Positions 1-64,000 of a stretch of DNA of 64,000 nucleotides are shown piece after piece. The DNA is from Altibacter lentus (GTDB lineage: Bacteria; Bacteroidota; Bacteroidia; Flavobacteriales; Flavobacteriaceae), in NCBI RefSeq assembly GCF_000746845.1, contig NZ_KN050846.1, forward strand, positions 1,247,394-1,311,393. The letters run 5' to 3'. Both the position numbers and the translations under genes were made by a program. Positions within the stretch are counted from its first letter, which is position 1, and each line of letters begins with the position of its first letter. The notes below the pieces were generated by a model that did no database searches, was not told the DNA's origin, and saw only the letters and a program-made list of their open reading frames with translations.

Positions 1-27
1 CGCACACCGTAACTCGTAAATTTCAGA

Positions 28-203
28 GTGGTAGATCACGCTTGCGGCGTGACGACATTCCACTCTTTAGAGCGGGAGATCACGCTTGCGGCGTGACGAC
101 ATTCCACTCTTTGGAGCGGGAGATCACGCTTGCGGCGTGACGACATTCCACTCTTTGGAGCGGGAGATCACGCTTGCGGCGTGACGACATTCCACTCTTT
201 GGA
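28..203. repeat. 44-bp tandem repeat, four units, derived from the tRNA-Gly 3' part
   Basis: Four contiguous units of exactly 44 bp (28-71, 72-115, 116-159, 160-203) abut the 3' end of tRNA-Gly. Read on the minus strand, each unit resembles the 3' part of a tRNA: GTCG, a six-pair stem with a 7-base loop where the T-arm sits (TCACG / CGTGA), then CTCCCGCTCCA, which copies the tRNA-Gly acceptor strand plus CCA. The T-loop is CCGCAAG instead of a TTCRANY type, so these are not functional tRNAs. The unit furthest from the tRNA (28-71) has decayed at both edges. No spacers are present, so this is not a CRISPR array. Confidence 0.9.
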
Positions 204-275
204 GCGGGAGACCGGGTTCGAACCGGCGACATTCAGCTTGGAAGGCTGACGCTCTACCAACTGAGCTACTCCCGC
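200..275 (-). tRNA. tRNA-Gly (anticodon TCC)
   Basis: The reverse strand folds as a full cloverleaf: acceptor GCGGGAG pairs with CTCCCGC, D-arm AGCTCAGTTGGTAGAGC, anticodon loop CTTCCAA giving TCC, and T-loop TTCGAAC. The discriminator T is followed by an encoded CCA (positions 200-202), unlike the other two tRNAs here, which lack CCA. It is the last of three tRNAs transcribed away from hpf. The immediately following DNA is a tandem repeat that copies its 3' end. Confidence 0.97.
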
Positions 276-428
276 GTTTATCTGAAATTATTTCAGAATG
301 GTATTATCAAAATTTCAAAGTGGATTACTAACCAAGGTTTGTGATCCTGTTCGGGTGACTCCGAACACAACTTTAAATCGCACTTTTACAAAAGCGAGCT
401 TTTGACTTCTGCTTATTTAAAATTTATG

Positions 429-510
<82 letters not shown>

Positions 511-547
511 AAACCCTTTATTTTAAAGAACTTTCTCTTTTTCAGAG

Positions 548-621
548 AGCCGATGGAGGGACTCGAACCCACGACCTGCTGATTACAAATCAGCTGCTCT
601 AGCCAGCTGAGCTACATCGGC
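548..621 (-). tRNA. tRNA-Thr (anticodon TGT)
   Basis: Standard cloverleaf on the minus strand: acceptor GCCGATG pairs with CATCGGC, anticodon loop TTTGTAA giving TGT, T-loop TTCGAGT. No CCA is encoded. It is the first tRNA after the promoter at 672-701 and the hpf terminator. Confidence 0.97.
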
Positions 622-642
622 TTTTGAACGACTTTTTAGCCA

Positions 643-670
643 TAAAAAAGTCCGCTATTTCTAACGGACT
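643..670 (-). terminator. Terminator downstream of hpf, overlapping the tRNA promoter start region
   Basis: Perfect six-pair hairpin AGTCCG / CGGACT (loop 655-664) followed on the minus strand by six T. It lies between hpf and tRNA-Thr. Its 5' arm (665-670) coincides with the expected start point of the promoter at 672-701. Confidence 0.75.
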
Positions 671-671
671 G

Positions 672-701
672 CAAATGTATAGAATTTATTTTTTCTACAA
701 A
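672..701 (-). promoter_or_regulatory. Promoter of the tRNA-Thr/Tyr/Gly transcript
   Basis: On the minus strand TTTG (701-698) is followed after 18 bp by TACATTTG (679-672), a perfect match to the Bacteroidota -33/-7 consensus (TTTG, TAnnTTTG). Initiation is expected around 665-667, upstream of tRNA-Thr. Confidence 0.7.
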
Positions 702-721
702 ACTTTTTTTAAAAAATAATC

Positions 722-1024
722 TTATAAATACGCTCTTTGTTTATGCTTGCGTTTTTTGAGCTGTCTCTCCAGCGAATGAATGCACTCATCGGTACCTAAC
801 TCGAAGGTCCTGGCTTCTTTTTTTACGATAAGATCGTCACCGGGAACACTGAGTAAAATCTCAACGATTTTGTTTTGCTTTTCACTGGTCTTCTGAACTT
901 TCAGAAACACGTCTGCGAATACAATCTTGTCATAGAATTGCTCCAGTTTATTTAGCTTACGCTCTATAAAGTGAATCAATTTTACATCGGCCGCAAAATT
1001 TGGGGTTTGCACATTTACCTTCAT
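722..1024 (-). CDS. hpf: Ribosome hibernation-promoting factor, HPF/YfiA (RaiA) family
   Basis: A 100-residue protein of the short HPF type, without the long-form C-terminal dimerisation domain. The N-terminus (MKVNVQTPNF) and the pattern of basic strands and helices, with a Lys/Arg-rich end (QLKKRKHKQR), fit this family. By family knowledge it binds the decoding region of the 30S subunit in stationary phase and inactivates ribosomes. It follows the xerC-type gene on the same strand, 24 bp away, so the two are probably cotranscribed. A terminator and then three tRNAs follow it. Family assignment is firm; the regulatory inputs are not visible. Confidence 0.93.
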   Translation of the reverse strand: MKVNVQTPNFAADVKLIHFIERKLNKLEQFYDKIVFADVFLKVQKTSEKQNKIVEILLSVPGDDLIVKKEARTFELGTDECIHSLERQLKKRKHKQRAYL

Positions 1025-1048
1025 ACGCGATAGAATTAAAGTTCGTAC

Positions 1049-1939
1049 TTATTTTGAATTTCGGGGATGCGAGTTCTTGTACACTTCTTTGAGTGTTGCA
1101 ATACTGTTGTGAGTATAAACTTGCGTAGAGGCCAAACTCGAATGCCCAAGCAGTTCTTTGACTGCGTTTAAATCTGCTCCTTCATTTAAAAGATGTGTTG
1201 CAAAAGAATGCCGTAAAATATGGGGACTCCTTTTTACTTTTTCCGATGCTTTACTAAAATAGCTATTTATTATTCTGTAGACAAGCGTTTCATATATTTT
1301 AACGCCCTTAACGGAAAGGAAAAGATATTCGGGATCTGAAATATGCTCCAACTGCTCCCTGTACCGAAGGTAGTTTGAGAGCGTTAAACAAACGGAAGGC
1401 AATAACGGGATAATGCGCTCTTTATTTCTTTTACCCAGCACTTTAAGGTTTTTTTCTGTCGCGGATATATTTTTTAGTTTAATGTGCACGAGTTCGGTTC
1501 GACGCATTCCTGTAGAATAGAACAATTCGACCATGAGCTTGTTTCGAACACCTTCAAAATCGTTTGCAGTTTCCAAAGCATCTAAAACCTGTGTTACTTC
1601 TTTTTCTGAAAAGGGCACTTGTAGTTTTTTACTTGTCTTTAAAGCTCTATGCTTCAGCAGGGGGTTGATCTCGATCTGCTTGGTCTTCAGTAAAAATTTA
1701 TAGTAGGTTCTCAAAGAGGAAACCTTTCGGTTCACACTTCGGTTTGAAATACCTGTATCTACCAACGAAACAATCCAGCTGCGTATCACTGGATAATTCA
1801 CATCCTTAATAGTACTATAACCGAATTCTGCCCGGGCGAAAGTTAAAAAACACTCAAGATCGTGCGTATATGCCACTACTGTATTAGCAGCATACTTCTT
1901 TTCTAAGGTTAAGTAATCAATAAAATCTGAAAAGGGCAT
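1049..1939 (-). CDS. xerC: Tyrosine recombinase (XerC/XerD type)
   Basis: A 296-residue integrase/recombinase with an N-terminal SAM-like core-binding domain (about 1-85) and a C-terminal catalytic domain. The catalytic set is complete: Arg146 in TGMRRTEL, Lys170, His240 and Arg243 in HILRHSF, His266 in LGH, and the nucleophile Tyr275 in QVYTH. Length and lack of extra domains match chromosome-dimer-resolution recombinases rather than phage or conjugative-transposon integrases. The location between rpsU and hpf is a conserved chromosomal setting in flavobacteria and argues for the housekeeping role at dif. XerC versus XerD cannot be decided from sequence alone. Confidence 0.88.
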   Translation of the reverse strand: MPFSDFIDYLTLEKKYAANTVVAYTHDLECFLTFARAEFGYSTIKDVNYPVIRSWIVSLVDTGISNRSVNRKVSSLRTYYKFLLKTKQIEINPLLKHRALKTSKKLQVPFSEKEVTQVLDALETANDFEGVRNKLMVELFYSTGMRRTELVHIKLKNISATEKNLKVLGKRNKERIIPLLPSVCLTLSNYLRYREQLEHISDPEYLFLSVKGVKIYETLVYRIINSYFSKASEKVKRSPHILRHSFATHLLNEGADLNAVKELLGHSSLASTQVYTHNSIATLKEVYKNSHPRNSK

Positions 1940-1990
1940 AGAGGATTGTTGGATTCTCTGCTAAAGATACAAATTGTAATTTAGGGATAT

Positions 1991-2021
1991 AAAAAAATCC
2001 GCCGGAAGGAACCGGCGGATC
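1991..2021 (-). terminator. Intrinsic terminator of rpsU
   Basis: A strong GC-rich hairpin with arms ATCCGCCGG / CCGGCGGAT is followed on the minus strand by seven T. It lies directly after the rpsU stop and before the xerC-type gene, so rpsU is probably a monocistronic unit. Confidence 0.85.
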
Positions 2022-2048
2022 TTATTGTATGAAAGGAACGGAATGGAC

Positions 2049-2243
2049 CTAGATCTCTTCCGCGTCTCTTAGTCCTTGAATGTATTGTGCTTTTTGAATT
2101 TGCGCTCTACGCTCTACTGAGGGTTTTGTGAAAGCTTGACGCTTACGCAATTGGCGCATCGTTCCTGTACGGTCAAATTTACGCTTAAATCTCTTTAGCG
2201 CTCTATCGATATTTTCTCCGTCTTTTACTGGTATTATTAACAT
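2049..2243 (-). CDS. rpsU: 30S ribosomal protein bS21
   Basis: A 64-residue protein starting MLIIPVKDGENIDRALKRFK, a typical bS21 N-terminus, with a basic helical body. A longer frame begins 11 codons upstream, but the ATG at 2243 is preceded by a full Shine-Dalgarno sequence at ideal spacing and is the family start. In Bacteroidota, bS21 with bS6 and bS18 is known to hide the anti-Shine-Dalgarno tail of 16S rRNA. The gene has its own promoter (2274-2281) and terminator (1991-2021). Confidence 0.96.
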   Translation of the reverse strand: MLIIPVKDGENIDRALKRFKRKFDRTGTMRQLRKRQAFTKPSVERRAQIQKAQYIQGLRDAEEI

Positions 2244-2250
2244 AGTGACA

Positions 2251-2281
2251 TCACCTCCTCTCTTTTGGAGGGGCAAAATTA
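2251..2281 (-). promoter_or_regulatory. rpsU promoter and exceptional Shine-Dalgarno with a possible sequestering stem
   Basis: On the minus strand TAATTTTG (2281-2274) fits the -7 consensus. AGGAGGTGA (2259-2251) lies 7 nt before the ATG and matches the 16S 3' end over nine bases, which is rare in this phylum. An upstream CCTCC (2271-2267) could pair with GGAGG (2258-2254) and hide the site. The predicted start point falls near 2268, so part of that arm might be missing from the mRNA. Confidence 0.75.
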
Positions 2282-2330
2282 ATCATATTATTTTAGAAAT
2301 AAACTATAATGCACTAATTTTTTATTGAAA

Positions 2331-3758
2331 TTATTGCTTGAATAAGGTAGCTCTTTTACTTAGGTCCTGAATGAGCTTCTGTTCTTCTTCGCTTTCCAAG
2401 AGCACATTATAGTTTTTCCAGAACTCCTTGTTATAAGGTCGGGAAGTAAAGATATCCTGAGACCATTCTGTTTGTAGTGCTTCAAAAATAAGTTCGGGGT
2501 CTTGAATGATCTTTGTGAAGACAATTTCCTGTATCGTATAATAGTATTGCTCGTCCTTGCTCCTGCCGGATTCTTCCAGATTTTTTTGCTGATCGGAAGA
2601 TCGGTCCCCAACATTCACCAGTTTGGGTGTTTCGTAATACACATAGCTTGGGTACATCTTATCGTTGTATTCCAGATAGGTCATTACCAGTTTATGATTT
2701 ATCTGAGTATCAAAAAGGCTTTTGCTTCGTGCCTTTTGAGCAGGAGATGCGGCCACGAGCTCGTACTCGATCTTTTTAAAGGCATAATTGTCCCAGTAGA
2801 TATACAACCAACCTCTAGGCTCATACCCCTCATTGTAGATATTTCGGGTATTTAGACCTACATAATCCTCTCCTTTAGAGATCTTGATCTTGTATAATTT
2901 TCTACCATCATCCACCAAGACAGTATCCACCTCAAATTGATGCATTTCCAAAAGATTCTCACCAAAAAGTGCGTTTCTCACGGTAGCATTGCGCAGAAAA
3001 TTAAGTCGTCCCTTAAAAAGATTGTCCAATCCGTTCACACGTCGGTCATTCCATTTAATAGCTTCAACTAGCGATGAAGTCTCTATGGTGTCACGCCGAA
3101 GCTGTTTTGATTTAAGGTCGATGTAGGGCGGATGGTTCTTTAAGTAAGAAGTATATGTATACAGGCTATCGACCTCCCTGAGATCATAGCTCTTTCTAAT
3201 TTCATCTACGTTGATCTTAAAATGTTCCTCGGCTCCCGAAGCGTATCCGGAATCATAGACGGTAATAGCACTTTCTATAAGCCATTTGTATTCCTTTTTA
3301 TTACGCTCTTTATGCCGCAAAAACCCCTTTTGCAAATAGGGTGTCCCCGGCAGGTTTCGGGACAATCGTTCGATGGCCTTTTGCACTACGCCATTCCCGG
3401 TAGTGGGGCGCGGATCTGCCACGAGAATCACTTCATCCAGAGAAGCGACATCTTCTGTTAGGAATATATCCATACTTGTGTCGAATTCGCTGATCACCGT
3501 TTCAAAGCTCTTATAACCAATGGACGAGACCACCAGGGTATCCTGCACATGTTCTTGCGGGACAACGAGAAGAAATTTACCATCAACATTGCTTACCGTC
3601 CCTATGGTTGTATTCTTAATATAGATACTGGCATTCTCGATTGGAAGATAGGTAGCAAAATCAACAACTTTGCTCTCTAGATCTATTTGCGCCAGGACAC
3701 TTGTGGATACACAAAAGATCAGTATACCGGTAATATGCCTAAAAAAGGAATTTTTCAT
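2331..3758 (-). CDS. Exported protein with CarboxypepD_reg-like domain
   Basis: A 475-residue protein with a signal peptide (cut near VLAQ, residue 23). A carboxypeptidase-regulatory-like beta-sandwich follows (about 24-115, with the signature pattern of ENASIYIKNTTIGTVSNVDG). A larger beta-rich region without a recognised catalytic motif makes up the rest. Such proteins are common in the Bacteroidota envelope, and the domain is also found at the N-terminus of TonB receptors, but no barrel or plug is apparent here. It is preceded by a short gap and stands alone on the minus strand. Function unknown. Confidence 0.8.
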   Translation of the reverse strand: MKNSFFRHITGILIFCVSTSVLAQIDLESKVVDFATYLPIENASIYIKNTTIGTVSNVDGKFLLVVPQEHVQDTLVVSSIGYKSFETVISEFDTSMDIFLTEDVASLDEVILVADPRPTTGNGVVQKAIERLSRNLPGTPYLQKGFLRHKERNKKEYKWLIESAITVYDSGYASGAEEHFKINVDEIRKSYDLREVDSLYTYTSYLKNHPPYIDLKSKQLRRDTIETSSLVEAIKWNDRRVNGLDNLFKGRLNFLRNATVRNALFGENLLEMHQFEVDTVLVDDGRKLYKIKISKGEDYVGLNTRNIYNEGYEPRGWLYIYWDNYAFKKIEYELVAASPAQKARSKSLFDTQINHKLVMTYLEYNDKMYPSYVYYETPKLVNVGDRSSDQQKNLEESGRSKDEQYYYTIQEIVFTKIIQDPELIFEALQTEWSQDIFTSRPYNKEFWKNYNVLLESEEEQKLIQDLSKRATLFKQ

Positions 3759-3828
3759 TCAATATTTTTCCTTAGATTAAAAATACCACGATCTGCCACA
3801 ATGGGTTAAGAACCCTTATTGTTCTGGA

Positions 3829-4995
3829 TCAAGTGGCTTTCTTGTATGCTTTTCCGTCGATCACCATCTTGGCTATGATCTCTCTCAGGATCTCCGAAGT
3901 TCCTCCTCCAATAGGCCCCAGCCTACTATCACGAAACAGCCTGGCCAATGGATACTCCTCCATATAACCATATCCTCCCAAGAATTGAAGGCATTCGTAC
4001 ATGACCTCATCAGATACTTTGGTGGATATCAATTTTGACATTGTGGCCTCTTTTACCACGTATTCTCCATCGTTCAAGCGCTTTGTTGTAACGTAATTAA
4101 AGGTCTTACATACTTCCACTTCGGTGGTGAGCTGTGCTACCCGATGACGCAAGGCCTGAAATTTGGAAATGCTTTTCCCAAAAGCCATACGGTCCTTCAT
4201 ATATTGAATGGTGTATTCCAATGCGAACTCGCTTCTGGCATGCGCATTGATCCCCATGATTAGGCGCTCTAATGCAAAATGCTGCATGATATAAGGAAAA
4301 CCTTGATTCTCCTCTCCCATGAGATTTTCAGCAGGGATCTTCACATTATCGAAAGCAATTTCTCCTGTATCGCTGGCTCGCCACCCTAATTTATCTAGTT
4401 TAGTGGCAGAAATTCCTTCCATATCTCTGTCTACGACAAAAATACTAATACCCTTATTTCCCAGGTCGGGTGCGGTTTTGGCGGCTACTATCAAATAATC
4501 GCTGTATACCCCATTGGTAATAAATGTCTTTGAACCGTTCAAGATGTAATGCCCCCCCTTCTTTACCGCAGTACTTCGCATCCCGGAAACGTCACTACCA
4601 CCAAAGGGCTCTGTAACACAAAGACAGCCTATCTTTTCACCGGTAATGCTTGGGGTCAGATACTTTTGCTTCTGCTCATGATTGCCTTCCTTGTTCAAAT
4701 GTGTCATCGCCAGATAGGCGTGCGCCCACATTGCGGCAGCAAATCCGCCGCTATTGATCTTTTGCAATTCTTCCAAAAAGATCACTGTATAGAACAGGTC
4801 CAGATCCATACCGCCGTACGCTTCAGGATAGTTGATACCAAAGTAGCCCATCTCTCCAAACTTTTCCCAAATGAAGCGTTCGATATGCCCGGTCTCTTCC
4901 CACTTTTCAATATGGGGTACCACCTCTTTTTGTAAAAAATCCTGAAAACTTTTTCTGAAAAAATCGTGCTCTTCTGTGAAGTACATCTTACTCAT
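3829..4995 (-). CDS. Acyl-CoA dehydrogenase
   Basis: A 388-residue FAD-dependent acyl-CoA dehydrogenase starting MSKMYFTEEHDFFRK. An in-frame start 17 codons upstream gives an atypical tail and would overlap the next gene. Family landmarks are the TEPFGGSDVSG flavin segment (about 129-139) and GGGTSEILREI near the C-terminus. The usual catalytic Glu before GTS is a Gly here, whereas FALERLIMG (Glu about 243) matches the isovaleryl/long-chain type, in which the catalytic base sits in that helix. It therefore probably oxidises a branched or long acyl-CoA; the substrate is inferred only. Confidence 0.9.
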   Translation of the reverse strand: MSKMYFTEEHDFFRKSFQDFLQKEVVPHIEKWEETGHIERFIWEKFGEMGYFGINYPEAYGGMDLDLFYTVIFLEELQKINSGGFAAAMWAHAYLAMTHLNKEGNHEQKQKYLTPSITGEKIGCLCVTEPFGGSDVSGMRSTAVKKGGHYILNGSKTFITNGVYSDYLIVAAKTAPDLGNKGISIFVVDRDMEGISATKLDKLGWRASDTGEIAFDNVKIPAENLMGEENQGFPYIMQHFALERLIMGINAHARSEFALEYTIQYMKDRMAFGKSISKFQALRHRVAQLTTEVEVCKTFNYVTTKRLNDGEYVVKEATMSKLISTKVSDEVMYECLQFLGGYGYMEEYPLARLFRDSRLGPIGGGTSEILREIIAKMVIDGKAYKKAT

Positions 4996-5038
4996 ATAAG
5001 CTGTTTTGGGTTTAGGGATAAGGACGTGTATGTCCGCT

Positions 5039-5911
5039 TTAGTCAACGGACAAATATAATTGAATTAGCTGTAACTTCTGGTTTGATAGTCCTTCTATTT
5101 TCTCCAATTCTGAAAAATCTGAAATCTGTTCGCGCAATTCTCGATATTCCCAGATGCGTTTTGCCAATTCGAAAGAAATACCCGGAATTGTTGCTATATC
5201 TGAAGCCGAAGCAGTGTTGAGATTCATCTTCGCGAGTGACCTGGGGGTTTTCACCGTAAATTGATCGAGCACCCTCCTAATTACCATGTTATCGAGGCCA
5301 TATACACTGTAAAGCTCTATATCCCCTGCAAATCCCCCCAGTTTCTCTCGGTAGCTCACAATGCGTTTCGACAGGGCTTCTCCTATACCATGTACTTCAC
5401 GTAGTTCGGCGGCTGTAGCGACGTTCAAATCGATCTTTTCGGCATAGGATATTGGGGTGTTATAGGTCTTCTTTTTTGCATAGGACGGTTTTGGGTTGGT
5501 CACCCAGTCCGGAAATTTAAAATAGGGCTGCAGGACGGCTAATAACGAATCTGATACCTTTGTCACCCGCTGAAAATCTGCGGCAGAATTAATCCATTGA
5601 TCCTGCTCCCGAAACAGTTTCAGTCTATCGAATTCTGTAGGTGTCATTCCTAACACGTACGCCTTATGATCGGTAATGAAATTAGGATTGAAGGGGTATT
5701 GTTTCGGTTTTCGACGTTCCAGTTCTACAGCTCGCAGGGAATCCAGTTCCTCCTGCAACTGTATTATTTTGGCTGAAGAAACATCCAGATGTGATGTTTC
5801 CGAAGTATCAATAAAATAATAAGCGGCCATCACTCCAACGATCAAGCTAACTAAAAGCAAAATCCCACTTCGCTCCTGTTTTGAAAACGTAAAGTGGGAT
5901 CTTAGCTTCAT
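5039..5911 (-). CDS. Helix-hairpin-helix (ComEA-like) protein with N-terminal membrane anchor
   Basis: A 290-residue protein. One transmembrane segment near the N-terminus (about 17-34, SGILLLVSLIVGVMAAYYF) is followed by a charged linker and two or three HhH modules. The clearest are IDLNVATAAELREVHGIG (about 160-177) and MNLNTASASDIATIPGI (about 228-244), the repeats found in ComEA-type DNA-binding proteins. It could bind DNA at the cell surface for uptake or be a structural HhH protein; no other competence gene is nearby. The stop lies 43 bp upstream of the acyl-CoA dehydrogenase start on the same strand, so they may be cotranscribed. Confidence 0.82.
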   Translation of the reverse strand: MKLRSHFTFSKQERSGILLLVSLIVGVMAAYYFIDTSETSHLDVSSAKIIQLQEELDSLRAVELERRKPKQYPFNPNFITDHKAYVLGMTPTEFDRLKLFREQDQWINSAADFQRVTKVSDSLLAVLQPYFKFPDWVTNPKPSYAKKKTYNTPISYAEKIDLNVATAAELREVHGIGEALSKRIVSYREKLGGFAGDIELYSVYGLDNMVIRRVLDQFTVKTPRSLAKMNLNTASASDIATIPGISFELAKRIWEYRELREQISDFSELEKIEGLSNQKLQLIQLYLSVD

Positions 5912-5926
5912 ATTATTTTACTTTTG

Positions 5927-7552
5927 TTACATGTGCTTTCTCAAGTCTTCCGCACCATCATCGATCGCTTCTGCCTTTTTACGAATAGCACTCATATAGC
6001 GATTTAATTCTTTTCGAACCACAGGGGTTAACAAGATAACCCCAATAATGTTTGGTACTACCATGGCAAAGATCATCGCATCTGAAAAATCGATCACGGC
6101 TCCCAAACTAATAGAGGCACCAACCACCACAAAGAACAGGAATAAGAATTTATAAACAAGGTCGGTAACACGACCTCTTCCGAAGAGATATTTCCACCCT
6201 TGCATCCCGTAATACGACCAAGAGATCATGGTCGAGAACGCGAATAAGATCACTGCAATCGTAAGAATGATGGAGAAATGGGGTATCACACTGTCAAACG
6301 CAACAGCGGTCAACTCCACCCCTTCGTTGATAGGTGTTCCATATTCCATGAACCCACCGTCGAAATTTGTGATAATGATTACCAGTGCCGTCATGGTACA
6401 GATCACCACGGTATCTACAAACGGCTCCAACAAGGCAACGATTCCTTCACTGGCAGGATATTTTGTTCTTACAGCAGAGTGCGCAATGGCAGCAGATCCT
6501 ACCCCGGCTTCGTTGGAGAAGGCCCCTCGACGGATTCCCTGTATCATAACTCCAATAAGCCCCCCGGCAATTCCTAGTCCGCTGAAGGCTCCCGTAAAGA
6601 TGAGGCTGAACGCATCGTCGATTAGGGTGAAATTAGCACCTAATATAATCAGGGCCGCCAACACATAGATCCCCGCCATGAACGGCACCACCTTTTCGGT
6701 TACTTTTGCAATTCTTTTAATACCTCCAATGATCACGACTGCTACAAGGATCGCCATAACGAATCCAAAATACATTCCGCCATTGGCATTCTCTATTTCA
6801 AATAATTTTATGAACTGTGCCGCTGCTTGATTGGCTTGAAACATATTTCCACCTCCAAACGAACCACCAATCACAAAGATAGCGAAGAGGATCGCGAGAA
6901 TTTTACCAAGCACTCCGGCACCTTTTTCACGAAGTCCTTTTGTAAGGTAGTACATAGGACCTCCGTATACTGTTCCGTCCGGTCCAACATCGCGGTATTT
7001 TACCCCGAGGGTACATTCGGCAAATTTTGAAGCCATCCCCAGTAACCCTGCAAGGATCATCCAAAAAGTTGCCCCGGGCCCTCCTATGGACAGTGCCACA
7101 GCAACTCCCGCAATATTTCCAAGACCTACCGTAGCAGATAGTGCTGCGGTCAAGGCCTGAAAGTGGGAAACCTCACCATCGGCACTATCGTCCCGAATGG
7201 TTTCAATGATATTCTCACCTTCATTATCGGTCATATCGCCGTACAACGTATCTACACCGTGTTTTTCAATATCTTCATATTTTCCTCTCACAACTTTGAT
7301 AGCGGTGCCAAAACCGGTAAAGTTGATGAGTTTAAAATAAATCGTAAAATAGACCGCACCTCCAATTAGCACAATAAGCACCCATGGGATCTTGAACTCT
7401 TCAGAAAAAGGTATCTCATAGAATATTCCCTCTACAAACCATCCGGTATAATCGCGAAAAGTAGCGTCGATCTTTTCGGAAGTACTTTGTTCTTGAGCAA
7501 AGGATAAAAGTGGGGTGAATATTGTAAATAGGGAAAGAAGAAGTTTCTTCAT
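5927..7552 (-). CDS. Sodium:alanine symporter, AGCS family
   Basis: A 541-residue polytopic membrane protein with about ten hydrophobic segments and the AGCS hallmark ATVGLGNIAGVAVAL (about 140-154), plus PGATFWMILAGLLGM and GGPMYYL. The N-terminus looks like a cleavable signal (ending SFAQ) before the first transmembrane helix, an extension common in Bacteroidota members. Family role: Na+-coupled uptake of alanine, glycine or a similar amino acid. A hydrophilic loop of about 60 residues (84-140) is longer than in enterobacterial members. It is followed after 15 bp by the HhH gene. Confidence 0.92.
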   Translation of the reverse strand: MKKLLLSLFTIFTPLLSFAQEQSTSEKIDATFRDYTGWFVEGIFYEIPFSEEFKIPWVLIVLIGGAVYFTIYFKLINFTGFGTAIKVVRGKYEDIEKHGVDTLYGDMTDNEGENIIETIRDDSADGEVSHFQALTAALSATVGLGNIAGVAVALSIGGPGATFWMILAGLLGMASKFAECTLGVKYRDVGPDGTVYGGPMYYLTKGLREKGAGVLGKILAILFAIFVIGGSFGGGNMFQANQAAAQFIKLFEIENANGGMYFGFVMAILVAVVIIGGIKRIAKVTEKVVPFMAGIYVLAALIILGANFTLIDDAFSLIFTGAFSGLGIAGGLIGVMIQGIRRGAFSNEAGVGSAAIAHSAVRTKYPASEGIVALLEPFVDTVVICTMTALVIIITNFDGGFMEYGTPINEGVELTAVAFDSVIPHFSIILTIAVILFAFSTMISWSYYGMQGWKYLFGRGRVTDLVYKFLFLFFVVVGASISLGAVIDFSDAMIFAMVVPNIIGVILLTPVVRKELNRYMSAIRKKAEAIDDGAEDLRKHM

Positions 7553-7646
7553 AATGGGTTTTTTAGTGAGACTATTTTTAAGCTAAGCAAGATGCTAAAA
7601 AAAAACACGAATTCAAATTTTTGAGCTGATAATTGTTAACGAAACC

Positions 7647-8657
7647 TTAAACGTTATATAATCGCTTTAAATTATCTATTTGATTGGGTCTGCCAATAAG
7701 AATAAGTTTGGAATTCTTTTTAATGACTAGAGAAGGCTCCGGGTTCACGATGTATTCTCCTTGCGGCGATTTGTATCCTATAATGGAACAGCCCGTCTTC
7801 TTGCGTACATCCAGTTCGCTAATGGAATGTTCTACACCGTCGGGACACATCTTCTCAAAAGGTATTTGTTCGACATTCATACTGTCCTGCTCCCCCGAAA
7901 CAGATAAGTTATCGAGAAACTCTATCAAATCGGGAACAACCACTAAAGACGCCATGTGGTCTCCTCCTATGCGATCGGGCATAATGATATTATCGGCTCC
8001 TGCCAGTTTTAATTTCTTGTAGCTGGTTTCCTCTGTCGCCCGGCTAATGATCTTTAATCCTTGATTCATTTGGCGCGCAGACAGGACTATAAAAAGATTA
8101 TCGGCATCACTGGGTAGCGCACAAATAAGTGTTTTGGCACGTTCGACACCTGCATGGATCAAGACATCATCTTCAATAGCGTTTCCGCTTACAAACAAGT
8201 GCTCGTCATCGCTAAATCGCTCAATAAGGTCTTCGTCACGTTCTACAATTACAAACTTTTGATTATAGGCCAGTAATTTTTGTGTGGCTTGTTTTCCGTT
8301 TCTTCCAAAACCACAAACGATCACGTGATCGCGTAATGCTTTGATTTGTTTTTCCACTTTTTTTTGTCTTAAATTACCAATGTTGTTCTTGCTGAGAATG
8401 TATTCAGAAATAACAGTAATCGCATACCCCACAATAAAGATACTTGAAATTATGAGGGCCGACGTAAATATCTTTTCAGCCGGACTTAAGGGGTGTAACT
8501 CACCAAAACCAACCGTGGTTATGGTAATGATAGTCATATACATGGCATCGATCCATTCGTAATCGAAGAAAAATCGAAATCCGAAGATACCCGAAAACAC
8601 CACGGTGATGAGTAGCACCAACGCACCTGCTATCTTAGATTGAAATAACTTTGTCAT
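7647..8657 (-). CDS. Potassium channel protein with RCK (TrkA-N/TrkA-C) domains
   Basis: A 336-residue channel subunit. Two transmembrane helices flank a pore loop with the selectivity filter TVGFGE (about 48-53). A cytoplasmic RCK Rossmann domain follows, with a GFGRNG nucleotide-binding loop near residue 116 and a C-terminal TrkA-C domain (about 250-336). This is the MthK/Kch-like layout, gating K+ flux by nucleotide or ion binding. Its start overlaps the stop of the PspC gene by 4 bp, so the two are translationally coupled. Confidence 0.92.
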   Translation of the reverse strand: MTKLFQSKIAGALVLLITVVFSGIFGFRFFFDYEWIDAMYMTIITITTVGFGELHPLSPAEKIFTSALIISSIFIVGYAITVISEYILSKNNIGNLRQKKVEKQIKALRDHVIVCGFGRNGKQATQKLLAYNQKFVIVERDEDLIERFSDDEHLFVSGNAIEDDVLIHAGVERAKTLICALPSDADNLFIVLSARQMNQGLKIISRATEETSYKKLKLAGADNIIMPDRIGGDHMASLVVVPDLIEFLDNLSVSGEQDSMNVEQIPFEKMCPDGVEHSISELDVRKKTGCSIIGYKSPQGEYIVNPEPSLVIKKNSKLILIGRPNQIDNLKRLYNV

Positions 8658-8884
8658 AGATCAAACACAGATGTTCGTTTGGTAAATACAAGATCTTTTA
8701 GCTTCAATAAGAATGCAATGGTGAGATAGATGGCAAAGCCCACACCCATGGTTGCAAAGGATACATAAATAAAGAAGAGTCGTACGCTCTTAGCCCGCAT
8801 CCCCAGACGATCTGCCAAACGGGAACTTACATAGAACCCACGTTTCTCAAAATAATGCCTAATTCTGTACACGAGCTGTAACAT
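8654..8884 (-). CDS. PspC-domain small membrane protein
   Basis: A 76-residue protein with the compact PspC pattern: an amphipathic, Arg-rich N-terminal part (RLADRLGMRAKSVRLFFIY) leading into one hydrophobic helix (about 40-62). PspC proteins act in envelope-stress responses in enterobacteria, but the Bacteroidota versions are poorly characterised. The 4-bp overlap with the K+ channel gene suggests a shared function at the inner membrane. Confidence 0.8.
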   Translation of the reverse strand: MLQLVYRIRHYFEKRGFYVSSRLADRLGMRAKSVRLFFIYVSFATMGVGFAIYLTIAFLLKLKDLVFTKRTSVFDL

Positions 8885-8902
8885 GTGTGCAAATTACAAT
8901 TT

Positions 8903-10189
8903 TTACTGAATACTATTCGAAACTTTTAAAATAGCGTTGCCAATTTCACAGTTCAAACATCGACGCGCATCACAATATAATTCCTTAAGCTGAAGCAATG
9001 CCTGAGTCTCTAATGCATTGGTTGCAACAAGGCCAAGCTTTTGAAACCTGAGGATGATGGTATTTGCTTCGGGAGGGAGCTCCCCGGCCAGTTGCAGGAT
9101 TTCTTCGGAAGGGTGACTTCCTAAAAAACGAAGGTAGGCGAACCGCATGGGAAGCACTGTGTTTATAAACAATAGATTAATGAATTTTTTAGTAAGTTGG
9201 GTGCTTCGCAATTGGGAACTAGAGGTAAAGGTATAATGTGTTCTCCAAAATTCGCTTGTTTCAATCGTGAACAGCTCGTACAGATGCTGGACTTCGCGTA
9301 TGGCGATCACTTTCGAGAACAATTGACCGTTATTTACATACAAGGCCGCCAATTGTGCCAGCCGAACGGTTGGAAAATTTGAAGGTCGTAACCTGAAGAA
9401 TTTAGGGGCGATGACCCCATCATTAGAAAGTTTGAATTTACGCTTACTGTATTTGTAAGAACTTATTAGCTCTTTTACATACGGAGCCTCCGCAGTTGCA
9501 TCAAGTAACCCGGCCTGACCCAGCAATATAGCTTCCAGCGACAATAACTGATCGCTGCATTTTTGGATCAGGGAAAACGGAATCGACTGTGCAATGCTCA
9601 AAAAAGCGGTCCCGTTAACTTTAAGTCCGAAATTCTTGCACAACATCTCAAATAACAATGCCTCCCAATGATTGTTCAATTGAGAGGCCCGTTCCATTAA
9701 AAATTGTGACTTTCTCTCTAATCGCTCAACATAAAGGCGTTCCAGCCAATGCACATACATAAAGCTATCGATTTCAGTCAGCGATTGCTCACACGGGATC
9801 CATTTCGTATCGTTCGAAAATAGTTTTTTGTACGTCCCCAGCATTGGTTTCGGGATACGGTGCTTTAATTCCAATGTGGGAATTAGTGTGGTATCTTTTC
9901 TTGATACTTCGGAAGTGTGCTCCCAAACGACATGCAGGATCACCGAATCGTACGCAGGGTCTTTATGGTGTTGGTGCAGGAACCAAAGGGAAGATTCTAT
10001 ATGAAGCTCTACATTTCCTGCCCATAATTGTCCATCGATCACGAGCTGTGCATTGAAAAAATCGGGACCCGAATTGTGGTTATGACTGCCGGGTGAAACA
10101 ATTTGCAGCGAATGACCCTGGGTGGTCTTCAAGTTGTGGTTGTCAAATTTCTGAAACTGCCACACATAATGCAGGAATTCTTCTTTCAT
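8903..10189 (-). CDS. DUF2851 family protein
   Basis: A 428-residue soluble protein. The N-terminal half has conserved motifs of the Bacteroidota-specific DUF2851 family, such as GHNH-like SPGSHNHNSGPDFFNA (about 32-47) and GNVELHIESSLW (about 59-70), which recall nuclease-like cores. The C-terminus has a CDARRCLNCEIGNAI cluster, a candidate metal site. The biochemical function is unknown. It is followed on the same strand by the PspC/K+ channel pair. Confidence 0.82.
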   Translation of the reverse strand: MKEEFLHYVWQFQKFDNHNLKTTQGHSLQIVSPGSHNHNSGPDFFNAQLVIDGQLWAGNVELHIESSLWFLHQHHKDPAYDSVILHVVWEHTSEVSRKDTTLIPTLELKHRIPKPMLGTYKKLFSNDTKWIPCEQSLTEIDSFMYVHWLERLYVERLERKSQFLMERASQLNNHWEALLFEMLCKNFGLKVNGTAFLSIAQSIPFSLIQKCSDQLLSLEAILLGQAGLLDATAEAPYVKELISSYKYSKRKFKLSNDGVIAPKFFRLRPSNFPTVRLAQLAALYVNNGQLFSKVIAIREVQHLYELFTIETSEFWRTHYTFTSSSQLRSTQLTKKFINLLFINTVLPMRFAYLRFLGSHPSEEILQLAGELPPEANTIILRFQKLGLVATNALETQALLQLKELYCDARRCLNCEIGNAILKVSNSIQ

Positions 10190-10228
10190 GAATCCGGAAT
10201 TAGCGTGGGGAGTTGAAGTAAGAGTAAC

Positions 10229-10588
10229 TTATTTTTCTTCGGTCGGGGTCGATGCTGTTGTTGACTCTTCCGAGATCGTATCGGAAAAGAGGATACGGTT
10301 CCATTTATACAACCTGCGTTTCAAGATGATAAAACGTACGATCCCAATGGTCAAAAAGACCACACACACTACCAAAGCGACATAACCCAACCAGTGAATG
10401 CTCTCAAAATCCTTTAACTGTAAGAGTGCCAGACCCCCTAACAGCAGGTAAAGAGATGCTCTTATATAGGCCAGTAACGTACGCTCATTAGCGAGTTTTG
10501 TTCGCTCCAGCGCAAGGATCTCACGGGTATTTACCGGTACCGGCTTAGTACGCAAAAACCGAAACAATCGCTGTGCCTGTGTTTTCAT
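10229..10588 (-). CDS. DUF202 family membrane protein
   Basis: A 119-residue protein with the DUF202 signature LALERTKLANERTLLAYIRASLY (about 24-46), followed by two or three transmembrane helices and a Ser/Thr-rich tail. Homologues include enterobacterial YidH; no function is established. Promoter and operon status are unclear. The cysteine synthase terminator lies just downstream of its start, on its upstream side. Confidence 0.85.
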   Translation of the reverse strand: MKTQAQRLFRFLRTKPVPVNTREILALERTKLANERTLLAYIRASLYLLLGGLALLQLKDFESIHWLGYVALVVCVVFLTIGIVRFIILKRRLYKWNRILFSDTISEESTTASTPTEEK

Positions 10589-10598
10589 TCCCCTAAAA

Positions 10599-10628
10599 AT
10601 AAAAAATCCCGCTTAAAAAAGCAGGATT
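10599..10628 (-). terminator. Terminator of the cysteine synthase family gene
   Basis: Hairpin AATCCTGCTT / AAGCGGGATT (one mismatch) on the minus strand followed by a T-rich tract, 24 bp after the stop at 10652. It separates this gene from the DUF202 gene. Confidence 0.8.
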
Positions 10629-10651
10629 CTATTTTATAAAATTTGTATGCC

Positions 10652-11632
10652 TTAGTCAAGATAGCCCATCTTTTGCATCCAATCGTTGTTGAACATCTTT
10701 CCAACATACCTGCTGCCGTGGTCGTGAAAAAGAACAACAACCACATCGTCTTTGGTAAAGTGTTCCTTAAGTTGCAAAACGCCCTTCATGGCTGCACCGG
10801 CCGAATTCCCTAAGAACATTCCTTCTTCCCGTGCTAGTTTTTGGGTATAGACCGCCGCATCCTTATCGGTTACTTTGGTAAATCCGTCGATGATATCGAA
10901 ATTTACATTCTTTGGGAGTATATCTTCTCCAATTCCTTCGGTGACGTAAGGGTAGATCTCCTTTTCATCGAATATGCCTGTTTCGTGATATTTCTTAAAG
11001 ACACTGCCATAAGTATCGATACCCCATACTTTAATATTAGGGTTCTGTTCCTTTAAATATTTTCCAACCCCGCTAATCGTACCTCCCGTACCCACTCCTA
11101 CAACAAAATGAGTGATCTTTCCATCGGTTTGTCGCCAGATCTCCGGACCTGTACTTTCGTAATGTGCTTTGGTGTTGCTGGGGTTATCATACTGATTCAC
11201 ATACCAACTATTGGGAGTTTCTTCGGCCATGCGCTTTGATGTAGAATAATAAGAACGCGGATCTGACGGGTCCACATCGGTGGGGCATACAACTACCTCA
11301 CTGCCTACGGCGCGCAGGATGTCCATTTTTTCCTTGCTTTGCTTATCACTTATTACACAAACCATTTTATACCCTTTTACGATGGCTGCTAGGGCCAGTC
11401 CCATACCTGTATTCCCGCTGGTTCCTTCAATAATAGTCCCTCCGGGCTTTAAGCGGCCGTCTGCTTCGGCATCCTCGATCATTTTTACAGCCATACGGTC
11501 CTTGACCGAATTCCCGGGATTAAAGGTCTCGTATTTGGCAAGAACAAGGGCCGGGATCTCCTCGGCGAGTTTATTGATCTTTACCAAGGGTGTATTCCCG
11601 ATCGTCTCTAATATATTCTTTGCGTATTCCAT
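10652..11632 (-). CDS. PLP-dependent cysteine synthase / cystathionine beta-synthase family enzyme
   Basis: A 326-residue fold-type II PLP enzyme. Lys44 in NPGNSVKDRMA is the Schiff-base lysine, GTSGNTG (70-76) binds the substrate carboxylate and GTGGT (179-183) the PLP phosphate. The start MEYAKNILETIGNTPLVKI is the family N-terminus; the open frame runs 66 codons further upstream, but through a dispersed intergenic repeat. It forms cysteine from O-acetylserine and sulfide, or cystathionine from serine and homocysteine. No CBS regulatory domain is present, and the choice between the two reactions cannot be made here. Confidence 0.9.
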   Translation of the reverse strand: MEYAKNILETIGNTPLVKINKLAEEIPALVLAKYETFNPGNSVKDRMAVKMIEDAEADGRLKPGGTIIEGTSGNTGMGLALAAIVKGYKMVCVISDKQSKEKMDILRAVGSEVVVCPTDVDPSDPRSYYSTSKRMAEETPNSWYVNQYDNPSNTKAHYESTGPEIWRQTDGKITHFVVGVGTGGTISGVGKYLKEQNPNIKVWGIDTYGSVFKKYHETGIFDEKEIYPYVTEGIGEDILPKNVNFDIIDGFTKVTDKDAAVYTQKLAREEGMFLGNSAGAAMKGVLQLKEHFTKDDVVVVLFHDHGSRYVGKMFNNDWMQKMGYLD

Positions 11633-11718
11633 TTTATTTTCTTGATGAAAGCAACTTCTTATTCCTTTAGAAGTTTGCGGCTGCAAAGGTATGATTTCGG
11701 CAGTTACACTGCAAGCAT

Positions 11719-11841
11719 TTGCGTTAGGGATTGAAGCGGCATCCTTTCTATAGCAAGCCTGGCTTGCTAGGGAAAGATATAGCGGAAAGCCCGGTCCTTG
11801 GGTGCGCCGGACTCTACGACAAGCACCCAAGGAAACGCCCT
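11719..11841 (+). repeat. Dispersed intergenic repeat, copy A
   Basis: About 120 bp between the cysteine synthase gene and the permease gene. Left part: TTAGGGATTGAAGCGGCATC. Middle: a small hairpin AGCAAGCC / GGCTTGCT. Then GGGAAAGATATAGCGGAAAG leading into CCCGGTCC, and a perfect 11-bp stem TCCTTGGGTGC / GCACCCAAGGA (11795-11805, 11823-11833). The right edge is AAACGCCCTA. The same framework recurs near 42.7 kb (inverted) and 51.6 kb. Confidence 0.8.
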
Positions 11842-11842
11842 A

Positions 11843-13078
11843 CTATTCGAAACGAATGGCCTTTACAGGAGAGATCTTTGCAATGATATACGAAGGGATC
11901 AAGAGCATGAACAAACACAATACAAACGTTCCGGCATTTAGGGCCAAGACGTACCCCATATCCAGATAGACAGGAGCTTCGGTAACGTAATAAGTGTCGG
12001 GATCCAAAGGAAATAATTTAAACTGCTGCTGGGCGAAAAGCAGACCTAGTCCTATGAGGTTTCCCCAGAACAACCCCACGCCAATTAGGTACATGGCATT
12101 GTAGATAAACACCTTACGAATGCTCCAATCACTGCTCCCCAGTGCCTTTAGGATGCCTATCATTTGTGTACGTTCCAGAATAAGGACCAACAAAGCGGTG
12201 ATCATATTAATACCTGCTACCAGTATCATGATACCAATAATGAGCGCGATATTGAAATCGAACAGATCCAGCCATTCAAAAATAGAGCCGTACTTATCGC
12301 GTATGGTTTGGGTATCCAGGGTGCTGGATGTTTGATTGTAGACGGCATTCCCTATGGGAACAATGTTGTCGAAATCTTCCACAAATACTTCAAAAGCGCC
12401 TATCTGGTCGTCTTCCCATTTGTTAAGGCGTTGTATGTGGCGTATATCGGCTATGACAAATTGCTCGTCAAATTGTTGAAATCCGCTGTTATAGATTCCA
12501 ACGATATCGAACCCTCTGCTACGGGGCGCTTTGGAGGTGTCATCATTAAGGAAAAAAGTAACGATCTTGTCTCCCAACTGTAACTCCAGGCGGTTTGCCA
12601 GGTATTGGGAAATCAGTACTTCGGCGTTTAATCCATTTGAATAATCGGGCAGTCTTCCTTCCCGCAAAAAATCCTCAAAATACTGCCAGTTGTAATCGGT
12701 TCCAACGCCTTTGACCACCACTCCTTCGAAATCGGTTTCGGTACGGATCACACCGCCTTTTGAAGCTGTGATCTGAATGTGGTCCACGCCCGCTACGCTT
12801 GTGAAATTAGGATGGAAATCTTGATTCTTCGAGATGGGAATTTGAGAATCATTGGACATATTGGTGTCGAAGTTGCTAATAATGATATCGCCATTGAAGG
12901 CAGAGACCTTTTCACGTATCTTTTTTTGGAGTCCGACACCCGTGGCGATGGACACCAGCATCATTACAATTCCCAAGGCGATCGCCGTAATTGCAATTTT
13001 TATTATTGGTGCCGAAATACTACTTTTATAGTCTTTGGCCGCAATGATGCGCCGAGCGATAAAGAATTCGAAATTCAC
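11843..13078 (-). CDS. ABC transporter permease, LolC/E-MacB (FtsX-like) type
   Basis: A 411-residue permease: transmembrane helix 1 near residues 25-50, a large periplasmic domain (about 50-270), then three helices of an FtsX core ending SPVKAIRFE. This layout matches lipoprotein-releasing LolC/LolE proteins. I chose a GTG start (13076-13078), giving the N-terminus NFEFFIARRIIAAKDYKSS seen in relatives; an ATG ten codons upstream (13108) is possible but would overlap the divergent gene. No ATPase gene is adjacent. Substrate unknown, lipoprotein export most likely. Confidence 0.85.
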   Translation of the reverse strand: MNFEFFIARRIIAAKDYKSSISAPIIKIAITAIALGIVMMLVSIATGVGLQKKIREKVSAFNGDIIISNFDTNMSNDSQIPISKNQDFHPNFTSVAGVDHIQITASKGGVIRTETDFEGVVVKGVGTDYNWQYFEDFLREGRLPDYSNGLNAEVLISQYLANRLELQLGDKIVTFFLNDDTSKAPRSRGFDIVGIYNSGFQQFDEQFVIADIRHIQRLNKWEDDQIGAFEVFVEDFDNIVPIGNAVYNQTSSTLDTQTIRDKYGSIFEWLDLFDFNIALIIGIMILVAGINMITALLVLILERTQMIGILKALGSSDWSIRKVFIYNAMYLIGVGLFWGNLIGLGLLFAQQQFKLFPLDPDTYYVTEAPVYLDMGYVLALNAGTFVLCLFMLLIPSYIIAKISPVKAIRFE

Positions 13079-13088
13079 GGGTAACGAT

Positions 13089-14360
13089 ATGCGATTAACT
13101 TTTTTCAAAAATACATTTTTCTTATGGCTTCTGGTTTCTTTTTCCTGCGGAAGTCAGAATAACCAGGAGAAGGCAAACGCTTCGGGGGATACCCTTGAGA
13201 AAACACAGCAGGAAATCGTGATACACGATACTGTTACCATTGCTGAAATGATGTCTAAGGATTTTATGCCCGGGGCTCACCGTCCGAATGCCTATCTTCC
13301 TATATTAAAGGACAAATCTGTGGGAATTGTGGCGAATCAGACCTCCATGCTTACCAAACCCAGCAAATCTCTCCACTTGGTCGATTTTTTGATCGCCGAG
13401 AATATTCAGGTAAAAAAGGTCTTTGCTCCTGAGCACGGTTTTCGCGGTACGGCCGATGCGGGTGAATTGGTGAAAGACGGGATCGACCGGCGCACCGGAA
13501 TTCCAATTATCTCCTTATATGGTGCGAACAAGAAGCCGTCCAAGCAACAGATGCAAGGCATAGAGCTCATGGTCTTTGACATTCAAGACGTAGGTGCTCG
13601 TTTTTACACCTATATTTCGACGCTCCATTATGTAATGGAAGCGTGTGCAGAAGCCAATATTCCACTGGTTGTTCTCGACAGACCTAATCCCAACGGTCAT
13701 TATATCGACGGGCCTGTTCTGGAAAAAGAGCATTCGAGTTTTGTAGGGATGCATCCCGTACCTGTAGTTCACGGAATGACTATTGGCGAATATGCGCAAA
13801 TGATCAATGGTGAAGGTTGGTTGTCCAATGATCTAACCTGCAGATTGACGGTAATTCCTGTTTCCAATTATACACATGGAACACCCTACTCACTTCCCGT
13901 AAAACCTTCCCCTAATCTGCCCAATGATACAGCCATAAACCTATACCCGAGTCTTTGTTTCTTTGAAGGGACACCGCTAAGTGCCGGCAGGGGTACAAGC
14001 ATGCAGTTTCAGGTCTTTGGAGCTCCTGCGCTGCCAAGTGCTTATTTCCCTTTCCAGTTCACGCCACAACCCAATGAGGGTGCAAAGCATCCAAAATTCG
14101 AAGGGCAGCTTTGCAACGGGCTAGACCTAAGAGAACAGCCACGTCTGGACATGCTCAATTTGGAATGGCTTATAGAAGCGTATGTTGGTTACGGGAAAAA
14201 GAAAGAATTCTTTACCGATTTTTTCACTAAGCTCGCAGGAACTGAAACACTTCAGCGACAGATAGAGCAAGGCTACACTTATCCTGAAATTAGAGCCACC
14301 TGGTTACGTGACCTGGAAGCCTATGATGCGATGCGGAAAAAGTATATGCTCTATCCTTAA
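13089..14360 (+). CDS. DUF1343 lipoprotein, exo-beta-N-acetylmuramidase NamZ-like (GH171)
   Basis: A 423-residue lipoprotein with signal sequence MRLTFFKNTFFLWLLVSFSC (lipobox VSFSC near residue 19), then the DUF1343 domain. DUF1343 is the family of Bacillus NamZ/YbbC, a muramidase that removes terminal MurNAc in peptidoglycan recycling. Conserved stretches include KVFAPEHGFRG, FDIQDVGARFYTYI and DRPNPNGHYIDGP. The first 18 codons of the longest frame are not family-like, so I use the ATG at 13089. Its start lies 10 bp from the divergent permease start, and its stop is 2 bp from the convergent YkgJ gene. Confidence 0.88.
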   Translation: MRLTFFKNTFFLWLLVSFSCGSQNNQEKANASGDTLEKTQQEIVIHDTVTIAEMMSKDFMPGAHRPNAYLPILKDKSVGIVANQTSMLTKPSKSLHLVDFLIAENIQVKKVFAPEHGFRGTADAGELVKDGIDRRTGIPIISLYGANKKPSKQQMQGIELMVFDIQDVGARFYTYISTLHYVMEACAEANIPLVVLDRPNPNGHYIDGPVLEKEHSSFVGMHPVPVVHGMTIGEYAQMINGEGWLSNDLTCRLTVIPVSNYTHGTPYSLPVKPSPNLPNDTAINLYPSLCFFEGTPLSAGRGTSMQFQVFGAPALPSAYFPFQFTPQPNEGAKHPKFEGQLCNGLDLREQPRLDMLNLEWLIEAYVGYGKKKEFFTDFFTKLAGTETLQRQIEQGYTYPEIRATWLRDLEAYDAMRKKYMLYP

Positions 14361-14362
14361 GT

Positions 14363-14854
14363 TTAAGGCAAACGCTTCTTCATTTCTTCAACAATATTGA
14401 AAGCCGCCGGACAGATCGCTACGTTCTTTAAGGTAAGATTGGAGATCTGCTGAAATTTCTTCCGGTCGGTGTGTGGAAATTCTCTACACGCCTTGGGGCG
14501 TACATCGTAGATGCTGCAATAATTATCGGCTCCCAGAAAAACACAGGGAACGGTTTGCAACACATAATCATTCTCCTCGTCCAGTCGCAGATAGGTCTCG
14601 ATAAATTGCTGCGGTTTCATTCTAAAATGCTTAGCAATACGCTCAATGTCCTTATTGGTGAACAAAGGTCCCGTGGTCTTACAGCAATTGGCACAAGTGA
14701 GGCAATCGGTACGCCGAAACTCCTCCTCGTGCAATTCTACCATGAGCTCATCCAATTGTCTGGGCGGTTTTTTCTTCAGTTTCACGAAGAACTTTTTGTT
14801 CTCGTTATGCGTATCTTTGGCGCGTTGCGGGAGTTGTTTCAGGATATCTTCCAT
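14363..14854 (-). CDS. YkgJ family cysteine-cluster protein
   Basis: A 163-residue protein with the Zn/Fe-S cluster pattern CLTCANCC (Cys51, 54, 57, 58) followed by VPCVFL, NYCSIYDVRP and KACREFP, the CxxCxxCC...C...C...C pattern of YkgJ/UPF0153 proteins. The role of the family is not established; metal or Fe-S binding is inferred from the cysteines. It is convergent with the NamZ-like gene and divergent from the methyltransferase, whose start lies 29 bp away. Confidence 0.85.
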   Translation of the reverse strand: MEDILKQLPQRAKDTHNENKKFFVKLKKKPPRQLDELMVELHEEEFRRTDCLTCANCCKTTGPLFTNKDIERIAKHFRMKPQQFIETYLRLDEENDYVLQTVPCVFLGADNYCSIYDVRPKACREFPHTDRKKFQQISNLTLKNVAICPAAFNIVEEMKKRLP

Positions 14855-14882
14855 AGCGGCTCAAAAATACAACAATTCTGGT

Positions 14883-15590
14883 ATGAAGGATGTTCTAGGC
14901 GCTGCCTTATTGGATTATTACCACGGAAATTATAGTGAAGATATTATCACGGAAACAAATATTAGTGAGGCAGACGCCTTACCGCTTCCTTATCTCTTTC
15001 GGTCTTACACCGAAATGCCGCTAATAGAACAAGCGGCTCTAAAGGCTGCCAAAGGGACGATCCTTGATATTGGATGCGGTGCCGGGAGCCATGCGCTGTA
15101 TTTACAGCAGCAAGATCACAGGGTTTCCGCCATAGATGTTTCTGAAGGAGCCGTGAAAGTAAGCCGCCTGCGAGGTGTTCAAAATGCGGAGTGTACACCG
15201 CTGCTTCAGTTTCAAGGAGCTACTTTTGACACCCTGTTACTGCTCATGAACGGTACTGGGATTTTCGGCACTCTGTCTCAGGTATCGCAATACCTTCAGC
15301 ATTTAAAATCGCTAATGGCCCCCGGAGGGCAGATCCTTATCGATTCCAGCGATCTGCAATATATGTACGACACCGGAGAGGAAGGTGGTATTTGGGTTCC
15401 GGGAACACATTATTACGGCGAATTGGAGTTTACCATGAGCTATAAGGGTGAGACAAGCGAATGGTTTGACTGGCTCTATCTGGATGAAGGACTTTTTGAA
15501 GAGGCGTGCATATCGAACGGATTACATTTTGAGATCGTAACAAGAGGAGACCATTACGATTACCTGGCCCGGCTTACTGCTGCGGAATAA
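14883..15590 (+). CDS. Class I SAM-dependent methyltransferase
   Basis: A 235-residue methyltransferase starting MKDVLGAALLDYYHGNY. The SAM-binding motif I is ILDIGCGAGSH (about 60-70), with an acidic strand SAIDVS (motif II) and a later DTLLLLMNG strand. The longest frame extends 79 codons upstream, but that part is antisense to the YkgJ gene. Substrate unknown. Its last 17 bp overlap the convergent DUF2059 gene. Confidence 0.86.
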   Translation: MKDVLGAALLDYYHGNYSEDIITETNISEADALPLPYLFRSYTEMPLIEQAALKAAKGTILDIGCGAGSHALYLQQQDHRVSAIDVSEGAVKVSRLRGVQNAECTPLLQFQGATFDTLLLLMNGTGIFGTLSQVSQYLQHLKSLMAPGGQILIDSSDLQYMYDTGEEGGIWVPGTHYYGELEFTMSYKGETSEWFDWLYLDEGLFEEACISNGLHFEIVTRGDHYDYLARLTAAE

Positions 15591-16113
15591 AACCCGCCTT
15601 AACAAGCGCACTCATCTTTTTAGCAAAAAGATCGCGGCTCCAGTGTTTGCGAATTTCGGAGAGATCTTTTGAAAGTGACTGCTGTTGCGTCTCGTGCTTT
15701 GCCCAAACGTCGGATTGAAAGAATTGGTTGATTGTTTCCGTTTCTGTTTCAGAAAGGGGAGCATTTTCAATGAATCGCTTTTGGGCAGCTTCGGTGCTGT
15801 AAAAAGCAGTCATTTCCTGAATTTCCGGCCGGGTAAAATATTTCCGATAGGCGAAGGTAGTAAAAGCAATAAGTTCCTGTATCGCTTCCTGTTTATCCTG
15901 CCGCAATTGCTCCCAAAAAGCGGTTGGAACATTGGCTGAAATAAATTGCTTTTGCAGGGTATTGAACGTAGTATCATACGATTCTTCAAACTGAAGATTG
16001 GTACCATTGTTGTTTAAAAGATCCATAATGTCCTGTTGAAAATCATCCACCTGTGCATTTGCCGAAAAACAAATCACACAAAAAAGCGTTAAAAACAAAG
16101 AGTGGATTTTCAT
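15574..16113 (-). CDS. DUF2059 domain exported protein
   Basis: A 179-residue protein with signal peptide (cut after SANAQ, about 21) and a helical DUF2059 domain (about 75-140, with YFTRPEIQEMTAFYSTEAAQK). The family is widespread in periplasm-targeted proteins; its molecular function is unknown. The gene ends 17 bp inside the convergent methyltransferase gene. Confidence 0.82.
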   Translation of the reverse strand: MKIHSLFLTLFCVICFSANAQVDDFQQDIMDLLNNNGTNLQFEESYDTTFNTLQKQFISANVPTAFWEQLRQDKQEAIQELIAFTTFAYRKYFTRPEIQEMTAFYSTEAAQKRFIENAPLSETETETINQFFQSDVWAKHETQQQSLSKDLSEIRKHWSRDLFAKKMSALVKAGFIPQQ

Positions 16114-16160
16114 AGGATTCTTTTAAAGATTATGTTTGCTAAAAGTACAAAAAAATAGAT

Positions 16161-16943
16161 ATGCGTTTTACACCCTATACCCCCCTACTGTGTGTGTTGT
16201 TGTTCCTCGGTTTAATGAGCTGCAAGAGCGATGATGAGACACCTCCTGTTGAAGATTTTAAAGCTGAAAACAGAAAACCTTTGGGGGTTTCGGCAGAGGA
16301 TCTGCTAAGTGACGATATATACAGCACCCTTACAGTAGAATTGGCTTTCAATGAAACTTACCGCCCCAGCAATGTGGCGATTGCCGAACTTCAAGACTTT
16401 TTGGAAACTCGTTTAAACAAACCCGGTGGAATTTCCATCGTGCAAACCAATGTCGATATATCTCAAGGAGCACCTTTCACAATTCAAGAAATTAGAGATA
16501 TAGAGGACGAAAACCGAACGGTCTATACAGAAGGTGATACCATGGCTGTGTATATTTTCTTTGCGAACGGATCGTCATCCAACGATACCCAAACTACTGT
16601 AACTTTAGGTACTGCATATCAAAACACTTCCATTGTCATCTACGAAAAGACGCTACGGGATTTGGTACTTAACAATCCTACCATCGATCTGGCTACCTTA
16701 GAGTCCACAACCATACAACACGAGTTAGGACATATCTTAGGGCTGGTGAACCTTCAAAATGACGATATCCATACCGATCATGAGGATCCGTCCAATTCTA
16801 AGCATTGTGTCGTTGAGGAATGTCTCATGTATTTTGAAAGTAATAATGGTCGCGCGATCGTAGCTCGGTTTAACCAACGCAACAGTGTACCTGCATTAGA
16901 CCCCTTGTGTATCGCCGATCTTCAAGCCAAAGGTGGAAAGTAA
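16161..16943 (+). CDS. Membrane metalloprotease-like lipoprotein (HExxHxxGxxN)
   Basis: A 260-residue lipoprotein (lipobox LMSC, Cys21). The zinc-binding helix is HELGHILGLVN (187-197). This is the metzincin-like HExxHxxG pattern, but Asn stands where a third His or Asp ligand is usual. Further conserved elements are HTDHEDP, a Cys pair around KHCVVEECLMYF, and the Met in that segment as a possible Met-turn. It is a small Bacteroidota family, probably anchored in the outer membrane or facing the periplasm; substrate unknown. Confidence 0.82.
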   Translation: MRFTPYTPLLCVLLFLGLMSCKSDDETPPVEDFKAENRKPLGVSAEDLLSDDIYSTLTVELAFNETYRPSNVAIAELQDFLETRLNKPGGISIVQTNVDISQGAPFTIQEIRDIEDENRTVYTEGDTMAVYIFFANGSSSNDTQTTVTLGTAYQNTSIVIYEKTLRDLVLNNPTIDLATLESTTIQHELGHILGLVNLQNDDIHTDHEDPSNSKHCVVEECLMYFESNNGRAIVARFNQRNSVPALDPLCIADLQAKGGK

Positions 16944-16961
16944 CGATTGAAATTTTAGATC

Positions 16962-18596
16962 TTAATTGCTTCGTTCAAATACTTTTTGTCCGTTGATAAA
17001 AGTCGCATTCACCTTTACTTTTGGGATACTATCTGCCGGAATGGTCATGATATCCTGCTCCAGCACTGTAAAGTCTGCGAATTTTCCTTTTTCAATACTT
17101 CCTTTCTCAGATTCTTCAAAATTTGAATAGGCCGCCCAAAGTGTCATTCCTTTTAAGGTCTCTTCACGGGTAAGCGATTCTTCCATACGGTAGCCATCTG
17201 CGGGGTAATTAGTTAAATCCTTTCGTGCGACTGCAGCATAAAAGGTATACATGGGGTTTACCCTTTCAACAGGAAAATCTGTGCCTAACGCTATGGTCCC
17301 TGATCGCTCTAAGAGCGATTTATAGGCATAAGCACCTTCGATACGGTCCGGCCCCACGCGATCTTCGGCCCAGTACATATCGCTGGTCGCGTGTGTAGGT
17401 TGTACCGAAGGAATGATCTTTTCTGAAAAATAATCGAAGTCGGAAGGGGTGACGATCTGTGCATGTTCCACTTTCCAGCGAGGATCCTTTTGATCTTTGA
17501 GCACTTCAGAATAGACACGTAACACCGAAACATTTGCCGAATCTCCAATAGCATGGGTATTCATTTGAAAACCTGCCGCCGAAATTCGATCGGCTAACGT
17601 GCGTAACTGAGCTTCGTTGGTGATCACCAATCCGTAATGTCCGGGCTGATCGCTGTACGGTTCACGCATGGCGGCACCACGTGAACCCAAAGCGCCGTCA
17701 CCATAGATCTTAATTGACCTCACGTTCAATCGGTCGGTTTTGAGCTTACCCGCAGTCAAATAGTGATCCATAGATGGCGTACCGCCACTAACCATGGCGT
17801 ATACGCGTAATTGCATTGTTCCGGCCTTTTGCAGACTATCGATCGTTTCAATGACCTCTCGTGACAGACCGGCATCGTTAACAGTGGTAAGACCCATTTC
17901 CAAACACAAGTTTTCTGCATCCAATAAGGCTTCGGCAATATCTTTTTTTGTGACCTTCGGAAACGTAGCACTAACCAGCTGCATCGCACCATCGATCAAT
18001 ACACCTGTGGGCGCGCCATCCTTTACAATCACTTCACCGCCCGGAACCTTGGTATTAGCAGTGACCCCCGCAAGTTCTAACGCTTTGTTGTTCACCAGCA
18101 TGGCGTGACCATCGATCCGTCTTAGCGATACAGGCGTATCCGGAAATAAGGAATCCAACACCTCTCTGGTGGGAAACTCCTTTACCTCCCAGTCGTTTTG
18201 ATCCCAGCCTCGGCCAATTATATAGGTTTTGTTGTGTTCTTTCTGAAAGGCCACCACACGAGCCACAACCTCATCGAAACTTTTCGTATCTACCAGATCC
18301 ACATCCTGTAAGTTGAGTCCAAGACCGAAGAGATGCGCATGGGCATCGATCAATCCCGGAACAATGGTCTTTCCTTTAGCGTCGAAGGTCTCTTTAAAAT
18401 TATATTTCAGTTCCAGTTCGGGTTTTAATCCAATTTCCAGAATTTTTCCATCCTGAACCACGATAGCGGTGGCCGTATCAAAACCGTGGTTCACGGTATA
18501 TATATTGGCATTCTTCACCAGCAGATCGGCGGTTATTCTTTCGGGAGCACAAGAAATACATACTAGCAGCAGGCTGCCATAGAGAAAATGTTTCAT
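16962..18596 (-). CDS. Amidohydrolase lipoprotein (Amidohydro_3, AepA/YtcJ-like)
   Basis: A 544-residue metal-dependent hydrolase with lipobox VCISC (Cys16). The metal-site motif is DAHAHLFGLG (about 84-93). RIDGHAMLVNN, MNTHAIGDSAN, KVEHAQIV and LGTDFPVE supply the other His/Asp residues of the TIM-barrel centre. Members hydrolyse amide or ester bonds of small molecules; the substrate is not predictable. It is followed on its upstream side by the terminator of the beta-barrel gene. Confidence 0.9.
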   Translation of the reverse strand: MKHFLYGSLLLVCISCAPERITADLLVKNANIYTVNHGFDTATAIVVQDGKILEIGLKPELELKYNFKETFDAKGKTIVPGLIDAHAHLFGLGLNLQDVDLVDTKSFDEVVARVVAFQKEHNKTYIIGRGWDQNDWEVKEFPTREVLDSLFPDTPVSLRRIDGHAMLVNNKALELAGVTANTKVPGGEVIVKDGAPTGVLIDGAMQLVSATFPKVTKKDIAEALLDAENLCLEMGLTTVNDAGLSREVIETIDSLQKAGTMQLRVYAMVSGGTPSMDHYLTAGKLKTDRLNVRSIKIYGDGALGSRGAAMREPYSDQPGHYGLVITNEAQLRTLADRISAAGFQMNTHAIGDSANVSVLRVYSEVLKDQKDPRWKVEHAQIVTPSDFDYFSEKIIPSVQPTHATSDMYWAEDRVGPDRIEGAYAYKSLLERSGTIALGTDFPVERVNPMYTFYAAVARKDLTNYPADGYRMEESLTREETLKGMTLWAAYSNFEESEKGSIEKGKFADFTVLEQDIMTIPADSIPKVKVNATFINGQKVFERSN

Positions 18597-18619
18597 TCGG
18601 TTGGGTTTTCAGTAAAAAT

Positions 18620-18652
18620 AAAAAAAGCATCCAGATATTAACGGATGCTTTT
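18620..18652 (-). terminator. Terminator of the TPR/beta-barrel operon
   Basis: Hairpin AAGCATCC / GGATGCTT on the minus strand, followed by seven T, between the barrel gene stop (18681) and the amidohydrolase gene. Confidence 0.8.
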
Positions 18653-18680
18653 AAGAAATAAATTATTTGTACCGATTGTC

Positions 18681-20414
18681 CTACCAATCGAATTTGTATG
18701 TGGCTCCCAACAAGCCTTGGATACCCTGCACCGGATAATTGTACCATTTCTCGTAATTGTCACTTAGCAGATTACTGCCTTTAACAAAAATGGACAAACG
18801 TTCGTTCACGCGATACCCCAAATGAACATTGGCATCCAGATAGCCGTCCAGTGTGACCTCTGTTGGAAAAGGATCCACCAACGGACTGAAGGCAATGATC
18901 CGATCCATTCGTTCCCCTACGTAAAACAGCGAAGCCCCGCCGTAAATTTCTTCGGTGATGTTGAAATTGGAAAAAACGGTCGCTTTAAGGTCCGGTAAAT
19001 TCCACGGCTGAGTTTCGTTGGTCGTTGTGTAACTTAGATATTCGCCGCTAATACCCAAGGTAAATACATCGGACATTTCTACTTTTAGCTCTCCAAAGAT
19101 CGATAGCGTGTTTACATCGTCATAGACCACCTGGAACGAGTTGCCGTACTGGTAGGCTTCTGTGGGTGCGATATCGTTTAACGGGTTCATAACAAACAAA
19201 GCTTTGTCGTTTTCCTTCCCATAGGAAGCGCGTAAGTTGTAGCCCACTGAGTTAGACAATTTACCTTTCAAGCCACCAAAGGCGTTGTACAGTTGTTGCG
19301 TGGGCATCACTTGTAAGGTAGGGGAGACAAACGGATTTTGTTCTTTGAACGAGAAATAGCTGTTTTGTTCCAAACCGCCCTCGGCACCACCATAGGCAAT
19401 AAGTAGTTCATCGACCAACCTGTAAGACACATTGATCAGCGGAGCGATAGAAAAATTTGTGTCACTGTTCTCGGTATCCAAGCTCGCGTAAGCAGCAACG
19501 CCCAGTGAAAGGGTGAGGTCTGTATCGACATACACCAAAGATGGAGCTATCCCGGCGTTGAGGAAGCTGTAATTAATGGGAATTTCCGCAAAATAATTAC
19601 GTTCAAAACTTCCCGACAAGTAATCCACATCGCCATCAATAGTAAGGGTGAAATCGGTAAGAGGAAATTCGAATTCCGGTTGTGCTCTAATATTGAATTC
19701 TGAAGAACTATAAGCATCTCCCAAATAGCGAACCTTCGCCGAAAGCCCTTCGAACATAGATTCGTCCAGGCTTATGTTTCCGCCTACGTACCCGCTGAAA
19801 TAGGTCTGCTGCGGATCGAACGCTGCTATGAACTCGTTTGGGGCGGTATCAAAACTTTCCGGCAGGCCGTACCAATTAAAGAGTTGGTGTTGGATGCCGG
19901 CCTCCAGATTGTAGGAAGCATCCCGCTGTCTGCTGGTATAATTACCGTCCAGACTCGTATCGTAGTATTTGTTCTCTAAGCGCACTCCGTCGATATCTCC
20001 CTGTGAAGAATTATGCCTAAAAAAGAAGCCGGCATTGTCGGTCCTGCTTATTTCAAAATTACTGTATAACTCCCCCAGGATACTGGTGTAGTTACCAAAA
20101 CCAAGTGTTGCATAGTTATCAAACAATTTAATAGGTTTCGCTTTTTCTACCGTTGTAGCTTTCCCTTTAGCCGGTGTAAAGGTAGATGCTACCGGAACGG
20201 AAAAAATTGTATAGATGACCTCTTTCTTCTGTGTGGTAACCGAGTCGTTTAAAACAGGTGTTTCCTTCACTTTAAAAGCATCGGAAATTGTGGGTGTGTA
20301 GGGTTTTACGATATTCACCACTTCGGTGCCCAGATCGTCTTCCTGTGCGAACAATAGAACAGGGAAGATCATGAGGAACAATACAAGATGTGAGGCTATG
20401 CGTTTCTTTGACAT
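18681..20414 (-). CDS. Outer-membrane beta-barrel protein, TonB-dependent receptor-like
   Basis: A 577-residue protein with a signal peptide (cut after LLFAQ). The N-terminal segment EVVNIVKPYTPTISDAFKVK is conserved in relatives, and many alternating beta strands end in an aromatic residue (GATYKFDW), as in outer-membrane barrels. There is no clear plug domain, and the length is short for a TonB receptor, so it may be a barrel without transport function. It lies 31 bp after the TPR gene on the same strand and shares its terminator, so a joint envelope role is inferred. Confidence 0.82.
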   Translation of the reverse strand: MSKKRIASHLVLFLMIFPVLLFAQEDDLGTEVVNIVKPYTPTISDAFKVKETPVLNDSVTTQKKEVIYTIFSVPVASTFTPAKGKATTVEKAKPIKLFDNYATLGFGNYTSILGELYSNFEISRTDNAGFFFRHNSSQGDIDGVRLENKYYDTSLDGNYTSRQRDASYNLEAGIQHQLFNWYGLPESFDTAPNEFIAAFDPQQTYFSGYVGGNISLDESMFEGLSAKVRYLGDAYSSSEFNIRAQPEFEFPLTDFTLTIDGDVDYLSGSFERNYFAEIPINYSFLNAGIAPSLVYVDTDLTLSLGVAAYASLDTENSDTNFSIAPLINVSYRLVDELLIAYGGAEGGLEQNSYFSFKEQNPFVSPTLQVMPTQQLYNAFGGLKGKLSNSVGYNLRASYGKENDKALFVMNPLNDIAPTEAYQYGNSFQVVYDDVNTLSIFGELKVEMSDVFTLGISGEYLSYTTTNETQPWNLPDLKATVFSNFNITEEIYGGASLFYVGERMDRIIAFSPLVDPFPTEVTLDGYLDANVHLGYRVNERLSIFVKGSNLLSDNYEKWYNYPVQGIQGLLGATYKFDW

Positions 20415-20445
20415 GTGAAATAGGTATGTTGTTAATGAAATGGGC

Positions 20446-23400
20446 TTAGTTTCCTTCGGTTTCTACCGAGGCATTCGTTTTTGCTTCTGCGGCTTTGATC
20501 ACCGCTAATTCGGTTTTGGCCTCATCGACTACATCGGTAAATTCTACAAAATTCTTGATCACGCTCTCCAGAATATAGGTCGCTTGATAGGCATCATCCA
20601 GAGCATAGAAGTTCTTGGCCATGAGCACAAGTCCCTTTGCACCAAAATATTTGTAACCGCTATATTCTTTGGCGAGTTTTTGAATTGCCGTATTGGAAGC
20701 TTCAAACATTCCTTCCTTATATTTAAAATACGCATCGTAGTACAGTGCTTCGGCGGCAAGCTGTCCGGTAGCGATCTTGGCAACTTCGGCATAGGCGGCA
20801 CGTGCCTTTGATTCGTTATTGGTCTTCATGGCAGCACGGGCTATAATGACCTGAGCATCACTCTTTATAGCATTATCGATCTTTGCATTCTGAAGTACCT
20901 TCTCTGCATAGGCCACCGCTTCGGTATATTGTTTCAGCTCGTAACTGGCTTTCATGCTATTGGTCTGCGCAAAGATGATATTCTGCGGAAAGTCTGCTTC
21001 CACCTCTAAACGCTTCAGATATGTAATCGCATTCTCATAGTCCTTCTTTGCGAGATATGCTTCAGAAATACGCGCCAATGCCTGCTCTGTGAATTCGCTT
21101 CGCTCCTTTCCTACTACAAATGCATAATGCGGAATGGCTCGTTCCGAAGCATTTTCAGCAAAATACAACTGACCCAAATAAAAATGCGCCTGTAATGCAT
21201 GTCGGCCATTCGGGAACTCTTCCAGATACCCTTCAAAGCGAGTTATTGCCACTTTGGGTTTGTTCTCCAGATAAGGTTGCTCTGCCGCTAGATAGGTAGC
21301 ATCATCGACCTCAGCATCTTCGATCTCCACAAAATCCAAGGTGCTTACCCATGCAGCATATTCGTCCACCTTTCCTTGATCTATATAAATGATCTTTGCC
21401 GAAGCCACAGCTTGCAAGGCTTCGGGCGTCGAAGGAAAGTCCTTGGCCACTCGTTTGAACAATGCCAAGGCATCATTGCTCTTGCCGGTGTTGTCCAATA
21501 TCAATGCTTTTTTAAGAAGTGCGCGTGCCACAAAACTGCTCTTTGGCAATTCCTTTATAAGCTTGTCGTAAGCCGCAATGGCGGCGTTATTATTTTCCTG
21601 TGCCACATAGGTGTTACCCAACTCATACAATGCATCGTCGCGATAGACCGATCGTGGGTACTTGACAACAAATTCCTGCAGTCCGTCGATCTTGCTTTGT
21701 GTGCGGTCCACAAAACCAAAACTAATCGCTTTTTGAAAGGCAGCATAGTCCTCGTCTGCAGTTCCCAAACGAATCGCTTCGTTATAATTTTCCATAGCCG
21801 GCCAATATTGGCTGGTAACAAAATAACTATCGCCTAAACGCAGGTATGCATCCTTCTTGCGGGCTCCCTCGGCCGTGGAAGATTCTACATAGCCCTTAAA
21901 GTTGGTGATCGCTTCCGGATACTGCTTCAATTTAAAATTGGCATACGCGAGATTGTATTTGCTGTTTTGCATTTCTGAAGTTTTGGATGCACCGGGTAAT
22001 TGCAAAAACTGCTTATACCCTATGAGAGCTTCTTCAAAATTATTGAGCTGGTAGTCGCTTTCGGCATTCCAGAATGTGGCTTTTGCTGTATATACAGGAT
22101 CCCGAGGTTCTTTTAAGGAGAGGTTGAAAAAATTCTTAGCCTCGGCATAGTTTCCTTCGTTGTACAATTCGGTGCCGCGAAAGAAGGCTACCTTTTGATA
22201 GGCGAGTTTGTTTTCGAACGACTTATTGTTCTCCAACAGTTCCATGGCAGCTTTGTAATTCTTGGACGTAATATAAGAATCGATAAGTAGATCTTTGAGC
22301 GCTTCGTTGTTCTTGTTATTTGGGTAGGTTTCTATAAATGAAAGAAGCACTTGAGGAGCACTTTTGTAACTGTTACCAATTTCATAGCTCAACTTAGCAT
22401 AATTGAGCCATGCATCTTCCCGGATCTCTTCAGAATAGTCCATCTCTGAAGCATTCTTGAACGCATTAAGTGCTTGCTGTTTCTGGTCGAGCTTCAAATA
22501 ACTTTCTGCCAGATGGTAATATGCGTTTTGTGCCACGGCATTCTTACCGTCAATGATCTTATTGAACTCGTTAATGGCGTTTTGATAGTCGCCCTGTTTG
22601 TAGTAGGCGTAGCCTAACTGATAATAATCTGTGTTGTTCCATTTGCCCCGTTTCCCTTTATACTCTTTTAAGTACGGGATCGCTTCGGCATACTGTTCGA
22701 GATTGAAATAACTTTCTCCTATGATCTTAGAAAGTTCGCTTTTTTCCTGCGGGTTTGAGTTATCGTATTGTTCTTTACCCATGTCAATGGCCTTCTGGAA
22801 CTTCCCGAGTTTGAAGTTCATATCGGCTTGATAATACGATAAGCCTTCGGCATAGCGTTCTTCGTCCTTGACCTCTTCAAAAAGTTCGTTGGCCTCTTCA
22901 TAATCATCGCCTTCATAAGCGATAAAGCCCAGATAGTATTTGGCCTGTACGCCATATTTTTCGGAAGTACTTACCCTGTTGAAGTATTTCTTTGCTTCAC
23001 TGTATCTTTTATTCTGAAAGTAAGCATAGCCATTATTGAAATAGAATTTATCCCGTTCACTTCTTGGGACACCGGCTTCGTCTACTTTGTCATACCATTT
23101 TCGTGCATACGAATACTTCCCATTTTCGAAATAATAGTTCGCCACATTGATATAGGCATCATTTCGCTTAATGCTGGTAGGATATTCCTCCACAAACTCC
23201 TCCATGAGCGCATCGGCATCCTGTTGATTGAGTCGCACAGCACAATTAGCAATATAGTAAGCGCAGTCGCCTTCAATGGTTTCGTCCTGTGCTGCAGCCT
23301 TTACTTTGGAAAAGAGACTTTGTGCCGCTAAAAACTGATTGTTATTGTACAGTTCTACCGCTTTGTTGAAATCGACCAACTCGTTGGTGAATACAGCAGT

Positions 23401-23466
23401 TTGCTGTGCGTGAAAAGTTAAGGTCGAAAGTAGGAAAAGGGTTGAGATTGTGAGGTTTTTCAGCAT
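20446..23466 (-). CDS. Large exported tetratricopeptide-repeat protein
   Basis: A 1006-residue protein with signal peptide MLKNLTISTLFLLSTLTFHA followed by about 25 TPR-type helical repeats covering almost the full length (recurrent A-x-Y-x-L-G-x-x-Y motifs, e.g. AKYYLGFIAYEGDDYEEA). Frame extension 75 codons upstream is possible, but the ATG at 23466 begins a good signal peptide. TPR arrays are protein-interaction scaffolds; its operon partner is the barrel at 18681-20414. I infer a periplasmic or outer-membrane assembly role. Confidence 0.88.
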   Translation of the reverse strand: MLKNLTISTLFLLSTLTFHAQQTAVFTNELVDFNKAVELYNNNQFLAAQSLFSKVKAAAQDETIEGDCAYYIANCAVRLNQQDADALMEEFVEEYPTSIKRNDAYINVANYYFENGKYSYARKWYDKVDEAGVPRSERDKFYFNNGYAYFQNKRYSEAKKYFNRVSTSEKYGVQAKYYLGFIAYEGDDYEEANELFEEVKDEERYAEGLSYYQADMNFKLGKFQKAIDMGKEQYDNSNPQEKSELSKIIGESYFNLEQYAEAIPYLKEYKGKRGKWNNTDYYQLGYAYYKQGDYQNAINEFNKIIDGKNAVAQNAYYHLAESYLKLDQKQQALNAFKNASEMDYSEEIREDAWLNYAKLSYEIGNSYKSAPQVLLSFIETYPNNKNNEALKDLLIDSYITSKNYKAAMELLENNKSFENKLAYQKVAFFRGTELYNEGNYAEAKNFFNLSLKEPRDPVYTAKATFWNAESDYQLNNFEEALIGYKQFLQLPGASKTSEMQNSKYNLAYANFKLKQYPEAITNFKGYVESSTAEGARKKDAYLRLGDSYFVTSQYWPAMENYNEAIRLGTADEDYAAFQKAISFGFVDRTQSKIDGLQEFVVKYPRSVYRDDALYELGNTYVAQENNNAAIAAYDKLIKELPKSSFVARALLKKALILDNTGKSNDALALFKRVAKDFPSTPEALQAVASAKIIYIDQGKVDEYAAWVSTLDFVEIEDAEVDDATYLAAEQPYLENKPKVAITRFEGYLEEFPNGRHALQAHFYLGQLYFAENASERAIPHYAFVVGKERSEFTEQALARISEAYLAKKDYENAITYLKRLEVEADFPQNIIFAQTNSMKASYELKQYTEAVAYAEKVLQNAKIDNAIKSDAQVIIARAAMKTNNESKARAAYAEVAKIATGQLAAEALYYDAYFKYKEGMFEASNTAIQKLAKEYSGYKYFGAKGLVLMAKNFYALDDAYQATYILESVIKNFVEFTDVVDEAKTELAVIKAAEAKTNASVETEGN

Positions 23467-23744
23467 TTTGTTATGTTTTTTTTTGCTTCCGTAAAGATAC
23501 AGCTTCGCACATTGCAGCAAAGAAGGTCTGTTCAAGTTTTTAACATTTAAATCAACAATAGCGCCAAAGAAAAAAATGTGTGTTGTTGGATCATTTATTT
23601 TTTTAAATGCGTCTTCTTCGGCAGCTTCCAATTGTGTTAATAACGCAACAATCTTGTGATAAGTATGTTTTATAAGAAGGAGATTTAACATTCCTAAAAA
23701 AGCTGTACTTTTAAACCACTATCGCTCGTTCAAACATTCACTTC

Positions 23745-24209
23745 ATGAAAAATATACTTCTTATAGTCGTTGTATTGCTAAGCACAGCGACGCTCGCACA
23801 ACGAAATCCGTTTAAAAACCTCACCGAAAAAAATGGCAATATTGGTATTGGAACCGAAACACCGGACGAACTCCTCACGGTAAAAGGAAAGATCCATACC
23901 CAGGAAGTACTCGTGGATCTCGACGGTGCCGTAACCCCGGATTATGTATTTGAAACTTATTTTAACGGAGTCTCACTGTTACATCCCGGCTACACCTTTC
24001 CTTCTCTAAGTGAAGTCGCTCAATACATTGAGATGCATCATCATCTTCCCGGTGTACCCAGTGCTGAGGTGATGGAAAGAGAAGGAATGTCTTTGAAGGA
24101 AATGAATCTTCTACTGCTTCAGAAACTAGAAGAACTAACACTCTATACGTTGGAGCAACAAAAAGAGATCGATGCATTAAAAGAAAAACTTTCCAGCAGT
24201 AGTAACTAA
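23745..24209 (+). CDS. Exported S74-like tail-fibre domain protein
   Basis: A 154-residue protein with signal peptide (cut near TLAQ, 19). The motif NGNIGIGTETPDELLTVKG (about 31-49) and a C-terminal trimeric coiled-coil-like stretch (MNLLLLQKLEELTLYTLEQQ, about 118-137) are found throughout flavobacterial secreted tail-like proteins. HHHLPGVPSAEVM precedes the coil. In phage relatives this region is an intramolecular chaperone; here no protease residues are evident and the role is unknown. Confidence 0.82.
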   Translation: MKNILLIVVVLLSTATLAQRNPFKNLTEKNGNIGIGTETPDELLTVKGKIHTQEVLVDLDGAVTPDYVFETYFNGVSLLHPGYTFPSLSEVAQYIEMHHHLPGVPSAEVMEREGMSLKEMNLLLLQKLEELTLYTLEQQKEIDALKEKLSSSSN

Positions 24210-24220
24210 ATTTATTTAGA

Positions 24221-24228
24221 TATTTTTG
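24221..24228 (+). promoter_or_regulatory. Putative -7 element of ftsE
   Basis: TATTTTTG is a perfect TAnnTTTG match ending 14 bp before the ftsE ATG, giving a very short 5' leader. No clear -33 TTTG is seen at the right distance. Confidence 0.45.
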
Positions 24229-24242
24229 CTAAAAATTCCACT

Positions 24243-24926
24243 ATGTCGCAACCTGTATTGTTCTTAAAGGACGCCTCGATTTTCCAGAGAGAGAATCTTA
24301 TACTTTCTGATGTAAACGTAACAGTTGAAAAAGGAGAATTCGTTTACCTCATTGGTAAAACAGGTACTGGAAAAAGTAGTTTTATGAAAACCCTATATGG
24401 GGACCTTCCTTTACAAAAAGGGGAAGGAGCCATCGTGGGTTATGATCTCCCCACATTAAAAGAGAAGGATATTCCTTTTTTAAGAAGAAAACTGGGTGTC
24501 GTTTTTCAAGATTTTAAGCTACTTAACGACCGTACGGTTCGAGATAATCTATGGTTTGTGCTAACTGCAACAGGCTGGAAAGACAAGGTAGCCATGGAAA
24601 CCAGGATCAATGACGTATTGGACAAGGTAGGAATGAAAACAAAAGCCTTTAAGTTTCCGTATCAGCTTTCGGGTGGTGAACAACAAAGGGTAGCGATTGC
24701 CAGGGCCTTATTGAACGACCCGGAGCTTATTCTAGCAGACGAACCCACCGGGAATTTAGACCCGCAGACCAGTGTGGAGGTCATGGAAGTGCTTCAGGAG
24801 ATAAACAAGAATGGAAATACCATTCTAATGGCCACTCACGACTACGCATTGCTGTTGAAATACCCTTCAAAAACTTTGAAATGCGACGAAAGTCAGATCT
24901 TTGAGGTGGTTCAAAAAACAGTTTAA
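24243..24926 (+). CDS. ftsE: ABC ATPase, cell-division protein FtsE
   Basis: A 227-residue ATPase with Walker [10 protein letters not shown] (about 37-45), Q-loop FQDFKLL, signature [15 protein letters not shown], Walker [13 protein letters not shown] and switch His in ATHDY. Sequence and length match FtsE, which with FtsX links septal peptidoglycan hydrolases to the divisome. No ftsX lies next to it. The stop is 1 bp from the convergent protease gene. Confidence 0.9.
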
Positions 24927-24927
24927 A

Positions 24928-26556
24928 TTAGTCCTCTCGAAGTTCGAGATCACACTCCTTCTCAAGCGAAGCATCGATCTTTAAGTGAATATTCCCGTCA
25001 CGATCGGGTCGCAAGACGGTATTTGCCCCTACCACTATTTTATTTTTGGCCGTAAGCATAAAATTTGCACTTTGGGTAAAAGACTGTTCTTTGATGTGCA
25101 CAGCTTCAGAGAAAGCCCTTACCTGAAATTTCCACCGTGACAAATGCTGATCACTAATTACGGCAATAGCATCATCAGTATAGAGATCGTGAAGCAATTT
25201 TATGGCTTTACCTGTATTGAGGATTCCGGCACCATACAAGCCTTTAAAACGTTTATTGGCTTCAATATGGTCGATATTGGTGGATGTTAGCTTCAGAATA
25301 GGTTCAATTTCTTCTACGGGCAAACACGGATTCAAGGATAGCATCAATCCAATGGTTCCAGATACGAAGGGGGTTGCAGTTGAAGTAGCTTCAGACCCCA
25401 CATATTCTATTGTATCTTCGTAGGCATATTTTGGAAGTCGGAATACCCCCATTGTAGGGGCCAAGAGATCTACTTCAGCATTTAAGGTAGCCACACCAAG
25501 ATCATAGATTATAGGGTCTTGGAACTCTTTTTTATTCTGAAAACCTAAAGTACGACCAATATACCCCCGGATATTTTCGGCATAGGGATTTCCGTTCTTC
25601 TCGTACTTGATATTATCTATAGGTGTTTCGTGTTTGTACATAACAGATGAAACCGATATCACATGCTCATAAGAGGCGGGATAATACAGCTTCACCCCTT
25701 TGGTCTTGGAATAATCTCTGTTGCCTGCCCCTGCAACTACAATTGTTCCGTTTTCGAACATGCGCTTTATAGTTTGTTCTCCATTTTCAGAATAATAAGA
25801 ACCTGCCCAACTGCAATTAATTACGCGTGCACCAGCTTTTGAGAGCTCTTCTAATTCTGCAAAATTTCTAAAATCTCCATAATTGGTCGCATAGATACTA
25901 CAGTCATAGCAAACCCCGGGAACCCCATAAGCATTATCCCCTTGACCTGCTGCAATAGAAGACACTCCGGTTCCATGACCGTTCACAGGCATTGAACTTC
26001 GAAACACTTTTATCTTTCCTTTGAATTCTGCATTGGTCGTGTCTATTGTGGCGTCTGAAATCCCAATCACTGTTTTTCGGGAACCTGTTGTATAATACCA
26101 CGCTTGCGGTAATCCCAAAAAATCCAAATAGTCCAAAAGTACGGGCAATCCCTTGTTTTGGGCTATTGTACTCGTAAGTCCGTAGTCATTAGGCTCGAAG
26201 ATCTTACGATCTTCGATTGGGATAACCTTTCCATTTTCAAAGAGGTATGAAGCACGCATCAGCAAACTATCCAACAATCCTTGCGGTTCGGCGATCACAA
26301 AAAAAGTGCGATCTCTATTTAATGAATTTGTGTTCCTAGCGGTTTTCTTAAAGGTCGAAATAGTGAATTCGTCAAAAATTCCGGATAATCGAACATCCGT
26401 TCCGGTATAACGTAATTCGTTCTTTTGTTTGGTAAACTCAAGCGAGGTAAGCGAATCTTTGGCTACAATATAGAACCACGATGCTTCTTGTGCGTTCACG
26501 GTATACATAGAAGCGAACAGGGCGAGCAGCATGAGTAAAAAGCGGTTACACGACAT
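24928..26556 (-). CDS. S8 (subtilisin-like) serine peptidase, exported
   Basis: A 542-residue protease with signal peptide (MSCNRFLLMLLALFASMYTV, cut after VNAQ). The triad is present: Asp168 in IGISDATID, His194 in NGHGTGVSS and Ser392 in TSTATPFVSG. The oxyanion region is AGAGNRD (about 275-281). A long N-terminal region before the catalytic domain may be a propeptide or inhibitory domain. The ATG at 26556 is preferred to one 11 codons upstream because the hydrophobic signal starts there. Extracellular or envelope proteolysis is inferred. Confidence 0.9.
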   Translation of the reverse strand: MSCNRFLLMLLALFASMYTVNAQEASWFYIVAKDSLTSLEFTKQKNELRYTGTDVRLSGIFDEFTISTFKKTARNTNSLNRDRTFFVIAEPQGLLDSLLMRASYLFENGKVIPIEDRKIFEPNDYGLTSTIAQNKGLPVLLDYLDFLGLPQAWYYTTGSRKTVIGISDATIDTTNAEFKGKIKVFRSSMPVNGHGTGVSSIAAGQGDNAYGVPGVCYDCSIYATNYGDFRNFAELEELSKAGARVINCSWAGSYYSENGEQTIKRMFENGTIVVAGAGNRDYSKTKGVKLYYPASYEHVISVSSVMYKHETPIDNIKYEKNGNPYAENIRGYIGRTLGFQNKKEFQDPIIYDLGVATLNAEVDLLAPTMGVFRLPKYAYEDTIEYVGSEATSTATPFVSGTIGLMLSLNPCLPVEEIEPILKLTSTNIDHIEANKRFKGLYGAGILNTGKAIKLLHDLYTDDAIAVISDQHLSRWKFQVRAFSEAVHIKEQSFTQSANFMLTAKNKIVVGANTVLRPDRDGNIHLKIDASLEKECDLELRED

Positions 26557-26652
26557 TTCCTTTAAGACTAAAAATTTAAGAGACTCCAAGGTACTTAATT
26601 TTCAAAAACTTTATGCTGTTGGTCTTTAAATTGTAAATTAGCGCGATCACTT

Positions 26653-27543
26653 ATGATTTCAATATTAATCCCTACATACAATTATAACTGTTATCCTTTG
26701 GTTTCTTCGCTTTGCATGCAATTGGCAGAAACGGAGGTTGCTTTTGAGGTGGTTGTAATGGAGGATGCTTCTCCCAGTCCGAGTGACGAAAATAAGGAGA
26801 TCGCTTCCTTACCATTTTCGAAGTACGTGGTATTAGAATCCAATCTAGGCCGTACAGCCGTACGCCAGTTATTGGCAGAAAGTGCCCTGTATTCTACACT
26901 TTTATTTTTGGATGCCGATGTGATGCCGCAGCGAGCTTCATTTATCAAAGAGTTCCTTGAACAACTTCCCGCCGACGGGATCGTATTTGGCGGAATCACT
27001 TATACAGCCGAAGCTCCCGAGCCCGAAAAGATGCTTCGGTGGAAATACGGACGTGAACGGGAAAGTCTTTCAGTAAAGAAACGTAACGAAAATCCATACG
27101 AAACTGTGAATTCGGGGTGTTTTATGATCCCGAAAGCGGTGTTCCTTTCGATAAATACACTATTGCAGGAACAAGCTTATGGTATGGACCTCCTTTTCAA
27201 ACAACTTTTGAAAGAGCGGGACATCCCTGTAACTCATATTGACAATCCGGTGTATCATCTTGGCCTGGAAGAGAATTCGGTTTTTTTGAAAAAAGCATTA
27301 CAAGCCGTTCGAACAACGGTAATGCTTGAAGAAAAGGGATCTCTAAAAAACAACAACCGGCCCCTGCAAAAGAGCTATCTTACCCTTAAAAGATGGAGGC
27401 TTCTCGCCGTATTTCAGAAGAGTATTTCTTTTTTCTCAAAAAAAATGGAAGCTAATTTTAATTCTGCTCACCCCAATCTGTTATGGTTCGACCTCTATCG
27501 CCTACACCATTATATTGATCTAAAATCGAAAACCCGTGCCTAA
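26653..27543 (+). CDS. Glycosyltransferase family 2
   Basis: A 296-residue GT-A fold transferase: N-terminal SILIPTYNYN, the nucleotide-sugar region with VVMEDASPSPSD (first acidic site), and FLDADVMPQ (DxD at about residue 92-94). A C-terminal extension of about 80 residues is basic and helical. It opens the polysaccharide cluster. Its stop codon overlaps the GTG start of the next glycosyltransferase by 8 bp, so the two are coupled. Sugar donor and acceptor are unknown. Confidence 0.9.
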   Translation: MISILIPTYNYNCYPLVSSLCMQLAETEVAFEVVVMEDASPSPSDENKEIASLPFSKYVVLESNLGRTAVRQLLAESALYSTLLFLDADVMPQRASFIKEFLEQLPADGIVFGGITYTAEAPEPEKMLRWKYGRERESLSVKKRNENPYETVNSGCFMIPKAVFLSINTLLQEQAYGMDLLFKQLLKERDIPVTHIDNPVYHLGLEENSVFLKKALQAVRTTVMLEEKGSLKNNNRPLQKSYLTLKRWRLLAVFQKSISFFSKKMEANFNSAHPNLLWFDLYRLHHYIDLKSKTRA

Positions 27544-28483
27544 ATTCTCAGTTATCATACCGTTATATAATAAGGAACGTGATATAGAAAAAACGCTTAG
27601 TAGTGTTTTTTTACAAAGTGAATCGGATTTTGAGTTGGTAATTGTAAACGACGGCTCTACAGATGGCAGTGAAGCTATTGTCACGAGTTACGATGATCCA
27701 CGGATTCGGTATTTCAGTAAAGACAACGAAGGGGTGGCGCGCACCCGAAATTTTGGCGTTGCCAAAGCGAATGCAGAACATATTGCCTTCCTGGATGCAG
27801 ACGATTATTGGCACTCCAATCATTTAGAGAATTTAAACAGCCTTATTGAAGATTTCCCTGAGGCACGTTGGTATGCTACCGCCTACGAAAAAAAACACAA
27901 TCGTACCTTGATCACCCCAATGATCTCTCCTATTTTAGAGTCTGCTGTTTCCTGGAAAGGCCCGGTTGACAATTATTTTAAATACAGTCTCATGGATGCC
28001 TTGGCGTGGACCTCTGCCGTTTGTTTTAAAAAAACGTTCTTTCAGGAATTAAATGGATTCGACGCAACGATTACACACGGCGCAGGTGAAGATACCGATT
28101 TGTGGATTCGGGCAGCTTTGCGATCGCCTTTGGTCTTTTCATCCAAAATTACGGCGCGGCACAATTTGGACGGGAGCAATCGCATTTCAAATCTGCCCAC
28201 ACGCACGCGAAACTATATGGATCCATCGCTTTATGAAGATCGGGCAGCAGAAGATCCCTACTTTAAACGCTATCTTGATCTTAACAGATACAGCTTTGCC
28301 ATACAACACAGGTTGGCCGGTGACGAAGTATCCTTTCAAAAATATGTAACTGCACTGGACAATAAGAACCTCACGGCCCGTCAACGCTATTTACTCAAAC
28401 AGCCCAAGACAATATTGCGCTTATTGCTAAAGAGTAAAGCCTTTGCTGAAAGTTTAGGATTTCGATTGACTTCCTTTAAATAA
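27536..28483 (+). CDS. Glycosyltransferase family 2 (GTG start)
   Basis: A 315-residue GT2: KFSVIIPLYNKERDIEKTL at the N-terminus, VNDGSTDGS (about 39-47) and FLDADDYW with the DxD motif (about 90-97), then GAGEDTDLWIR as the ED acceptor/base motif. Translation starts at GTG (27536), overlapping the upstream gene. Its last 30 bp overlap the convergent fdtA-like gene. Specificity unknown. Confidence 0.9.
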   Translation: MPKFSVIIPLYNKERDIEKTLSSVFLQSESDFELVIVNDGSTDGSEAIVTSYDDPRIRYFSKDNEGVARTRNFGVAKANAEHIAFLDADDYWHSNHLENLNSLIEDFPEARWYATAYEKKHNRTLITPMISPILESAVSWKGPVDNYFKYSLMDALAWTSAVCFKKTFFQELNGFDATITHGAGEDTDLWIRAALRSPLVFSSKITARHNLDGSNRISNLPTRTRNYMDPSLYEDRAAEDPYFKRYLDLNRYSFAIQHRLAGDEVSFQKYVTALDNKNLTARQRYLLKQPKTILRLLLKSKAFAESLGFRLTSFK

Positions 28484-28885
28484 TTGAAAAGCGTCATACG
28501 ACCGAATGTAATCCGATTCAAGAAATTCGCCCGAAGAGATCACCAAACAAATAGCTCCCGAAGAAAAATTTTGCAATTCACGCCAGATGCCCTTGGGAAT
28601 AAGCAAGCCTTTAAAGGGCTGATTGAGCGAAAAGGTTTTTTTGCTGGTTCCGTCGTCCAGGATCACATCAAAACTACCGCTAATAGGGATCAAAAACTCC
28701 AATTGTTCCTTGTGTGCGTGTCCTCCGCGAGTGGAACCGCTGGGAACATCGTATAGATAGTAGACGCGCTTTATAGCATAGGGAAGTACGTCCTTTTCGA
28801 TGACCGATAAATTTCCACGCCCTTCCGGATCGATGATCTTAGGAATGCTCAATAAAGTAATATCATGAACGCTTTTATAACTCAT
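28454..28885 (-). CDS. fdtA: FdtA/QdtA-type dTDP-4-oxo-6-deoxyglucose 3,4-oxoisomerase
   Basis: A 143-residue cupin with the family signature RGGHAHKEQLEFLIPISG (about 55-72) and YLYDVPSG, matching WbxA/FdtA sugar 3,4-ketoisomerases. It converts dTDP-4-keto-6-deoxyglucose to a 3-keto isomer on the way to Fuc3N or Qui3N. The open frame extends upstream inside the glycosyltransferase, but MSYKSVHDITLL at 28885 is the family start, overlapping that gene by 11 bp. FdtA and QdtA differ in C4 stereochemistry, which I cannot assign. Confidence 0.85.
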   Translation of the reverse strand: MSYKSVHDITLLSIPKIIDPEGRGNLSVIEKDVLPYAIKRVYYLYDVPSGSTRGGHAHKEQLEFLIPISGSFDVILDDGTSKKTFSLNQPFKGLLIPKGIWRELQNFSSGAICLVISSGEFLESDYIRSYDAFQLFKGSQSKS

Positions 28886-29990
28886 CTTGTAATAATTGGT
28901 CCCATTTAGCTGCGATCTGTTCTTTTGAAAAAGCTTCAACCGTTTCCTTTGCCCGGGATTTACAGTGCAAATATAATGATTCATCAAAGCACATACGGGA
29001 AATTGCCTGTGCAAATAACGATTCCTCCCTTTTTGGAACAAGCAGACCGTTCTCTTCGTGAAGTACAATTTCGGAAGGACCTGAAACAATATCCAAAGCA
29101 ATAACCGGCACACCAACACTAAGCGATTCTACCAGGACCATTGGAAACCCCTCATACTTACTGGTAAGGGTGACGGCATGGGCATGTTTTATAAAAGAAA
29201 AAGGAAGGTTGGTAAACGGCAGGAACAATATATGCGATCCACCGTTCACGCCGGCAGCCTTTTGCTGCAACATCGCCTTGTCCCGGCCTTCTCCCATGAT
29301 CACCAGATAACAATTCCTTTTGTAGGCTTCGGAAAGGGAAAAAGCATCAATTAAAAAAGAGAAATCCTTTACCGAATCTTCGATACGCCCATAGCTAAGG
29401 ACGTATTTTTTATTCTGAAGGATCGCAGGAATGTTGTCATCTGAAGCATTCCAGTTTGGATCGAATGCATTGTGAATGACTTTACAATTACGAATGCCGA
29501 AATTTTTGGTTATATGTTTACAAATGGCTGAAGAAACGCCTACCGTCAACAAATTATTATTGTACATCTCCGCAGCCTTTCCGGGATATTCGGTAAGATA
29601 CAAATTAGGGTTTGCGCTGTGAACCACATAGCATAATCGTTCCCCTTTGTACACATATTTAGCGTAGAAGACCTCTCTTCTGTAGTCGTTCTTCCCCCTG
29701 TGATCGATAATAATATCGAATCGTTCCTTGCGAATGTAACGTCTTAGTTTTCGAATTCGTAAAAACCTTCTAAGTGTGGTTTCTTTCTTACCCTTCAAAC
29801 GCCCCAGATTAAAGATCCTTCCAGCATACGGATAGTCTATAGCATCATTCAAAATGGCAATGTGAACCTCATGCCCGTGTTCAGAAAGCATTTCAGAAAG
29901 CATCGCACAAGAGCGTTCTGCACCCCCTCCTGCCAAGGAAATAGAAACTAAACACACTTTAAATTTGCGTTTGGGCGCGTGCTGCGTCAT
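28875..29990 (-). CDS. Glycosyltransferase family 4
   Basis: A 371-residue GT-B enzyme. The N-terminus has KVCLVSISLAGGGAERSCA (the GGAE acceptor-side motif). The C-terminal donor domain has YGRIEDSVKDFSFLIDA, MGEGRD and the EX7E-type TSKYEGFPMVLVESLSVGVP (about 289-308). It is the first gene of a two-gene minus-strand unit with fdtA. Its start lies 50 bp from the divergent gene at 30041. Donor sugar unknown. Confidence 0.9.
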   Translation of the reverse strand: MTQHAPKRKFKVCLVSISLAGGGAERSCAMLSEMLSEHGHEVHIAILNDAIDYPYAGRIFNLGRLKGKKETTLRRFLRIRKLRRYIRKERFDIIIDHRGKNDYRREVFYAKYVYKGERLCYVVHSANPNLYLTEYPGKAAEMYNNNLLTVGVSSAICKHITKNFGIRNCKVIHNAFDPNWNASDDNIPAILQNKKYVLSYGRIEDSVKDFSFLIDAFSLSEAYKRNCYLVIMGEGRDKAMLQQKAAGVNGGSHILFLPFTNLPFSFIKHAHAVTLTSKYEGFPMVLVESLSVGVPVIALDIVSGPSEIVLHEENGLLVPKREESLFAQAISRMCFDESLYLHCKSRAKETVEAFSKEQIAAKWDQLLQDEL

Positions 29991-30040
29991 TAAGAAATGG
30001 TATTTTTGATGCGGTTAATAAGATCAAATATACCATAAAA

Positions 30041-31195
30041 ATGAAGATACTCTTAGTAGGTGAATACAGCAGACTTCATAATTCATTAAAGGAAGGTTTG
30101 CTAGCTTCAGGGCATGATGTGACGCTTATTTCTACAGGAGATCATTTTAAGGGATACCCTTCAGATATTCTATTAAAGCGCTCGTTCAATACGGGTTTAC
30201 TTCGAAAAGTAAAGATTGGGATCTATAGCATTTTTGGGTTCGATATTACCTCGTGGAGTGTAAAAAAGCAGTTTTTTAAAAATAAAGAAAAACTCAAAAA
30301 TTTTGACGTTGTACAACTAATCAATGAGAGTCCGTTCGACGCGATGCCGCGTCATGAAATTGAGATGATTCGATTTCTAAAAGAAAACAACAGTTCACTT
30401 TATTTACTCTCCTGCGGAAATGATTATCTGCATGTTCAACATCTCTTAAAGAACACCAACCGTTACTCCATCCTAAAAGGGTACCTGGCCAAAGAAGTCC
30501 CTGCTTCGGTGTACGACTACGTTCTGAAATATGTCACTCCGCCATTTCAAAAACTTCACGAATTTGTATTTGAGCAAATTGAAGGAGTGATCGCTTCAGA
30601 TCTGGATTACCATATCCCGCTGAAGGACCACCCCAAATATTTGGGCTTTATCCCCAACCCCATCAACACAGACACTATAAGGCCTATTGATCTGGAAATT
30701 AGAGATAAGATCATAATCTTTTTGGGGATCAACCGAAAGAACTATCATACCAAAGGGATTGCGTATTTTGAAGAAGCGATCGCGATCCTTCAAGAGCGCC
30801 ATTCAGAAGAGATTCAAATTTCAATTGCCGAGAATTTACCATACGATGTCTACATCAACACCTATAATAAAGCCCACATTGTCTTTGATCAAGTTTTGAG
30901 TTTTGACCAAGGGTACAATGCGCTGGAAGCCATGGCAAAAGGAAAGGTAGTGTTTACCGGTGCCGAAGAAGAATTCTTAACCAAATATAATCTTCAAGAA
31001 GATGAAGTATGCGTTAATGTCCTCCCTGATGCCGAAGCTATTGTTAAAAAGGTAGAGAATTTGCTTAATAACAGAAAAAAGATCAAGGAAATAAGTAAAA
31101 ACGCGCGCCTGTTTATTGAGAGAGAACATGATTATAAAGCTATTTCCAGGCAGTATGTGGACATCTGGAAAAAAGGAGATCGTACGTTAGATTAG
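30041..31195 (+). CDS. Glycosyltransferase, GT-B fold (family 4-like)
   Basis: A 384-residue protein with a Rossmann N-terminus MKILLVGEYSRLHNSLKEGL and a C-terminal domain with FLGINRKNYHTKGIAYFEEA, FDQVLSFDQGYNALEAMAKG (the EX7E-like region) and a closing helix. The pattern resembles glycosyltransferase family 4, though the sequence is divergent. It is a single gene divergent from the GT4 gene. A gap of about 165 bp without recognisable elements follows. Confidence 0.8.
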   Translation: MKILLVGEYSRLHNSLKEGLLASGHDVTLISTGDHFKGYPSDILLKRSFNTGLLRKVKIGIYSIFGFDITSWSVKKQFFKNKEKLKNFDVVQLINESPFDAMPRHEIEMIRFLKENNSSLYLLSCGNDYLHVQHLLKNTNRYSILKGYLAKEVPASVYDYVLKYVTPPFQKLHEFVFEQIEGVIASDLDYHIPLKDHPKYLGFIPNPINTDTIRPIDLEIRDKIIIFLGINRKNYHTKGIAYFEEAIAILQERHSEEIQISIAENLPYDVYINTYNKAHIVFDQVLSFDQGYNALEAMAKGKVVFTGAEEEFLTKYNLQEDEVCVNVLPDAEAIVKKVENLLNNRKKIKEISKNARLFIEREHDYKAISRQYVDIWKKGDRTLD

Positions 31196-31360
31196 CGTAT
31201 TCCTTACCTTATTCTTATAATTATTTATCCTTTAAAGATGCTATAAAAAGACAAAAATTAAATAACAAATCCTTTAACTCTATGTAGATTTGTTGTACGG
31301 TAAGAACTCCAAGAAGAAATCGAAGGCAGTTTAGCGCTTTAAATAAATACGGTTTATTGT

Positions 31361-31897
31361 ATGAGTACAAATATTATTTCATCAGATTTTAAAACAGGTG
31401 AAAATTTTAAGATAGGTCACTTTTGCGTCATAGAAGAAGGTGTAGAAATTGGGAACAATGTTTCGATAGCGAATTATACTATTTTACACAAAGGTGTAAA
31501 GATTGGAGACAATAGCGTTATTGGCAGCTACTGCGAAATTGATGCTGGTTGTGAGATCAGAAAGAATGTAACGGTGCAAGGTCGAATTCGCATGGGAAGC
31601 CATTGCTTGGTCGAGGACAATGTTACCATAAAGTACGGAACCATCCTTACCTCCAATGTACTCTTAAAGGAAAATTGTTTTCTGGGACCCAACGTGATCA
31701 CCTTAGGTTCTACACATAAACGCGTCACCGTGCACGGAACCATCATTGGCAACAATACATATATAGGTGCCGGTACCAAAATAGCAGGTGGAATTATCAT
31801 TGGAAGCGATCTTACCGTTGGAGCTTTGAGCTTTGTCAACAAGAATGTAGATGAAAAAGGGGTCTATGCAGGCACTCCCATTAGAAAACTTCGTTAA
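31361..31897 (+). CDS. Hexapeptide-repeat N-acetyltransferase, FdtC/QdtC-like
   Basis: A 178-residue left-handed beta-helix protein built of hexapeptide turns (e.g. IGNNVSIANYTILHKGVKIG) and ending in VYAGTPIRKLR, the typical C-cap of sugar O/N-acyltransferases. With fdtA and the aminotransferase in the same cluster, it is the best candidate for acetylating dTDP-3-amino-3,6-dideoxyhexose. That role is inferred from context. It could instead O-acetylate a repeat unit. Confidence 0.8.
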   Translation: MSTNIISSDFKTGENFKIGHFCVIEEGVEIGNNVSIANYTILHKGVKIGDNSVIGSYCEIDAGCEIRKNVTVQGRIRMGSHCLVEDNVTIKYGTILTSNVLLKENCFLGPNVITLGSTHKRVTVHGTIIGNNTYIGAGTKIAGGIIIGSDLTVGALSFVNKNVDEKGVYAGTPIRKLR

Positions 31898-31907
31898 GGC
31901 AATCGTT

Positions 31908-32672
31908 TTATCTGCTTTTTTTTCTCCAAAGCATTTTTATATCTAAGAGCGTTTCCTTTTCACCCTCCCAATCACGCGCGTAATCGGTTTTAATAAGTTT
32001 TGCGGGAATACCTCCCAATAGAATATAATTACCCAATGAAGTGTAGTCTCTATTGCACAAAGAGTTTGATGCCACGACACAATGATCCGGCGTTTTGGTA
32101 TTTGGCATAACCGTGATTCTGTTAGAAAAGGAGTTATAGTTCCCAATAGTAATAGGGCCGCTCAAAGGATAGTATTCTCCTGTTTTGGTATTCATCATCG
32201 GGTGTGCCGTAGTATCCATGATCTGTGATTCGTATCCTATTCCTGCCCAATTTCCAAGTACAATTTTTTCTGTACACATCATTTTTACATTCGTCGCCAG
32301 ACATCCCATATGACCAAACTCACAATAGGCTCCATCACGTATCAATACAGTACAGTCTTTGCCAAAATGCGCATGCCCTTTAAACACCCATATGCCTTGC
32401 AGCGATAGTTCTGCAGTGCCTTTTCGTGTCGTTGGAAACTCAAAGGATTGTCCAAATCCTATCATTCCTCGTTCTATGGGAGCTTCAATTTTTACGACAC
32501 CGGATAAGTGGGTGAATTTTATACGTCCGTAGAAAATTACCGGCAGTTTTCTGGCGATTTCCCATGGGAACATCTTAAAATTAAAATACAGGGTTTTATA
32601 CCAGTTTATAGACCAGTATAGTTTAGTTCTCCTTTTGGCTCTTTTATATATTGACTTTATGGATCCAATCAT
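31908..32672 (-). CDS. Acyltransferase with hexapeptide-type beta-helix
   Basis: A 254-residue protein with a basic N-terminus and a beta-helix region (about 80-235) ending ILLGGIPAKLIK, typical of maltose/galactoside O-acetyltransferase relatives. DTTAHPMM provides a candidate catalytic His. Its start overlaps the upstream flippase gene by 4 bp. I infer O-acylation of the polysaccharide. Confidence 0.82.
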   Translation of the reverse strand: MIGSIKSIYKRAKRRTKLYWSINWYKTLYFNFKMFPWEIARKLPVIFYGRIKFTHLSGVVKIEAPIERGMIGFGQSFEFPTTRKGTAELSLQGIWVFKGHAHFGKDCTVLIRDGAYCEFGHMGCLATNVKMMCTEKIVLGNWAGIGYESQIMDTTAHPMMNTKTGEYYPLSGPITIGNYNSFSNRITVMPNTKTPDHCVVASNSLCNRDYTSLGNYILLGGIPAKLIKTDYARDWEGEKETLLDIKMLWRKKSR

Positions 32673-34153
32673 TTTTTTCTTTTCAGAATTTTAGAAAACA
32701 ACTCCTTAATATCCAGTTTTTTATCCAGTTGGACATAAGAAAACACCGTTGATAGTATAACCACTAACGACATCAGAGCATATTTTAACAAAGGATATTC
32801 TATAAATGTTAAACAGAAAGCAGCTACACATAAAGCAATGCATACGATAAATATAGGGTAAAAGCCTTTATCAAAATAAAAATCGTACCTGTACTTTATA
32901 ATGACCCTTACCAGAACAAAATGAAATATATAGTATAAAAAGAAGCTTATTCCCAACCCTTCTAAACCTCCGTAATAATATCCTAATATATTCCCTAAAA
33001 GTAATAAGGTATTAAAAGCCACACTTGTCTTGATAAACAGTTTAGAGTCACCTTTGGCAATAATTACATATCCCATCGAGAATGATACCGCTTTAAAGAT
33101 CATGCCTAAGATGCCCCAACTCACAAAGGCTACAATAGGTGTGAACTCTGTGGAATACAACAATACAATTATATAGGGTGCCAACATAAGAAAGACAACG
33201 ATTATGGGCGTTATGATCAAAATTGCAATAAATGCCTGTTCAAATACGGTCTTACGAACCGCATCGATCTTATCAGTTATGGCGGCCAGACGCGGATAAT
33301 AATCGGTTGCCATAGCTGTAAAAATCAATCCAACATAAGAATTGAGGATCACATACCCAGCATTGTAAAGTCCTACTTCATCGATACCTCCTTCACTGTT
33401 GATAAATACCTGTACCAGGTAGGCAACGCCAAGAGTGATCATATTGCTTAGACTTAACATAACCCCTAACCGAATCATCTCCTTACCCTCTAAGAGTGCT
33501 TCTTTAGAAGTAAGTTTGCCTGTTGTATTTCCTTCCTTTCGGGAAAAGTAAACAGTAAACAGTAAACTTATTAAAGCTGCTATAATGATCGCCGGTACAA
33601 TGGCGTCAAGTCTAAAATAGTAATACAGCGGAAGGGTGATAACCAATCCCAAAAAATTCCCAATGAGATTGGCTTTGGCTAAGCGTTGTAATTTCCGAAG
33701 TCCTTGTAAAACTGCCAGTTCGGCTGTAGTAAGTTGGTTAAATAAAAGGGCTAGCGACAACCATACAAAAGCATAGGTGTAGGCCCCGTCTCCAAAAGCA
33801 AACTCGCTTAAGAACGGTGCCGTGAGTATCATTAACAAAGCTCCTATGAGACCGGTAAACCAAACCAGTCTTCGGAGTATTCGAATAGTTCTAAATGTTT
33901 TCTGAAGGTCATTCCCGCCATCCACAAACGAAATATCCTTTACGGCACTTTGCCCCAAACCGGCGTTTGTAAGACCATTTACCAGATGAAGTGTAGAATT
34001 CAGTAAACTGGCAATACCCATCCCGGTGGGGCCAATAAGCAAAGCAATCGCTTTAGAACGGATAATGGCTATCACAATAGAAAAGACCTGTACCCCTCCA
34101 AACAATGAAGTGGCTTTCAACACTTGGCGGTATGATGTTTTAGGGTCAAGCAT
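32669..34153 (-). CDS. O-antigen flippase (Wzx-type, MOP superfamily)
   Basis: A 494-residue protein with about 12-14 hydrophobic helices. The N-terminal region (ATSLFGGVQVFSIVIAIIRS) and ALLIGPTGMGIASLLNS are typical of O-antigen/polysaccharide translocases. It moves undecaprenyl-linked repeat units across the inner membrane. It overlaps the next gene by 4 bp and the second flippase by 8 bp. Confidence 0.9.
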   Translation of the reverse strand: MLDPKTSYRQVLKATSLFGGVQVFSIVIAIIRSKAIALLIGPTGMGIASLLNSTLHLVNGLTNAGLGQSAVKDISFVDGGNDLQKTFRTIRILRRLVWFTGLIGALLMILTAPFLSEFAFGDGAYTYAFVWLSLALLFNQLTTAELAVLQGLRKLQRLAKANLIGNFLGLVITLPLYYYFRLDAIVPAIIIAALISLLFTVYFSRKEGNTTGKLTSKEALLEGKEMIRLGVMLSLSNMITLGVAYLVQVFINSEGGIDEVGLYNAGYVILNSYVGLIFTAMATDYYPRLAAITDKIDAVRKTVFEQAFIAILIITPIIVVFLMLAPYIIVLLYSTEFTPIVAFVSWGILGMIFKAVSFSMGYVIIAKGDSKLFIKTSVAFNTLLLLGNILGYYYGGLEGLGISFFLYYIFHFVLVRVIIKYRYDFYFDKGFYPIFIVCIALCVAAFCLTFIEYPLLKYALMSLVVILSTVFSYVQLDKKLDIKELFSKILKRKK

Positions 34154-35450
34154 CTGAAGGAGTTTCCGTTTTTCGTTTCTGTTTCTTAAAGTAACGTAAC
34201 ACTAAAAACAACACGACCAAAAGATAGACAATATAACGAAGAAAGTGCGCAATGACTACGCCTTCCACACCGTAAATATCAACGAAGTAATAGGACAATC
34301 CGTAGAAAAGTCCAAGTGAGATCAATTCAGAAAAAATAAAACTTCGCACCAACTTCTTTGCTAAAAACTGATGTAGCAGTACCAAGGACGCCAATCGCAA
34401 GAAATCCCCTAAAAGTTGCCATTTGAACAAAGGAGCCATTTCGGTGAAATCGGGGTAGATCAATAGAATAATGTAGTCCCTGAGTACGTAGATCACGATC
34501 ATTCCAATACCGAAAAGCGGCAGGAGTGTCTTATAAATGGTGAACAATTCACGTTTAAAAGCTCTTTCGGTAGTAATGCTGGCAAACTTCGGAAGAACAT
34601 ATAAGGTAAACAGACTTCCGGAAAATACCATATAGTTCTTCGAAATAAAGGTCATAGCCGTCCAAATACCGGCATCGGCCTCGGTGATCCTGGTCATGAT
34701 CATGGTGCGAATGTCCAATTCCACATAATTCAGTAAAACAGAGGAAAAGAAAGACATTAACGAAAATGCCAAAAGGCCTTTCGCAAAAGAAGTCTTGATG
34801 CGAAGTTTAGAGAATTGAATATACTCCCTTAATGTTTTTGTAAATATTACCAGTAATACCGTAAGCTGAATGAGCGGTGTTAGTGCGATCGCCATTAGAG
34901 CTCCGTCAATATTATATTCATACAAAAAGTAAACCATTAGGACCGCACTTGCCAAATACCCAAAAAGATCGATCTTGGCATACTTCTTATACATGGACAA
35001 GCCGTTCACCACCCCTGTAAAGATCCTGTGTACGCTTATTACCGGCACTAAAACCGCTAAAATCTTTATAAGGTAAGCATAGTCTTGCGACGTAAAAAGT
35101 CGTTCACTTATGGCATTGGCACCAAAAAAAAGAAGGAGTGCCGTCACAACTGTTCCAATTAGTACAAACAACAATGAAGTAGAAAATAATTTTTGCAGTT
35201 GTTCCTTGTCCTCTTTATATTCGGCCACATATTTTACCACGCCGCTAAAAATACCAAAAGAGGCAAGGGAAGTAAGCAATTGAGTAATATTGCGCAGTTG
35301 TCCTATCTTCGAGATACCTTCCTCTCCTACCAATACCGCCAAGAGGCGTTGGATAAAAAAGGAAACAACCAATCGAATTCCAATCACAACGGTATTCAAA
35401 GAGGTGATCTTTAATAATAAATTCTCACGTATAAAGGCCGGAATTCTCAA
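34146..35450 (-). CDS. Second polysaccharide flippase (Wzx-type, WzxE-like)
   Basis: A 434-residue polytopic protein with 12 or so helices. GIRLVVSFFIQRLLAVLVGEEG and QLLTSLASFGIFSGVVKYVAE match O-antigen/ECA translocases. It is a distinct subfamily from its neighbour at 32669-34153, with low apparent similarity. The two overlap by 8 bp, so they are expressed together. Confidence 0.88.
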   Translation of the reverse strand: MRIPAFIRENLLLKITSLNTVVIGIRLVVSFFIQRLLAVLVGEEGISKIGQLRNITQLLTSLASFGIFSGVVKYVAEYKEDKEQLQKLFSTSLLFVLIGTVVTALLLFFGANAISERLFTSQDYAYLIKILAVLVPVISVHRIFTGVVNGLSMYKKYAKIDLFGYLASAVLMVYFLYEYNIDGALMAIALTPLIQLTVLLVIFTKTLREYIQFSKLRIKTSFAKGLLAFSLMSFFSSVLLNYVELDIRTMIMTRITEADAGIWTAMTFISKNYMVFSGSLFTLYVLPKFASITTERAFKRELFTIYKTLLPLFGIGMIVIYVLRDYIILLIYPDFTEMAPLFKWQLLGDFLRLASLVLLHQFLAKKLVRSFIFSELISLGLFYGLSYYFVDIYGVEGVVIAHFLRYIVYLLVVLFLVLRYFKKQKRKTETPSDA

Positions 35451-36551
35451 TTAGTAGGAATTTAATGCTGAAATTACTTTGGTTACTTCTTCATGTGTAA
35501 GTATAGGGCTCATGGGAATACTTACTACTTCACGATGGATCTTTTCGGTAACAGGGAAGGAACAGCCGGAAAACTCTTGGAGTGCTTCTTGTTGATGCGG
35601 TGCCAACGGATAGTGTATAAGTGTTCCTATTTGCCTTTTTTTCATATACTCCATAAACGACTCCCTATCTCCTACGCTCACAACAAAGAGGTGAAAGATA
35701 TGATCTTCTGCGCCACTGTAATAGGGTAATTTGATCTTTGGATTGCTAACTTCCTGTAAATACCGTTTTGCAATACGGCGTCTTACGTCATTGTCCTTAT
35801 CAAGAAAAGGAAGTTTGCATCGTAACAAGGCAGCTTGCACCTCATCTAACCTACTGTTGAATCCTTTCAATTCATTGATATACTTAGATGAAGCTCCGTA
35901 ATTGCGTAACTTTCGAATTACCGCTGCAAGTTCTTGGTCGTTGGTTGTTACCGCACCTCCGTCCCCCAAGGCACCTAAATTCTTTGTAGGATAAAAACTG
36001 AAGCCTGCTGCATCTCCAAGGTTACCTGCCAATAGGTTGGCTTCGTTCTTAGCACCATGCGCCTGTGCGGCATCTTCGATAACAACAAGATCATGCTTTT
36101 TTGCGAAATCAAGCAGAGGGGTCATGGGTGCCAATTGTCCATACAAATGTACCGGCATTATTCCCTTAGTATTTTCAGAAATATGTCGTTCCAGACTGGT
36201 GATATCAAAATTAAAGGTTTTGGCTTCGGCTTCTACCAAGACCGGGCTGAGGTTTGCTTGTTGAATGGCCAGAATAGTGGCAATATAGGTATTGGAAGCC
36301 ACCAGGATCTCGTCCTTCTCCTTTAGTATGCCTAACTGTTTGTAGCCTTCCAGAATTAAGCGCAGGGCTTCCAAACCGTTGCCTACACCAATACAATACT
36401 TGACCCCACAATATGTTGCAAACTCTTCTTCAAAAGCGCGTACCTGATCTCCAAGAATGTAGTAACCGGATTCTAAAAACAGTTGAAACTGCTCAGTAAA
36501 TGCAGTTTCAAACCGGCTATTGATCTTCTGAAGGTCTAAAAAAGGAATCAT
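35451..36551 (-). CDS. DegT/DnrJ/EryC1/StrS sugar aminotransferase, FdtB-like
   Basis: A 366-residue PLP aminotransferase with [11 protein letters not shown] (about 156-166) and [18 protein letters not shown], where the Lys is the Schiff-base residue. Together with FdtA in the same cluster it likely converts a dTDP-3-keto-6-deoxyhexose to the 3-amino sugar (FdtB/QdtB step). That substrate is inferred from context. Its ATG overlaps the preceding gene as ATGA. Confidence 0.88.
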
Positions 36552-37519
36552 AATAAGGGAAGTGTTAGGTCTTTAGAACTTGCTATATCCAAAACGTAAT
36601 TATCGGCTGTAAAAGTACGTGCGCCACAGCTTTCTTTCCAAAACAACAACCCGCTGTTCAAGAGCTTTCCATTTTCTTCACTCGAGGTATTAAAGTCAAA
36701 ATACCACTTACCTTCACTAAAATTATTCACTACAAAGTCATATACCAGATCCAAACTTCCGTAGGAATTTTTATCGGTATTTGCTGAAACATATTGCGGA
36801 TGGATCGTGGTCTTCGTTAAAAACACTGTAGTACCTGCAACGATCTTGGTCCCTTTATATACATTTACCTGCTGAATCTGTTGAGGAAAACGTTGGGCCA
36901 ATAACCGGATCTCTTCTAGGCTGTGGACCGGTGCCACATTGTACTTATTCTTTAAATTTGGAATAAGGATCTCGTTCCAGAATCCTTCAAAATTAGTATC
37001 TACAGACACGGTGAGCCCATTTCTAACAGCTTTATTGATGCCTTCCCTTCTGTTCTTCTGAAATCGCAACTTGTGGCGGTAATCAATGACCATAAGTGCA
37101 TCCCTTTTTACCAGTTTTGCATTGGCACGAAACATGAAGTAGACCAGTTCGTCCGAAGGCATTAGATTATAGAAGGATGGGATAACACGCATATCTAAAT
37201 GGTGCACTCCTTTGGAATAAAGATAATTTAATAGCGCCTTGAATGCCTCGAAGGCATCCAGTAGTTTTGCATTCTTCTGAAGCACAAAACTACCGTAAGT
37301 GAGGCCTTGATGCGAATAGACAACCTCCCCTGCAATATTGGCCGGCAATACCGCAAACAAGACGTCGTCCTTATAGACCATCAACGAAAAATCTGTGAAA
37401 CGATCTTTGTGATAGTCCATAAAATCACGTTCAAACAAGAACGTTGCATTTTTAGCCGACCTGATAAATTCGTCCCAACTTTCTTTCTCTAGTTCCGAAT
37501 ATTTATGTACCGAGTAAAT
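36548..37519 (-). CDS. FemAB-like/GNAT acetyltransferase, probable ATT start
   Basis: A protein of about 323 residues. The canonical TTG start at 37438 gives 296 aa, but open frame upstream continues as [17 protein letters not shown] and joins smoothly to [15 protein letters not shown], which looks like the true N-terminus of the family. The stretch lacks ATG, GTG or TTG; the first usable codon is ATT at 37517-37519, 3 bp after the upstream stop and in the same frame. The core has a GNAT-type fold with [15 protein letters not shown] and a C-terminal [13 protein letters not shown] segment. I infer amino-sugar or lipid acylation. Confidence 0.72.
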
Positions 37520-37522
37520 AGG

Positions 37523-39010
37523 TTATATTTTTTTAAAAACTATGTTTCCTTCTGAATCTATATACGAATATACCCCTTTTGGGGCACCTTCGTTAATAAT
37601 CACAAAGCTTTCATCCTCTTGCAGGTGGTTTAAGTAGGTATTGTTGTCTGCCAAATAGGAAAACAAATATCTAAAAAGATTCACGGGTGTTCTTATTTCA
37701 GTATCGAACTCAGGGGCGTCATTGTTTGGCCAGTGAATGGACAACTGACTTGTAAAAATAGAGTAAATAAGATCTCTGTCCTGGGTCTTTGTATAGATCT
37801 GGTTGGTATATTCCATACCTACAAATCCTCCGTGATCTGCCATGATCACGACCAATGCTTCCGGATCTTTATCTAAAATAATATCGATTGTTTTCGTGAG
37901 CATCCCGTTGGCATTCTTCAAGCTTTCCTCCCATAACATTCGTTCGCCTTCCACCCCTTTCGAATCGGCTTTGCGCCCATGGATATGACCGGGATTAAAG
38001 ATCTCAATAAAAAAGAACTTCGGTTTTTCCGGATCCATTTGTAACGTTTCTGTTAAAGGCTCAAGAATATCTTGGCGAACGCCCAGTCCGGTACCTATAT
38101 AAGAGATGTCCTTGTAACTAAAGTTGGCGTAATCGTATCCAATCTCCGGTCTGTTCAATAGCAGATAAGGCATTTCTGCTAAAAAATGTGTCTTGTATCC
38201 GTTCTGTTTGAAAATATTGAGAACGGCATTGTTCGAAATAATCACGTTTCTGGCATTGACTGCTTCGCTGAAGCTGACCCCTCGATTAAAATAATGATGC
38301 TTCATCACAAAAGTGGCGCTATTCGAAGATAAGGTAGAAGGATAATTACTTCGGAAGTTTGGATAGTTCTTAAACCCATTTGAAAGTAGATAGGTTTCAA
38401 ATTTGCTGTTGTCTAAGTTATAATATCCGCGATCGATCTCCGAAAAATTTGCATAACCGTCCGGTTGGATCAAATACACGTTAGGACGCTTGGTAAAGAT
38501 CGCCTGTTCGATGGCATCCGGTTGTTCCATCCATTCTTTCGAATAGTTTAATTGTGAAATAATCGTGGGGATTAGTGTAAATGTGGCAATGAGGGCCAAT
38601 AACAACTGTAAGACAATAACCTTTTTAAGATGCTTATACAGAAAATACGAGAACAAGGCCGCTATGACCAAGATCCCCAATGTCATTTTCTTTTGCAAAC
38701 CTGCATAGAGACATACTTTCAGTAAAAACAAAAAAACGAAAACATTCAAAAAAGGGAGAATGTATTTTTGCCATCGAATTGGAACAAACCGCTTGGATAG
38801 CTTATGGATTAACCAAAACCCGATAACAGGCACTACTAAAAAGAAGAGCGTAAAATACCCCACATGCCCCCAGGTATTGATAAGTGTATAATTATTGGTA
38901 AAGTAGAAGAAGACAGGATACAAACCGGCGGCCACAGCAGCTAAAGCCGGGTACTCTCTGGTATCACTTAAAAATTTTTGTAAAAAGTTCTGCTTCTTTC
39001 GAGTTGCCAT
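37523..39010 (-). CDS. Sulfatase/alkaline-phosphatase superfamily membrane protein
   Basis: A 495-residue protein with about five N-terminal transmembrane helices (23-165) and an extracytoplasmic catalytic domain. The motifs NVYLIQPDGYANF (metal Asp region), SSNSATF (possible nucleophile Ser/Thr region) and IMADHGGFVGM (metal DH pair) fit the LtaS/EptA-type sulfatase fold. It probably transfers or removes phospho-groups on surface glycans. The stop is directly followed by the next gene, and the upstream gene abuts exactly. Confidence 0.82.
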   Translation of the reverse strand: MATRKKQNFLQKFLSDTREYPALAAVAAGLYPVFFYFTNNYTLINTWGHVGYFTLFFLVVPVIGFWLIHKLSKRFVPIRWQKYILPFLNVFVFLFLLKVCLYAGLQKKMTLGILVIAALFSYFLYKHLKKVIVLQLLLALIATFTLIPTIISQLNYSKEWMEQPDAIEQAIFTKRPNVYLIQPDGYANFSEIDRGYYNLDNSKFETYLLSNGFKNYPNFRSNYPSTLSSNSATFVMKHHYFNRGVSFSEAVNARNVIISNNAVLNIFKQNGYKTHFLAEMPYLLLNRPEIGYDYANFSYKDISYIGTGLGVRQDILEPLTETLQMDPEKPKFFFIEIFNPGHIHGRKADSKGVEGERMLWEESLKNANGMLTKTIDIILDKDPEALVVIMADHGGFVGMEYTNQIYTKTQDRDLIYSIFTSQLSIHWPNNDAPEFDTEIRTPVNLFRYLFSYLADNNTYLNHLQEDESFVIINEGAPKGVYSYIDSEGNIVFKKI

Positions 39011-40396
39011 TTACTTCGCTTTAAACAAATACAAGATACGCTTTGTTCCGGCTACGGCTTCTTTCTTTTCAAGCTGAAAGTACTGTGCATACCCGGCCTC
39101 AAAATTACTTTCGTTATAAAAATCGAAATGGTTTATAAATTCCCGCTTTCGCACCAACAACGATTCTACCCAGGAATCCTCCCGCGTTGGGAATTCTATA
39201 ATAAGATTCTTGGAGAACTTTGCGAAGAATTCCGCAGATTTCTCAAAAGGGACATTTCCGGAAAGCGTGATATGGTGGATGAGTGCCAAGGCCATTGTCA
39301 CATCGGGTTGAAAATCCGTTAATCTTTCTAAAAGAGAACTGCGTTCGGTATTGTTGAACCCAATTCCCGGAGCAGGCTGCAACACATCACAAACAAAGGG
39401 CAGCATGTTCTCCTCTTTATTTTGCTGTACTTGCTTATAATTATGGTCTACCGCATTGCTGTCGATATCGGTAACGATCACCTGCGATACTGTATCGGTG
39501 ATGGTTCTTGCAAAGGTTCCGTCATTACCGCCAACATCAATGAGTCGTTTCGGCCGTAAGGGCAGTACCCATTCCCGGATCAATTTTTTCTTTGCCTCGA
39601 AAGCAATGGCATCGTAATTTGTTTTTGTATAATAATCGCCCCATTCGGAAGCTTCTTTTACATCCAGTTTCTTGATGTAGTCAAAAAGGCTCTCCAATAT
39701 ATTCTCCTGCGATTTTTTAGACAGGGAAGCAAGTTTGGTCTCCGCCTTATAATCTTCACTATGCTTGCGTTCCATCTTTGCCAGCAAATGGATATTGGTA
39801 AAAACGGTGGAACTTAGTTTACTCTTCCCCGGAAGCAGGGACGCTATGAGGGATACCGGAATACCATCGATATGGGTCTGCATCATTTTAAAGACTTCGG
39901 TGCCGTAGTATTTGGCCAACACCAGAGGACCGAAAAAATGAGTTATGAATTGTTTATAGGCACGCCAGGGTGTATTTTCTTCGTAGAAATCAAATGAGAG
40001 GGTGTCTATAAATATAGGTTTTCCTTTGTGAAAGGTGACATTATATGCCGAAGCATCCTTCAGAATAAATCCTTTGGAGAGTGCATACTTCTGAAGCTTC
40101 AGTGTGTGCAAGGCAGCATGTTTGTACATACTGAAACTCCATTCATACGGATTCGTAATAAAAGGGATGGTTTCAGGAGTAATCACAATACCGTCTTCGA
40201 CTGCCTGCGTCTCGCGGTGTGGGATCAACAGCCCTTTTTTTATAAGCGTGCTGTAGAAACCACTATCGGTAAGCGCCCGGTACTGTGGAAAATAAATAGG
40301 ATGAATACGTCTTCTTAGCTGTTCCCCGTCATGGAACATGTAGCCAGAAGGATCTCTAAAGGAAGCTTGATGTAAATTTTCAGTGTGTTTTGTCAT
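39011..40396 (-). CDS. SAM-dependent methyltransferase
   Basis: A 461-residue protein starting MTKHTENLHQASFRDPSGYM. A nine-codon-longer frame exists but would overlap the upstream gene further. The N-terminal half (to about 270) is unusual for methyltransferases and contains PIFIDTLSFDFYEENTPWRA. A SAM motif RLIDVGGNDGTFARTI is at about 285-300 and TDIDSNAVDHN lies shortly after. It overlaps the small membrane gene by 17 bp. Glycan methylation is inferred. Confidence 0.78.
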   Translation of the reverse strand: MTKHTENLHQASFRDPSGYMFHDGEQLRRRIHPIYFPQYRALTDSGFYSTLIKKGLLIPHRETQAVEDGIVITPETIPFITNPYEWSFSMYKHAALHTLKLQKYALSKGFILKDASAYNVTFHKGKPIFIDTLSFDFYEENTPWRAYKQFITHFFGPLVLAKYYGTEVFKMMQTHIDGIPVSLIASLLPGKSKLSSTVFTNIHLLAKMERKHSEDYKAETKLASLSKKSQENILESLFDYIKKLDVKEASEWGDYYTKTNYDAIAFEAKKKLIREWVLPLRPKRLIDVGGNDGTFARTITDTVSQVIVTDIDSNAVDHNYKQVQQNKEENMLPFVCDVLQPAPGIGFNNTERSSLLERLTDFQPDVTMALALIHHITLSGNVPFEKSAEFFAKFSKNLIIEFPTREDSWVESLLVRKREFINHFDFYNESNFEAGYAQYFQLEKKEAVAGTKRILYLFKAK

Positions 40397-40583
40397 GTAG
40401 ATCGGTGTCCTTTTCATCAACATCGATGGAGTCGTACGTATCGTCTTCCTCTTTCAGCAATCCAAAAAAAGCCTTCACCTTATACATCACATTCTTCGAA
40501 AATAAAATCACTCCGGCCGCTACTGCAACAATAGCTTGAACGATCATTGCACCTAATCCCGGATCGAAATACAGAAAATTCAT
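40380..40583 (-). CDS. Small membrane protein of the polysaccharide cluster
   Basis: A 67-residue protein: GAMIVQAIVAVAAGVILFS is a single transmembrane helix (about 11-29), followed by an acidic tail EEDDTYDSIDVDEKDTDL. The acidic tail and the overlap with the methyltransferase gene suggest a partner of that enzyme or of the sulfatase-like protein. No family recognised. Confidence 0.62.
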   Translation of the reverse strand: MNFLYFDPGLGAMIVQAIVAVAAGVILFSKNVMYKVKAFFGLLKEEDDTYDSIDVDEKDTDLHDKTH

Positions 40584-40676
40584 ATCAATACGTACTTAAA
40601 ATTGCTCGGTTCCTCACCTTGAGGTTACAAATAAACTAAAAAACGGGCAGTTTATTGGAACAAAGCACTACATTAT

Positions 40677-42470
40677 TTACAGCTTATTTCGCTTTCTGTC
40701 GGTCTCCTTTAAATAGATCTTTCGCAAACGCAGGTGATTTGGCGTCACCTCTACATATTCGTCTTTCTGGATGTACTCTAATGCCTCTTCCAAAGAGAAC
40801 TTGATCGCCGGAACGATACGCGCTTTATCATCGGCTCCGGAAGAACGAACGTTCGATAGTTTCTTGGTCTTGGTGATGTTCACGGTCATATCATCCTGAC
40901 GTGTATTCTCCCCGATTACCTGTCCTTCGTAAATATCTTCGTTAGGGTGTACAAAGAAACGACCCCTATCCTGTAATTTATCGATGGAATAAGGAATGGC
41001 AGAACCATTCTCCATGGAAACCAAACTTCCGTTCTGGCGCTCCGGAATTCCTCCTTTTAACGGCTGATATTCAAGAAAACGATGGGTCATAATAGCTTCA
41101 CCGGCAGTGGCTGTCAACAGTTGATTCCGAAGTCCGATAATCCCACGTGACGGAATGGTGAACTTACAGATCATACGGTCTCCTTTCGCTTCCATGCTCA
41201 ACATTTCCCCTTTACGCAAGGTTACCATGTCGATGGCACGGCCACTTACCGTTTCAGGAAGGTCGATGGTCATCTCTTCCACCGGCTCACATTTCACACC
41301 GTCGATCTCTTTGATGATCACCTGCGGCTGACCAATTTGCAATTCATATCCCTCGCGACGCATGGTCTCGATCAATACCGACAAGTGCAATACACCACGG
41401 CCAAATACCATGAATTTATCGGCACTGTCCGTAGGCTGCATCCGTAAGGCCAGATTCTTTTCAAGTTCACGCTCCAAACGCTCTTTGATGTGGCGTGAGG
41501 TCACAAACTTTCCATCCTTCCCAAAGAAAGGCGAATCGTTAATGGTGAACAACATGCTCATAGTAGGCTCATCGATGGCAATGGTCTTCAACGCTTCTGG
41601 GTTCTCAATATCGGCCACTGTATCCCCTATCTCGAATCCTTCCAATCCCACCAATGCACAAATGTCACCGGCGTGCACTTCCGAAACTTTCTTTCGTCCC
41701 AAACCTTCGAACGTATGAAGTTCTTTAATTTTCGACTTGGTCGTGGATCCGTCACGTTTTACCAGGGTTACCTGCATATTTTCTTTTAAAACCCCACGCT
41801 GTAAACGACCAATTGCAATACGACCCGTAAATGAAGAATAATCTAATGATGTGATAAGCATCTGCACACTACCTTCTTCAACCTTTGGTGAAGGAATGTG
41901 TTCTAAAACCATATCTAATAAAGGCTCTATAGAATTGGTCTGGTCCTTCCAATCCTCGCTCATCCAATTCTGCTTGGCTGAACCATACACGGTTGGAAAA
42001 TCCAGCTGCCATTCTTCGGCACCCAGTTCGAACATAAGGTCAAAAACCGACTCGTGCACCTCTTCGGGCGTACAATTCTCTTTGTCCACTTTATTGATCA
42101 CCACACAAGGCTTTAAACCAAGATCGATCGCTTTTTGAAGTACGAAACGCGTTTGTGGCATGGGTCCTTCGAACGCATCCACTAGCAATAGCACGCCGTC
42201 TGCCATGTTCAAAACTCGCTCTACCTCACCTCCAAAATCGGCGTGACCGGGGGTATCGATTATATTGATCTTCGTGTCCTTATACACCACGGAAACGTTC
42301 TTGGAAGTGATCGTAATCCCTCGCTCACGCTCAAGATCGTTATTGTCCAGAATAAGTTCACCGGTGTTTTCGTTCTCACGAAAAAGGCTACAATGGTGCA
42401 TGATCTTATCAACCAAGGTGGTTTTTCCGTGGTCAACGTGTGCAATAATGGCAATATTTTTAATATTCAT
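40677..42470 (-). CDS. typA: Translational GTPase TypA/BipA
   Basis: A 597-residue GTPase with G1 AHVDHGKTT (about 10-18), G2 RGITITSK, G3 DTPGHADF, G4 NKVDKE, followed by domain II, EF-G-like III and V, and the BipA C-terminal domain. It assists ribosome assembly and stress adaptation. A GC hairpin (42479-42492) sits 8 nt upstream of the start codon. Confidence 0.96.
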
Positions 42471-42478
42471 AGCAGATG

Positions 42479-42492
42479 CCCGCTTTGGCGGG
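42479..42492 (-). other. Hairpin in the typA leader
   Basis: CCCGC / GCGGG with a 4-base loop lies 8 nt upstream of the typA ATG, in the ribosome-binding region. Similar short GC hairpins are common in flavobacterial intergenic DNA, so a regulatory role is not proven. Confidence 0.5.
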
Positions 42493-42616
42493 TAATGGTT
42501 TTAGATACAGTGTTTTATCAAAAAAAGCAACCGCTTTTTTACCCCCTCTCGGTAAGGCGGTGCAAAAGTAGTGTTTCTTAACTGATTACAACATAAGAAA
42601 GCGTTAATTCTTTTTT

Positions 42617-42810
42617 GGGCGTATCCCTCGTTTCCCTTTTTAAAACAACCTTACTGAAATAGTGCAGCACTACACTCAGGAAAACTCGGGTCGGGCTTTC
42701 GGCTGTATCTCTCCCACTCGTTTTGCCTTTTTTGATTGTCAGAGGTGGTTGGAGAGGATGCCGCCTCAACTAGCTCGCCTTTGGCGAGTCCCTTACGCAA
42801 CCCACGAAAT
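42617..42810 (-). repeat. Dispersed intergenic repeat, copy C (inverted), and typA-kdsA intergenic region
   Basis: The typA-kdsA gap (42471-42848) is dominated by this element. On the minus strand it starts ATTTCGTGGGTTGCGTAAGG, then GAGGCGGCATCC, an internal hairpin CTCGCC / GGCGAG, GGGAGAGATACAGCCGAAAG, CCCGACCC, a hairpin around TAGTGC / GCACTA, and ends GATACGCCC. It shares the framework of copies A and B but has a longer middle. No ORF is supported in it. The kdsA -7 box (42822-42829) follows. Confidence 0.78.
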
Positions 42811-42821
42811 GGTTATTTTAC

Positions 42822-42829
42822 TATCTTTG
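42822..42829 (+). promoter_or_regulatory. kdsA -7 element
   Basis: TATCTTTG, a perfect TAnnTTTG, ends 19 bp before the kdsA ATG. No clear -33 element at the right spacing. Confidence 0.55.
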
Positions 42830-42848
42830 CTCCCTTAATACGCACTAA

Positions 42849-43667
42849 ATGAATATTGATCACATCCCAAAGATAAAACACACAACGTCCAACAATTTTT
42901 TCCTATTAGCGGGGCCTTGCGCTATTGAAGGCGAAGAAATGGCGTTACAGATCGCCGAAAAGATCGTGGCGATTACCAATAAACTGGAGATCCCGTATGT
43001 TTTTAAAGGTAGTTTCAAAAAAGCCAACCGTAGCCGGATCGATAGTTTTACCGGGATAGGTGATGAGAAAGCACTGAAGATTCTTCAGAAAGTTTCCAAT
43101 GAATTTGACGTCCCCACCGTTACCGATATCCATGAGGTTTCCGATGCGGAAATGGCCGCGGCCTATGTAGACGTGTTGCAGATCCCTGCTTTCCTGGTTC
43201 GTCAAACCGATCTTGTGGTCGCAGCTGCCGAAACAGGGAAAGTCGTCAACTTAAAGAAAGGACAATTCATGAGTCCGGAAAGCATGAAACATGCCGTGAC
43301 CAAGGTCACAGACTGTAACAATCAACAAGTCATGATCACCGATCGGGGTACTATGTTCGGGTATCAGGATATGATCGTTGATTTTAGGGGAATCCCTACC
43401 ATGAAAGCCTATGCACCCGTAGTTCTGGATGTCACTCACAGCCTGCAACAGCCTAACCAAAGTTTGGGAGTTACAGGAGGTCGCCCCGAAATGATCAGTA
43501 CGATTGCACGGGCAGGGATCGCCACCGGAGTTGACGGCCTTTTTATTGAAACTCACTTCGACCCTGCCAATGCCAAAAGCGACGGGGCCAATATGCTCGA
43601 CCTTGACAAACTGGAAAAATTACTTACTGATCTGGTAGCCATCAGAAAGACGATCAATCATTTATAA
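42849..43667 (+). CDS. kdsA: 3-deoxy-8-phosphooctulonate (Kdo-8-P) synthase
   Basis: A 272-residue enzyme with LLAGPCAIEGE, KGSFKKANRSRIDSFTG and ITDRGTMFGYQDMIVDFRG motifs of KdsA. It condenses PEP with arabinose-5-phosphate to Kdo-8-phosphate for LPS inner core. Location near the polysaccharide cluster suits LPS biosynthesis. The last 10 bp overlap the convergent DUF1801 gene. Confidence 0.96.
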   Translation: MNIDHIPKIKHTTSNNFFLLAGPCAIEGEEMALQIAEKIVAITNKLEIPYVFKGSFKKANRSRIDSFTGIGDEKALKILQKVSNEFDVPTVTDIHEVSDAEMAAAYVDVLQIPAFLVRQTDLVVAAAETGKVVNLKKGQFMSPESMKHAVTKVTDCNNQQVMITDRGTMFGYQDMIVDFRGIPTMKAYAPVVLDVTHSLQQPNQSLGVTGGRPEMISTIARAGIATGVDGLFIETHFDPANAKSDGANMLDLDKLEKLLTDLVAIRKTINHL

Positions 43668-44020
43668 ATGGGACGATCTCGTAAGGCATAGGCCTCTTTT
43701 AGCAGATCGATCAATACCCTATCATTGATATCCTCCATATTGAAATATCGTAGGGATTTCATACATTTCCTGTTCTCAGAAACCAGCTTATCTGTATGCT
43801 GCGTCAAGTGGGCACCTCGAGTGAATACAAGATCGACATAGTTTTTGGACTGATTGAGATAGCAAAACATATTGTTCCCCGCAAGATAATAGAACGGCAG
43901 ATGCCATTTGTATTTCAATATAACTTCAGGGATCGTAGTTTCAACAATTAGTTGTAAATGAAGCAGTATTGACCGGAACGGTTCTTCTTTGGAAAGTATG
44001 TACGTCTCTGCCGGGTTCAT
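43658..44020 (-). CDS. DUF1801 domain protein
   Basis: A 120-residue protein starting MNPAETYILSKEEPFRSILL, the DUF1801 N-terminus. VILKYKWHLPFYYLAGNNMF and YVDLVFTRGAHL are typical. The family fold resembles YdhG-like proteins with unknown function. A hairpin with arms GAGAAG / CTTCTC (44043-44077) lies upstream of the start on its 5' side. Confidence 0.8.
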   Translation of the reverse strand: MNPAETYILSKEEPFRSILLHLQLIVETTIPEVILKYKWHLPFYYLAGNNMFCYLNQSKNYVDLVFTRGAHLTQHTDKLVSENRKCMKSLRYFNMEDINDRVLIDLLKEAYALRDRPIYK

Positions 44021-44112
44021 CATTCGAAAATACAAATAAAATGAGAAGCCCATTCCTAAAAAGGAACCGACTTCTCAGTCTTCTTGAATTTGGCAATATT
44101 CAAATAACATCG

Positions 44113-44181
44113 TAAAAAAGGGCTACTCAAGATAGAGTAGCCCTTTTACAATCGCTTTTTTTAACTCCCCAATTAATTAAG
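44113..44181 (-). ncRNA. Tandem small RNA unit 1
   Basis: Predicted 70-nt transcript from a -7 box (CATCTTTG, 44187-44194). The conserved core AATTAATTGGGGAGTTAA and CGATTGTA precede a terminator hairpin GGGCTACTC / GAGTAGCCC followed by six T. No start codon for a conserved peptide is present. The core is shared with the two other units while the terminator stem differs. Confidence 0.62.
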
Positions 44182-44186
44182 CTATA

Positions 44187-44253
44187 CAAAGATGGGAAGA
44201 AGATGGAAGGCAAACAAGGGGATTAAAACCCTTTTTGCACAGGGTTTTTCCTG
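44187..44253 (-). promoter_or_regulatory. Promoter and paired palindromic boxes of sRNA unit 1
   Basis: The -7 box is CATCTTTG (44194-44187). A proximal imperfect palindrome AGGGGATTAAAACCCT (44217-44232) begins 23 bp upstream of it, and a distal box CAGGGTTTTTCCTG (44240-44253) begins 46 bp upstream. The equivalent boxes of the other units lie at nearly the same distances. Confidence 0.6.
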
Positions 44254-44262
44254 TTTTTGGAC

Positions 44263-44380
44263 AAAAAAAAAGTTGCTCAGAAGAGCAACTTTTCTACAAT
44301 CGTATTTTATTAACTCCCCAATTAATGCACTAACGATTTTTTACGGGTATGGTATGGCTAGTTTATAATGAACTATTATT
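44263..44380 (-). ncRNA. Tandem small RNA unit 2
   Basis: Predicted transcript of about 118 nt. The 5' half is unique AU-rich sequence. The 3' half carries the conserved GCATTAATTGGGGAGTTAA core and CGATTGTA, then terminator hairpin AAAAGTTGCTC / GAGCAACTTTT with a 9-T tail. No coding potential is apparent. Confidence 0.6.
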
Positions 44381-44385
44381 AAAAT

Positions 44386-44454
44386 CAAAGATGCAACGAA
44401 CGTAAGATATAAGGCAACAGGGTTTTTTCTGTTTTATGTTCAGGGTTTTTCCCT
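44386..44454 (-). promoter_or_regulatory. Promoter and paired palindromic boxes of sRNA unit 2
   Basis: -7 box CATCTTTG (44393-44386). Proximal box CAGGGTTTTTTCTG (44418-44431) begins 25 bp upstream. Distal box CAGGGTTTTTCCCT (44441-44454) begins 48 bp upstream. Confidence 0.6.
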
Positions 44455-44475
44455 TTTTTGAATTAAAAGGACAAA

Positions 44476-44547
44476 ATAAAAAAAGGCTGACTTCGTAGTA
44501 CAGCCCTTTTTTCATACTCGCTATTATTAACTCCTCAATTAATTAAG
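44476..44547 (-). ncRNA. Tandem small RNA unit 3
   Basis: Predicted 72-nt transcript. Core CTTAATTAATTGAGGAGTTAA differs by one base from units 1 and 2, and the following segment is CGAGTATG. The terminator hairpin has arms GGGCTG and CAGCC(T) with a long T tail. An ATG occurs here but not in the other two units, so it is unlikely to be a coding start. Confidence 0.58.
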
Positions 44548-44552
44548 CTTCA

Positions 44553-44618
44553 CAAAGATGCAACTTGAACTTGTGCAATACAAGAGGAAAACCCCTCACT
44601 TTTCAACAGGTTTTTCAC
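44553..44618 (-). promoter_or_regulatory. Promoter and paired palindromic boxes of sRNA unit 3
   Basis: -7 box CATCTTTG (44560-44553). Proximal box GAGGAAAACCCCTC (44584-44597) begins 24 bp upstream. Distal box CAGGTTTTTCAC (44607-44618) begins 47 bp upstream. Confidence 0.58.
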
Positions 44619-44663
44619 TAATTCTTACGACCGGCCTTCCTCGAAAAATTAACATAACTTTAT

Positions 44664-44706
44664 TTTGCCAGCTCAGAGAATATACTTTACTTTGTTTTTC
44701 AAAGTA
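44664..44706 (+). promoter_or_regulatory. Promoter with overlapping operator palindrome, first copy
   Basis: TTTG (44664-44667) lies 20 bp before the -7 region TACTTTG (44688-44694). The latter forms the left half of a perfect interrupted palindrome TACTTTG-N5-CAAAGTA (44688-44706) that ends 7 bp before the ATG at 44714. The same palindrome occurs before the Coq4-like gene. Confidence 0.65.
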
Positions 44707-44713
44707 CTTTATT

Positions 44714-45322
44714 ATGAGTGAGCAGGATTATTTAAAAGACATCTCTGAGATCAAGAATCTCATGAACCGTTCTTCACGATTTATTTCGCTTAGTGGCCTA
44801 TCGGGTATCTTCGCAGGCGTGTATGCCATTACGGGTGCCGTTATTGCCTATGTATTCATTTTTCCCGAACCGGGAGAAAACCTCTATCTGCATAGTTTCG
44901 ATTTTAAACTATTACTGGCACTGCTGGCCTCTGTAGCTATTTTGAGTATCGTTACGGCCTATCTTCTAACTTCAAGGAAAGCCAAGAGAGAAAAGGTAAA
45001 GGTGTGGGATACCACCACACGCAGACTCTTACTCAACTTCTTAATACCATTGGTCACAGGAGGTTTGTATATATTGATAAAACTGAACAGTCAGCATTAT
45101 GGTCTTACCGCCGCCCTTATGCTTATCTTTTACGGACTTGCTTTAGTAAATGCGTCAAAATACACCATTGGCAACGTAAAATATTTAGGCTATGCCGAGA
45201 TTGTTCTAGGGTTAATTTGTGCGGCACTTCCGGGGTATGGCTTCTGGTTCTGGGTACTGGGATTTGGTGTATTTCACATCATCTACGGAGGCATCATGTA
45301 TGTACAGGAAAAAAAGAGATAA
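44714..45322 (+). CDS. Multi-pass membrane protein of the Coq4/CreD operon
   Basis: A 202-residue protein with about six hydrophobic segments in the body after a short charged N-terminus (MSEQDYLKDISEIKNLMNRS). It has no recognised catalytic motif. The long upstream extension of the frame lies inside the sRNA promoter region and is rejected. It is followed after 1 bp by the winged-helix regulator, with which it is presumably cotranscribed. It may be the sensor or target membrane partner of that regulator, by inference only. Confidence 0.78.
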   Translation: MSEQDYLKDISEIKNLMNRSSRFISLSGLSGIFAGVYAITGAVIAYVFIFPEPGENLYLHSFDFKLLLALLASVAILSIVTAYLLTSRKAKREKVKVWDTTTRRLLLNFLIPLVTGGLYILIKLNSQHYGLTAALMLIFYGLALVNASKYTIGNVKYLGYAEIVLGLICAALPGYGFWFWVLGFGVFHIIYGGIMYVQEKKR

Positions 45323-45323
45323 G

Positions 45324-45614
45324 GTGGGTATTATAGACAACATCAATAAACTGTTTGACCATAGGATTCGCCTTGGGATCATGTCTATTCTCATGGTAAA
45401 TGACGATGCCGATTTCAATAGGTTGAAGGAATTACTGGACCTAACCGACGGAAATCTGGCAAGCCATATCAAAGCGCTGGAACAAGCCGAGTACATCTTA
45501 GTCGAAAAACAATTTATTGGAAGAAAACCAAATACCCGCTATAGCGCAACCCCACTGGGAAAAACCGAGTTCAAAAAACATATCGAAGCTCTTGAAAAAT
45601 TGATCAAGAAATGA
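45324..45614 (+). CDS. Winged-helix transcriptional regulator
   Basis: A 96-residue regulator: NINKLFDHRIRLGIMSILMVNDD (helices 1-2), LKELLDLTDGNLASHIKALEQ (recognition helix region) and YILVEKQFIGRKPNTRYSATPLG (wing). It resembles the ArsR/MarR-like one-domain regulators of Bacteroidota. I choose the GTG at 45324, which gives the family N-terminus and follows the upstream stop by 1 bp; an ATG at 45300 is an alternative. Both flanking promoters carry the same palindrome, its likely binding site. Confidence 0.82.
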   Translation: MGIIDNINKLFDHRIRLGIMSILMVNDDADFNRLKELLDLTDGNLASHIKALEQAEYILVEKQFIGRKPNTRYSATPLGKTEFKKHIEALEKLIKK

Positions 45615-45633
45615 TTAAAAAAATTTAATTATT

Positions 45634-45652
45634 TACTTTGAAATACAAAGTA
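45634..45652 (+). promoter_or_regulatory. Operator palindrome, second copy (before the Coq4-like gene)
   Basis: TACTTTG-N5-CAAAGTA, identical arms to the copy at 44688-44706, overlapping a TTTACTTTG -7 box and ending 4 bp before the ATG at 45657. This places the site across the start point of transcription, which suits repression. Confidence 0.65.
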
Positions 45653-45656
45653 CTTT

Positions 45657-46205
45657 ATGATAGAACAAAGAAAAAAATTGATCCATTGGTTATTTGAAAA
45701 GACCCGGATCATCTACTGTCGCTTTAAAAAGAAGGTGCCCTGGGAAATCACTACCCTACAATTGTTACAACTCCCCTCCACCACTTTTGGGTATCGTTTA
45801 GGCAGCTTTTTACTGAAGAATGGTTTTGAACTGCTCCCAAAAGTAGAACGTCATGACGCCTACCATGTGCTCACCGGTTTCAGTACACGGGTAGAAGACG
45901 AGATTGCCTTGCAATATCTTTGCTTCGGAAACGGGAAACGAACACCCTATTTACTTGGCGTTCTTCTTTTGGGTACGCTCCTACTTCCCGAATACGCCGG
46001 TTACTATCTTGATTCCTTCAGAATAGGGAAACAGCTTGGACCTTTTCATCATTATGACTATAAATTATTACTGAAGCAATCCTTTGACGAATTCAAGGGT
46101 TCGATCTTTTCAGAAGAACAACGTATCAACCTGGAACAATTACAACAACGGTACTCATACCATCATTTATCTAACACACATTATTATGGAACAAAAAAGA
46201 AATAA
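45657..46205 (+). CDS. Coq4-family protein
   Basis: A 182-residue protein with the Coq4 motif HDxxH-x11-E: HDAYH in KVERHDAYHVLTGFSTRV, with the Glu 12 residues later (DEIALQ). In mitochondria COQ4 works in ubiquinone synthesis, but Bacteroidota use menaquinone, so the role must differ or be structural. The next gene, creD, overlaps by 20 bp, and the pairing recurs in flavobacteria. Metal-dependent function is inferred from the motif. Confidence 0.85.
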   Translation: MIEQRKKLIHWLFEKTRIIYCRFKKKVPWEITTLQLLQLPSTTFGYRLGSFLLKNGFELLPKVERHDAYHVLTGFSTRVEDEIALQYLCFGNGKRTPYLLGVLLLGTLLLPEYAGYYLDSFRIGKQLGPFHHYDYKLLLKQSFDEFKGSIFSEEQRINLEQLQQRYSYHHLSNTHYYGTKKK

Positions 46206-47532
46206 ATTTGGAAACTGGCTGCGTAACTCTATCACGGCACGAATGCTTATTGTAGGATTCTTATTGCTCATACTTCTTATTCCTTTGGAATTTGTGAAGT
46301 CGCTCATCGCCGAACGATCCTTCCGACAAGCCGAGGTAGTACGCGAGATTAATAGTAAGTGGGGCAATGAGATCCTGCTTTCCGGTCCTGTTCTTAAGGT
46401 CCCGTATAAGACCTACAAGGAAGAAAAGGTTTTTGTCGAAAAAACAAAGACGTACGAAACCAAGACCGAGGTAATAGTAAAAAATGCGTATCTCCTTCCC
46501 GACCTGCTGCATATAGCGTCTACGGTAGATTCCAACCCACTTAAAAGAGGCATCTATGAGTCGGTGGTGTACACAGCCGATATTTCGGCCCAAGGTACTT
46601 TTCCGTCCATTGATCTCACGGCGCAGGATATTACCAAGGAAGATATTCTATGGGAGAAGATCACGGTAATCCTACGCAGTTCAAATCTCAATGGCATTAG
46701 AAGTGGTCTGGAGGTACAATTGGGAGCCGAAACTGTAGCAATGAGCCCTCGATACGATCAGCAATACCTCAACACCATACAAAGTGATCCTTTAAATACT
46801 CTTACACCCGAAAATGAAGAGCCCATATCCTTTTCTTTCGACCTAAAAATTAATGGAAGTGAAAGTCTTAAGTTTATACCCGTAGGAAAAAAGACCACTG
46901 CGGTGATGGATTCCGACTGGCATTCGCCTAGTTTTGACGGCAGGTACTTACCGGATGATGGAACTAAGGAAATTTCGAAAACAGGATTTCACGCCGACTG
47001 GCAAGTGTTTCAGATCAATCGCCAATTTGAGCAGGAATTCTATAACGGTATGCCGGATCTTTCAGAATTTGGGTTTGGCACCAACTTTATCATTCCGGTG
47101 GACGAATACCAAAAGAGTGAACGCACAGCTAAGTATGGTTTCATGGTTATTGGGCTCACCCTGCTTGTCTTTTTGTTGATCCAAATAGTAAGCAAGATCT
47201 ATATTCATCCTTTTCAATATGTAATGATCGGTCTGGCGCTGGTGATGTTCTACACCTTGCTTATTTCCATTTCGGAACACAGTAGTTTTTTAAAGGCGTA
47301 TGCCATAGCCGGTGTTGCGGTACTGGCACTCATTACCCTCTATTCCCGTGCTATTCTAAGCGGTTTTAAGTTTCCGTTGCTGGTATGTGCCTCCCTGGCT
47401 TCCCTTTACGGATTTATATATGTTATCATACAGTTGGAAAGCTATGCGCTCTTGGTGGGAAGTATAGGACTGTTTGTAATCTTAGCAATTATTATGTTCG
47501 CTTCCCGAAAGATAGACTGGGGAAATGACTAA
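46186..47532 (+). CDS. creD: Cell envelope integrity protein CreD
   Basis: A 448-residue inner-membrane protein: N-terminal helix (about 18-36, ARMLIVGFLLLILLIPLEFV), a large periplasmic domain (about 40-310) and five or six C-terminal helices. This is the CreD layout, with LLIPLEFVKSLIAERSFRQ as signature. In enterobacteria CreD belongs to the CreBC regulon and affects beta-lactam tolerance and envelope stress; no creBC is nearby. A terminator hairpin lies just downstream. I use the ATG at 46186, as a longer frame lies within the Coq4-like gene. Confidence 0.9.
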   Translation: MEQKRNKFGNWLRNSITARMLIVGFLLLILLIPLEFVKSLIAERSFRQAEVVREINSKWGNEILLSGPVLKVPYKTYKEEKVFVEKTKTYETKTEVIVKNAYLLPDLLHIASTVDSNPLKRGIYESVVYTADISAQGTFPSIDLTAQDITKEDILWEKITVILRSSNLNGIRSGLEVQLGAETVAMSPRYDQQYLNTIQSDPLNTLTPENEEPISFSFDLKINGSESLKFIPVGKKTTAVMDSDWHSPSFDGRYLPDDGTKEISKTGFHADWQVFQINRQFEQEFYNGMPDLSEFGFGTNFIIPVDEYQKSERTAKYGFMVIGLTLLVFLLIQIVSKIYIHPFQYVMIGLALVMFYTLLISISEHSSFLKAYAIAGVAVLALITLYSRAILSGFKFPLLVCASLASLYGFIYVIIQLESYALLVGSIGLFVILAIIMFASRKIDWGND

Positions 47533-47546
47533 GGCAGAAGATGGAG

Positions 47547-47588
47547 GCACGAAGTTTTTCAGTTAAATTTCGTGCTTCTACTTTTTAT
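47547..47588 (+). terminator. Terminator of the Coq4/CreD operon
   Basis: Hairpin GCACGAA / TTCGTGC (47547-47553, 47569-47575) followed by a T-rich tract, 15 bp after the creD stop. Confidence 0.75.
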
Positions 47589-47617
47589 TTTTCAATTTTA
47601 TACCTTTTAAATCATTT

Positions 47618-48001
47618 ATGGGCTTCAGTAAAAAATACCTACTCCTTTTTTTGATCCTTTTGACCATTGAGATCTGTATAGCCGTGTATACTTTCCATTG
47701 GTTTATACGAGGCTTTGTAGGTGATGTTTTGGTGATTTTGCTTATATATTGTTTTGTAAGGATTTTTCTGAAAGGCTCTTCCGTCAAGATTGCCATAGCA
47801 ACGCTTCTTTTCGCAATTGGTATCGAGCTGTTACAGTGGTTTGATCTCGTTGAATTATTTGAAATAAAGTCTTTAGTGCTAAGAACGATCGTGGGTTCGG
47901 TCTTCGACCCATGGGACCTTTTTGCGTATTTAATTGGTTTTCTTGTAGTTGTGATTTCTGAAAATTTCAAATGGGATACTGGCAGAATTCATTGGTTTTA
48001 A
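47618..48001 (+). CDS. DUF2809 membrane protein
   Basis: A 127-residue protein with about four transmembrane segments, and IELLQWFDL and FDPWDLFAYLIGF as typical DUF2809 stretches (VanZ-like small membrane family). Function unknown. A degenerate remnant follows. Confidence 0.82.
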   Translation: MGFSKKYLLLFLILLTIEICIAVYTFHWFIRGFVGDVLVILLIYCFVRIFLKGSSVKIAIATLLFAIGIELLQWFDLVELFEIKSLVLRTIVGSVFDPWDLFAYLIGFLVVVISENFKWDTGRIHWF

Positions 48002-48053
48002 CGTATTGATTTTCCAAAATAAACATTATTTTAATGCCCAGTAAAAGCACCTA

Positions 48054-48246
48054 ATGTAGTTTACAAAAAGTGTATTCATCCTATCTGTTTTTCTGTTTTC
48101 GTTAGGCCTAGCAAAGGAAAGGAGCACCAATAGATTTTCTGCCCAACTCCTATCATTTTGTTATAGATTCCTATGAAGCACTTAAAAGTTTTTATTCAGA
48201 ATTGATCGATATACAGTATAACAATCCAATTGTGTTAAAAGGGTAA
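48054..48246 (+). pseudogene. Possible remnant of an exported protein gene
   Basis: ATG at 48054 is followed at once by a stop (TAG). The same frame then reads a signal-peptide-like FTKSVFILSVFLFSLGLAKE and stops at about 48170. The +1-shifted frame carries FLPNSYHFVIDSYEALKSF and ends at TAA 48244. Together this looks like a broken short gene with a nonsense codon and a frameshift. It is a weak call because no family is recognised. Confidence 0.35.
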
Positions 48247-48249
48247 GCA

Positions 48250-50262
48250 ATGAGAAATAAATCCAAAAACAACCCATATTTGAAACATCTCCACTACAAA
48301 ACCATATTGTTGAGTTTCACTTTACTTCACCTCTTGTGCACACAAGTATATTCCCAACAAAGGAACGTTCATAGTTTTGGCAGTCCCACCCTAAATGAAT
48401 TTTCATTGGAAACGTACGATAAAGAACCTGAAGCAGCAGCTGTTGTGTTGTATGAAAGAGGTAAAAATTTCTTTGAAATGGTGGATTACAGACTCACGCT
48501 TATCAAGGAAGTACACCGTAAAATAAAAGTGCTCAACGCACAAAAGTTTGAAGGGGCAACTGTTGAAATTCCCTGGTATACGAACAAGTCCTCCAAGGAA
48601 CGAGTGCGAAAGTTACAAGCGATGACCCACAATGGCGACCTCCAACGCTTTGTTAGTGAAGATAAAATATACGAATCGGACCTTAATGAATATTGGAATG
48701 TGACAAAATTTACTTTTCCGGATGTTAAAGATGGTAGTATTTTGGAGTATTCGTACAGAATTGAATCTCCTTATTTTTGGGGTTTTGAAGGTTGGGATTT
48801 TCAAGAGGAACTGCCAAAGATTTATAGTGAATTTGAGTCTTCCATACCCGGGAATTTGGTCTATAAACGTTCGCTGTACGGTTCGCAGAAACTTGACGTG
48901 AACGATGTAAAAGTTAAAAATAATTGCCTGGACTTTCGCGGGACAGAGCAAGCTGCTGCTTGTGAAGTATCTGTGTATGTCATGAAAGATATCCCGTCGC
49001 TTAAAGAAGAGGCTTATATGTTGTCCCCGGACAATTACAGGTCTCGCATAGAGTACGAATTACAGCAAATAACCGATTTCTACGGAGATACCTCCTATTA
49101 TACAAAGACCTGGGACGATGTCGATAACGAATTTAAGACTGAGAAAGATATGGGTCGACAGTTACGGTATGAAAATTATTTTCAGCAGGCACTGCCACAA
49201 CATTTATTGGGCATTAGCGATGCTCTAGAAAGAGCAAAAGCCGTTTATTATTATATACAAGATCACTTTACATGGAATAATAAATACAGAATATACTCCG
49301 ATATTCGTGTGAAAGAAGCCTATGGAGAGCAAAAAGGGAACAACAGTGAGATCAACCTGGCGTTAATCAATGCGCTGAATGCTGCTCAACTGGATGCAAA
49401 GATCTTTCTAAGTGCCACCCGTAACACTAAAGTTCCTAACCCGTTATACCCGGTACTCACAGATTTCAATTATGTAATGGCATATGTGAAGATTGACAAT
49501 GAAGAATATATTTTAGATGCAACCTATAAAGACTTGAAATTTGGCATGGTTCCCTTTAAAGCCTTGAATGACAAAGGGAGAGTTATGGACTTTAAAACCG
49601 GGAGTTTTTGGAAATCGATAGATCCTGAGCCTAAAAACCTACTGTATATAAAAGCTCAGATTTTGGTATCGGCCGAAAATGATGTAGTAGCTAGCGTCAC
49701 CGAAACTCACAGCGGTTATTCTGAAATATTCGAAAAACAAAAACTTAACGAAACTTCTCACGCCCTTTATGTAACCGGCAAAGAATCGAGACTGGGAGGC
49801 GTAGAAATACGTAATCTCTCTGTTGCCAACGAAAATGATCCTACTAAAGAACTTACATTGGACTATGACGCCGTATACGAACCCGAAGTAGTTGGTGATC
49901 AAGTTTTTATCGATCCGTTCTTTTTACAATCCGAATTTAAAGAAAATCCTTTTTTGGCAGAGGATCGAAGTTTTCCTATTGATTTTGGTTACCCCCGAAG
50001 CATTCACTATACTCTGGCGATCACGATAGATAAGAGTTTTGAAATAGAGCGATTGCCGGAGAATAAAAGTGTCCAATTACCGGAGAATTTGGGTAACGGT
50101 ACCATGCTTTTTTCTCAAAACGATAACACCTTGTACCTTCGTTTTACATTTGCCCTTAATCATCAAAGCTTCGTCACCGAAGCATATCCAACTTTAAAAG
50201 AATTCTTTGGCGATGTGGTCAACCTTCAAACCAATAGTTTTATTGTACTTCGCAAACGCTAG
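48250..50262 (+). CDS. DUF3857 / transglutaminase-like exported protein
   Basis: A 670-residue protein with a signal sequence (cut near QVYSQ, about 36), a DUF3857 domain (about 60-240), a transglutaminase-like region (about 300-430) and a C-terminal DUF3858-like domain. In the transglutaminase fold the usual catalytic Cys segment reads GNNSEINLALINALN, with no Cys, so catalysis is doubtful. It overlaps the convergent oxidoreductase gene by 4 bp. Envelope or extracellular role is inferred. Confidence 0.85.
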   Translation: MRNKSKNNPYLKHLHYKTILLSFTLLHLLCTQVYSQQRNVHSFGSPTLNEFSLETYDKEPEAAAVVLYERGKNFFEMVDYRLTLIKEVHRKIKVLNAQKFEGATVEIPWYTNKSSKERVRKLQAMTHNGDLQRFVSEDKIYESDLNEYWNVTKFTFPDVKDGSILEYSYRIESPYFWGFEGWDFQEELPKIYSEFESSIPGNLVYKRSLYGSQKLDVNDVKVKNNCLDFRGTEQAAACEVSVYVMKDIPSLKEEAYMLSPDNYRSRIEYELQQITDFYGDTSYYTKTWDDVDNEFKTEKDMGRQLRYENYFQQALPQHLLGISDALERAKAVYYYIQDHFTWNNKYRIYSDIRVKEAYGEQKGNNSEINLALINALNAAQLDAKIFLSATRNTKVPNPLYPVLTDFNYVMAYVKIDNEEYILDATYKDLKFGMVPFKALNDKGRVMDFKTGSFWKSIDPEPKNLLYIKAQILVSAENDVVASVTETHSGYSEIFEKQKLNETSHALYVTGKESRLGGVEIRNLSVANENDPTKELTLDYDAVYEPEVVGDQVFIDPFFLQSEFKENPFLAEDRSFPIDFGYPRSIHYTLAITIDKSFEIERLPENKSVQLPENLGNGTMLFSQNDNTLYLRFTFALNHQSFVTEAYPTLKEFFGDVVNLQTNSFIVLRKR

Positions 50263-51473
50263 CTCGCAGCATTCACATACTCCTGTAAATAGGCGAACCG
50301 TTCGGTTAGTGTACCTTGAGGGGTGGTGATACGGGCACGCTCCAATATCCCACGGGCATCACCATTAAAAAAGGCAGGAATTACATGCTCTAAGAACATC
50401 TCGCCAAAACCTTCACTTGCATCTTTAGGGAGTTCACACGGTAAGTTGTCTACCGCCATCACTGTAATAGCACCGGGGGCATCGAACGCTGTTTCTGTTT
50501 CAGTCTGTGGATCGTAGCCGTAGAAAGGTTCTGCAATGGTAGAAGCACGAATGGTACTGGCTACGGGGCCATCGATATCACAGGATATATCAGCTATTAA
50601 CCGTATTTTAAAGTCAGGATGTTTCGCATCTTCGCGGGTAAAAAGATAAGGCGCTCCATTACCGTAAAAATGTCCGGCAATAAAGAGGTCGCTTACTTTG
50701 GCATAACGCATAAAATCACTCTCATACCCCGAAGGATCCTTATAAAACTCGGTTTTTGAACCTTTACTGCCATCCTTGCGTTTGTTGTATTCCATCACAT
50801 CGATAAGGCAGTACACAGGCTCGTTAAAAGTTTTAGATAAATATTTCGCATCGGTGACTTCGCGTATTTTCAAATGGTCCAGAATCTCTTTGGCTCCCTT
50901 GGCCACTTTTCCGGTTCCGGAAAGAATGATTTTTATATTGGGAAGGGTGATGGTATCCAAGGCTGCTTTTACTGCTTCCAGGTCGGGTAATGTTTCTACC
51001 TTCGGCAAGGTGAACAATCCGTCTCGCATTCCCAAGGCTCTAAAACCATTATAGGCTCCTACCAATCCTGCATAGCGACCAAATCCAATGAGCCGGGCAC
51101 CGGTCTTTCTAATTATGGTCTCGTGATCGTACAGCTCGATCTTTTTGTCTAAAATGGCTTTGAGCAGTTTACGGTTATAGGGTTGTTTTTTTATAGTATG
51201 GCTGAAGAAAAAGTACTTTTTATTGGGAATAAGTGCATCGACAGGCACTTCTTTTACGCCCAGCATGACATCTGCTTCGGAAATATCTTTTTTAACCTCA
51301 AATCCGGCTTCGCGATAGGCCTCATCGGGAAAGATCCGTACCTCTGAAGCTTCAACAATAAGTTTAGCCTTTGGAAAACCTTGTATGACTTCTTGACACT
51401 TTTGAGGTGAAAAAACGACACGTCTGTCGGGTGGATTCTTACGTTCTTTGATGATAGCAAAGGTTATAGGCAT
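50259..51473 (-). CDS. Saccharopine dehydrogenase-like NAD(P)-dependent oxidoreductase
   Basis: A 404-residue enzyme of the alanine dehydrogenase/pyridine nucleotide transhydrogenase N-domain superfamily. The N-domain has KERKNPPDRRVVFSPQKC (about 8-25). The nucleotide-binding motif is IILSGTGKVAKGAKE (GxGxxxxG). It resembles the LOR/SDH-type enzymes of flavobacteria acting on lysine or saccharopine-like imino acids. The reaction is not certain. Start MPITFAIIKERKNPP is preferred over a 15-codon-longer frame. Confidence 0.82.
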   Translation of the reverse strand: MPITFAIIKERKNPPDRRVVFSPQKCQEVIQGFPKAKLIVEASEVRIFPDEAYREAGFEVKKDISEADVMLGVKEVPVDALIPNKKYFFFSHTIKKQPYNRKLLKAILDKKIELYDHETIIRKTGARLIGFGRYAGLVGAYNGFRALGMRDGLFTLPKVETLPDLEAVKAALDTITLPNIKIILSGTGKVAKGAKEILDHLKIREVTDAKYLSKTFNEPVYCLIDVMEYNKRKDGSKGSKTEFYKDPSGYESDFMRYAKVSDLFIAGHFYGNGAPYLFTREDAKHPDFKIRLIADISCDIDGPVASTIRASTIAEPFYGYDPQTETETAFDAPGAITVMAVDNLPCELPKDASEGFGEMFLEHVIPAFFNGDARGILERARITTPQGTLTERFAYLQEYVNAAS

Positions 51474-51505
51474 TTGGAATACTTTTTGTATGTTAAATAG
51501 GGTCG

Positions 51506-51533
51506 CAAAGATAGTCATTTTAGTGTATCTTTG
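51506..51533. promoter_or_regulatory. Divergent -7 boxes for the oxidoreductase gene and for ssrA
   Basis: TATCTTTG occurs on both strands: minus strand 51513-51506 (upstream of the oxidoreductase start at 51473) and plus strand 51526-51533 (toward repeat copy B and ssrA). Both match TAnnTTTG exactly; -33 elements are less clear. Confidence 0.6.
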
Positions 51534-51539
51534 CGTTCC

Positions 51540-51647
51540 ATTTCGGGTAGGGATTGAGGTAGGTTACCCCGCCTTCGCCAGGCTTTGGCCGGGCAGGCGT
51601 GTAACACCGAAAGCCCGGTCGCGTTGCGCCAGCAACGGGAGCCCGCC
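51540..51647 (+). repeat. Dispersed intergenic repeat, copy B
   Basis: About 108 bp immediately upstream of ssrA: ATTTCGGGTAGGGATTGAGG, GCCAGGC/GCCGGGC-rich middle, CACCGAAAGCCCGGTCGCG, a small hairpin GTTGC / GCAAC and GGGAGCCCGCC at the right edge. It shares left, core and right motifs with copies A and C. If the plus-strand -7 box at 51526 is used, the element lies in the tmRNA precursor. Confidence 0.72.
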
Positions 51648-51668
51648 AAATGATCTTTGATAAAAATA

Positions 51669-52066
51669 GGGGCCGACTGGTTTTGACAGCGGGTCTAATG
51701 GTACTATAAGCATGTCGAGCGCTGGGAAACAGCTCGTAAATCTCATTTTTCACACTTTTTAAACGGCGAGAATAACTACGCCCTAGCTGCATAATCCGAA
51801 TTACAGTAGGATAATGCCTCGGTCCGCAAGGCGGACAAGCAGGAAGTCACTCGAAGGCCTTGGTTTACGGCGTTCGATCCAGTGGCTTCGTAAAAGTAGA
51901 CCTAGCTCGCGCAGGGCTTTGATGCGCTTGCGAATCTCGAAATGAAGCTAAGGGGTGCGTTGGTAGTTTTCGACCGGCAAGCCCACGAAAATCCAAATGA
52001 AAACTAAGCATGTAGAAAGTAGTAGTATTGCACGTTTGGACGAGGGTTCGACTCCCTCCGGCTCCA
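51669..52066 (+). ncRNA. ssrA: tmRNA
   Basis: A one-piece tmRNA: 5' GGGGCCGACTGG and 3' CGGCTCC form the acceptor stem, with T-arm GAGGGTTCGACTCCCTC. The tag reading frame at 51765-51794 encodes GENNYALAA after the resume point and ends with TAA. No CCA is encoded (3' flank is CGA). It rescues stalled ribosomes by adding the degradation tag. Confidence 0.95.
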
Positions 52067-52105
52067 CGAAAATCACAACTTGCTTGTGAATTGAAACATT
52101 AAAAA

Positions 52106-52145
52106 CTCGCCAAGTTTACTTGAGCGGGTTTTGTTGTTTTAAGAC
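52106..52145 (+). terminator. Probable terminator of ssrA
   Basis: Imperfect hairpin around CTCGCCAAG / CTTGAGCGGG followed by TTTTGTTGTTTT, about 40 bp after the tmRNA end. Confidence 0.6.
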
Positions 52146-52201
52146 ACCCGTTTTGAAAAAACAGCAAGTTGTATTTGCAACAGTGGCAAGGTGGGAACAA
52201 T

Positions 52202-52220
52202 AATCCCTCCCACTCTACGA
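52202..52220 (+). repeat. Partial duplicate of the tmRNA 3' end
   Basis: AATCCCTCCCACTCTACGA matches ACTCCCTCCGGCTCCACGA at the tmRNA end (52051-52069) at 15 of 19 positions, 151 bp downstream. It may be a decayed attachment-site duplicate. The rest of the 52070-52400 gap shows the terminator above and no supported gene. Confidence 0.35.
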
Positions 52221-52400
52221 CCACGGAGAAATCTCTGCAACGGATTTAATTAAAAATGCCTTATAAAAGCATAGCTTTGAGCACTTTTTATTTGAAGACG
52301 GTTTGTTTGCAAAGCAACCAAGAGGTTTCTTTAAGAGAAAAAAAGCAGCTACAACTGTGCTTTTTTCGAAATGCAATGGTTAGGAATGGCTCGAATGGGT

Positions 52401-53474
52401 TTATTTTTTTAACACCTCAACCAATTTCACATTTAAGTAAATATTCTCTACTCCTACTTTTTGAGATTTTAGAATTCCAATCTTTTCAAGTTCATTAAGG
52501 TATTCAGCTGCTGTTTGACGTTTTGCAATATCTCTATCCACAAGATATTTTACTTTACAATAGGGTTGTTCAAATAACAACTCAATCAATTCTTTGGAAT
52601 AAACACGTGCGGGAAGATTTTCTTTAGAAAAGGCTATTGTTTCATGCATCAACTGATTAATGGAGTTTATTTTATTTAAAGTATATTGAGCTGTTTCTTC
52701 TATCCCCTTTAGCATGAAAAGGATCCACGATTCCCAAGCAGACCTTTCTGTGACATTTCTAAGATTAGAATAATAATCATTTTTGTTTTCAATGATGTAT
52801 TTACTCAAATATAGAATTGGTGTATCTAAAAGCCCTTTCTCCACGATATATAGCATATTTATAACCCTACCCGTTCTGCCGTTCCCATCAAAGAAAGGAT
52901 GTATGGCTTCAAATTGATAATGCATTATAGCCAATTTAATTAGAGCGTCTATATCATTTTCTCTATGTAAAAAATCTTCAAGGTTCTTTAATAAATTTCG
53001 AATTAATGCTTCTCCTTCCGGCGGGGTGTAAATGGTTTTATTGTTATTTGTTATAGAAGTTCCGGGAGCATTTCTTATACTAGAACCGTTCTCCTTTATT
53101 GTCTGCACGATCTTAATAAATGAATTGGTCGATAATGGTCTTTTATTCAAATCCTTATATCCCTCCCAAAGTGCCTGACGGTACCTTAAAACTTCCTTGG
53201 TTTGTGCGTCTGTTGAAGAAATATTAGAAGTGAATGCTTTGTATAATGAATCTTGAGTCGTTACAATATTTTCAATTTCGGAACTGTCCTTTGCCTCTTG
53301 TAATGTAATGGCATTTACCAGCATCGACTGATTGGGAATTTCATCTGCCCGCCCTTTTAGCTCTGCCAGTATTTTATTGGAAGCTATAGCCTGCTTTAAG
53401 ATCTTCTTTGTTTCTACCTCAACATTTGGTGGCAGAAGCGGAAGTGCATTATAAGGTTTTTCAGGACTGTACAT
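52401..53474 (-). CDS. Class II Fic-domain protein (putative AMP-transferase)
   Basis: A 357-residue protein with the Fic core HPFFDGNGRTGR (catalytic His about 192) and the N-terminal inhibitory helix SSEIEN (about 64-69), which marks a class II Fic protein. A winged-helix-like C-terminal part follows (KRQTAAEYLNELEKIGILK). It transfers AMP or a similar group to target proteins. I start at MYSPEKPYNALPLLPP, the family N-terminus; an ATG 7 codons upstream is also open. No partner antitoxin gene is next to it. Confidence 0.88.
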   Translation of the reverse strand: MYSPEKPYNALPLLPPNVEVETKKILKQAIASNKILAELKGRADEIPNQSMLVNAITLQEAKDSSEIENIVTTQDSLYKAFTSNISSTDAQTKEVLRYRQALWEGYKDLNKRPLSTNSFIKIVQTIKENGSSIRNAPGTSITNNNKTIYTPPEGEALIRNLLKNLEDFLHRENDIDALIKLAIMHYQFEAIHPFFDGNGRTGRVINMLYIVEKGLLDTPILYLSKYIIENKNDYYSNLRNVTERSAWESWILFMLKGIEETAQYTLNKINSINQLMHETIAFSKENLPARVYSKELIELLFEQPYCKVKYLVDRDIAKRQTAAEYLNELEKIGILKSQKVGVENIYLNVKLVEVLKK

Positions 53475-53478
53475 AGCA

Positions 53479-53560
53479 TCGACATTTAAGAGCAACTATG
53501 TCGACGGCATCGACACACTACAAATATATGTCGAAATATTTTAATTTTATCGACATATAT
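53479..53560. promoter_or_regulatory. Inverted-repeat cluster upstream of fic
   Basis: The hexamer TGTCGA or its complement occurs five times in 82 bp: 53479, 53499, 53510, 53529 and 53550. Two pairs form palindromes: TGTCGA-N5-TCGACA (53499-53515) and a perfect 11-bp inverted repeat ATATATGTCGA-N15-TCGACATATAT (53524-53560). This placement is suitable for an autoregulatory operator of the Fic gene or a neighbour. Confidence 0.6.
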
Positions 53561-53688
53561 GACTTTATCTATATTCAGTCAGTTCGAATATCCACAAAAC
53601 TATCTTCTTAAAGATTTCCTGAGTAAATACAATCAACTACAAAGTAAAGCTTGCAATTTAGGTAGCTGTCATAATATTTTCAAGTATT

Positions 53689-53713
53689 AAAAAACCCTGC
53701 ACATAAGGCAGGG
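53689..53713 (-). terminator. Terminator of the MORN/LysM gene
   Basis: Hairpin CCCTGC / GCAGGG on the minus strand with a six-T tail, 27 bp after the stop at 53740. Confidence 0.8.
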
Positions 53714-53739
53714 ATGTATTATATATGTAAGGTTTCCTA

Positions 53740-56157
53740 TTAGTGGAACCGTGTTTTAATGAGGGCTCCGCTTTCGTCGTAGTGCTCCCATCTTCCAGTT
53801 TTCTTATCGTTTGTAAACGTTCCCGAAGACTCCATTATACCGTTCTCGTGATAATTGATCCAAGTCCCCGTCATCTTTCCTTTCGTAAAGTCTCCTTCAG
53901 ATTTGAGCGTGCTATCTTGAAAATAGTAACGCCAGTTCCCTGATTTCTCTCCATCGATATAGGATCCTTCCGATTCCAAAGTGCCATCTTCATAATAGTA
54001 CTTCCAATTTCCTGTCGCCACGCCTTCCTCAAAATGGCCCATATACAGAACTTTTCCGTTTTTATGATAGTACTTCCATTCTCCTGTCTTCTTCTCGTCC
54101 TTATACCGTCCGCTCTCAAGGATTTTACCATCACGATCAAATTCCTTAACAATTCCATCGGTTGCCTTTGGAAGCACAGTTGTTGGCGCATCCGTCGTTA
54201 TTTCGGCACTCGGTGTGTCGGAAGTCTCTTCTTTATTCGTGTCAACATCCGCAGCCAGTATCCGTAATCGTTGTCCGATCCTGATATTATCGCCGCTAAG
54301 ATTGTTCCATTCTCTAAGTTCTTTAATGGAAACATTGAATTGATTCGCTATCCGACCCAGATAGTCTCCCCTTTCAACCTTATAAAAAATCTGATTTTCT
54401 GTTGCTGTTGTTACTTCACCAGACACGGGTTTTTCTTCGGAAGAAATCACAGTCTTCTCTACGGAAGTGATCGTCTTTCGTTCTTCTTTTTGAGGTATCT
54501 CTGTTTCGGAAGCTTTTTTCTTAGCTGCTTCTTCCAGTGCGGCAGCTTTTTGGGCTGCTTCCTTCTTGGCTGCTTCTTCCAGTGCGGCAGCTTTCTGTGT
54601 TGCTTCCTTAAGGGCCAGCTCCTTTTGTTCGGCTTCGATACGGGCAATCTCTTTAAGAGCCGCTTCTTTCTTAGCTGCTTCTTCTAATGCGGCAGCTTTT
54701 TGGGCTGCTTCCTTGAGGGCCAGTTCCTTTTGCTCGGCTTCTATACGCGCCGCTTCTTTAAGGGCCGCTTCCTTCTTGGCTGCTTCTTCCAAAGCCGCAG
54801 CTTTCTGTGCTGCTTCCTTGAGGGCCAGTTCCTTTTGCTTGGCTTCGATACGCGCCGCTTCTTTAAGGGCCGCTTCCTTCTTGGCTGCTTCTTCCAAAGC
54901 CGCTTCTTTCTTGGCTGCTTCTTTTAGCGCCATTTCTTTTTGTTCGGCTTCGATACGGGCGATCTCTTTTAAAGCAGCTTCTTTAAGGGCTGCTTCTTCC
55001 AAGGCTTTTTGGCGTAATTCGGCTTCTCTTCGAGCTGCTTCCTTCAATTCGCTCTCCTTTTTGGCAGCCTCCTGAAGCGCTGCTTCCTTTAAGGCCGCTT
55101 CTTTGATCGCCTGTTCTTTTAACATCGCCTCTTTCTTTGCTGCCTCTTTTAAGGCAACTTCCTTGGCAGCAGCTTCAGCCAAGGCCGCTTCTTTCAATGC
55201 GGCTTCGCGTAAGGCTGCTTCTTTCAGTTCGGCTTCTTTTCGTGCCGCTTCTTTTAGAGCTGCTTCCCGCTTTTCTGCTTCTTTTAAGGTATTTTCAATA
55301 AGTTTCGCCTCCCGCATGGCAGCTTCTTTCTTTTCTGCTTCGAGTCTGGCCACCTCTTTGAGCTCGGCCTCTTTCTTTGCGGCAGCCTTTAAGGCTTCTT
55401 CTTTTACCTCATTCTCTTTGAGCGCATCATCGCGCAAAGCAGCAACCTTATTGGCTGCTTCGTTATTCATAGAGATAATGGCTTCTAGTTTCTTAACACG
55501 GTATAAACGGTCCTCTAATTCCTTCCGAAGGTATTGTGCATAGGCTGCTTCACTTTCTAAGGCTTTTTGCTTTTCTTCTAATTGGGTTAGGAGATCGTTC
55601 GTGTTTTGTGCATCGGGGGTTTTAGATGTGCTAACAACAGGCTCAAAACCTTGTGTTAACATGAATTCTTCTTTGTCAAAGTTCTCCTGTACGGCAGTAT
55701 CTCCAGCCGGACCACTCACACTTGCTTGAATGATCTGCACGCTGTTCGACCCTGTATTTTGGATCACGTTCTCTTCACTTTGAGGCGCATACGGAACAAT
55801 TATTTTTTTATCGTTTTGGGCAGTGGCAACGGCTTCTTCAAGGGGTTCTCCATACACATCGAAGTATTTCCATTCACCAGCTTTCCTTCCGTTACTGTAA
55901 TTTCCAATAGATTCCAGACGTCCGTTCTTATGATAATTTTTCCACTCACCCGTCTTTTTTCCATTGGCATAATATCCTACCGACTCCAACTCACCATTTT
56001 CATAATAGAATTTCCAGAGTCCGGTCTCTTCCGTTCCCATGAAAGCACCGGTATAATGGATGTTCCCATTGTCGTACTGCTTGCCAACATAGCTAATCTG
56101 CGAATAGGCTTCAGCAACCAGCAGGCTTATAAAAAAAAGGAGTACGGTTCTTTTCAT
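53740..56157 (-). CDS. MORN/YwqK-repeat, coiled-coil and LysM exported protein
   Basis: An 805-residue protein. Signal peptide to about 19. Four MORN/YwqK-type repeats lie at about 25-105 (G-x-W-K-x-Y-H-x-N-G pattern). A long Ala/Glu/Lys-rich coiled coil spans about 190-580, including three to four copies of a 35-residue unit (105 bp in DNA). One LysM domain sits at about 600-650 (YKVERGDYLGRIANQFNVS), and five further MORN repeats are C-terminal. LysM binds peptidoglycan, so it probably spans or anchors to the cell wall. Combined architecture is unusual. Confidence 0.88.
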   Translation of the reverse strand: MKRTVLLFFISLLVAEAYSQISYVGKQYDNGNIHYTGAFMGTEETGLWKFYYENGELESVGYYANGKKTGEWKNYHKNGRLESIGNYSNGRKAGEWKYFDVYGEPLEEAVATAQNDKKIIVPYAPQSEENVIQNTGSNSVQIIQASVSGPAGDTAVQENFDKEEFMLTQGFEPVVSTSKTPDAQNTNDLLTQLEEKQKALESEAAYAQYLRKELEDRLYRVKKLEAIISMNNEAANKVAALRDDALKENEVKEEALKAAAKKEAELKEVARLEAEKKEAAMREAKLIENTLKEAEKREAALKEAARKEAELKEAALREAALKEAALAEAAAKEVALKEAAKKEAMLKEQAIKEAALKEAALQEAAKKESELKEAARREAELRQKALEEAALKEAALKEIARIEAEQKEMALKEAAKKEAALEEAAKKEAALKEAARIEAKQKELALKEAAQKAAALEEAAKKEAALKEAARIEAEQKELALKEAAQKAAALEEAAKKEAALKEIARIEAEQKELALKEATQKAAALEEAAKKEAAQKAAALEEAAKKKASETEIPQKEERKTITSVEKTVISSEEKPVSGEVTTATENQIFYKVERGDYLGRIANQFNVSIKELREWNNLSGDNIRIGQRLRILAADVDTNKEETSDTPSAEITTDAPTTVLPKATDGIVKEFDRDGKILESGRYKDEKKTGEWKYYHKNGKVLYMGHFEEGVATGNWKYYYEDGTLESEGSYIDGEKSGNWRYYFQDSTLKSEGDFTKGKMTGTWINYHENGIMESSGTFTNDKKTGRWEHYDESGALIKTRFH
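54500..55000 (-). repeat. 105-bp tandem repeats within the MORN/LysM gene
   Basis: The coding DNA for the coiled coil contains a tandemly repeated unit of about 105 bp encoding ALKEAARIEAEQKELALKEA followed by AQKAAALEEAAKKEA, in about three and a half copies, with single-base variation. Confidence 0.7.
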
Positions 56158-56346
56158 TATGCAGGGGTTTTAAATTTCAAGTGGATCTTTAAACTGAATG
56201 AACGCAATTCGCTTTCAATCAAACAACTAAATGTAGTAAAATTTGTAGTCTGTTAAAGAAATTGAAGAAGAAGTTCGATTTACAGATCAAAACCTCCGCT
56301 GAACTACCATATTTCCCGTCTTGATTGTTAAGAAAAAGGCGTAAAT

Positions 56347-56375
56347 AAAAAAATGGACTCTTAAGAGTCCATTTT
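56347..56375 (-). terminator. Terminator of the small membrane protein gene
   Basis: Perfect hairpin AAAATGGACTC / GAGTCCATTTT with T tail on the minus strand. Confidence 0.82.
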
Positions 56376-56437
56376 GGATGAATTACTTTTTAATAAAATT
56401 GAAACAGCACGAGCTGTTCATTCCTTTCCACAATCGG

Positions 56438-56623
56438 TTATTGGTCTGTCAGTTTCTTTAAGTGAGGTTGAACCAATGACAGTGCTACCAGAACGAAAAC
56501 AATTCCGTAGAGTAACAATACCACGGGTTGTGATAAAGGGTGAAGCAGATAATGAATCCCTAATGCCGACAGTGCGACAGCGAGCATTACGATTCGGAAA
56601 CTGTATAAAATTAATTGAGGCAT
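56438..56623 (-). CDS. Small two-helix membrane protein
   Basis: A 61-residue protein with two hydrophobic helices (about 3-27 and 33-52), MPQLILYSFRIVMLAVALSA at the N-terminus and a basic tail. It is followed by a good terminator. An open frame on the opposite strand (56374-56631) is less credible, since this strand has a terminator and a plausible membrane topology. No family recognised. Confidence 0.6.
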   Translation of the reverse strand: MPQLILYSFRIVMLAVALSALGIHYLLHPLSQPVVLLLYGIVFVLVALSLVQPHLKKLTDQ

Positions 56624-56634
56624 ATCGTTAATAA

Positions 56635-57015
56635 TTAAGCACTAATGGCAGGGTTTGTAATAGCGTCGCTTACATGATTATAATGAAACAACAGTGTTTG
56701 GTAAAAGCGACTTTGACGGTGTCCGTTCTCCAGACACCCTTTGAGTGTTTCTTCCAAATTAGTATATGAGATCTTGATGGCAATAGCATCGTTCATATCG
56801 TACAATTTTTCAGTAATGGGCTGCGTACTGCTAGAAGTCCAAAGTGAAATAGTTTCGGTATCGTAGTCGATGGTGACATCTGCTGCATTAAAGAAAAATT
56901 TCAGTAGTGTTTTCTGAAATGTGTAGAAATCATTACTCAAATTGGCGGGAGTTGCACAACTTCGTTTAATAAGTTTGCGCATTTCATCGTGTAGTATTTG
57001 ATCTTTTGTTTTCAT
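56635..57015 (-). CDS. Hypothetical protein
   Basis: A 126-residue soluble protein (MKTKDQILHDEMRKLIKRSC) with alternating helix and strand; no motif recognised. It is separated by 11 bp from the small membrane gene downstream and may be cotranscribed. Confidence 0.7.
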   Translation of the reverse strand: MKTKDQILHDEMRKLIKRSCATPANLSNDFYTFQKTLLKFFFNAADVTIDYDTETISLWTSSSTQPITEKLYDMNDAIAIKISYTNLEETLKGCLENGHRQSRFYQTLLFHYNHVSDAITNPAISA

Positions 57016-57138
57016 AACAATCCATTTAAGATTACACTAATTTACGTAGTATCACCCCGTATGGATGTTAAGAAAATATTGTTTCACATTAATTTAACTA
57101 TAAGTAAATCAATGTGTTAAAATATTAAGATGCTTGTT

Positions 57139-57567
57139 TTACTGTGTGGGCAGTCCCGCAGCCTGCCATGCGGTAATGCCTCCTTCAAGATCGTAGATCT
57201 CTAAAAATCCCATTTCCTCTAACTCTTGTGCGGCACGGGCGCTTCGGCCCCCACTGCGGCAGTAAAGATATACAGGAGCGTTCTTGTTTAGTGCCGCTGC
57301 CTTCTCTTGGAAGTTCCCGGTCGTGACAGATATATTCACAGCTCCGGCCAAATGAGCATCCTCAAATTCTTCAAGCGTACGAACATCCACTATTTGCGGG
57401 GTTTCCGATTGCGAAATTTGCTTTTGAAACGTATTTGGGGACACCACTTGAATGGTTGTCTGCTCTGTCTTAGAGGTTCCGGTCTCCAACCCTATGGTTG
57501 TTTCGTTTTTTTCCTTACAACTCTGAAAGCTTAGAAGGATACAAAATAATAAGGCAAATATTTTCAT
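57139..57567 (-). CDS. Rhodanese-like lipoprotein
   Basis: A 142-residue lipoprotein (lipobox FQSC, Cys17) with a rhodanese domain; the catalytic loop is YLYCRSGGRSARAA with active-site Cys (about 104). It would transfer sulfane sulfur in the periplasm or at the outer membrane. It lies 9 bp after a second rhodanese gene. Confidence 0.9.
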   Translation of the reverse strand: MKIFALLFCILLSFQSCKEKNETTIGLETGTSKTEQTTIQVVSPNTFQKQISQSETPQIVDVRTLEEFEDAHLAGAVNISVTTGNFQEKAAALNKNAPVYLYCRSGGRSARAAQELEEMGFLEIYDLEGGITAWQAAGLPTQ

Positions 57568-57576
57568 AGGTGTGAT

Positions 57577-57885
57577 TTATACCGTTGTATCACCTTCCCA
57601 TTCAGAAAAACCACCCAAAAGGTTATAGGTATTCTTAAACCCAAGAGAGTTCAATATGGCGCAGGCTTGACCGCTGCGACCACCGGACCTGCAGTACACA
57701 TAATAATTCTTGGTTGGATCCAAACTCTTGGTCTTTTCCATGAAGTTTCCCGCGTTCATTATATCCAGATGAATCGCTGTTGGAATATAACCCTCTTCCA
57801 CTTCCTGTGGCGTTCTTACATCCATAATGACAGCATTGTCATCGGATTCTAGTTGTGCTTTCCATTGGGACTGTGATAAATCCAT
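57577..57885 (-). CDS. Rhodanese-like domain protein, cytoplasmic
   Basis: A 102-residue stand-alone rhodanese with loop YYVYCRSGGRSGQAC (active-site Cys about 72). No signal sequence, so a cytoplasmic counterpart of the exported rhodanese next to it. Confidence 0.9.
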   Translation of the reverse strand: MDLSQSQWKAQLESDDNAVIMDVRTPQEVEEGYIPTAIHLDIMNAGNFMEKTKSLDPTKNYYVYCRSGGRSGQACAILNSLGFKNTYNLLGGFSEWEGDTTV

Positions 57886-57931
57886 AATTGTTTATTTTTT
57901 GTAAAAATACTAATTCGAGTTTACTGCTCAT

Positions 57932-57964
57932 AAAAAAACTGACCTTTCAGAAAAAAAGTCAGTT
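57932..57964 (-). terminator. Terminator of the redoxin gene
   Basis: Hairpin AACTGAC / GTCAGTT followed by a run of seven T on the minus strand, downstream of the stop at 57989. Confidence 0.75.
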
Positions 57965-57988
57965 GTGATAGGTTTTGCAAGCAAATAC

Positions 57989-58621
57989 TTATTGCTTTAC
58001 AGAACAACCAATAGCTTTGGTCTCCTTCACCGAAACTTCTTTTCCGGCGAGCAATTCGTCAACGGCATTGGCCAAGAAGGGTACTTTAACAGCGCTGGCA
58101 TCACGCACATTATCGTCTATCGCTCCAATATATTTTACAATATGTTTCCCTTTTTCCTTCTGAAGCAAATATACGTGGGGTGTTTTTGTGGCACCGTATT
58201 TAGCGAAAATGGACTGGCTCTCGTCATACAGATAAGGAAAAGTAAATTGCTTTTCTTTTGCCTTTTCTTGCATCTTTGCGAAGGTATCGTCGGGTTGTAC
58301 TTCGGGGTTGTTGGGGTTGATAGCAATCACCGGGAACCCTTTTGATTTGTACTCCTTATCCAAAGCGTTGATCCTGTCTTCACTTGCCACAGCATAAGGG
58401 CAGGTATTACAGGTAAAGATCACGATAAATCCTTTCGCATCTTTATATTCGGATAACGAGACCATCTTTCCGTCGACATTCTTCAATTTAAAATCTGTAG
58501 CCACATCCCCAATAGTATATCCGTTGCTGACGGCCGCAGGCTGTATGCTCTTAAAACTACTTAATACCGCTACACTCACTAATGCAAGGAAGAGGACAAT
58601 ACTTAAATATCTTTTTTTCAT
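57989..58621 (-). CDS. Thioredoxin-family (AhpC/TSA-like) exported redoxin
   Basis: A 210-residue protein with N-terminal hydrophobic anchor (about 5-22), a redoxin fold and the motif FTCNTCPYAVASE with a CxxC pair (about 70-73). FAKYGATKTPHVYLL carries the cis-Pro. It is likely a periplasmic thiol oxidoreductase. Nine bp separate it from the TlpA gene upstream. Confidence 0.88.
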   Translation of the reverse strand: MKKRYLSIVLFLALVSVAVLSSFKSIQPAAVSNGYTIGDVATDFKLKNVDGKMVSLSEYKDAKGFIVIFTCNTCPYAVASEDRINALDKEYKSKGFPVIAINPNNPEVQPDDTFAKMQEKAKEKQFTFPYLYDESQSIFAKYGATKTPHVYLLQKEKGKHIVKYIGAIDDNVRDASAVKVPFLANAVDELLAGKEVSVKETKAIGCSVKQ

Positions 58622-58629
58622 TGTTATTT

Positions 58630-59175
58630 TTATAAAATTGATGTTACTTCTTTTTTCAGTTCTTCATAGGAGAAGGAACGTTCATAGAATTTACGCTCCT
58701 TACCTTTATATATTACCGTTGCAGGGATCGCTCCACTCCACTCTTGTGAGACCTTGGGTATCCAGGAGTTCGCATCGCTGTCATCCAACAGTATTACTTT
58801 GGATTGGATATTATTCTTTTCAATAAACGGAATCACCTGGGTATTTAGTTTATCGGGAAAGTCCAAACTTACAAAAACAACTTGAACTTTTTCCTTGGCA
58901 TATTCGGCTTGTATTCTTTCAAAGTAAGGCATTTCCTTAATGCATGGTTTGCACCAGGTTGCCCAAAAGTTAACCACATAGGTAGAATCGTTATCCTTAG
59001 TAAGGTACGGTTCCAGTCCATCGTAATCCACTGTGGGTATGGGCCCTTCTCCGGGAGAAACCACCGCCGTTTTGTCTTCAATTACTTCTGAAGCTGTTAC
59101 GGTAGTATCTTCTTTTGTATTGTTTCCGCAGGCAATACACACCATAACCATTAAACTGAATAGGATTTTTTTCAC
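58630..59175 (-). CDS. TlpA-family disulfide reductase lipoprotein
   Basis: A 181-residue lipoprotein (lipobox VCIAC, Cys16) with the thioredoxin motif NFWATWCKPCIKEM (about 70-83, CxxC). It reduces periplasmic disulfides, e.g. in cytochrome maturation. Paired with the redoxin gene in one minus-strand unit. Confidence 0.9.
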   Translation of the reverse strand: MKKILFSLMVMVCIACGNNTKEDTTVTASEVIEDKTAVVSPGEGPIPTVDYDGLEPYLTKDNDSTYVVNFWATWCKPCIKEMPYFERIQAEYAKEKVQVVFVSLDFPDKLNTQVIPFIEKNNIQSKVILLDDSDANSWIPKVSQEWSGAIPATVIYKGKERKFYERSFSYEELKKEVTSIL

Positions 59176-59282
59176 GACCTAAAAATATTTAAAATACTGT
59201 CAATTCCCACTGCTTTTAACACTTCGTTTTGTGTTAAATCGAACGCTTATTCGAAGTGCATGCAAAATTTTGTTAAAATTCA

Positions 59283-59322
59283 TTGTAATTCAAAATCAAA
59301 CCTTACATTTGTATATACAAAT
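59283..59322 (+). promoter_or_regulatory. MarR promoter with perfect palindrome
   Basis: TTG (59283-59285) is 18 bp before the -7 box TACATTTG (59304-59311). ATTTGTATATACAAAT, a perfect 16-bp palindrome (59307-59322), overlaps the -7 box and the expected start point. It is a strong candidate MarR operator. Confidence 0.75.
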
Positions 59323-59337
59323 ATTGTAATAACAAAT

Positions 59338-59796
59338 ATGAAGATAGAAGACGTCATACAATCCAAAGCCATGTCACTCCCCACAAAGACGGTGATCAAT
59401 ATGGCCTATACCAGCAGCATGGTAGAAGAAACTATTCTGGCTATACTAAAACCGTATGATCTCTCCATACAACAATATAATGTCTTGCGGATCCTAAGGG
59501 GTCAGAAAGGAAATCCCGCCAACTTATCGACCATTCAGGAGCGCATGGTAGACAGGAACAGCAACACTACGCGCCTCGTGGATAAACTAATAAAAAAGGG
59601 CTGGGTAAGACGTCAAATATGTAAGAACAACCGCAGAAAGGTTGAAATATTCATCACTGAAAAAGGAATGGAAACGCTTCAGGAATTAGATCCCCTTACC
59701 GAAGGAAATAACAAGGCGCTCCTCGATAACTTATCTGAAACCGAACTTGATACCCTCAACAGATTATTGGACAAACTACGAAAGGACGAACACTAA
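59338..59796 (+). CDS. MarR-family transcriptional regulator
   Basis: A 152-residue winged-helix protein: ILKPYDLSIQQYNVLRILRG, QERMVDRNSNTTRLVDKLIKKG (recognition region) and VRRQICKNNRRKVEIFITEKG (wing), followed by a dimerisation helix. The ATG at 59338 follows an obvious promoter; an upstream frame is rejected. It sits before yceI with a gap of 36 bp and opposite the TlpA gene, so it may control both. Confidence 0.9.
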   Translation: MKIEDVIQSKAMSLPTKTVINMAYTSSMVEETILAILKPYDLSIQQYNVLRILRGQKGNPANLSTIQERMVDRNSNTTRLVDKLIKKGWVRRQICKNNRRKVEIFITEKGMETLQELDPLTEGNNKALLDNLSETELDTLNRLLDKLRKDEH

Positions 59797-59832
59797 ACCC
59801 TAATAATAAATAACTCTTTAATCATTACAGCT

Positions 59833-60399
59833 ATGAAAACAATCATGAAATCAGTTTTAATTTTAACCGTTGCAGCTACCACAGTTGCTTTTACTACACC
59901 TATGAAAAAAAGAATCGATATTAAGGAAAGTACCATTGAATGGAAAGGAAAAAAAATTCTGGGCTCCCATACAGGAACCATTAATTTAAAAGAAGGGTAT
60001 CTGGAAGTAGAAGGTGATGATCTTATAGGCGGCATGTTCGTCGTGGATATGACCTCCCTAAAAAACACCGACCTGAGCGGAGAGAACAGAGCCAAACTTG
60101 AAGGACATTTAAAAAGTGACGACTTCTTTGGAGTTGCAACCTACCCTACAGCCACGCTAGTGATAAAAAGTGCAACCAAGAAAGGCAATGTCCATACAGT
60201 CAACGCAGACCTCACTATTAAAGGAGCAACCAATCCCATTACCTTCGAATTGATCATGGGTGAAACCGCAGCACGAACAAGTTTAAAAATAGACCGTACC
60301 CAATATGGTGTTCGTTATGGTAGCGGAAGTATATTTGATAGTTTAGGAGATAATACCATATCCGATAATTTCGAATTGGATGTCTTGCTAAAATTTTAA
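59833..60399 (+). CDS. YceI-family protein
   Basis: A 188-residue YceI-like lipocalin-fold protein with signal-like N-terminus (MKTIMKSVLILTVAATTVAF) and the motifs STIEWKGKKILGSHTG, KSDDFFGVATYPTATL and LTIKGATNPITFELI. YceI proteins bind isoprenoid-type lipids in the periplasm. MarR-YceI adjacency is frequent in flavobacteria. Confidence 0.9.
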   Translation: MKTIMKSVLILTVAATTVAFTTPMKKRIDIKESTIEWKGKKILGSHTGTINLKEGYLEVEGDDLIGGMFVVDMTSLKNTDLSGENRAKLEGHLKSDDFFGVATYPTATLVIKSATKKGNVHTVNADLTIKGATNPITFELIMGETAARTSLKIDRTQYGVRYGSGSIFDSLGDNTISDNFELDVLLKF

Positions 60400-60410
60400 G
60401 TAAGAAAGGC

Positions 60411-60440
60411 TTGTGTTTCAAAAATTCATTTCTATATTTG
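60411..60440 (+). promoter_or_regulatory. trp operon promoter
   Basis: TTG (60411-60413) is 19 bp before TATATTTG (60433-60440), a perfect -7 box. The leader peptide ATG begins at 60451, giving a 5' leader of only a few bases. Confidence 0.7.
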
Positions 60441-60450
60441 AATCGAAATT

Positions 60451-60507
60451 ATGATCACAAACACAGTACATATTTGGTGGTGGAATACCTTACGTCAATC
60501 GTCGTGA
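60451..60507 (+). CDS. trpL: trp operon leader peptide
   Basis: An 18-codon frame encoding MITNTVHIWWWNTLRQSS, with three consecutive Trp codons, directly after the promoter and before the attenuator. A tryptophan-starved ribosome would stall at the Trp codons and shift the RNA structure. This corresponds to the type of element described as the Bacteroid-trp RNA motif. Confidence 0.85.
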   Translation: MITNTVHIWWWNTLRQSS

Positions 60508-60510
60508 GTT

Positions 60511-60570
60511 AAGCACTATCGTATGTAATTAAGATACTAAGGCTTGTCAATCGCGACAAGCCTTTTTTTT
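60511..60570 (+). terminator. trp attenuator with possible antiterminator
   Basis: GGCTTGTC / GACAAGCC (60541-60548, 60555-60562) with an eight-T tail is an intrinsic terminator 6 bp before trpE. Upstream, AAGC (60511-60514) with GCTT (60542-60545), and GTAT (60521-60524) with ATAC (60534-60537), could form a competing antiterminator. The second structure is weak and inferred. Confidence 0.72.
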
Positions 60571-60575
60571 ATGTT

Positions 60576-61973
60576 ATGAAATACACCTTTACAACTTTTT
60601 CCAAAAAACGTCTTGCCGACACCTTAACCCCGGTGTCCGTATACCTGCGCCTACGGGATAAATTTCCAAACAGCCTCCTGCTGGAGAGTAGTGACTATCA
60701 TGCCAACGATAACAGCTTTAGCTACATTTGCTGCAATCCAATTGCATCGATTAGGGTCGCAGATGAAATGATACGACAAGAATTTCCCGATGGAAAAATC
60801 ATCGAAACAACTATTACATCCAACATACATATCCCTACGGTTCTAGAGCTATTTGCAGGCTCGTTCGCTTCAGCAGACACCTCACATAAATTCATCAATA
60901 ACGGGCTATTTGGCTACACCGCTTATGATGCGGTTCGTTATTTTGAGTCAGTTTCAGTTTCAAAAAAAGAGAACGCACTAGGCATTCCGGATCTGTATTA
61001 CGCCATTTACAAGAACGTGATCGCGATAAATCATTTTAACAATGAGGCCTATATATTCGCACACTGTTATGAAACTGAAAACAATATCCCCGAGATAGAG
61101 CAGCTTCTGCAATCCAAGAATTTTTCTGAATATCCTTTTCACCGTGAAGGGAGCTTATCTACAAATCTGAAAGATGATGAGTTCAAAGAATTAGTGCGTA
61201 CCTGCAAACAGCATTGCCATCGCGGAGATGTGTTTCAAATAGTTCCCAGCAAACGATTTTCTCAAAAATTTAGCGGTGACGAATTCAATGTGTACAGAGC
61301 TCTGCGAAGCGTGAATCCCAGTCCGTATCTTTTCTATTTCGACTACGGAAAATTCAAGATCTTTGGAAGTTCTCCCGAAGCACAGCTGGTCGTTAAGAAC
61401 GGAAGCGCCGAAATCCACCCCATTGCCGGCACCTTTAAACGCACCGGCAATGATGAGCAAGATGCTGAACTTGCAAAGCAACTGTCATTAGATACCAAAG
61501 AAAACAGTGAGCATGTGATGCTGGTGGATTTAGCACGTAATGACCTTAGCCGTCACGGAACGAACGTAACCGTAGAGACCTACCGGGAGGTACAATTCTT
61601 TTCCCATGTGATACATCTGGTAAGCAAAGTAAGTGCTAAAAAAAATGCTGCCACGCCTACCATGCAGATCGTAGCAGATACGTTTCCCGCCGGTACACTT
61701 AGCGGTGCGCCAAAACACAACGCCATGCGGCTCTTAGAGAAGTACGAAAAGACCAGTCGTGAATTCTACGGAGGGGCCATAGGGTTTATGGACTTTAATG
61801 GGAACTACAACCACGCCATCATAATCCGCTCTTTTTTAAGCAAAGACCACCATTTACATTATCAGGCAGGAGCCGGCGTTGTAGCCCAAAGCGATGAAGA
61901 AAAAGAATTACAAGAAGTATACAACAAATTGGGAGCGCTCACAAAAGCGATGGAGCTCGCAGAAACATTATAG
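60576..61973 (+). CDS. trpE: Anthranilate synthase component I
   Basis: A 465-residue enzyme. The Trp feedback-site motif LLES is present at 35-38, and the chorismate-binding domain shows HPIAGTFKRTG, DLARNDLSRHG, TFPAGTLSGAPK and FYGGAIGFMDFNG. With TrpG it makes anthranilate from chorismate. The gene begins 6 bp after the attenuator. Confidence 0.97.
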   Translation: MKYTFTTFSKKRLADTLTPVSVYLRLRDKFPNSLLLESSDYHANDNSFSYICCNPIASIRVADEMIRQEFPDGKIIETTITSNIHIPTVLELFAGSFASADTSHKFINNGLFGYTAYDAVRYFESVSVSKKENALGIPDLYYAIYKNVIAINHFNNEAYIFAHCYETENNIPEIEQLLQSKNFSEYPFHREGSLSTNLKDDEFKELVRTCKQHCHRGDVFQIVPSKRFSQKFSGDEFNVYRALRSVNPSPYLFYFDYGKFKIFGSSPEAQLVVKNGSAEIHPIAGTFKRTGNDEQDAELAKQLSLDTKENSEHVMLVDLARNDLSRHGTNVTVETYREVQFFSHVIHLVSKVSAKKNAATPTMQIVADTFPAGTLSGAPKHNAMRLLEKYEKTSREFYGGAIGFMDFNGNYNHAIIIRSFLSKDHHLHYQAGAGVVAQSDEEKELQEVYNKLGALTKAMELAETL

Positions 61974-61974
61974 A

Positions 61975-62541
61975 ATGAAAGTATTAGTCATTGATAACTA
62001 CGACAGTTTTGTTTATAATCTGGTGCATTATCTGGAAGAACTGAATTGTGAGGTCACCGTAAAACGAAACGACCAATTTCAATTAGAAGAAGTGGCGTCC
62101 TACGATAAGATTCTCCTTTCCCCCGGACCGGGAATACCCGGCGAAGCCGGACTTTTAAAACCACTCATTTCGCAATATGCGTCCACTAAAAGCATCCTCG
62201 GGGTGTGCTTGGGCCAACAGGCAATTGGAGAAGTCTTTGGGGGCTCCTTAGAGAATCTGGCAACGGTCTTCCATGGAGTTGCCACCAAGGCCAAAGTTTT
62301 GGTAACGGACGAGCAGCTATTTAAAGGATTGGACAGTGAATTGGAGATAGGCAGGTATCATTCTTGGGTTGTTTCCAGAAAGGCTTTTCCAAGTGTTCTT
62401 GAAATTACTTCTGAAGACCCCAACGGTCAGATCATGTCGTTAAGGCACAGAGTTTACGACGTTCGCGGGGTACAATTCCACCCCGAAAGCGTACTTACGC
62501 CAAAGGGTAAACAGATCATTAAAAACTGGATAGATAATTAA
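61975..62541 (+). CDS. trpG: Anthranilate synthase component II (glutamine amidotransferase)
   Basis: A 188-residue class I amidotransferase with Cys78 in LGVCLGQQAIGE and His169/Glu171 in FHPESV, the catalytic triad. Starts MKVLVIDNYDSFVYNL; the ATG at 61975 lies 1 bp after trpE. The open frame further upstream overlaps trpE. Confidence 0.96.
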   Translation: MKVLVIDNYDSFVYNLVHYLEELNCEVTVKRNDQFQLEEVASYDKILLSPGPGIPGEAGLLKPLISQYASTKSILGVCLGQQAIGEVFGGSLENLATVFHGVATKAKVLVTDEQLFKGLDSELEIGRYHSWVVSRKAFPSVLEITSEDPNGQIMSLRHRVYDVRGVQFHPESVLTPKGKQIIKNWIDN

Positions 62542-62542
62542 T

Positions 62543-63541
62543 ATGAAGGCACTCTTAAACCGACTTATAAGTCATGAACAGCTCTCCAAAGACGAAGCTC
62601 GTGATGTTCTGGTGGCCATTTCCGAAGGAAAATTCAACCAAAGTCAGATCGCGGCATTCCTCACTGTGTATATGATGCGTAGTGTCACTCTGGACGAATT
62701 ATCAGGATTTAGAGAAGCCTTACTGGACCTTTGCATTAAGGTTGCGATGGATGATTACAATACTATAGACCTTTGTGGCACCGGCGGTGACGGAAAGAAC
62801 ACCTTTAATATTTCAACACTTGCGTCCTTTGTAACAGCAGGCGCTGGAGTTTTGGTGACCAAGCACGGCAACTACGGCGTCTCTTCCATAAGCGGAAGCA
62901 GTAATGTCATGGAAGCATTTGGCATTACCTTTAGTAATGATGAAGAGCATTTAAAGAAATGCTTGGAAAAGGCCGGTATTTGCATCCTGCACGCGCCACT
63001 CTTTCATCCCGCCATGAAACATGTGGCCCCCATACGAAAGGAATTGGCAGTAAAGACCTTTTTTAATATGCTTGGCCCAATGGTGAATCCCGCACAGCCA
63101 AACAATCAATTGGTGGGTGTGTACGATCTTGAACTTGCTCGCCTGTACGGGTACATCTATCAAAAGAGCACTACAAATTATACCATTGTGCACGCTATGG
63201 ACGGCTACGATGAAATCTCACTCACCGGTCCTGCAAAAGTGATCACCAGAAGCACAGAGACCATTCTTCACGCTTCAGATTTTAACGTCACATCTTTGGC
63301 TGCACCTGATATATACGGGGGTAGCTCGGTAAAAGAATCAGCTAATTTATTCATGAACATTTTAAAAGGAAAAGGAACAGATGCTCAGCAAAATGTAGTG
63401 TGTGCCAATGCGGCACTGGCGATTGCCGAAATGAAACAATGCACACTCAACGAAGGTTTCGAAAAGGCAAAATATTCACTGGAAAGCGGTAAAGCACTTC
63501 TCTGCTTGCAACAATTACAACAAATGGACAAAGGTTTATGA
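62543..63541 (+). CDS. trpD: Anthranilate phosphoribosyltransferase
   Basis: A 332-residue enzyme with the PRPP loop GTGGDGKNTFNIST, the KHGNYGVSS segment and NMLGPMVNPAQPNNQLVGVY. It transfers phosphoribose to anthranilate. It starts 1 bp after trpG and overlaps trpC by 4 bp (ATGA). Confidence 0.97.
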   Translation: MKALLNRLISHEQLSKDEARDVLVAISEGKFNQSQIAAFLTVYMMRSVTLDELSGFREALLDLCIKVAMDDYNTIDLCGTGGDGKNTFNISTLASFVTAGAGVLVTKHGNYGVSSISGSSNVMEAFGITFSNDEEHLKKCLEKAGICILHAPLFHPAMKHVAPIRKELAVKTFFNMLGPMVNPAQPNNQLVGVYDLELARLYGYIYQKSTTNYTIVHAMDGYDEISLTGPAKVITRSTETILHASDFNVTSLAAPDIYGGSSVKESANLFMNILKGKGTDAQQNVVCANAALAIAEMKQCTLNEGFEKAKYSLESGKALLCLQQLQQMDKGL

Positions 63542-64000
63542 ATATACTGGATACCATCATCGCACAAAAACAACGTGAAGTAGCTGCTAAAAAACATGCG
63601 TTTCCTGTCGCGCTATTGGAACGTTCTCACTTATTTACGCGAACGCCCCGATCCTTGGCTCAATTACTTCGCACGTCCAATACAGGGATCATATCTGAAT
63701 TTAAGAGACGTTCCCCCAGCAGATCCGTCATTAATGAAACCGCAAAGGTACAATCGATCGCTTTGGCGTATGAGCAAGCCGGAGCAAGCGGAATTTCTGT
63801 CCTTACGGACACGCCATTTTTTGGGGGGTCGTTAGATGATTTGCTTTTGACCCGATCTGCGGTAGGGTTGCCATTGCTTCGGAAGGAATTCATTATTGAT
63901 GGTTATCAAATCTACGAAGCCAAGGCCTATGGAGCAGATGCCATCTTACTTATTGCCGCCTGTCTTTCAGAAAAAGAGATCATCGCACTTTCTACCTTGG
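63538..64000 (+). CDS. trpC: Indole-3-glycerol-phosphate synthase, cut by the window end
   Basis: The N-terminal 154 residues are present: MNILDTIIAQKQREVAAKK, then ISEFKRRSPSRSVI (catalytic Lys region), GASGISVLTDTPFFGG and LPLLRKEFIIDGYQIYEAKA. The start overlaps trpD by ATGA. The 3' end lies beyond 64000. Confidence 0.95.
   Translation, partial: MNILDTIIAQKQREVAAKKHAFPVALLERSHLFTRTPRSLAQLLRTSNTGIISEFKRRSPSRSVINETAKVQSIALAYEQAGASGISVLTDTPFFGGSLDDLLLTRSAVGLPLLRKEFIIDGYQIYEAKAYGADAILLIAACLSEKEIIALSTL

Follow-up and report, generated by a model that had tools for sequence, protein, structure and literature searches.

The window, the whole stretch of DNA that was analysed, comprises 64,000 nt of the Altibacter lentus genome (G000), bases 1247394-1311393 of a 3.14-Mb contig. 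An operon-like row of minus-strand genes at its left end carries the array described here, and the tRNA/tuf operon to which it belongs is conserved among relatives. The gene order is ribosomal protein S21, a tyrosine-recombinase gene, S30AE, tRNA-Thr(TGT), tRNA-Tyr(GTA), tRNA-Gly(TCC), tRNA-Thr(GGT), tuf and tRNA-Trp. The S30AE gene was identified by Pfam, and tuf by eye in the window and by Pfam in a congener's copy. Four tandem units lie in the spacer between tRNA-Gly(TCC) and tRNA-Thr(GGT), and the features are listed below in transcript order.

722..1024, minus strand: S30AE gene (ribosome-hibernation-type, hpf), the upstream neighbour, which served to locate the operon in relatives
547..621, minus strand: tRNA-Thr(TGT), same operon, upstream of the array
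428..510, minus strand: tRNA-Tyr(GTA), same operon, upstream of the array
200..275, minus strand: tRNA-Gly(TCC), CCA encoded, body 203-275
156..199, minus strand: unit 1, 44 nt, 3' end TCCA
112..155, minus strand: unit 2, 44 nt, same sequence as unit 1, 3' end TCCA
68..111, minus strand: unit 3, 44 nt, 3' end TCTA
25..67, minus strand: unit 4, 43 nt, final copy, with CTACCACTCT as its altered 3' arm

Elsewhere in the window, Rfam matches were obtained to the Flavo-1 RNA (11716-11800) and to the Bacteroidete trp leader (60431-60548). Tandem Repeats Finder also listed imperfect tandem repeats of 15, 30, 45, 105 and 150 bases at 54512-55266, which is perhaps a repetitive coding region.

At the left end, Tandem Repeats Finder reported a repeat at 26-211 with a period of 44, 4.2 copies, 97% matches and a score of 351. 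This bears out the 44-bp tandem repeat after tRNA-Gly that the sequence-only reading had described, in four units of 44, 44, 44 and 43 nt which together span 25-199 on the minus strand. In transcript sense a unit reads AAGAGTG-GAATGTCG-TCACGC-CGCAA-GCGTGA-TCTCCCGCTCCA, to be compared with ...GAATGTCG-CCGGTTCGAACCCGG-TCTCCCGCTCCA in the 3' part of tRNA-Gly. The 8 nt ahead of the unit hairpin (GAATGTCG) are tRNA-Gly's own, and the acceptor 3' strand TCTCCCGCTC is present in units 1-3. In these three units the place of the T-arm is taken by a hairpin with another loop, as had been noticed earlier; it also differs from the T-arm in sequence and is longer. Since GAATGTCG and TCTCCCGCTCCA flank the exchanged arm in both, a unit corresponds to tRNA-Gly from where the anticodon stem ends onward, with the T-arm swapped for a longer hairpin and a new 5' arm added.

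The 5' arm GAGTGG starts every unit and is predicted to pair with the unit's own copied acceptor 3' end, at about nt 69-74 of the tRNA, so that the discriminator and C74 of the copied end are paired in the predicted fold. The copied tRNA end measures 12 nt in units 1-2, beginning near nt 65 (about nt 65-74), and has diverged in unit 4, where CCACTCT of CTACCACTCT is predicted to pair perfectly with the unit's own 5' arm AGAGTGG yet has drifted from the tRNA. The earlier description of each unit as the acceptor 3' strand plus TCCA is thus correct for the strand in units 1-3 and for TCCA in units 1 and 2 only, unit 3 ending in TCTA and unit 4 in CTACCACTCT. The letters CGTC occur in the unit before the stem; some of them are tRNA-Gly's, and stem and tail fit no published REP family clearly. 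An assembly artefact was considered and is not favoured, the array taking up about 175 bp inside a 3.14-Mb contig and similar arrays being present in independent assemblies.

The spacer between tRNA-Gly and tRNA-Thr(GGT) of the window was scanned and no terminator-like or promoter-like site was seen, so read-through RNA of the array is expected, and the array is likely to be present in the operon transcript. Among the three tRNAs at the left end of the window, CCA is encoded by tRNA-Gly alone, as had been pointed out. The tRNA-Gly of 3/3 congeners ends in CTCTA, without encoded CCA and one substitution away from that of the window, and encoded CCA was dropped as a key feature for this reason. 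CCA on every unit, which a decoy for CCA-adding or processing enzymes would be expected to carry, was found in two of the four.

The operon itself is present in all three congeners, and the array is absent from the Gly-Thr spacer of each. The comparison with sister species suggested by the sequence-only reading therefore gave, at species level, the strain-specific occurrence with random copy number that it had named as one part of what would speak against its proposal. Other repeats were seen in other spacers of the congener operons: in G003 the Tyr-Gly spacer holds about ten copies of a ~54-nt hairpin unit that includes GGATCACCGAGCGAAGCGAGGTAATCC or a variant of it, and in G002 the 3' end of tRNA-Thr occurs a second time.

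For the wider operon survey, 91 loci were used including the window's own (30, a further 60 taken nearly in order of HPF score, and G001); they are the nearest by HPF score and not a random sample, G273 was left out, and some are cut by contig ends. Inter-tRNA spacers were scanned for copies of the 3' end of the preceding tRNA, with a match scored +1 and a mismatch -2. At a score of at least 13, such a copy was found in 15/289 spacers of the 91 loci and in 0/1445 shuffled ones, and at a score of at least 10 in 19/289 against 8/1445. The window's own copy scores 12, a value that one shuffle also reached, so the case for it rests on the fourfold repetition and on the in-register match of 8 + 12 nt. 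In the best 20 cases the distance from the tRNA end to the end of the copy was at most 142 nt. The copies lie on the 3' side of tRNAs in sense orientation, mostly match the local tRNA and are gained or lost between sister species. Two main types of end-copy element were distinguished in the operon loci, type A, to which the window's array belongs, and type B. Two forms were rarer: in L060 and L101 the copied Tyr end is 13 nt long and a hairpin sits in the T-loop, and in L128 the copied Thr end is 24 nt long.

The Tyr-Gly spacers of L043 (G003), L051, L054, L058, L065 and L066 contain hairpin units GGATCACGAGC..GCGAGTAATCC, in numbers from a few to about ten. Many Tyr-Gly spacer units end in GTAATCC like nt 58-62 of tRNA-Tyr, and by eye they resemble the lys unit of E. 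coli.

The type A core was found in 8/397 genomes of the family, directly behind tRNA-Gly(TCC) in five of them; at the matches in G047, G322 and G091 a tRNA was absent from the 3-kb flank examined. A longer type A pattern matched seven contigs of the named genome collection, six of them behind tRNA-Gly(TCC): Christiangramia, an uncultured Algibacter, Aquimarina, an uncultured Muriicola, a Flavobacteriaceae MAG and a Bacteroidetes MAG. The seventh match came from an Actinomycetes contig, where the surrounding 600 nt contain no tRNA. The two scans overlap, the Algibacter being G262 and the Flavobacteriaceae MAG G223. The anatomy of the array, its position in the operon and the recurrence of the element after tRNA-Gly(TCC) in other genera can all be read directly from these sequences.

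The number of type A units varies among genera from 1 to 4. The copies mostly match the local tRNA (TCTCTCGCTC in G262 and G250, TCTCCCGCT(C) in G081 and G223), and where the tRNA acceptor reads CTCTCGC the copy likewise reads CTCTCGC. The arm shifts with the tRNA, being AGCGA for TCGCT in G262 and G250 and AGCGG for CCGCT in G081, and the predicted fold is kept across genera despite the changed arms. Copies that depart from the local tRNA are the last unit of the window, unit 1 of Christiangramia (TCCGT with the arm ACGGA) and the second unit of L261, which is decayed. In Aquimarina each of three tandem units is preceded, by eye, by a terminator-like hairpin, and the last unit has CACTC instead of CGCTC, giving a better pairing with GAGTG, like the last unit of the window. 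Replication slippage from the tRNA end, which had been offered as an alternative to decoys, or duplication from there, is therefore supported in outline, given the absence of the array in 3/3 congeners, the change in unit number by genus and the local match of most copies.

Type B is the commoner of the two and has the layout arm-GAGAAGTTTA-REP-like hairpin-A-tRNA nt 59 to 74 (positions counted by hand). A first pattern gave 14 matches at 10 tRNA loci in 6/11 genomes; each of the 14 is followed by the 3' end of a tRNA located upstream, copied exactly or, by eye, with 1-2 mismatches, and this tRNA lies within 340 nt in 13 and at 1.3 kb in one. With a fixed-length pattern, 28 matches at 20 places in 16 genomes were obtained from 219 genomes searched. 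A tRNA stood upstream in 25 of the 27 examined (L205 was left out), a linkage that is partly selected because the pattern was drawn from tRNA-linked copies. An exact copy of at least 15 nt (15-18 nt) was present in 18 of these 25, and one of 8-13 nt in the rest. The two elements without a tRNA in the flank examined were L200 and L220. Nine tRNA species of the family carry type B elements (Thr, Gln, Leu, Gly, His, Met, Lys, Ile and Trp), and the copy starts at nearly one place, nt 57-59 by hand numbering, at many tRNAs. A strict type B pattern run on 296 genomes across the phylum gave one match, in the same family and behind tRNA-Leu. As a raw count without a chance control, a terminator-like hairpin precedes 18 of the 30 distinct type B elements, while nine lie before a further tRNA and three fall in neither group.

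Two type B sites are recorded separately. At G027:C2:483.5-483.7 kb (L220, L249, L257) elements with the 3' end of tRNA-Leu(TAG) have no tRNA in the 1.5 kb upstream, and a tRNA-Leu with such elements is located in the same genome near 426.8 kb. In the window's own genome (L141, L028; G000:C1:479157) an element with a diverged tRNA-Ile 3'-end copy sits in the rRNA operon spacer between tRNA-Ile and tRNA-Ala.

As a less biased control, the bare REP core CTGAGCGNAGTCGAAG was searched, and 30 of its 176 matches were read. The core is dispersed in 10/12 genomes, the window's genome not being among the ten. Ten of the 30 rows read (7 places) lay behind a tRNA, 8/10 of them with GAGAAG, and all ten had 10-40 nt of flank repeated upstream. 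Of the 20 matches not behind a tRNA, two had GAGAAG (the displaced tRNA-Leu end of G027); among the remaining 18, 15 had no flank repeat longer than 8 nt and three from one genome (L228, L238, L247) had one. The tRNA-linked REP-like form carries GAGAAG as an extra motif.

Pairing between the type B arm and the copied tRNA end was assessed on 27 elements. In register, 91.6% of cells were paired against 32-51.5% when the arm was slid by 1-3 columns, an advantage that is partly by construction because the structure was named by the analyst from the arms. The number of two-sided changes was 33 against 12.0 (sd 3.7) in shuffles and the covariation score was 0.367 against 0.188, with 0/500 shuffles as high in either measure. 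Two of the five measures did not exceed the shuffles, namely how many pairs show a two-sided change (5 against 4.2; 203/500) and how many further pair types occur (16 against 14.0; 74/500), and RNAalifold on the type B alignment gave a different, weak fold with a two-sided change in 0/8 pairs. When arms were swapped among 35 distinct elements, mean pairs fell from 4.17 to 3.56 of 5, the maximum in 2000 permutations being 3.89.

E. coli K-12 was used as a yardstick, with tyrT/tyrV and ten other tRNA regions, a hand-picked set covering 47 of its tRNA genes. In 11/39 tRNA spacers the tRNA 3' end recurs as an exact copy of 18-19 nt, those of tyrT, tyrV, lysT, lysW, lysY, lysZ, lysQ, lysV, argQ, argZ and argV, and in the other 28 the longest copy was at most 8 nt. 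Some of the 11 are known RtT/tyrT repeats. In the nine of these 11 elements that were laid out by hand, the arm fitted its own tRNA best in eight and tied in one; the tyr arm makes 10/10 pairs with its own tRNA end. The arm is directly followed by GAGAAG in the tyrV units and by GAGAAC in tyrT, and by neither in the seven lys and arg elements laid out. The lysW unit contains GAGCGAAGCGAGTCATCC, which by eye is near GAGCGAAGCGAGGTAATCC of the Flavobacteriaceae Tyr-Gly spacers. Ahead of the copied end, lysQ and lysV (L268, L274) have GATTCGAACCTGCAG, in which most of the T-arm of tRNA-Lys can be recognised by eye in inverted form.

The Rfam model RF00391 placed the E. coli tyr and lys units above its cut-off of 45. 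It scored the argZ and argV elements (L269) at 31.0 and 29.2 bits, below that cut-off despite the same layout, and it did not list the argQ element at E up to 1. It gave no match in the window at the gathering threshold, and none at E up to 1 in 17 Flavobacteriaceae sources (10 with type B, one with type A, L262, and 6 further).

Going by a paper cited in PMC4986893, the E. coli tyrT repeats and RtT RNA were published in 1991 or earlier. Like the 178-bp tyrT/tyrV repeats, the Flavobacteriaceae elements lie downstream of the tRNA, on the same strand and in tandem. The E. coli repeats end in the last 19 nt of the tRNA, from nt 58, and the Flavobacteriaceae units too end in a copy of the 3' end of the upstream tRNA. 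A 5' arm complementary to the copied end, a criterion for RtT which is the analyst's reading and not Rfam's, is common to the E. coli units, the predicted type A folds and type B. GAGAAG after the arm is shared by type B and the E. coli tyrV units, whereas the window units lack it. The window further differs from RtT in its 44-nt units, in a copy of about nt 65-74 together with a variable-loop stretch before the hairpin, and in an arm that pairs with about nt 69-74, in contrast to nt 59-63 in the RtT kind. The second, commoner element type at other tRNAs and the like layout in E. coli are likewise matters of plain sequence comparison.

We lean, with modest confidence, towards reading the array as a local RtT-like 'tRNA-end' repeat, made by duplication and amplification at the level of DNA at a tRNA gene. 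The tRNA-Gly gene would have been duplicated directly downstream over its 3' part, which runs from where the anticodon stem ends to C74. In this copy a longer hairpin would stand in for the T-arm, and a 5' arm able to pair with the copied acceptor end would make the whole a compact imperfect palindrome. In the window species, amplification would have led to four tandem units, with partial homogenisation with the tRNA. More generally, the duplication would begin in or near the T-arm, join a hairpin and be followed by tandem amplification. The driver would be a process acting on DNA at tRNA genes, such as template switching or palindrome-primed duplication, perhaps aided by REP-like hairpins, and selection for an RNA would not be the driver. 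The array would be co-transcribed as spacer RNA and removed in tRNA processing with little consequence. The arm may have come from palindrome-perfecting template switching, or from selection that keeps the copied end paired and clear of the true tRNA.

Tail-copying hairpins behind other tRNAs, in relatives and in E. coli, make a recurring by-product of tRNA gene evolution likelier than a purpose-built decoy, and the 18/30 type B elements behind terminator-like hairpins favour a DNA-level origin over a decoy RNA. Several points weigh against this origin. Selection on an RNA structure would likewise produce an arm that changes with the tRNA, and two of the five pairing measures did not exceed the shuffles; some copies depart from the local tRNA, the G027 elements carry a tRNA-Leu end without that tRNA upstream, and RtT RNAs are reported to be expressed in Gammaproteobacteria; the near-constant start of type B would be better explained by a site-specific enzyme than by random duplication, with other forms, the 13-nt Tyr copies (L060, L101) and the 24-nt Thr copy (L128), starting elsewhere than nt 57-59; and the position of the window array in an operon without a spacer terminator may leave room for a role as RNA.

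An enzyme of this kind might be a Y1/HUH transposase, of the RAYT kind or another, that puts REP-like hairpins at the T-loop motif GTTCGA of tRNAs. The arm would serve as a guide by pairing with the target alongside, and duplication of the 3' end would leave the tRNA intact. In favour of this, the type B core occurs as a dispersed REP-like sequence in 10/12 genomes, its tRNA-linked form has the extra GAGAAG also found in E. coli tyrV units, and the boundary is similar over many tRNAs. According to PMC2965389, enterobacterial rtT-like elements belong to BIMEs. PMC3733652 distinguishes two super-families of REPs, GTAG and CGTC, of which CGTC has no transposase known for it, and its four mentions of tRNA do not deal with tRNA-end copies. 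The window hairpin, unlike REPs, is not dispersed: beyond the array and tRNA-like places, its own genome contains only short, weak matches.

A RAYT gene (NF047646, 102.8 bits, cut-off 80) was found inside the tRNA-His array of G395, where it sits between two units of the 3'-end array at about 118.4-119.5 kb of G395:C9 (L145/L175). RAYT was rejected as the mover, although this case had looked decisive: at 17/18 RAYT loci examined (25 matches were listed) the flank was without a tRNA or GAGAAG-type hairpin, two having a bare REP core. No match to PF01797 or NF047646 was obtained in the window's genome, which with six others makes 7/18 genomes searched without RAYT, and at least five of these seven carry the tRNA-end elements. 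Our guess is that the RAYT element of G395 landed in a pre-existing tRNA-His array. Placement of mobile palindromes by a transposase is unlikely on balance, since the copied end, where a tRNA is present, is the upstream tRNA's own and not a donor's, and among the nine E. coli elements laid out GAGAAG is confined to tyrV. We know of no Y1 element that duplicates its target.

A broader reading, which we regard as doubtful, would unite RtT repeats and the Flavobacteriaceae tRNA-end hairpins in one widespread class of tRNA-seeking palindromic elements. These would be placed at the common T-loop by an enzyme or a replication process, regenerating the 3' end of the tRNA that is hit together with a guide-like arm, and the window array would be a branch specialised on tRNA-Gly.

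It is distinctly unlikely that the units are functional RNAs, cut from the tRNA operon transcript as small hairpin RNAs that act in trans, for example by mimicking a tRNA end and so occupying RNase P, RNase Z or the CCA-adding enzyme, or by modulating the stringent response. PMC4986893 offers a precedent: it describes how RtT RNA is set free from the transcripts of E. coli tRNA operons, with a link to the stringent response, and reports Northern blots that show RtT RNAs in Actinobacillus. The type A fold predicted across genera with changed arms, the arm pairing in type B and the place of the array within an operon, in a spacer without a terminator, would also suit such a role. Against it, the array is missing in 3/3 congeners and the core is patchy in the family (8/397 genomes), 18/30 type B elements lie behind terminator-like hairpins, as by eye do the three Aquimarina units, CCA is not conserved, and the fold prediction has the tRNA-like 3' end paired. 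For the suggestion of the sequence-only reading, a decoy of CCA-adding or processing enzymes, there is no positive support in view of the last three of these points, the paired discriminator and C74 included.

The T-loop of tRNA is a known crossover region for integration, and a partial 3' tRNA copy beside an intact gene resembles the leftovers of integrating elements. Remnants of attachment sites of phages or islands integrated at tRNA 3' ends are nevertheless highly improbable, because at most 142 nt separate tRNA end and copy end in the best 20 cases, which leaves no space for an integrase or cargo, and because the extra hairpin and the tandem arrays with arms matched to each tRNA would stay unexplained. 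A phage or plasmid origin was rejected after the array gave no match to the phage and plasmid sequences searched. In archaeal genomes, tRNA fragments have been ascribed to integration into tRNA genes by mobile elements or to a CRISPR spacer, according to PMC9897764.

The E. coli tyrT/RtT repeats are known, and the tRNA-end hairpins of Flavobacteriaceae are new as a variant of that kind; no description of them was found in the open-access literature. Because a like layout, with an arm that tends to follow the tRNA, recurs at nine tRNA species in another phylum, what seemed a local oddity becomes a rule that can be tested on the starting point of the copy, the pairing partner of the arm and the mobility of the copy number. 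It bears on the origin of short palindromes, on the instability of tRNA spacers and on the limits of covariation as proof of a functional RNA, and the possible cross-phylum rule is the part most worth following.
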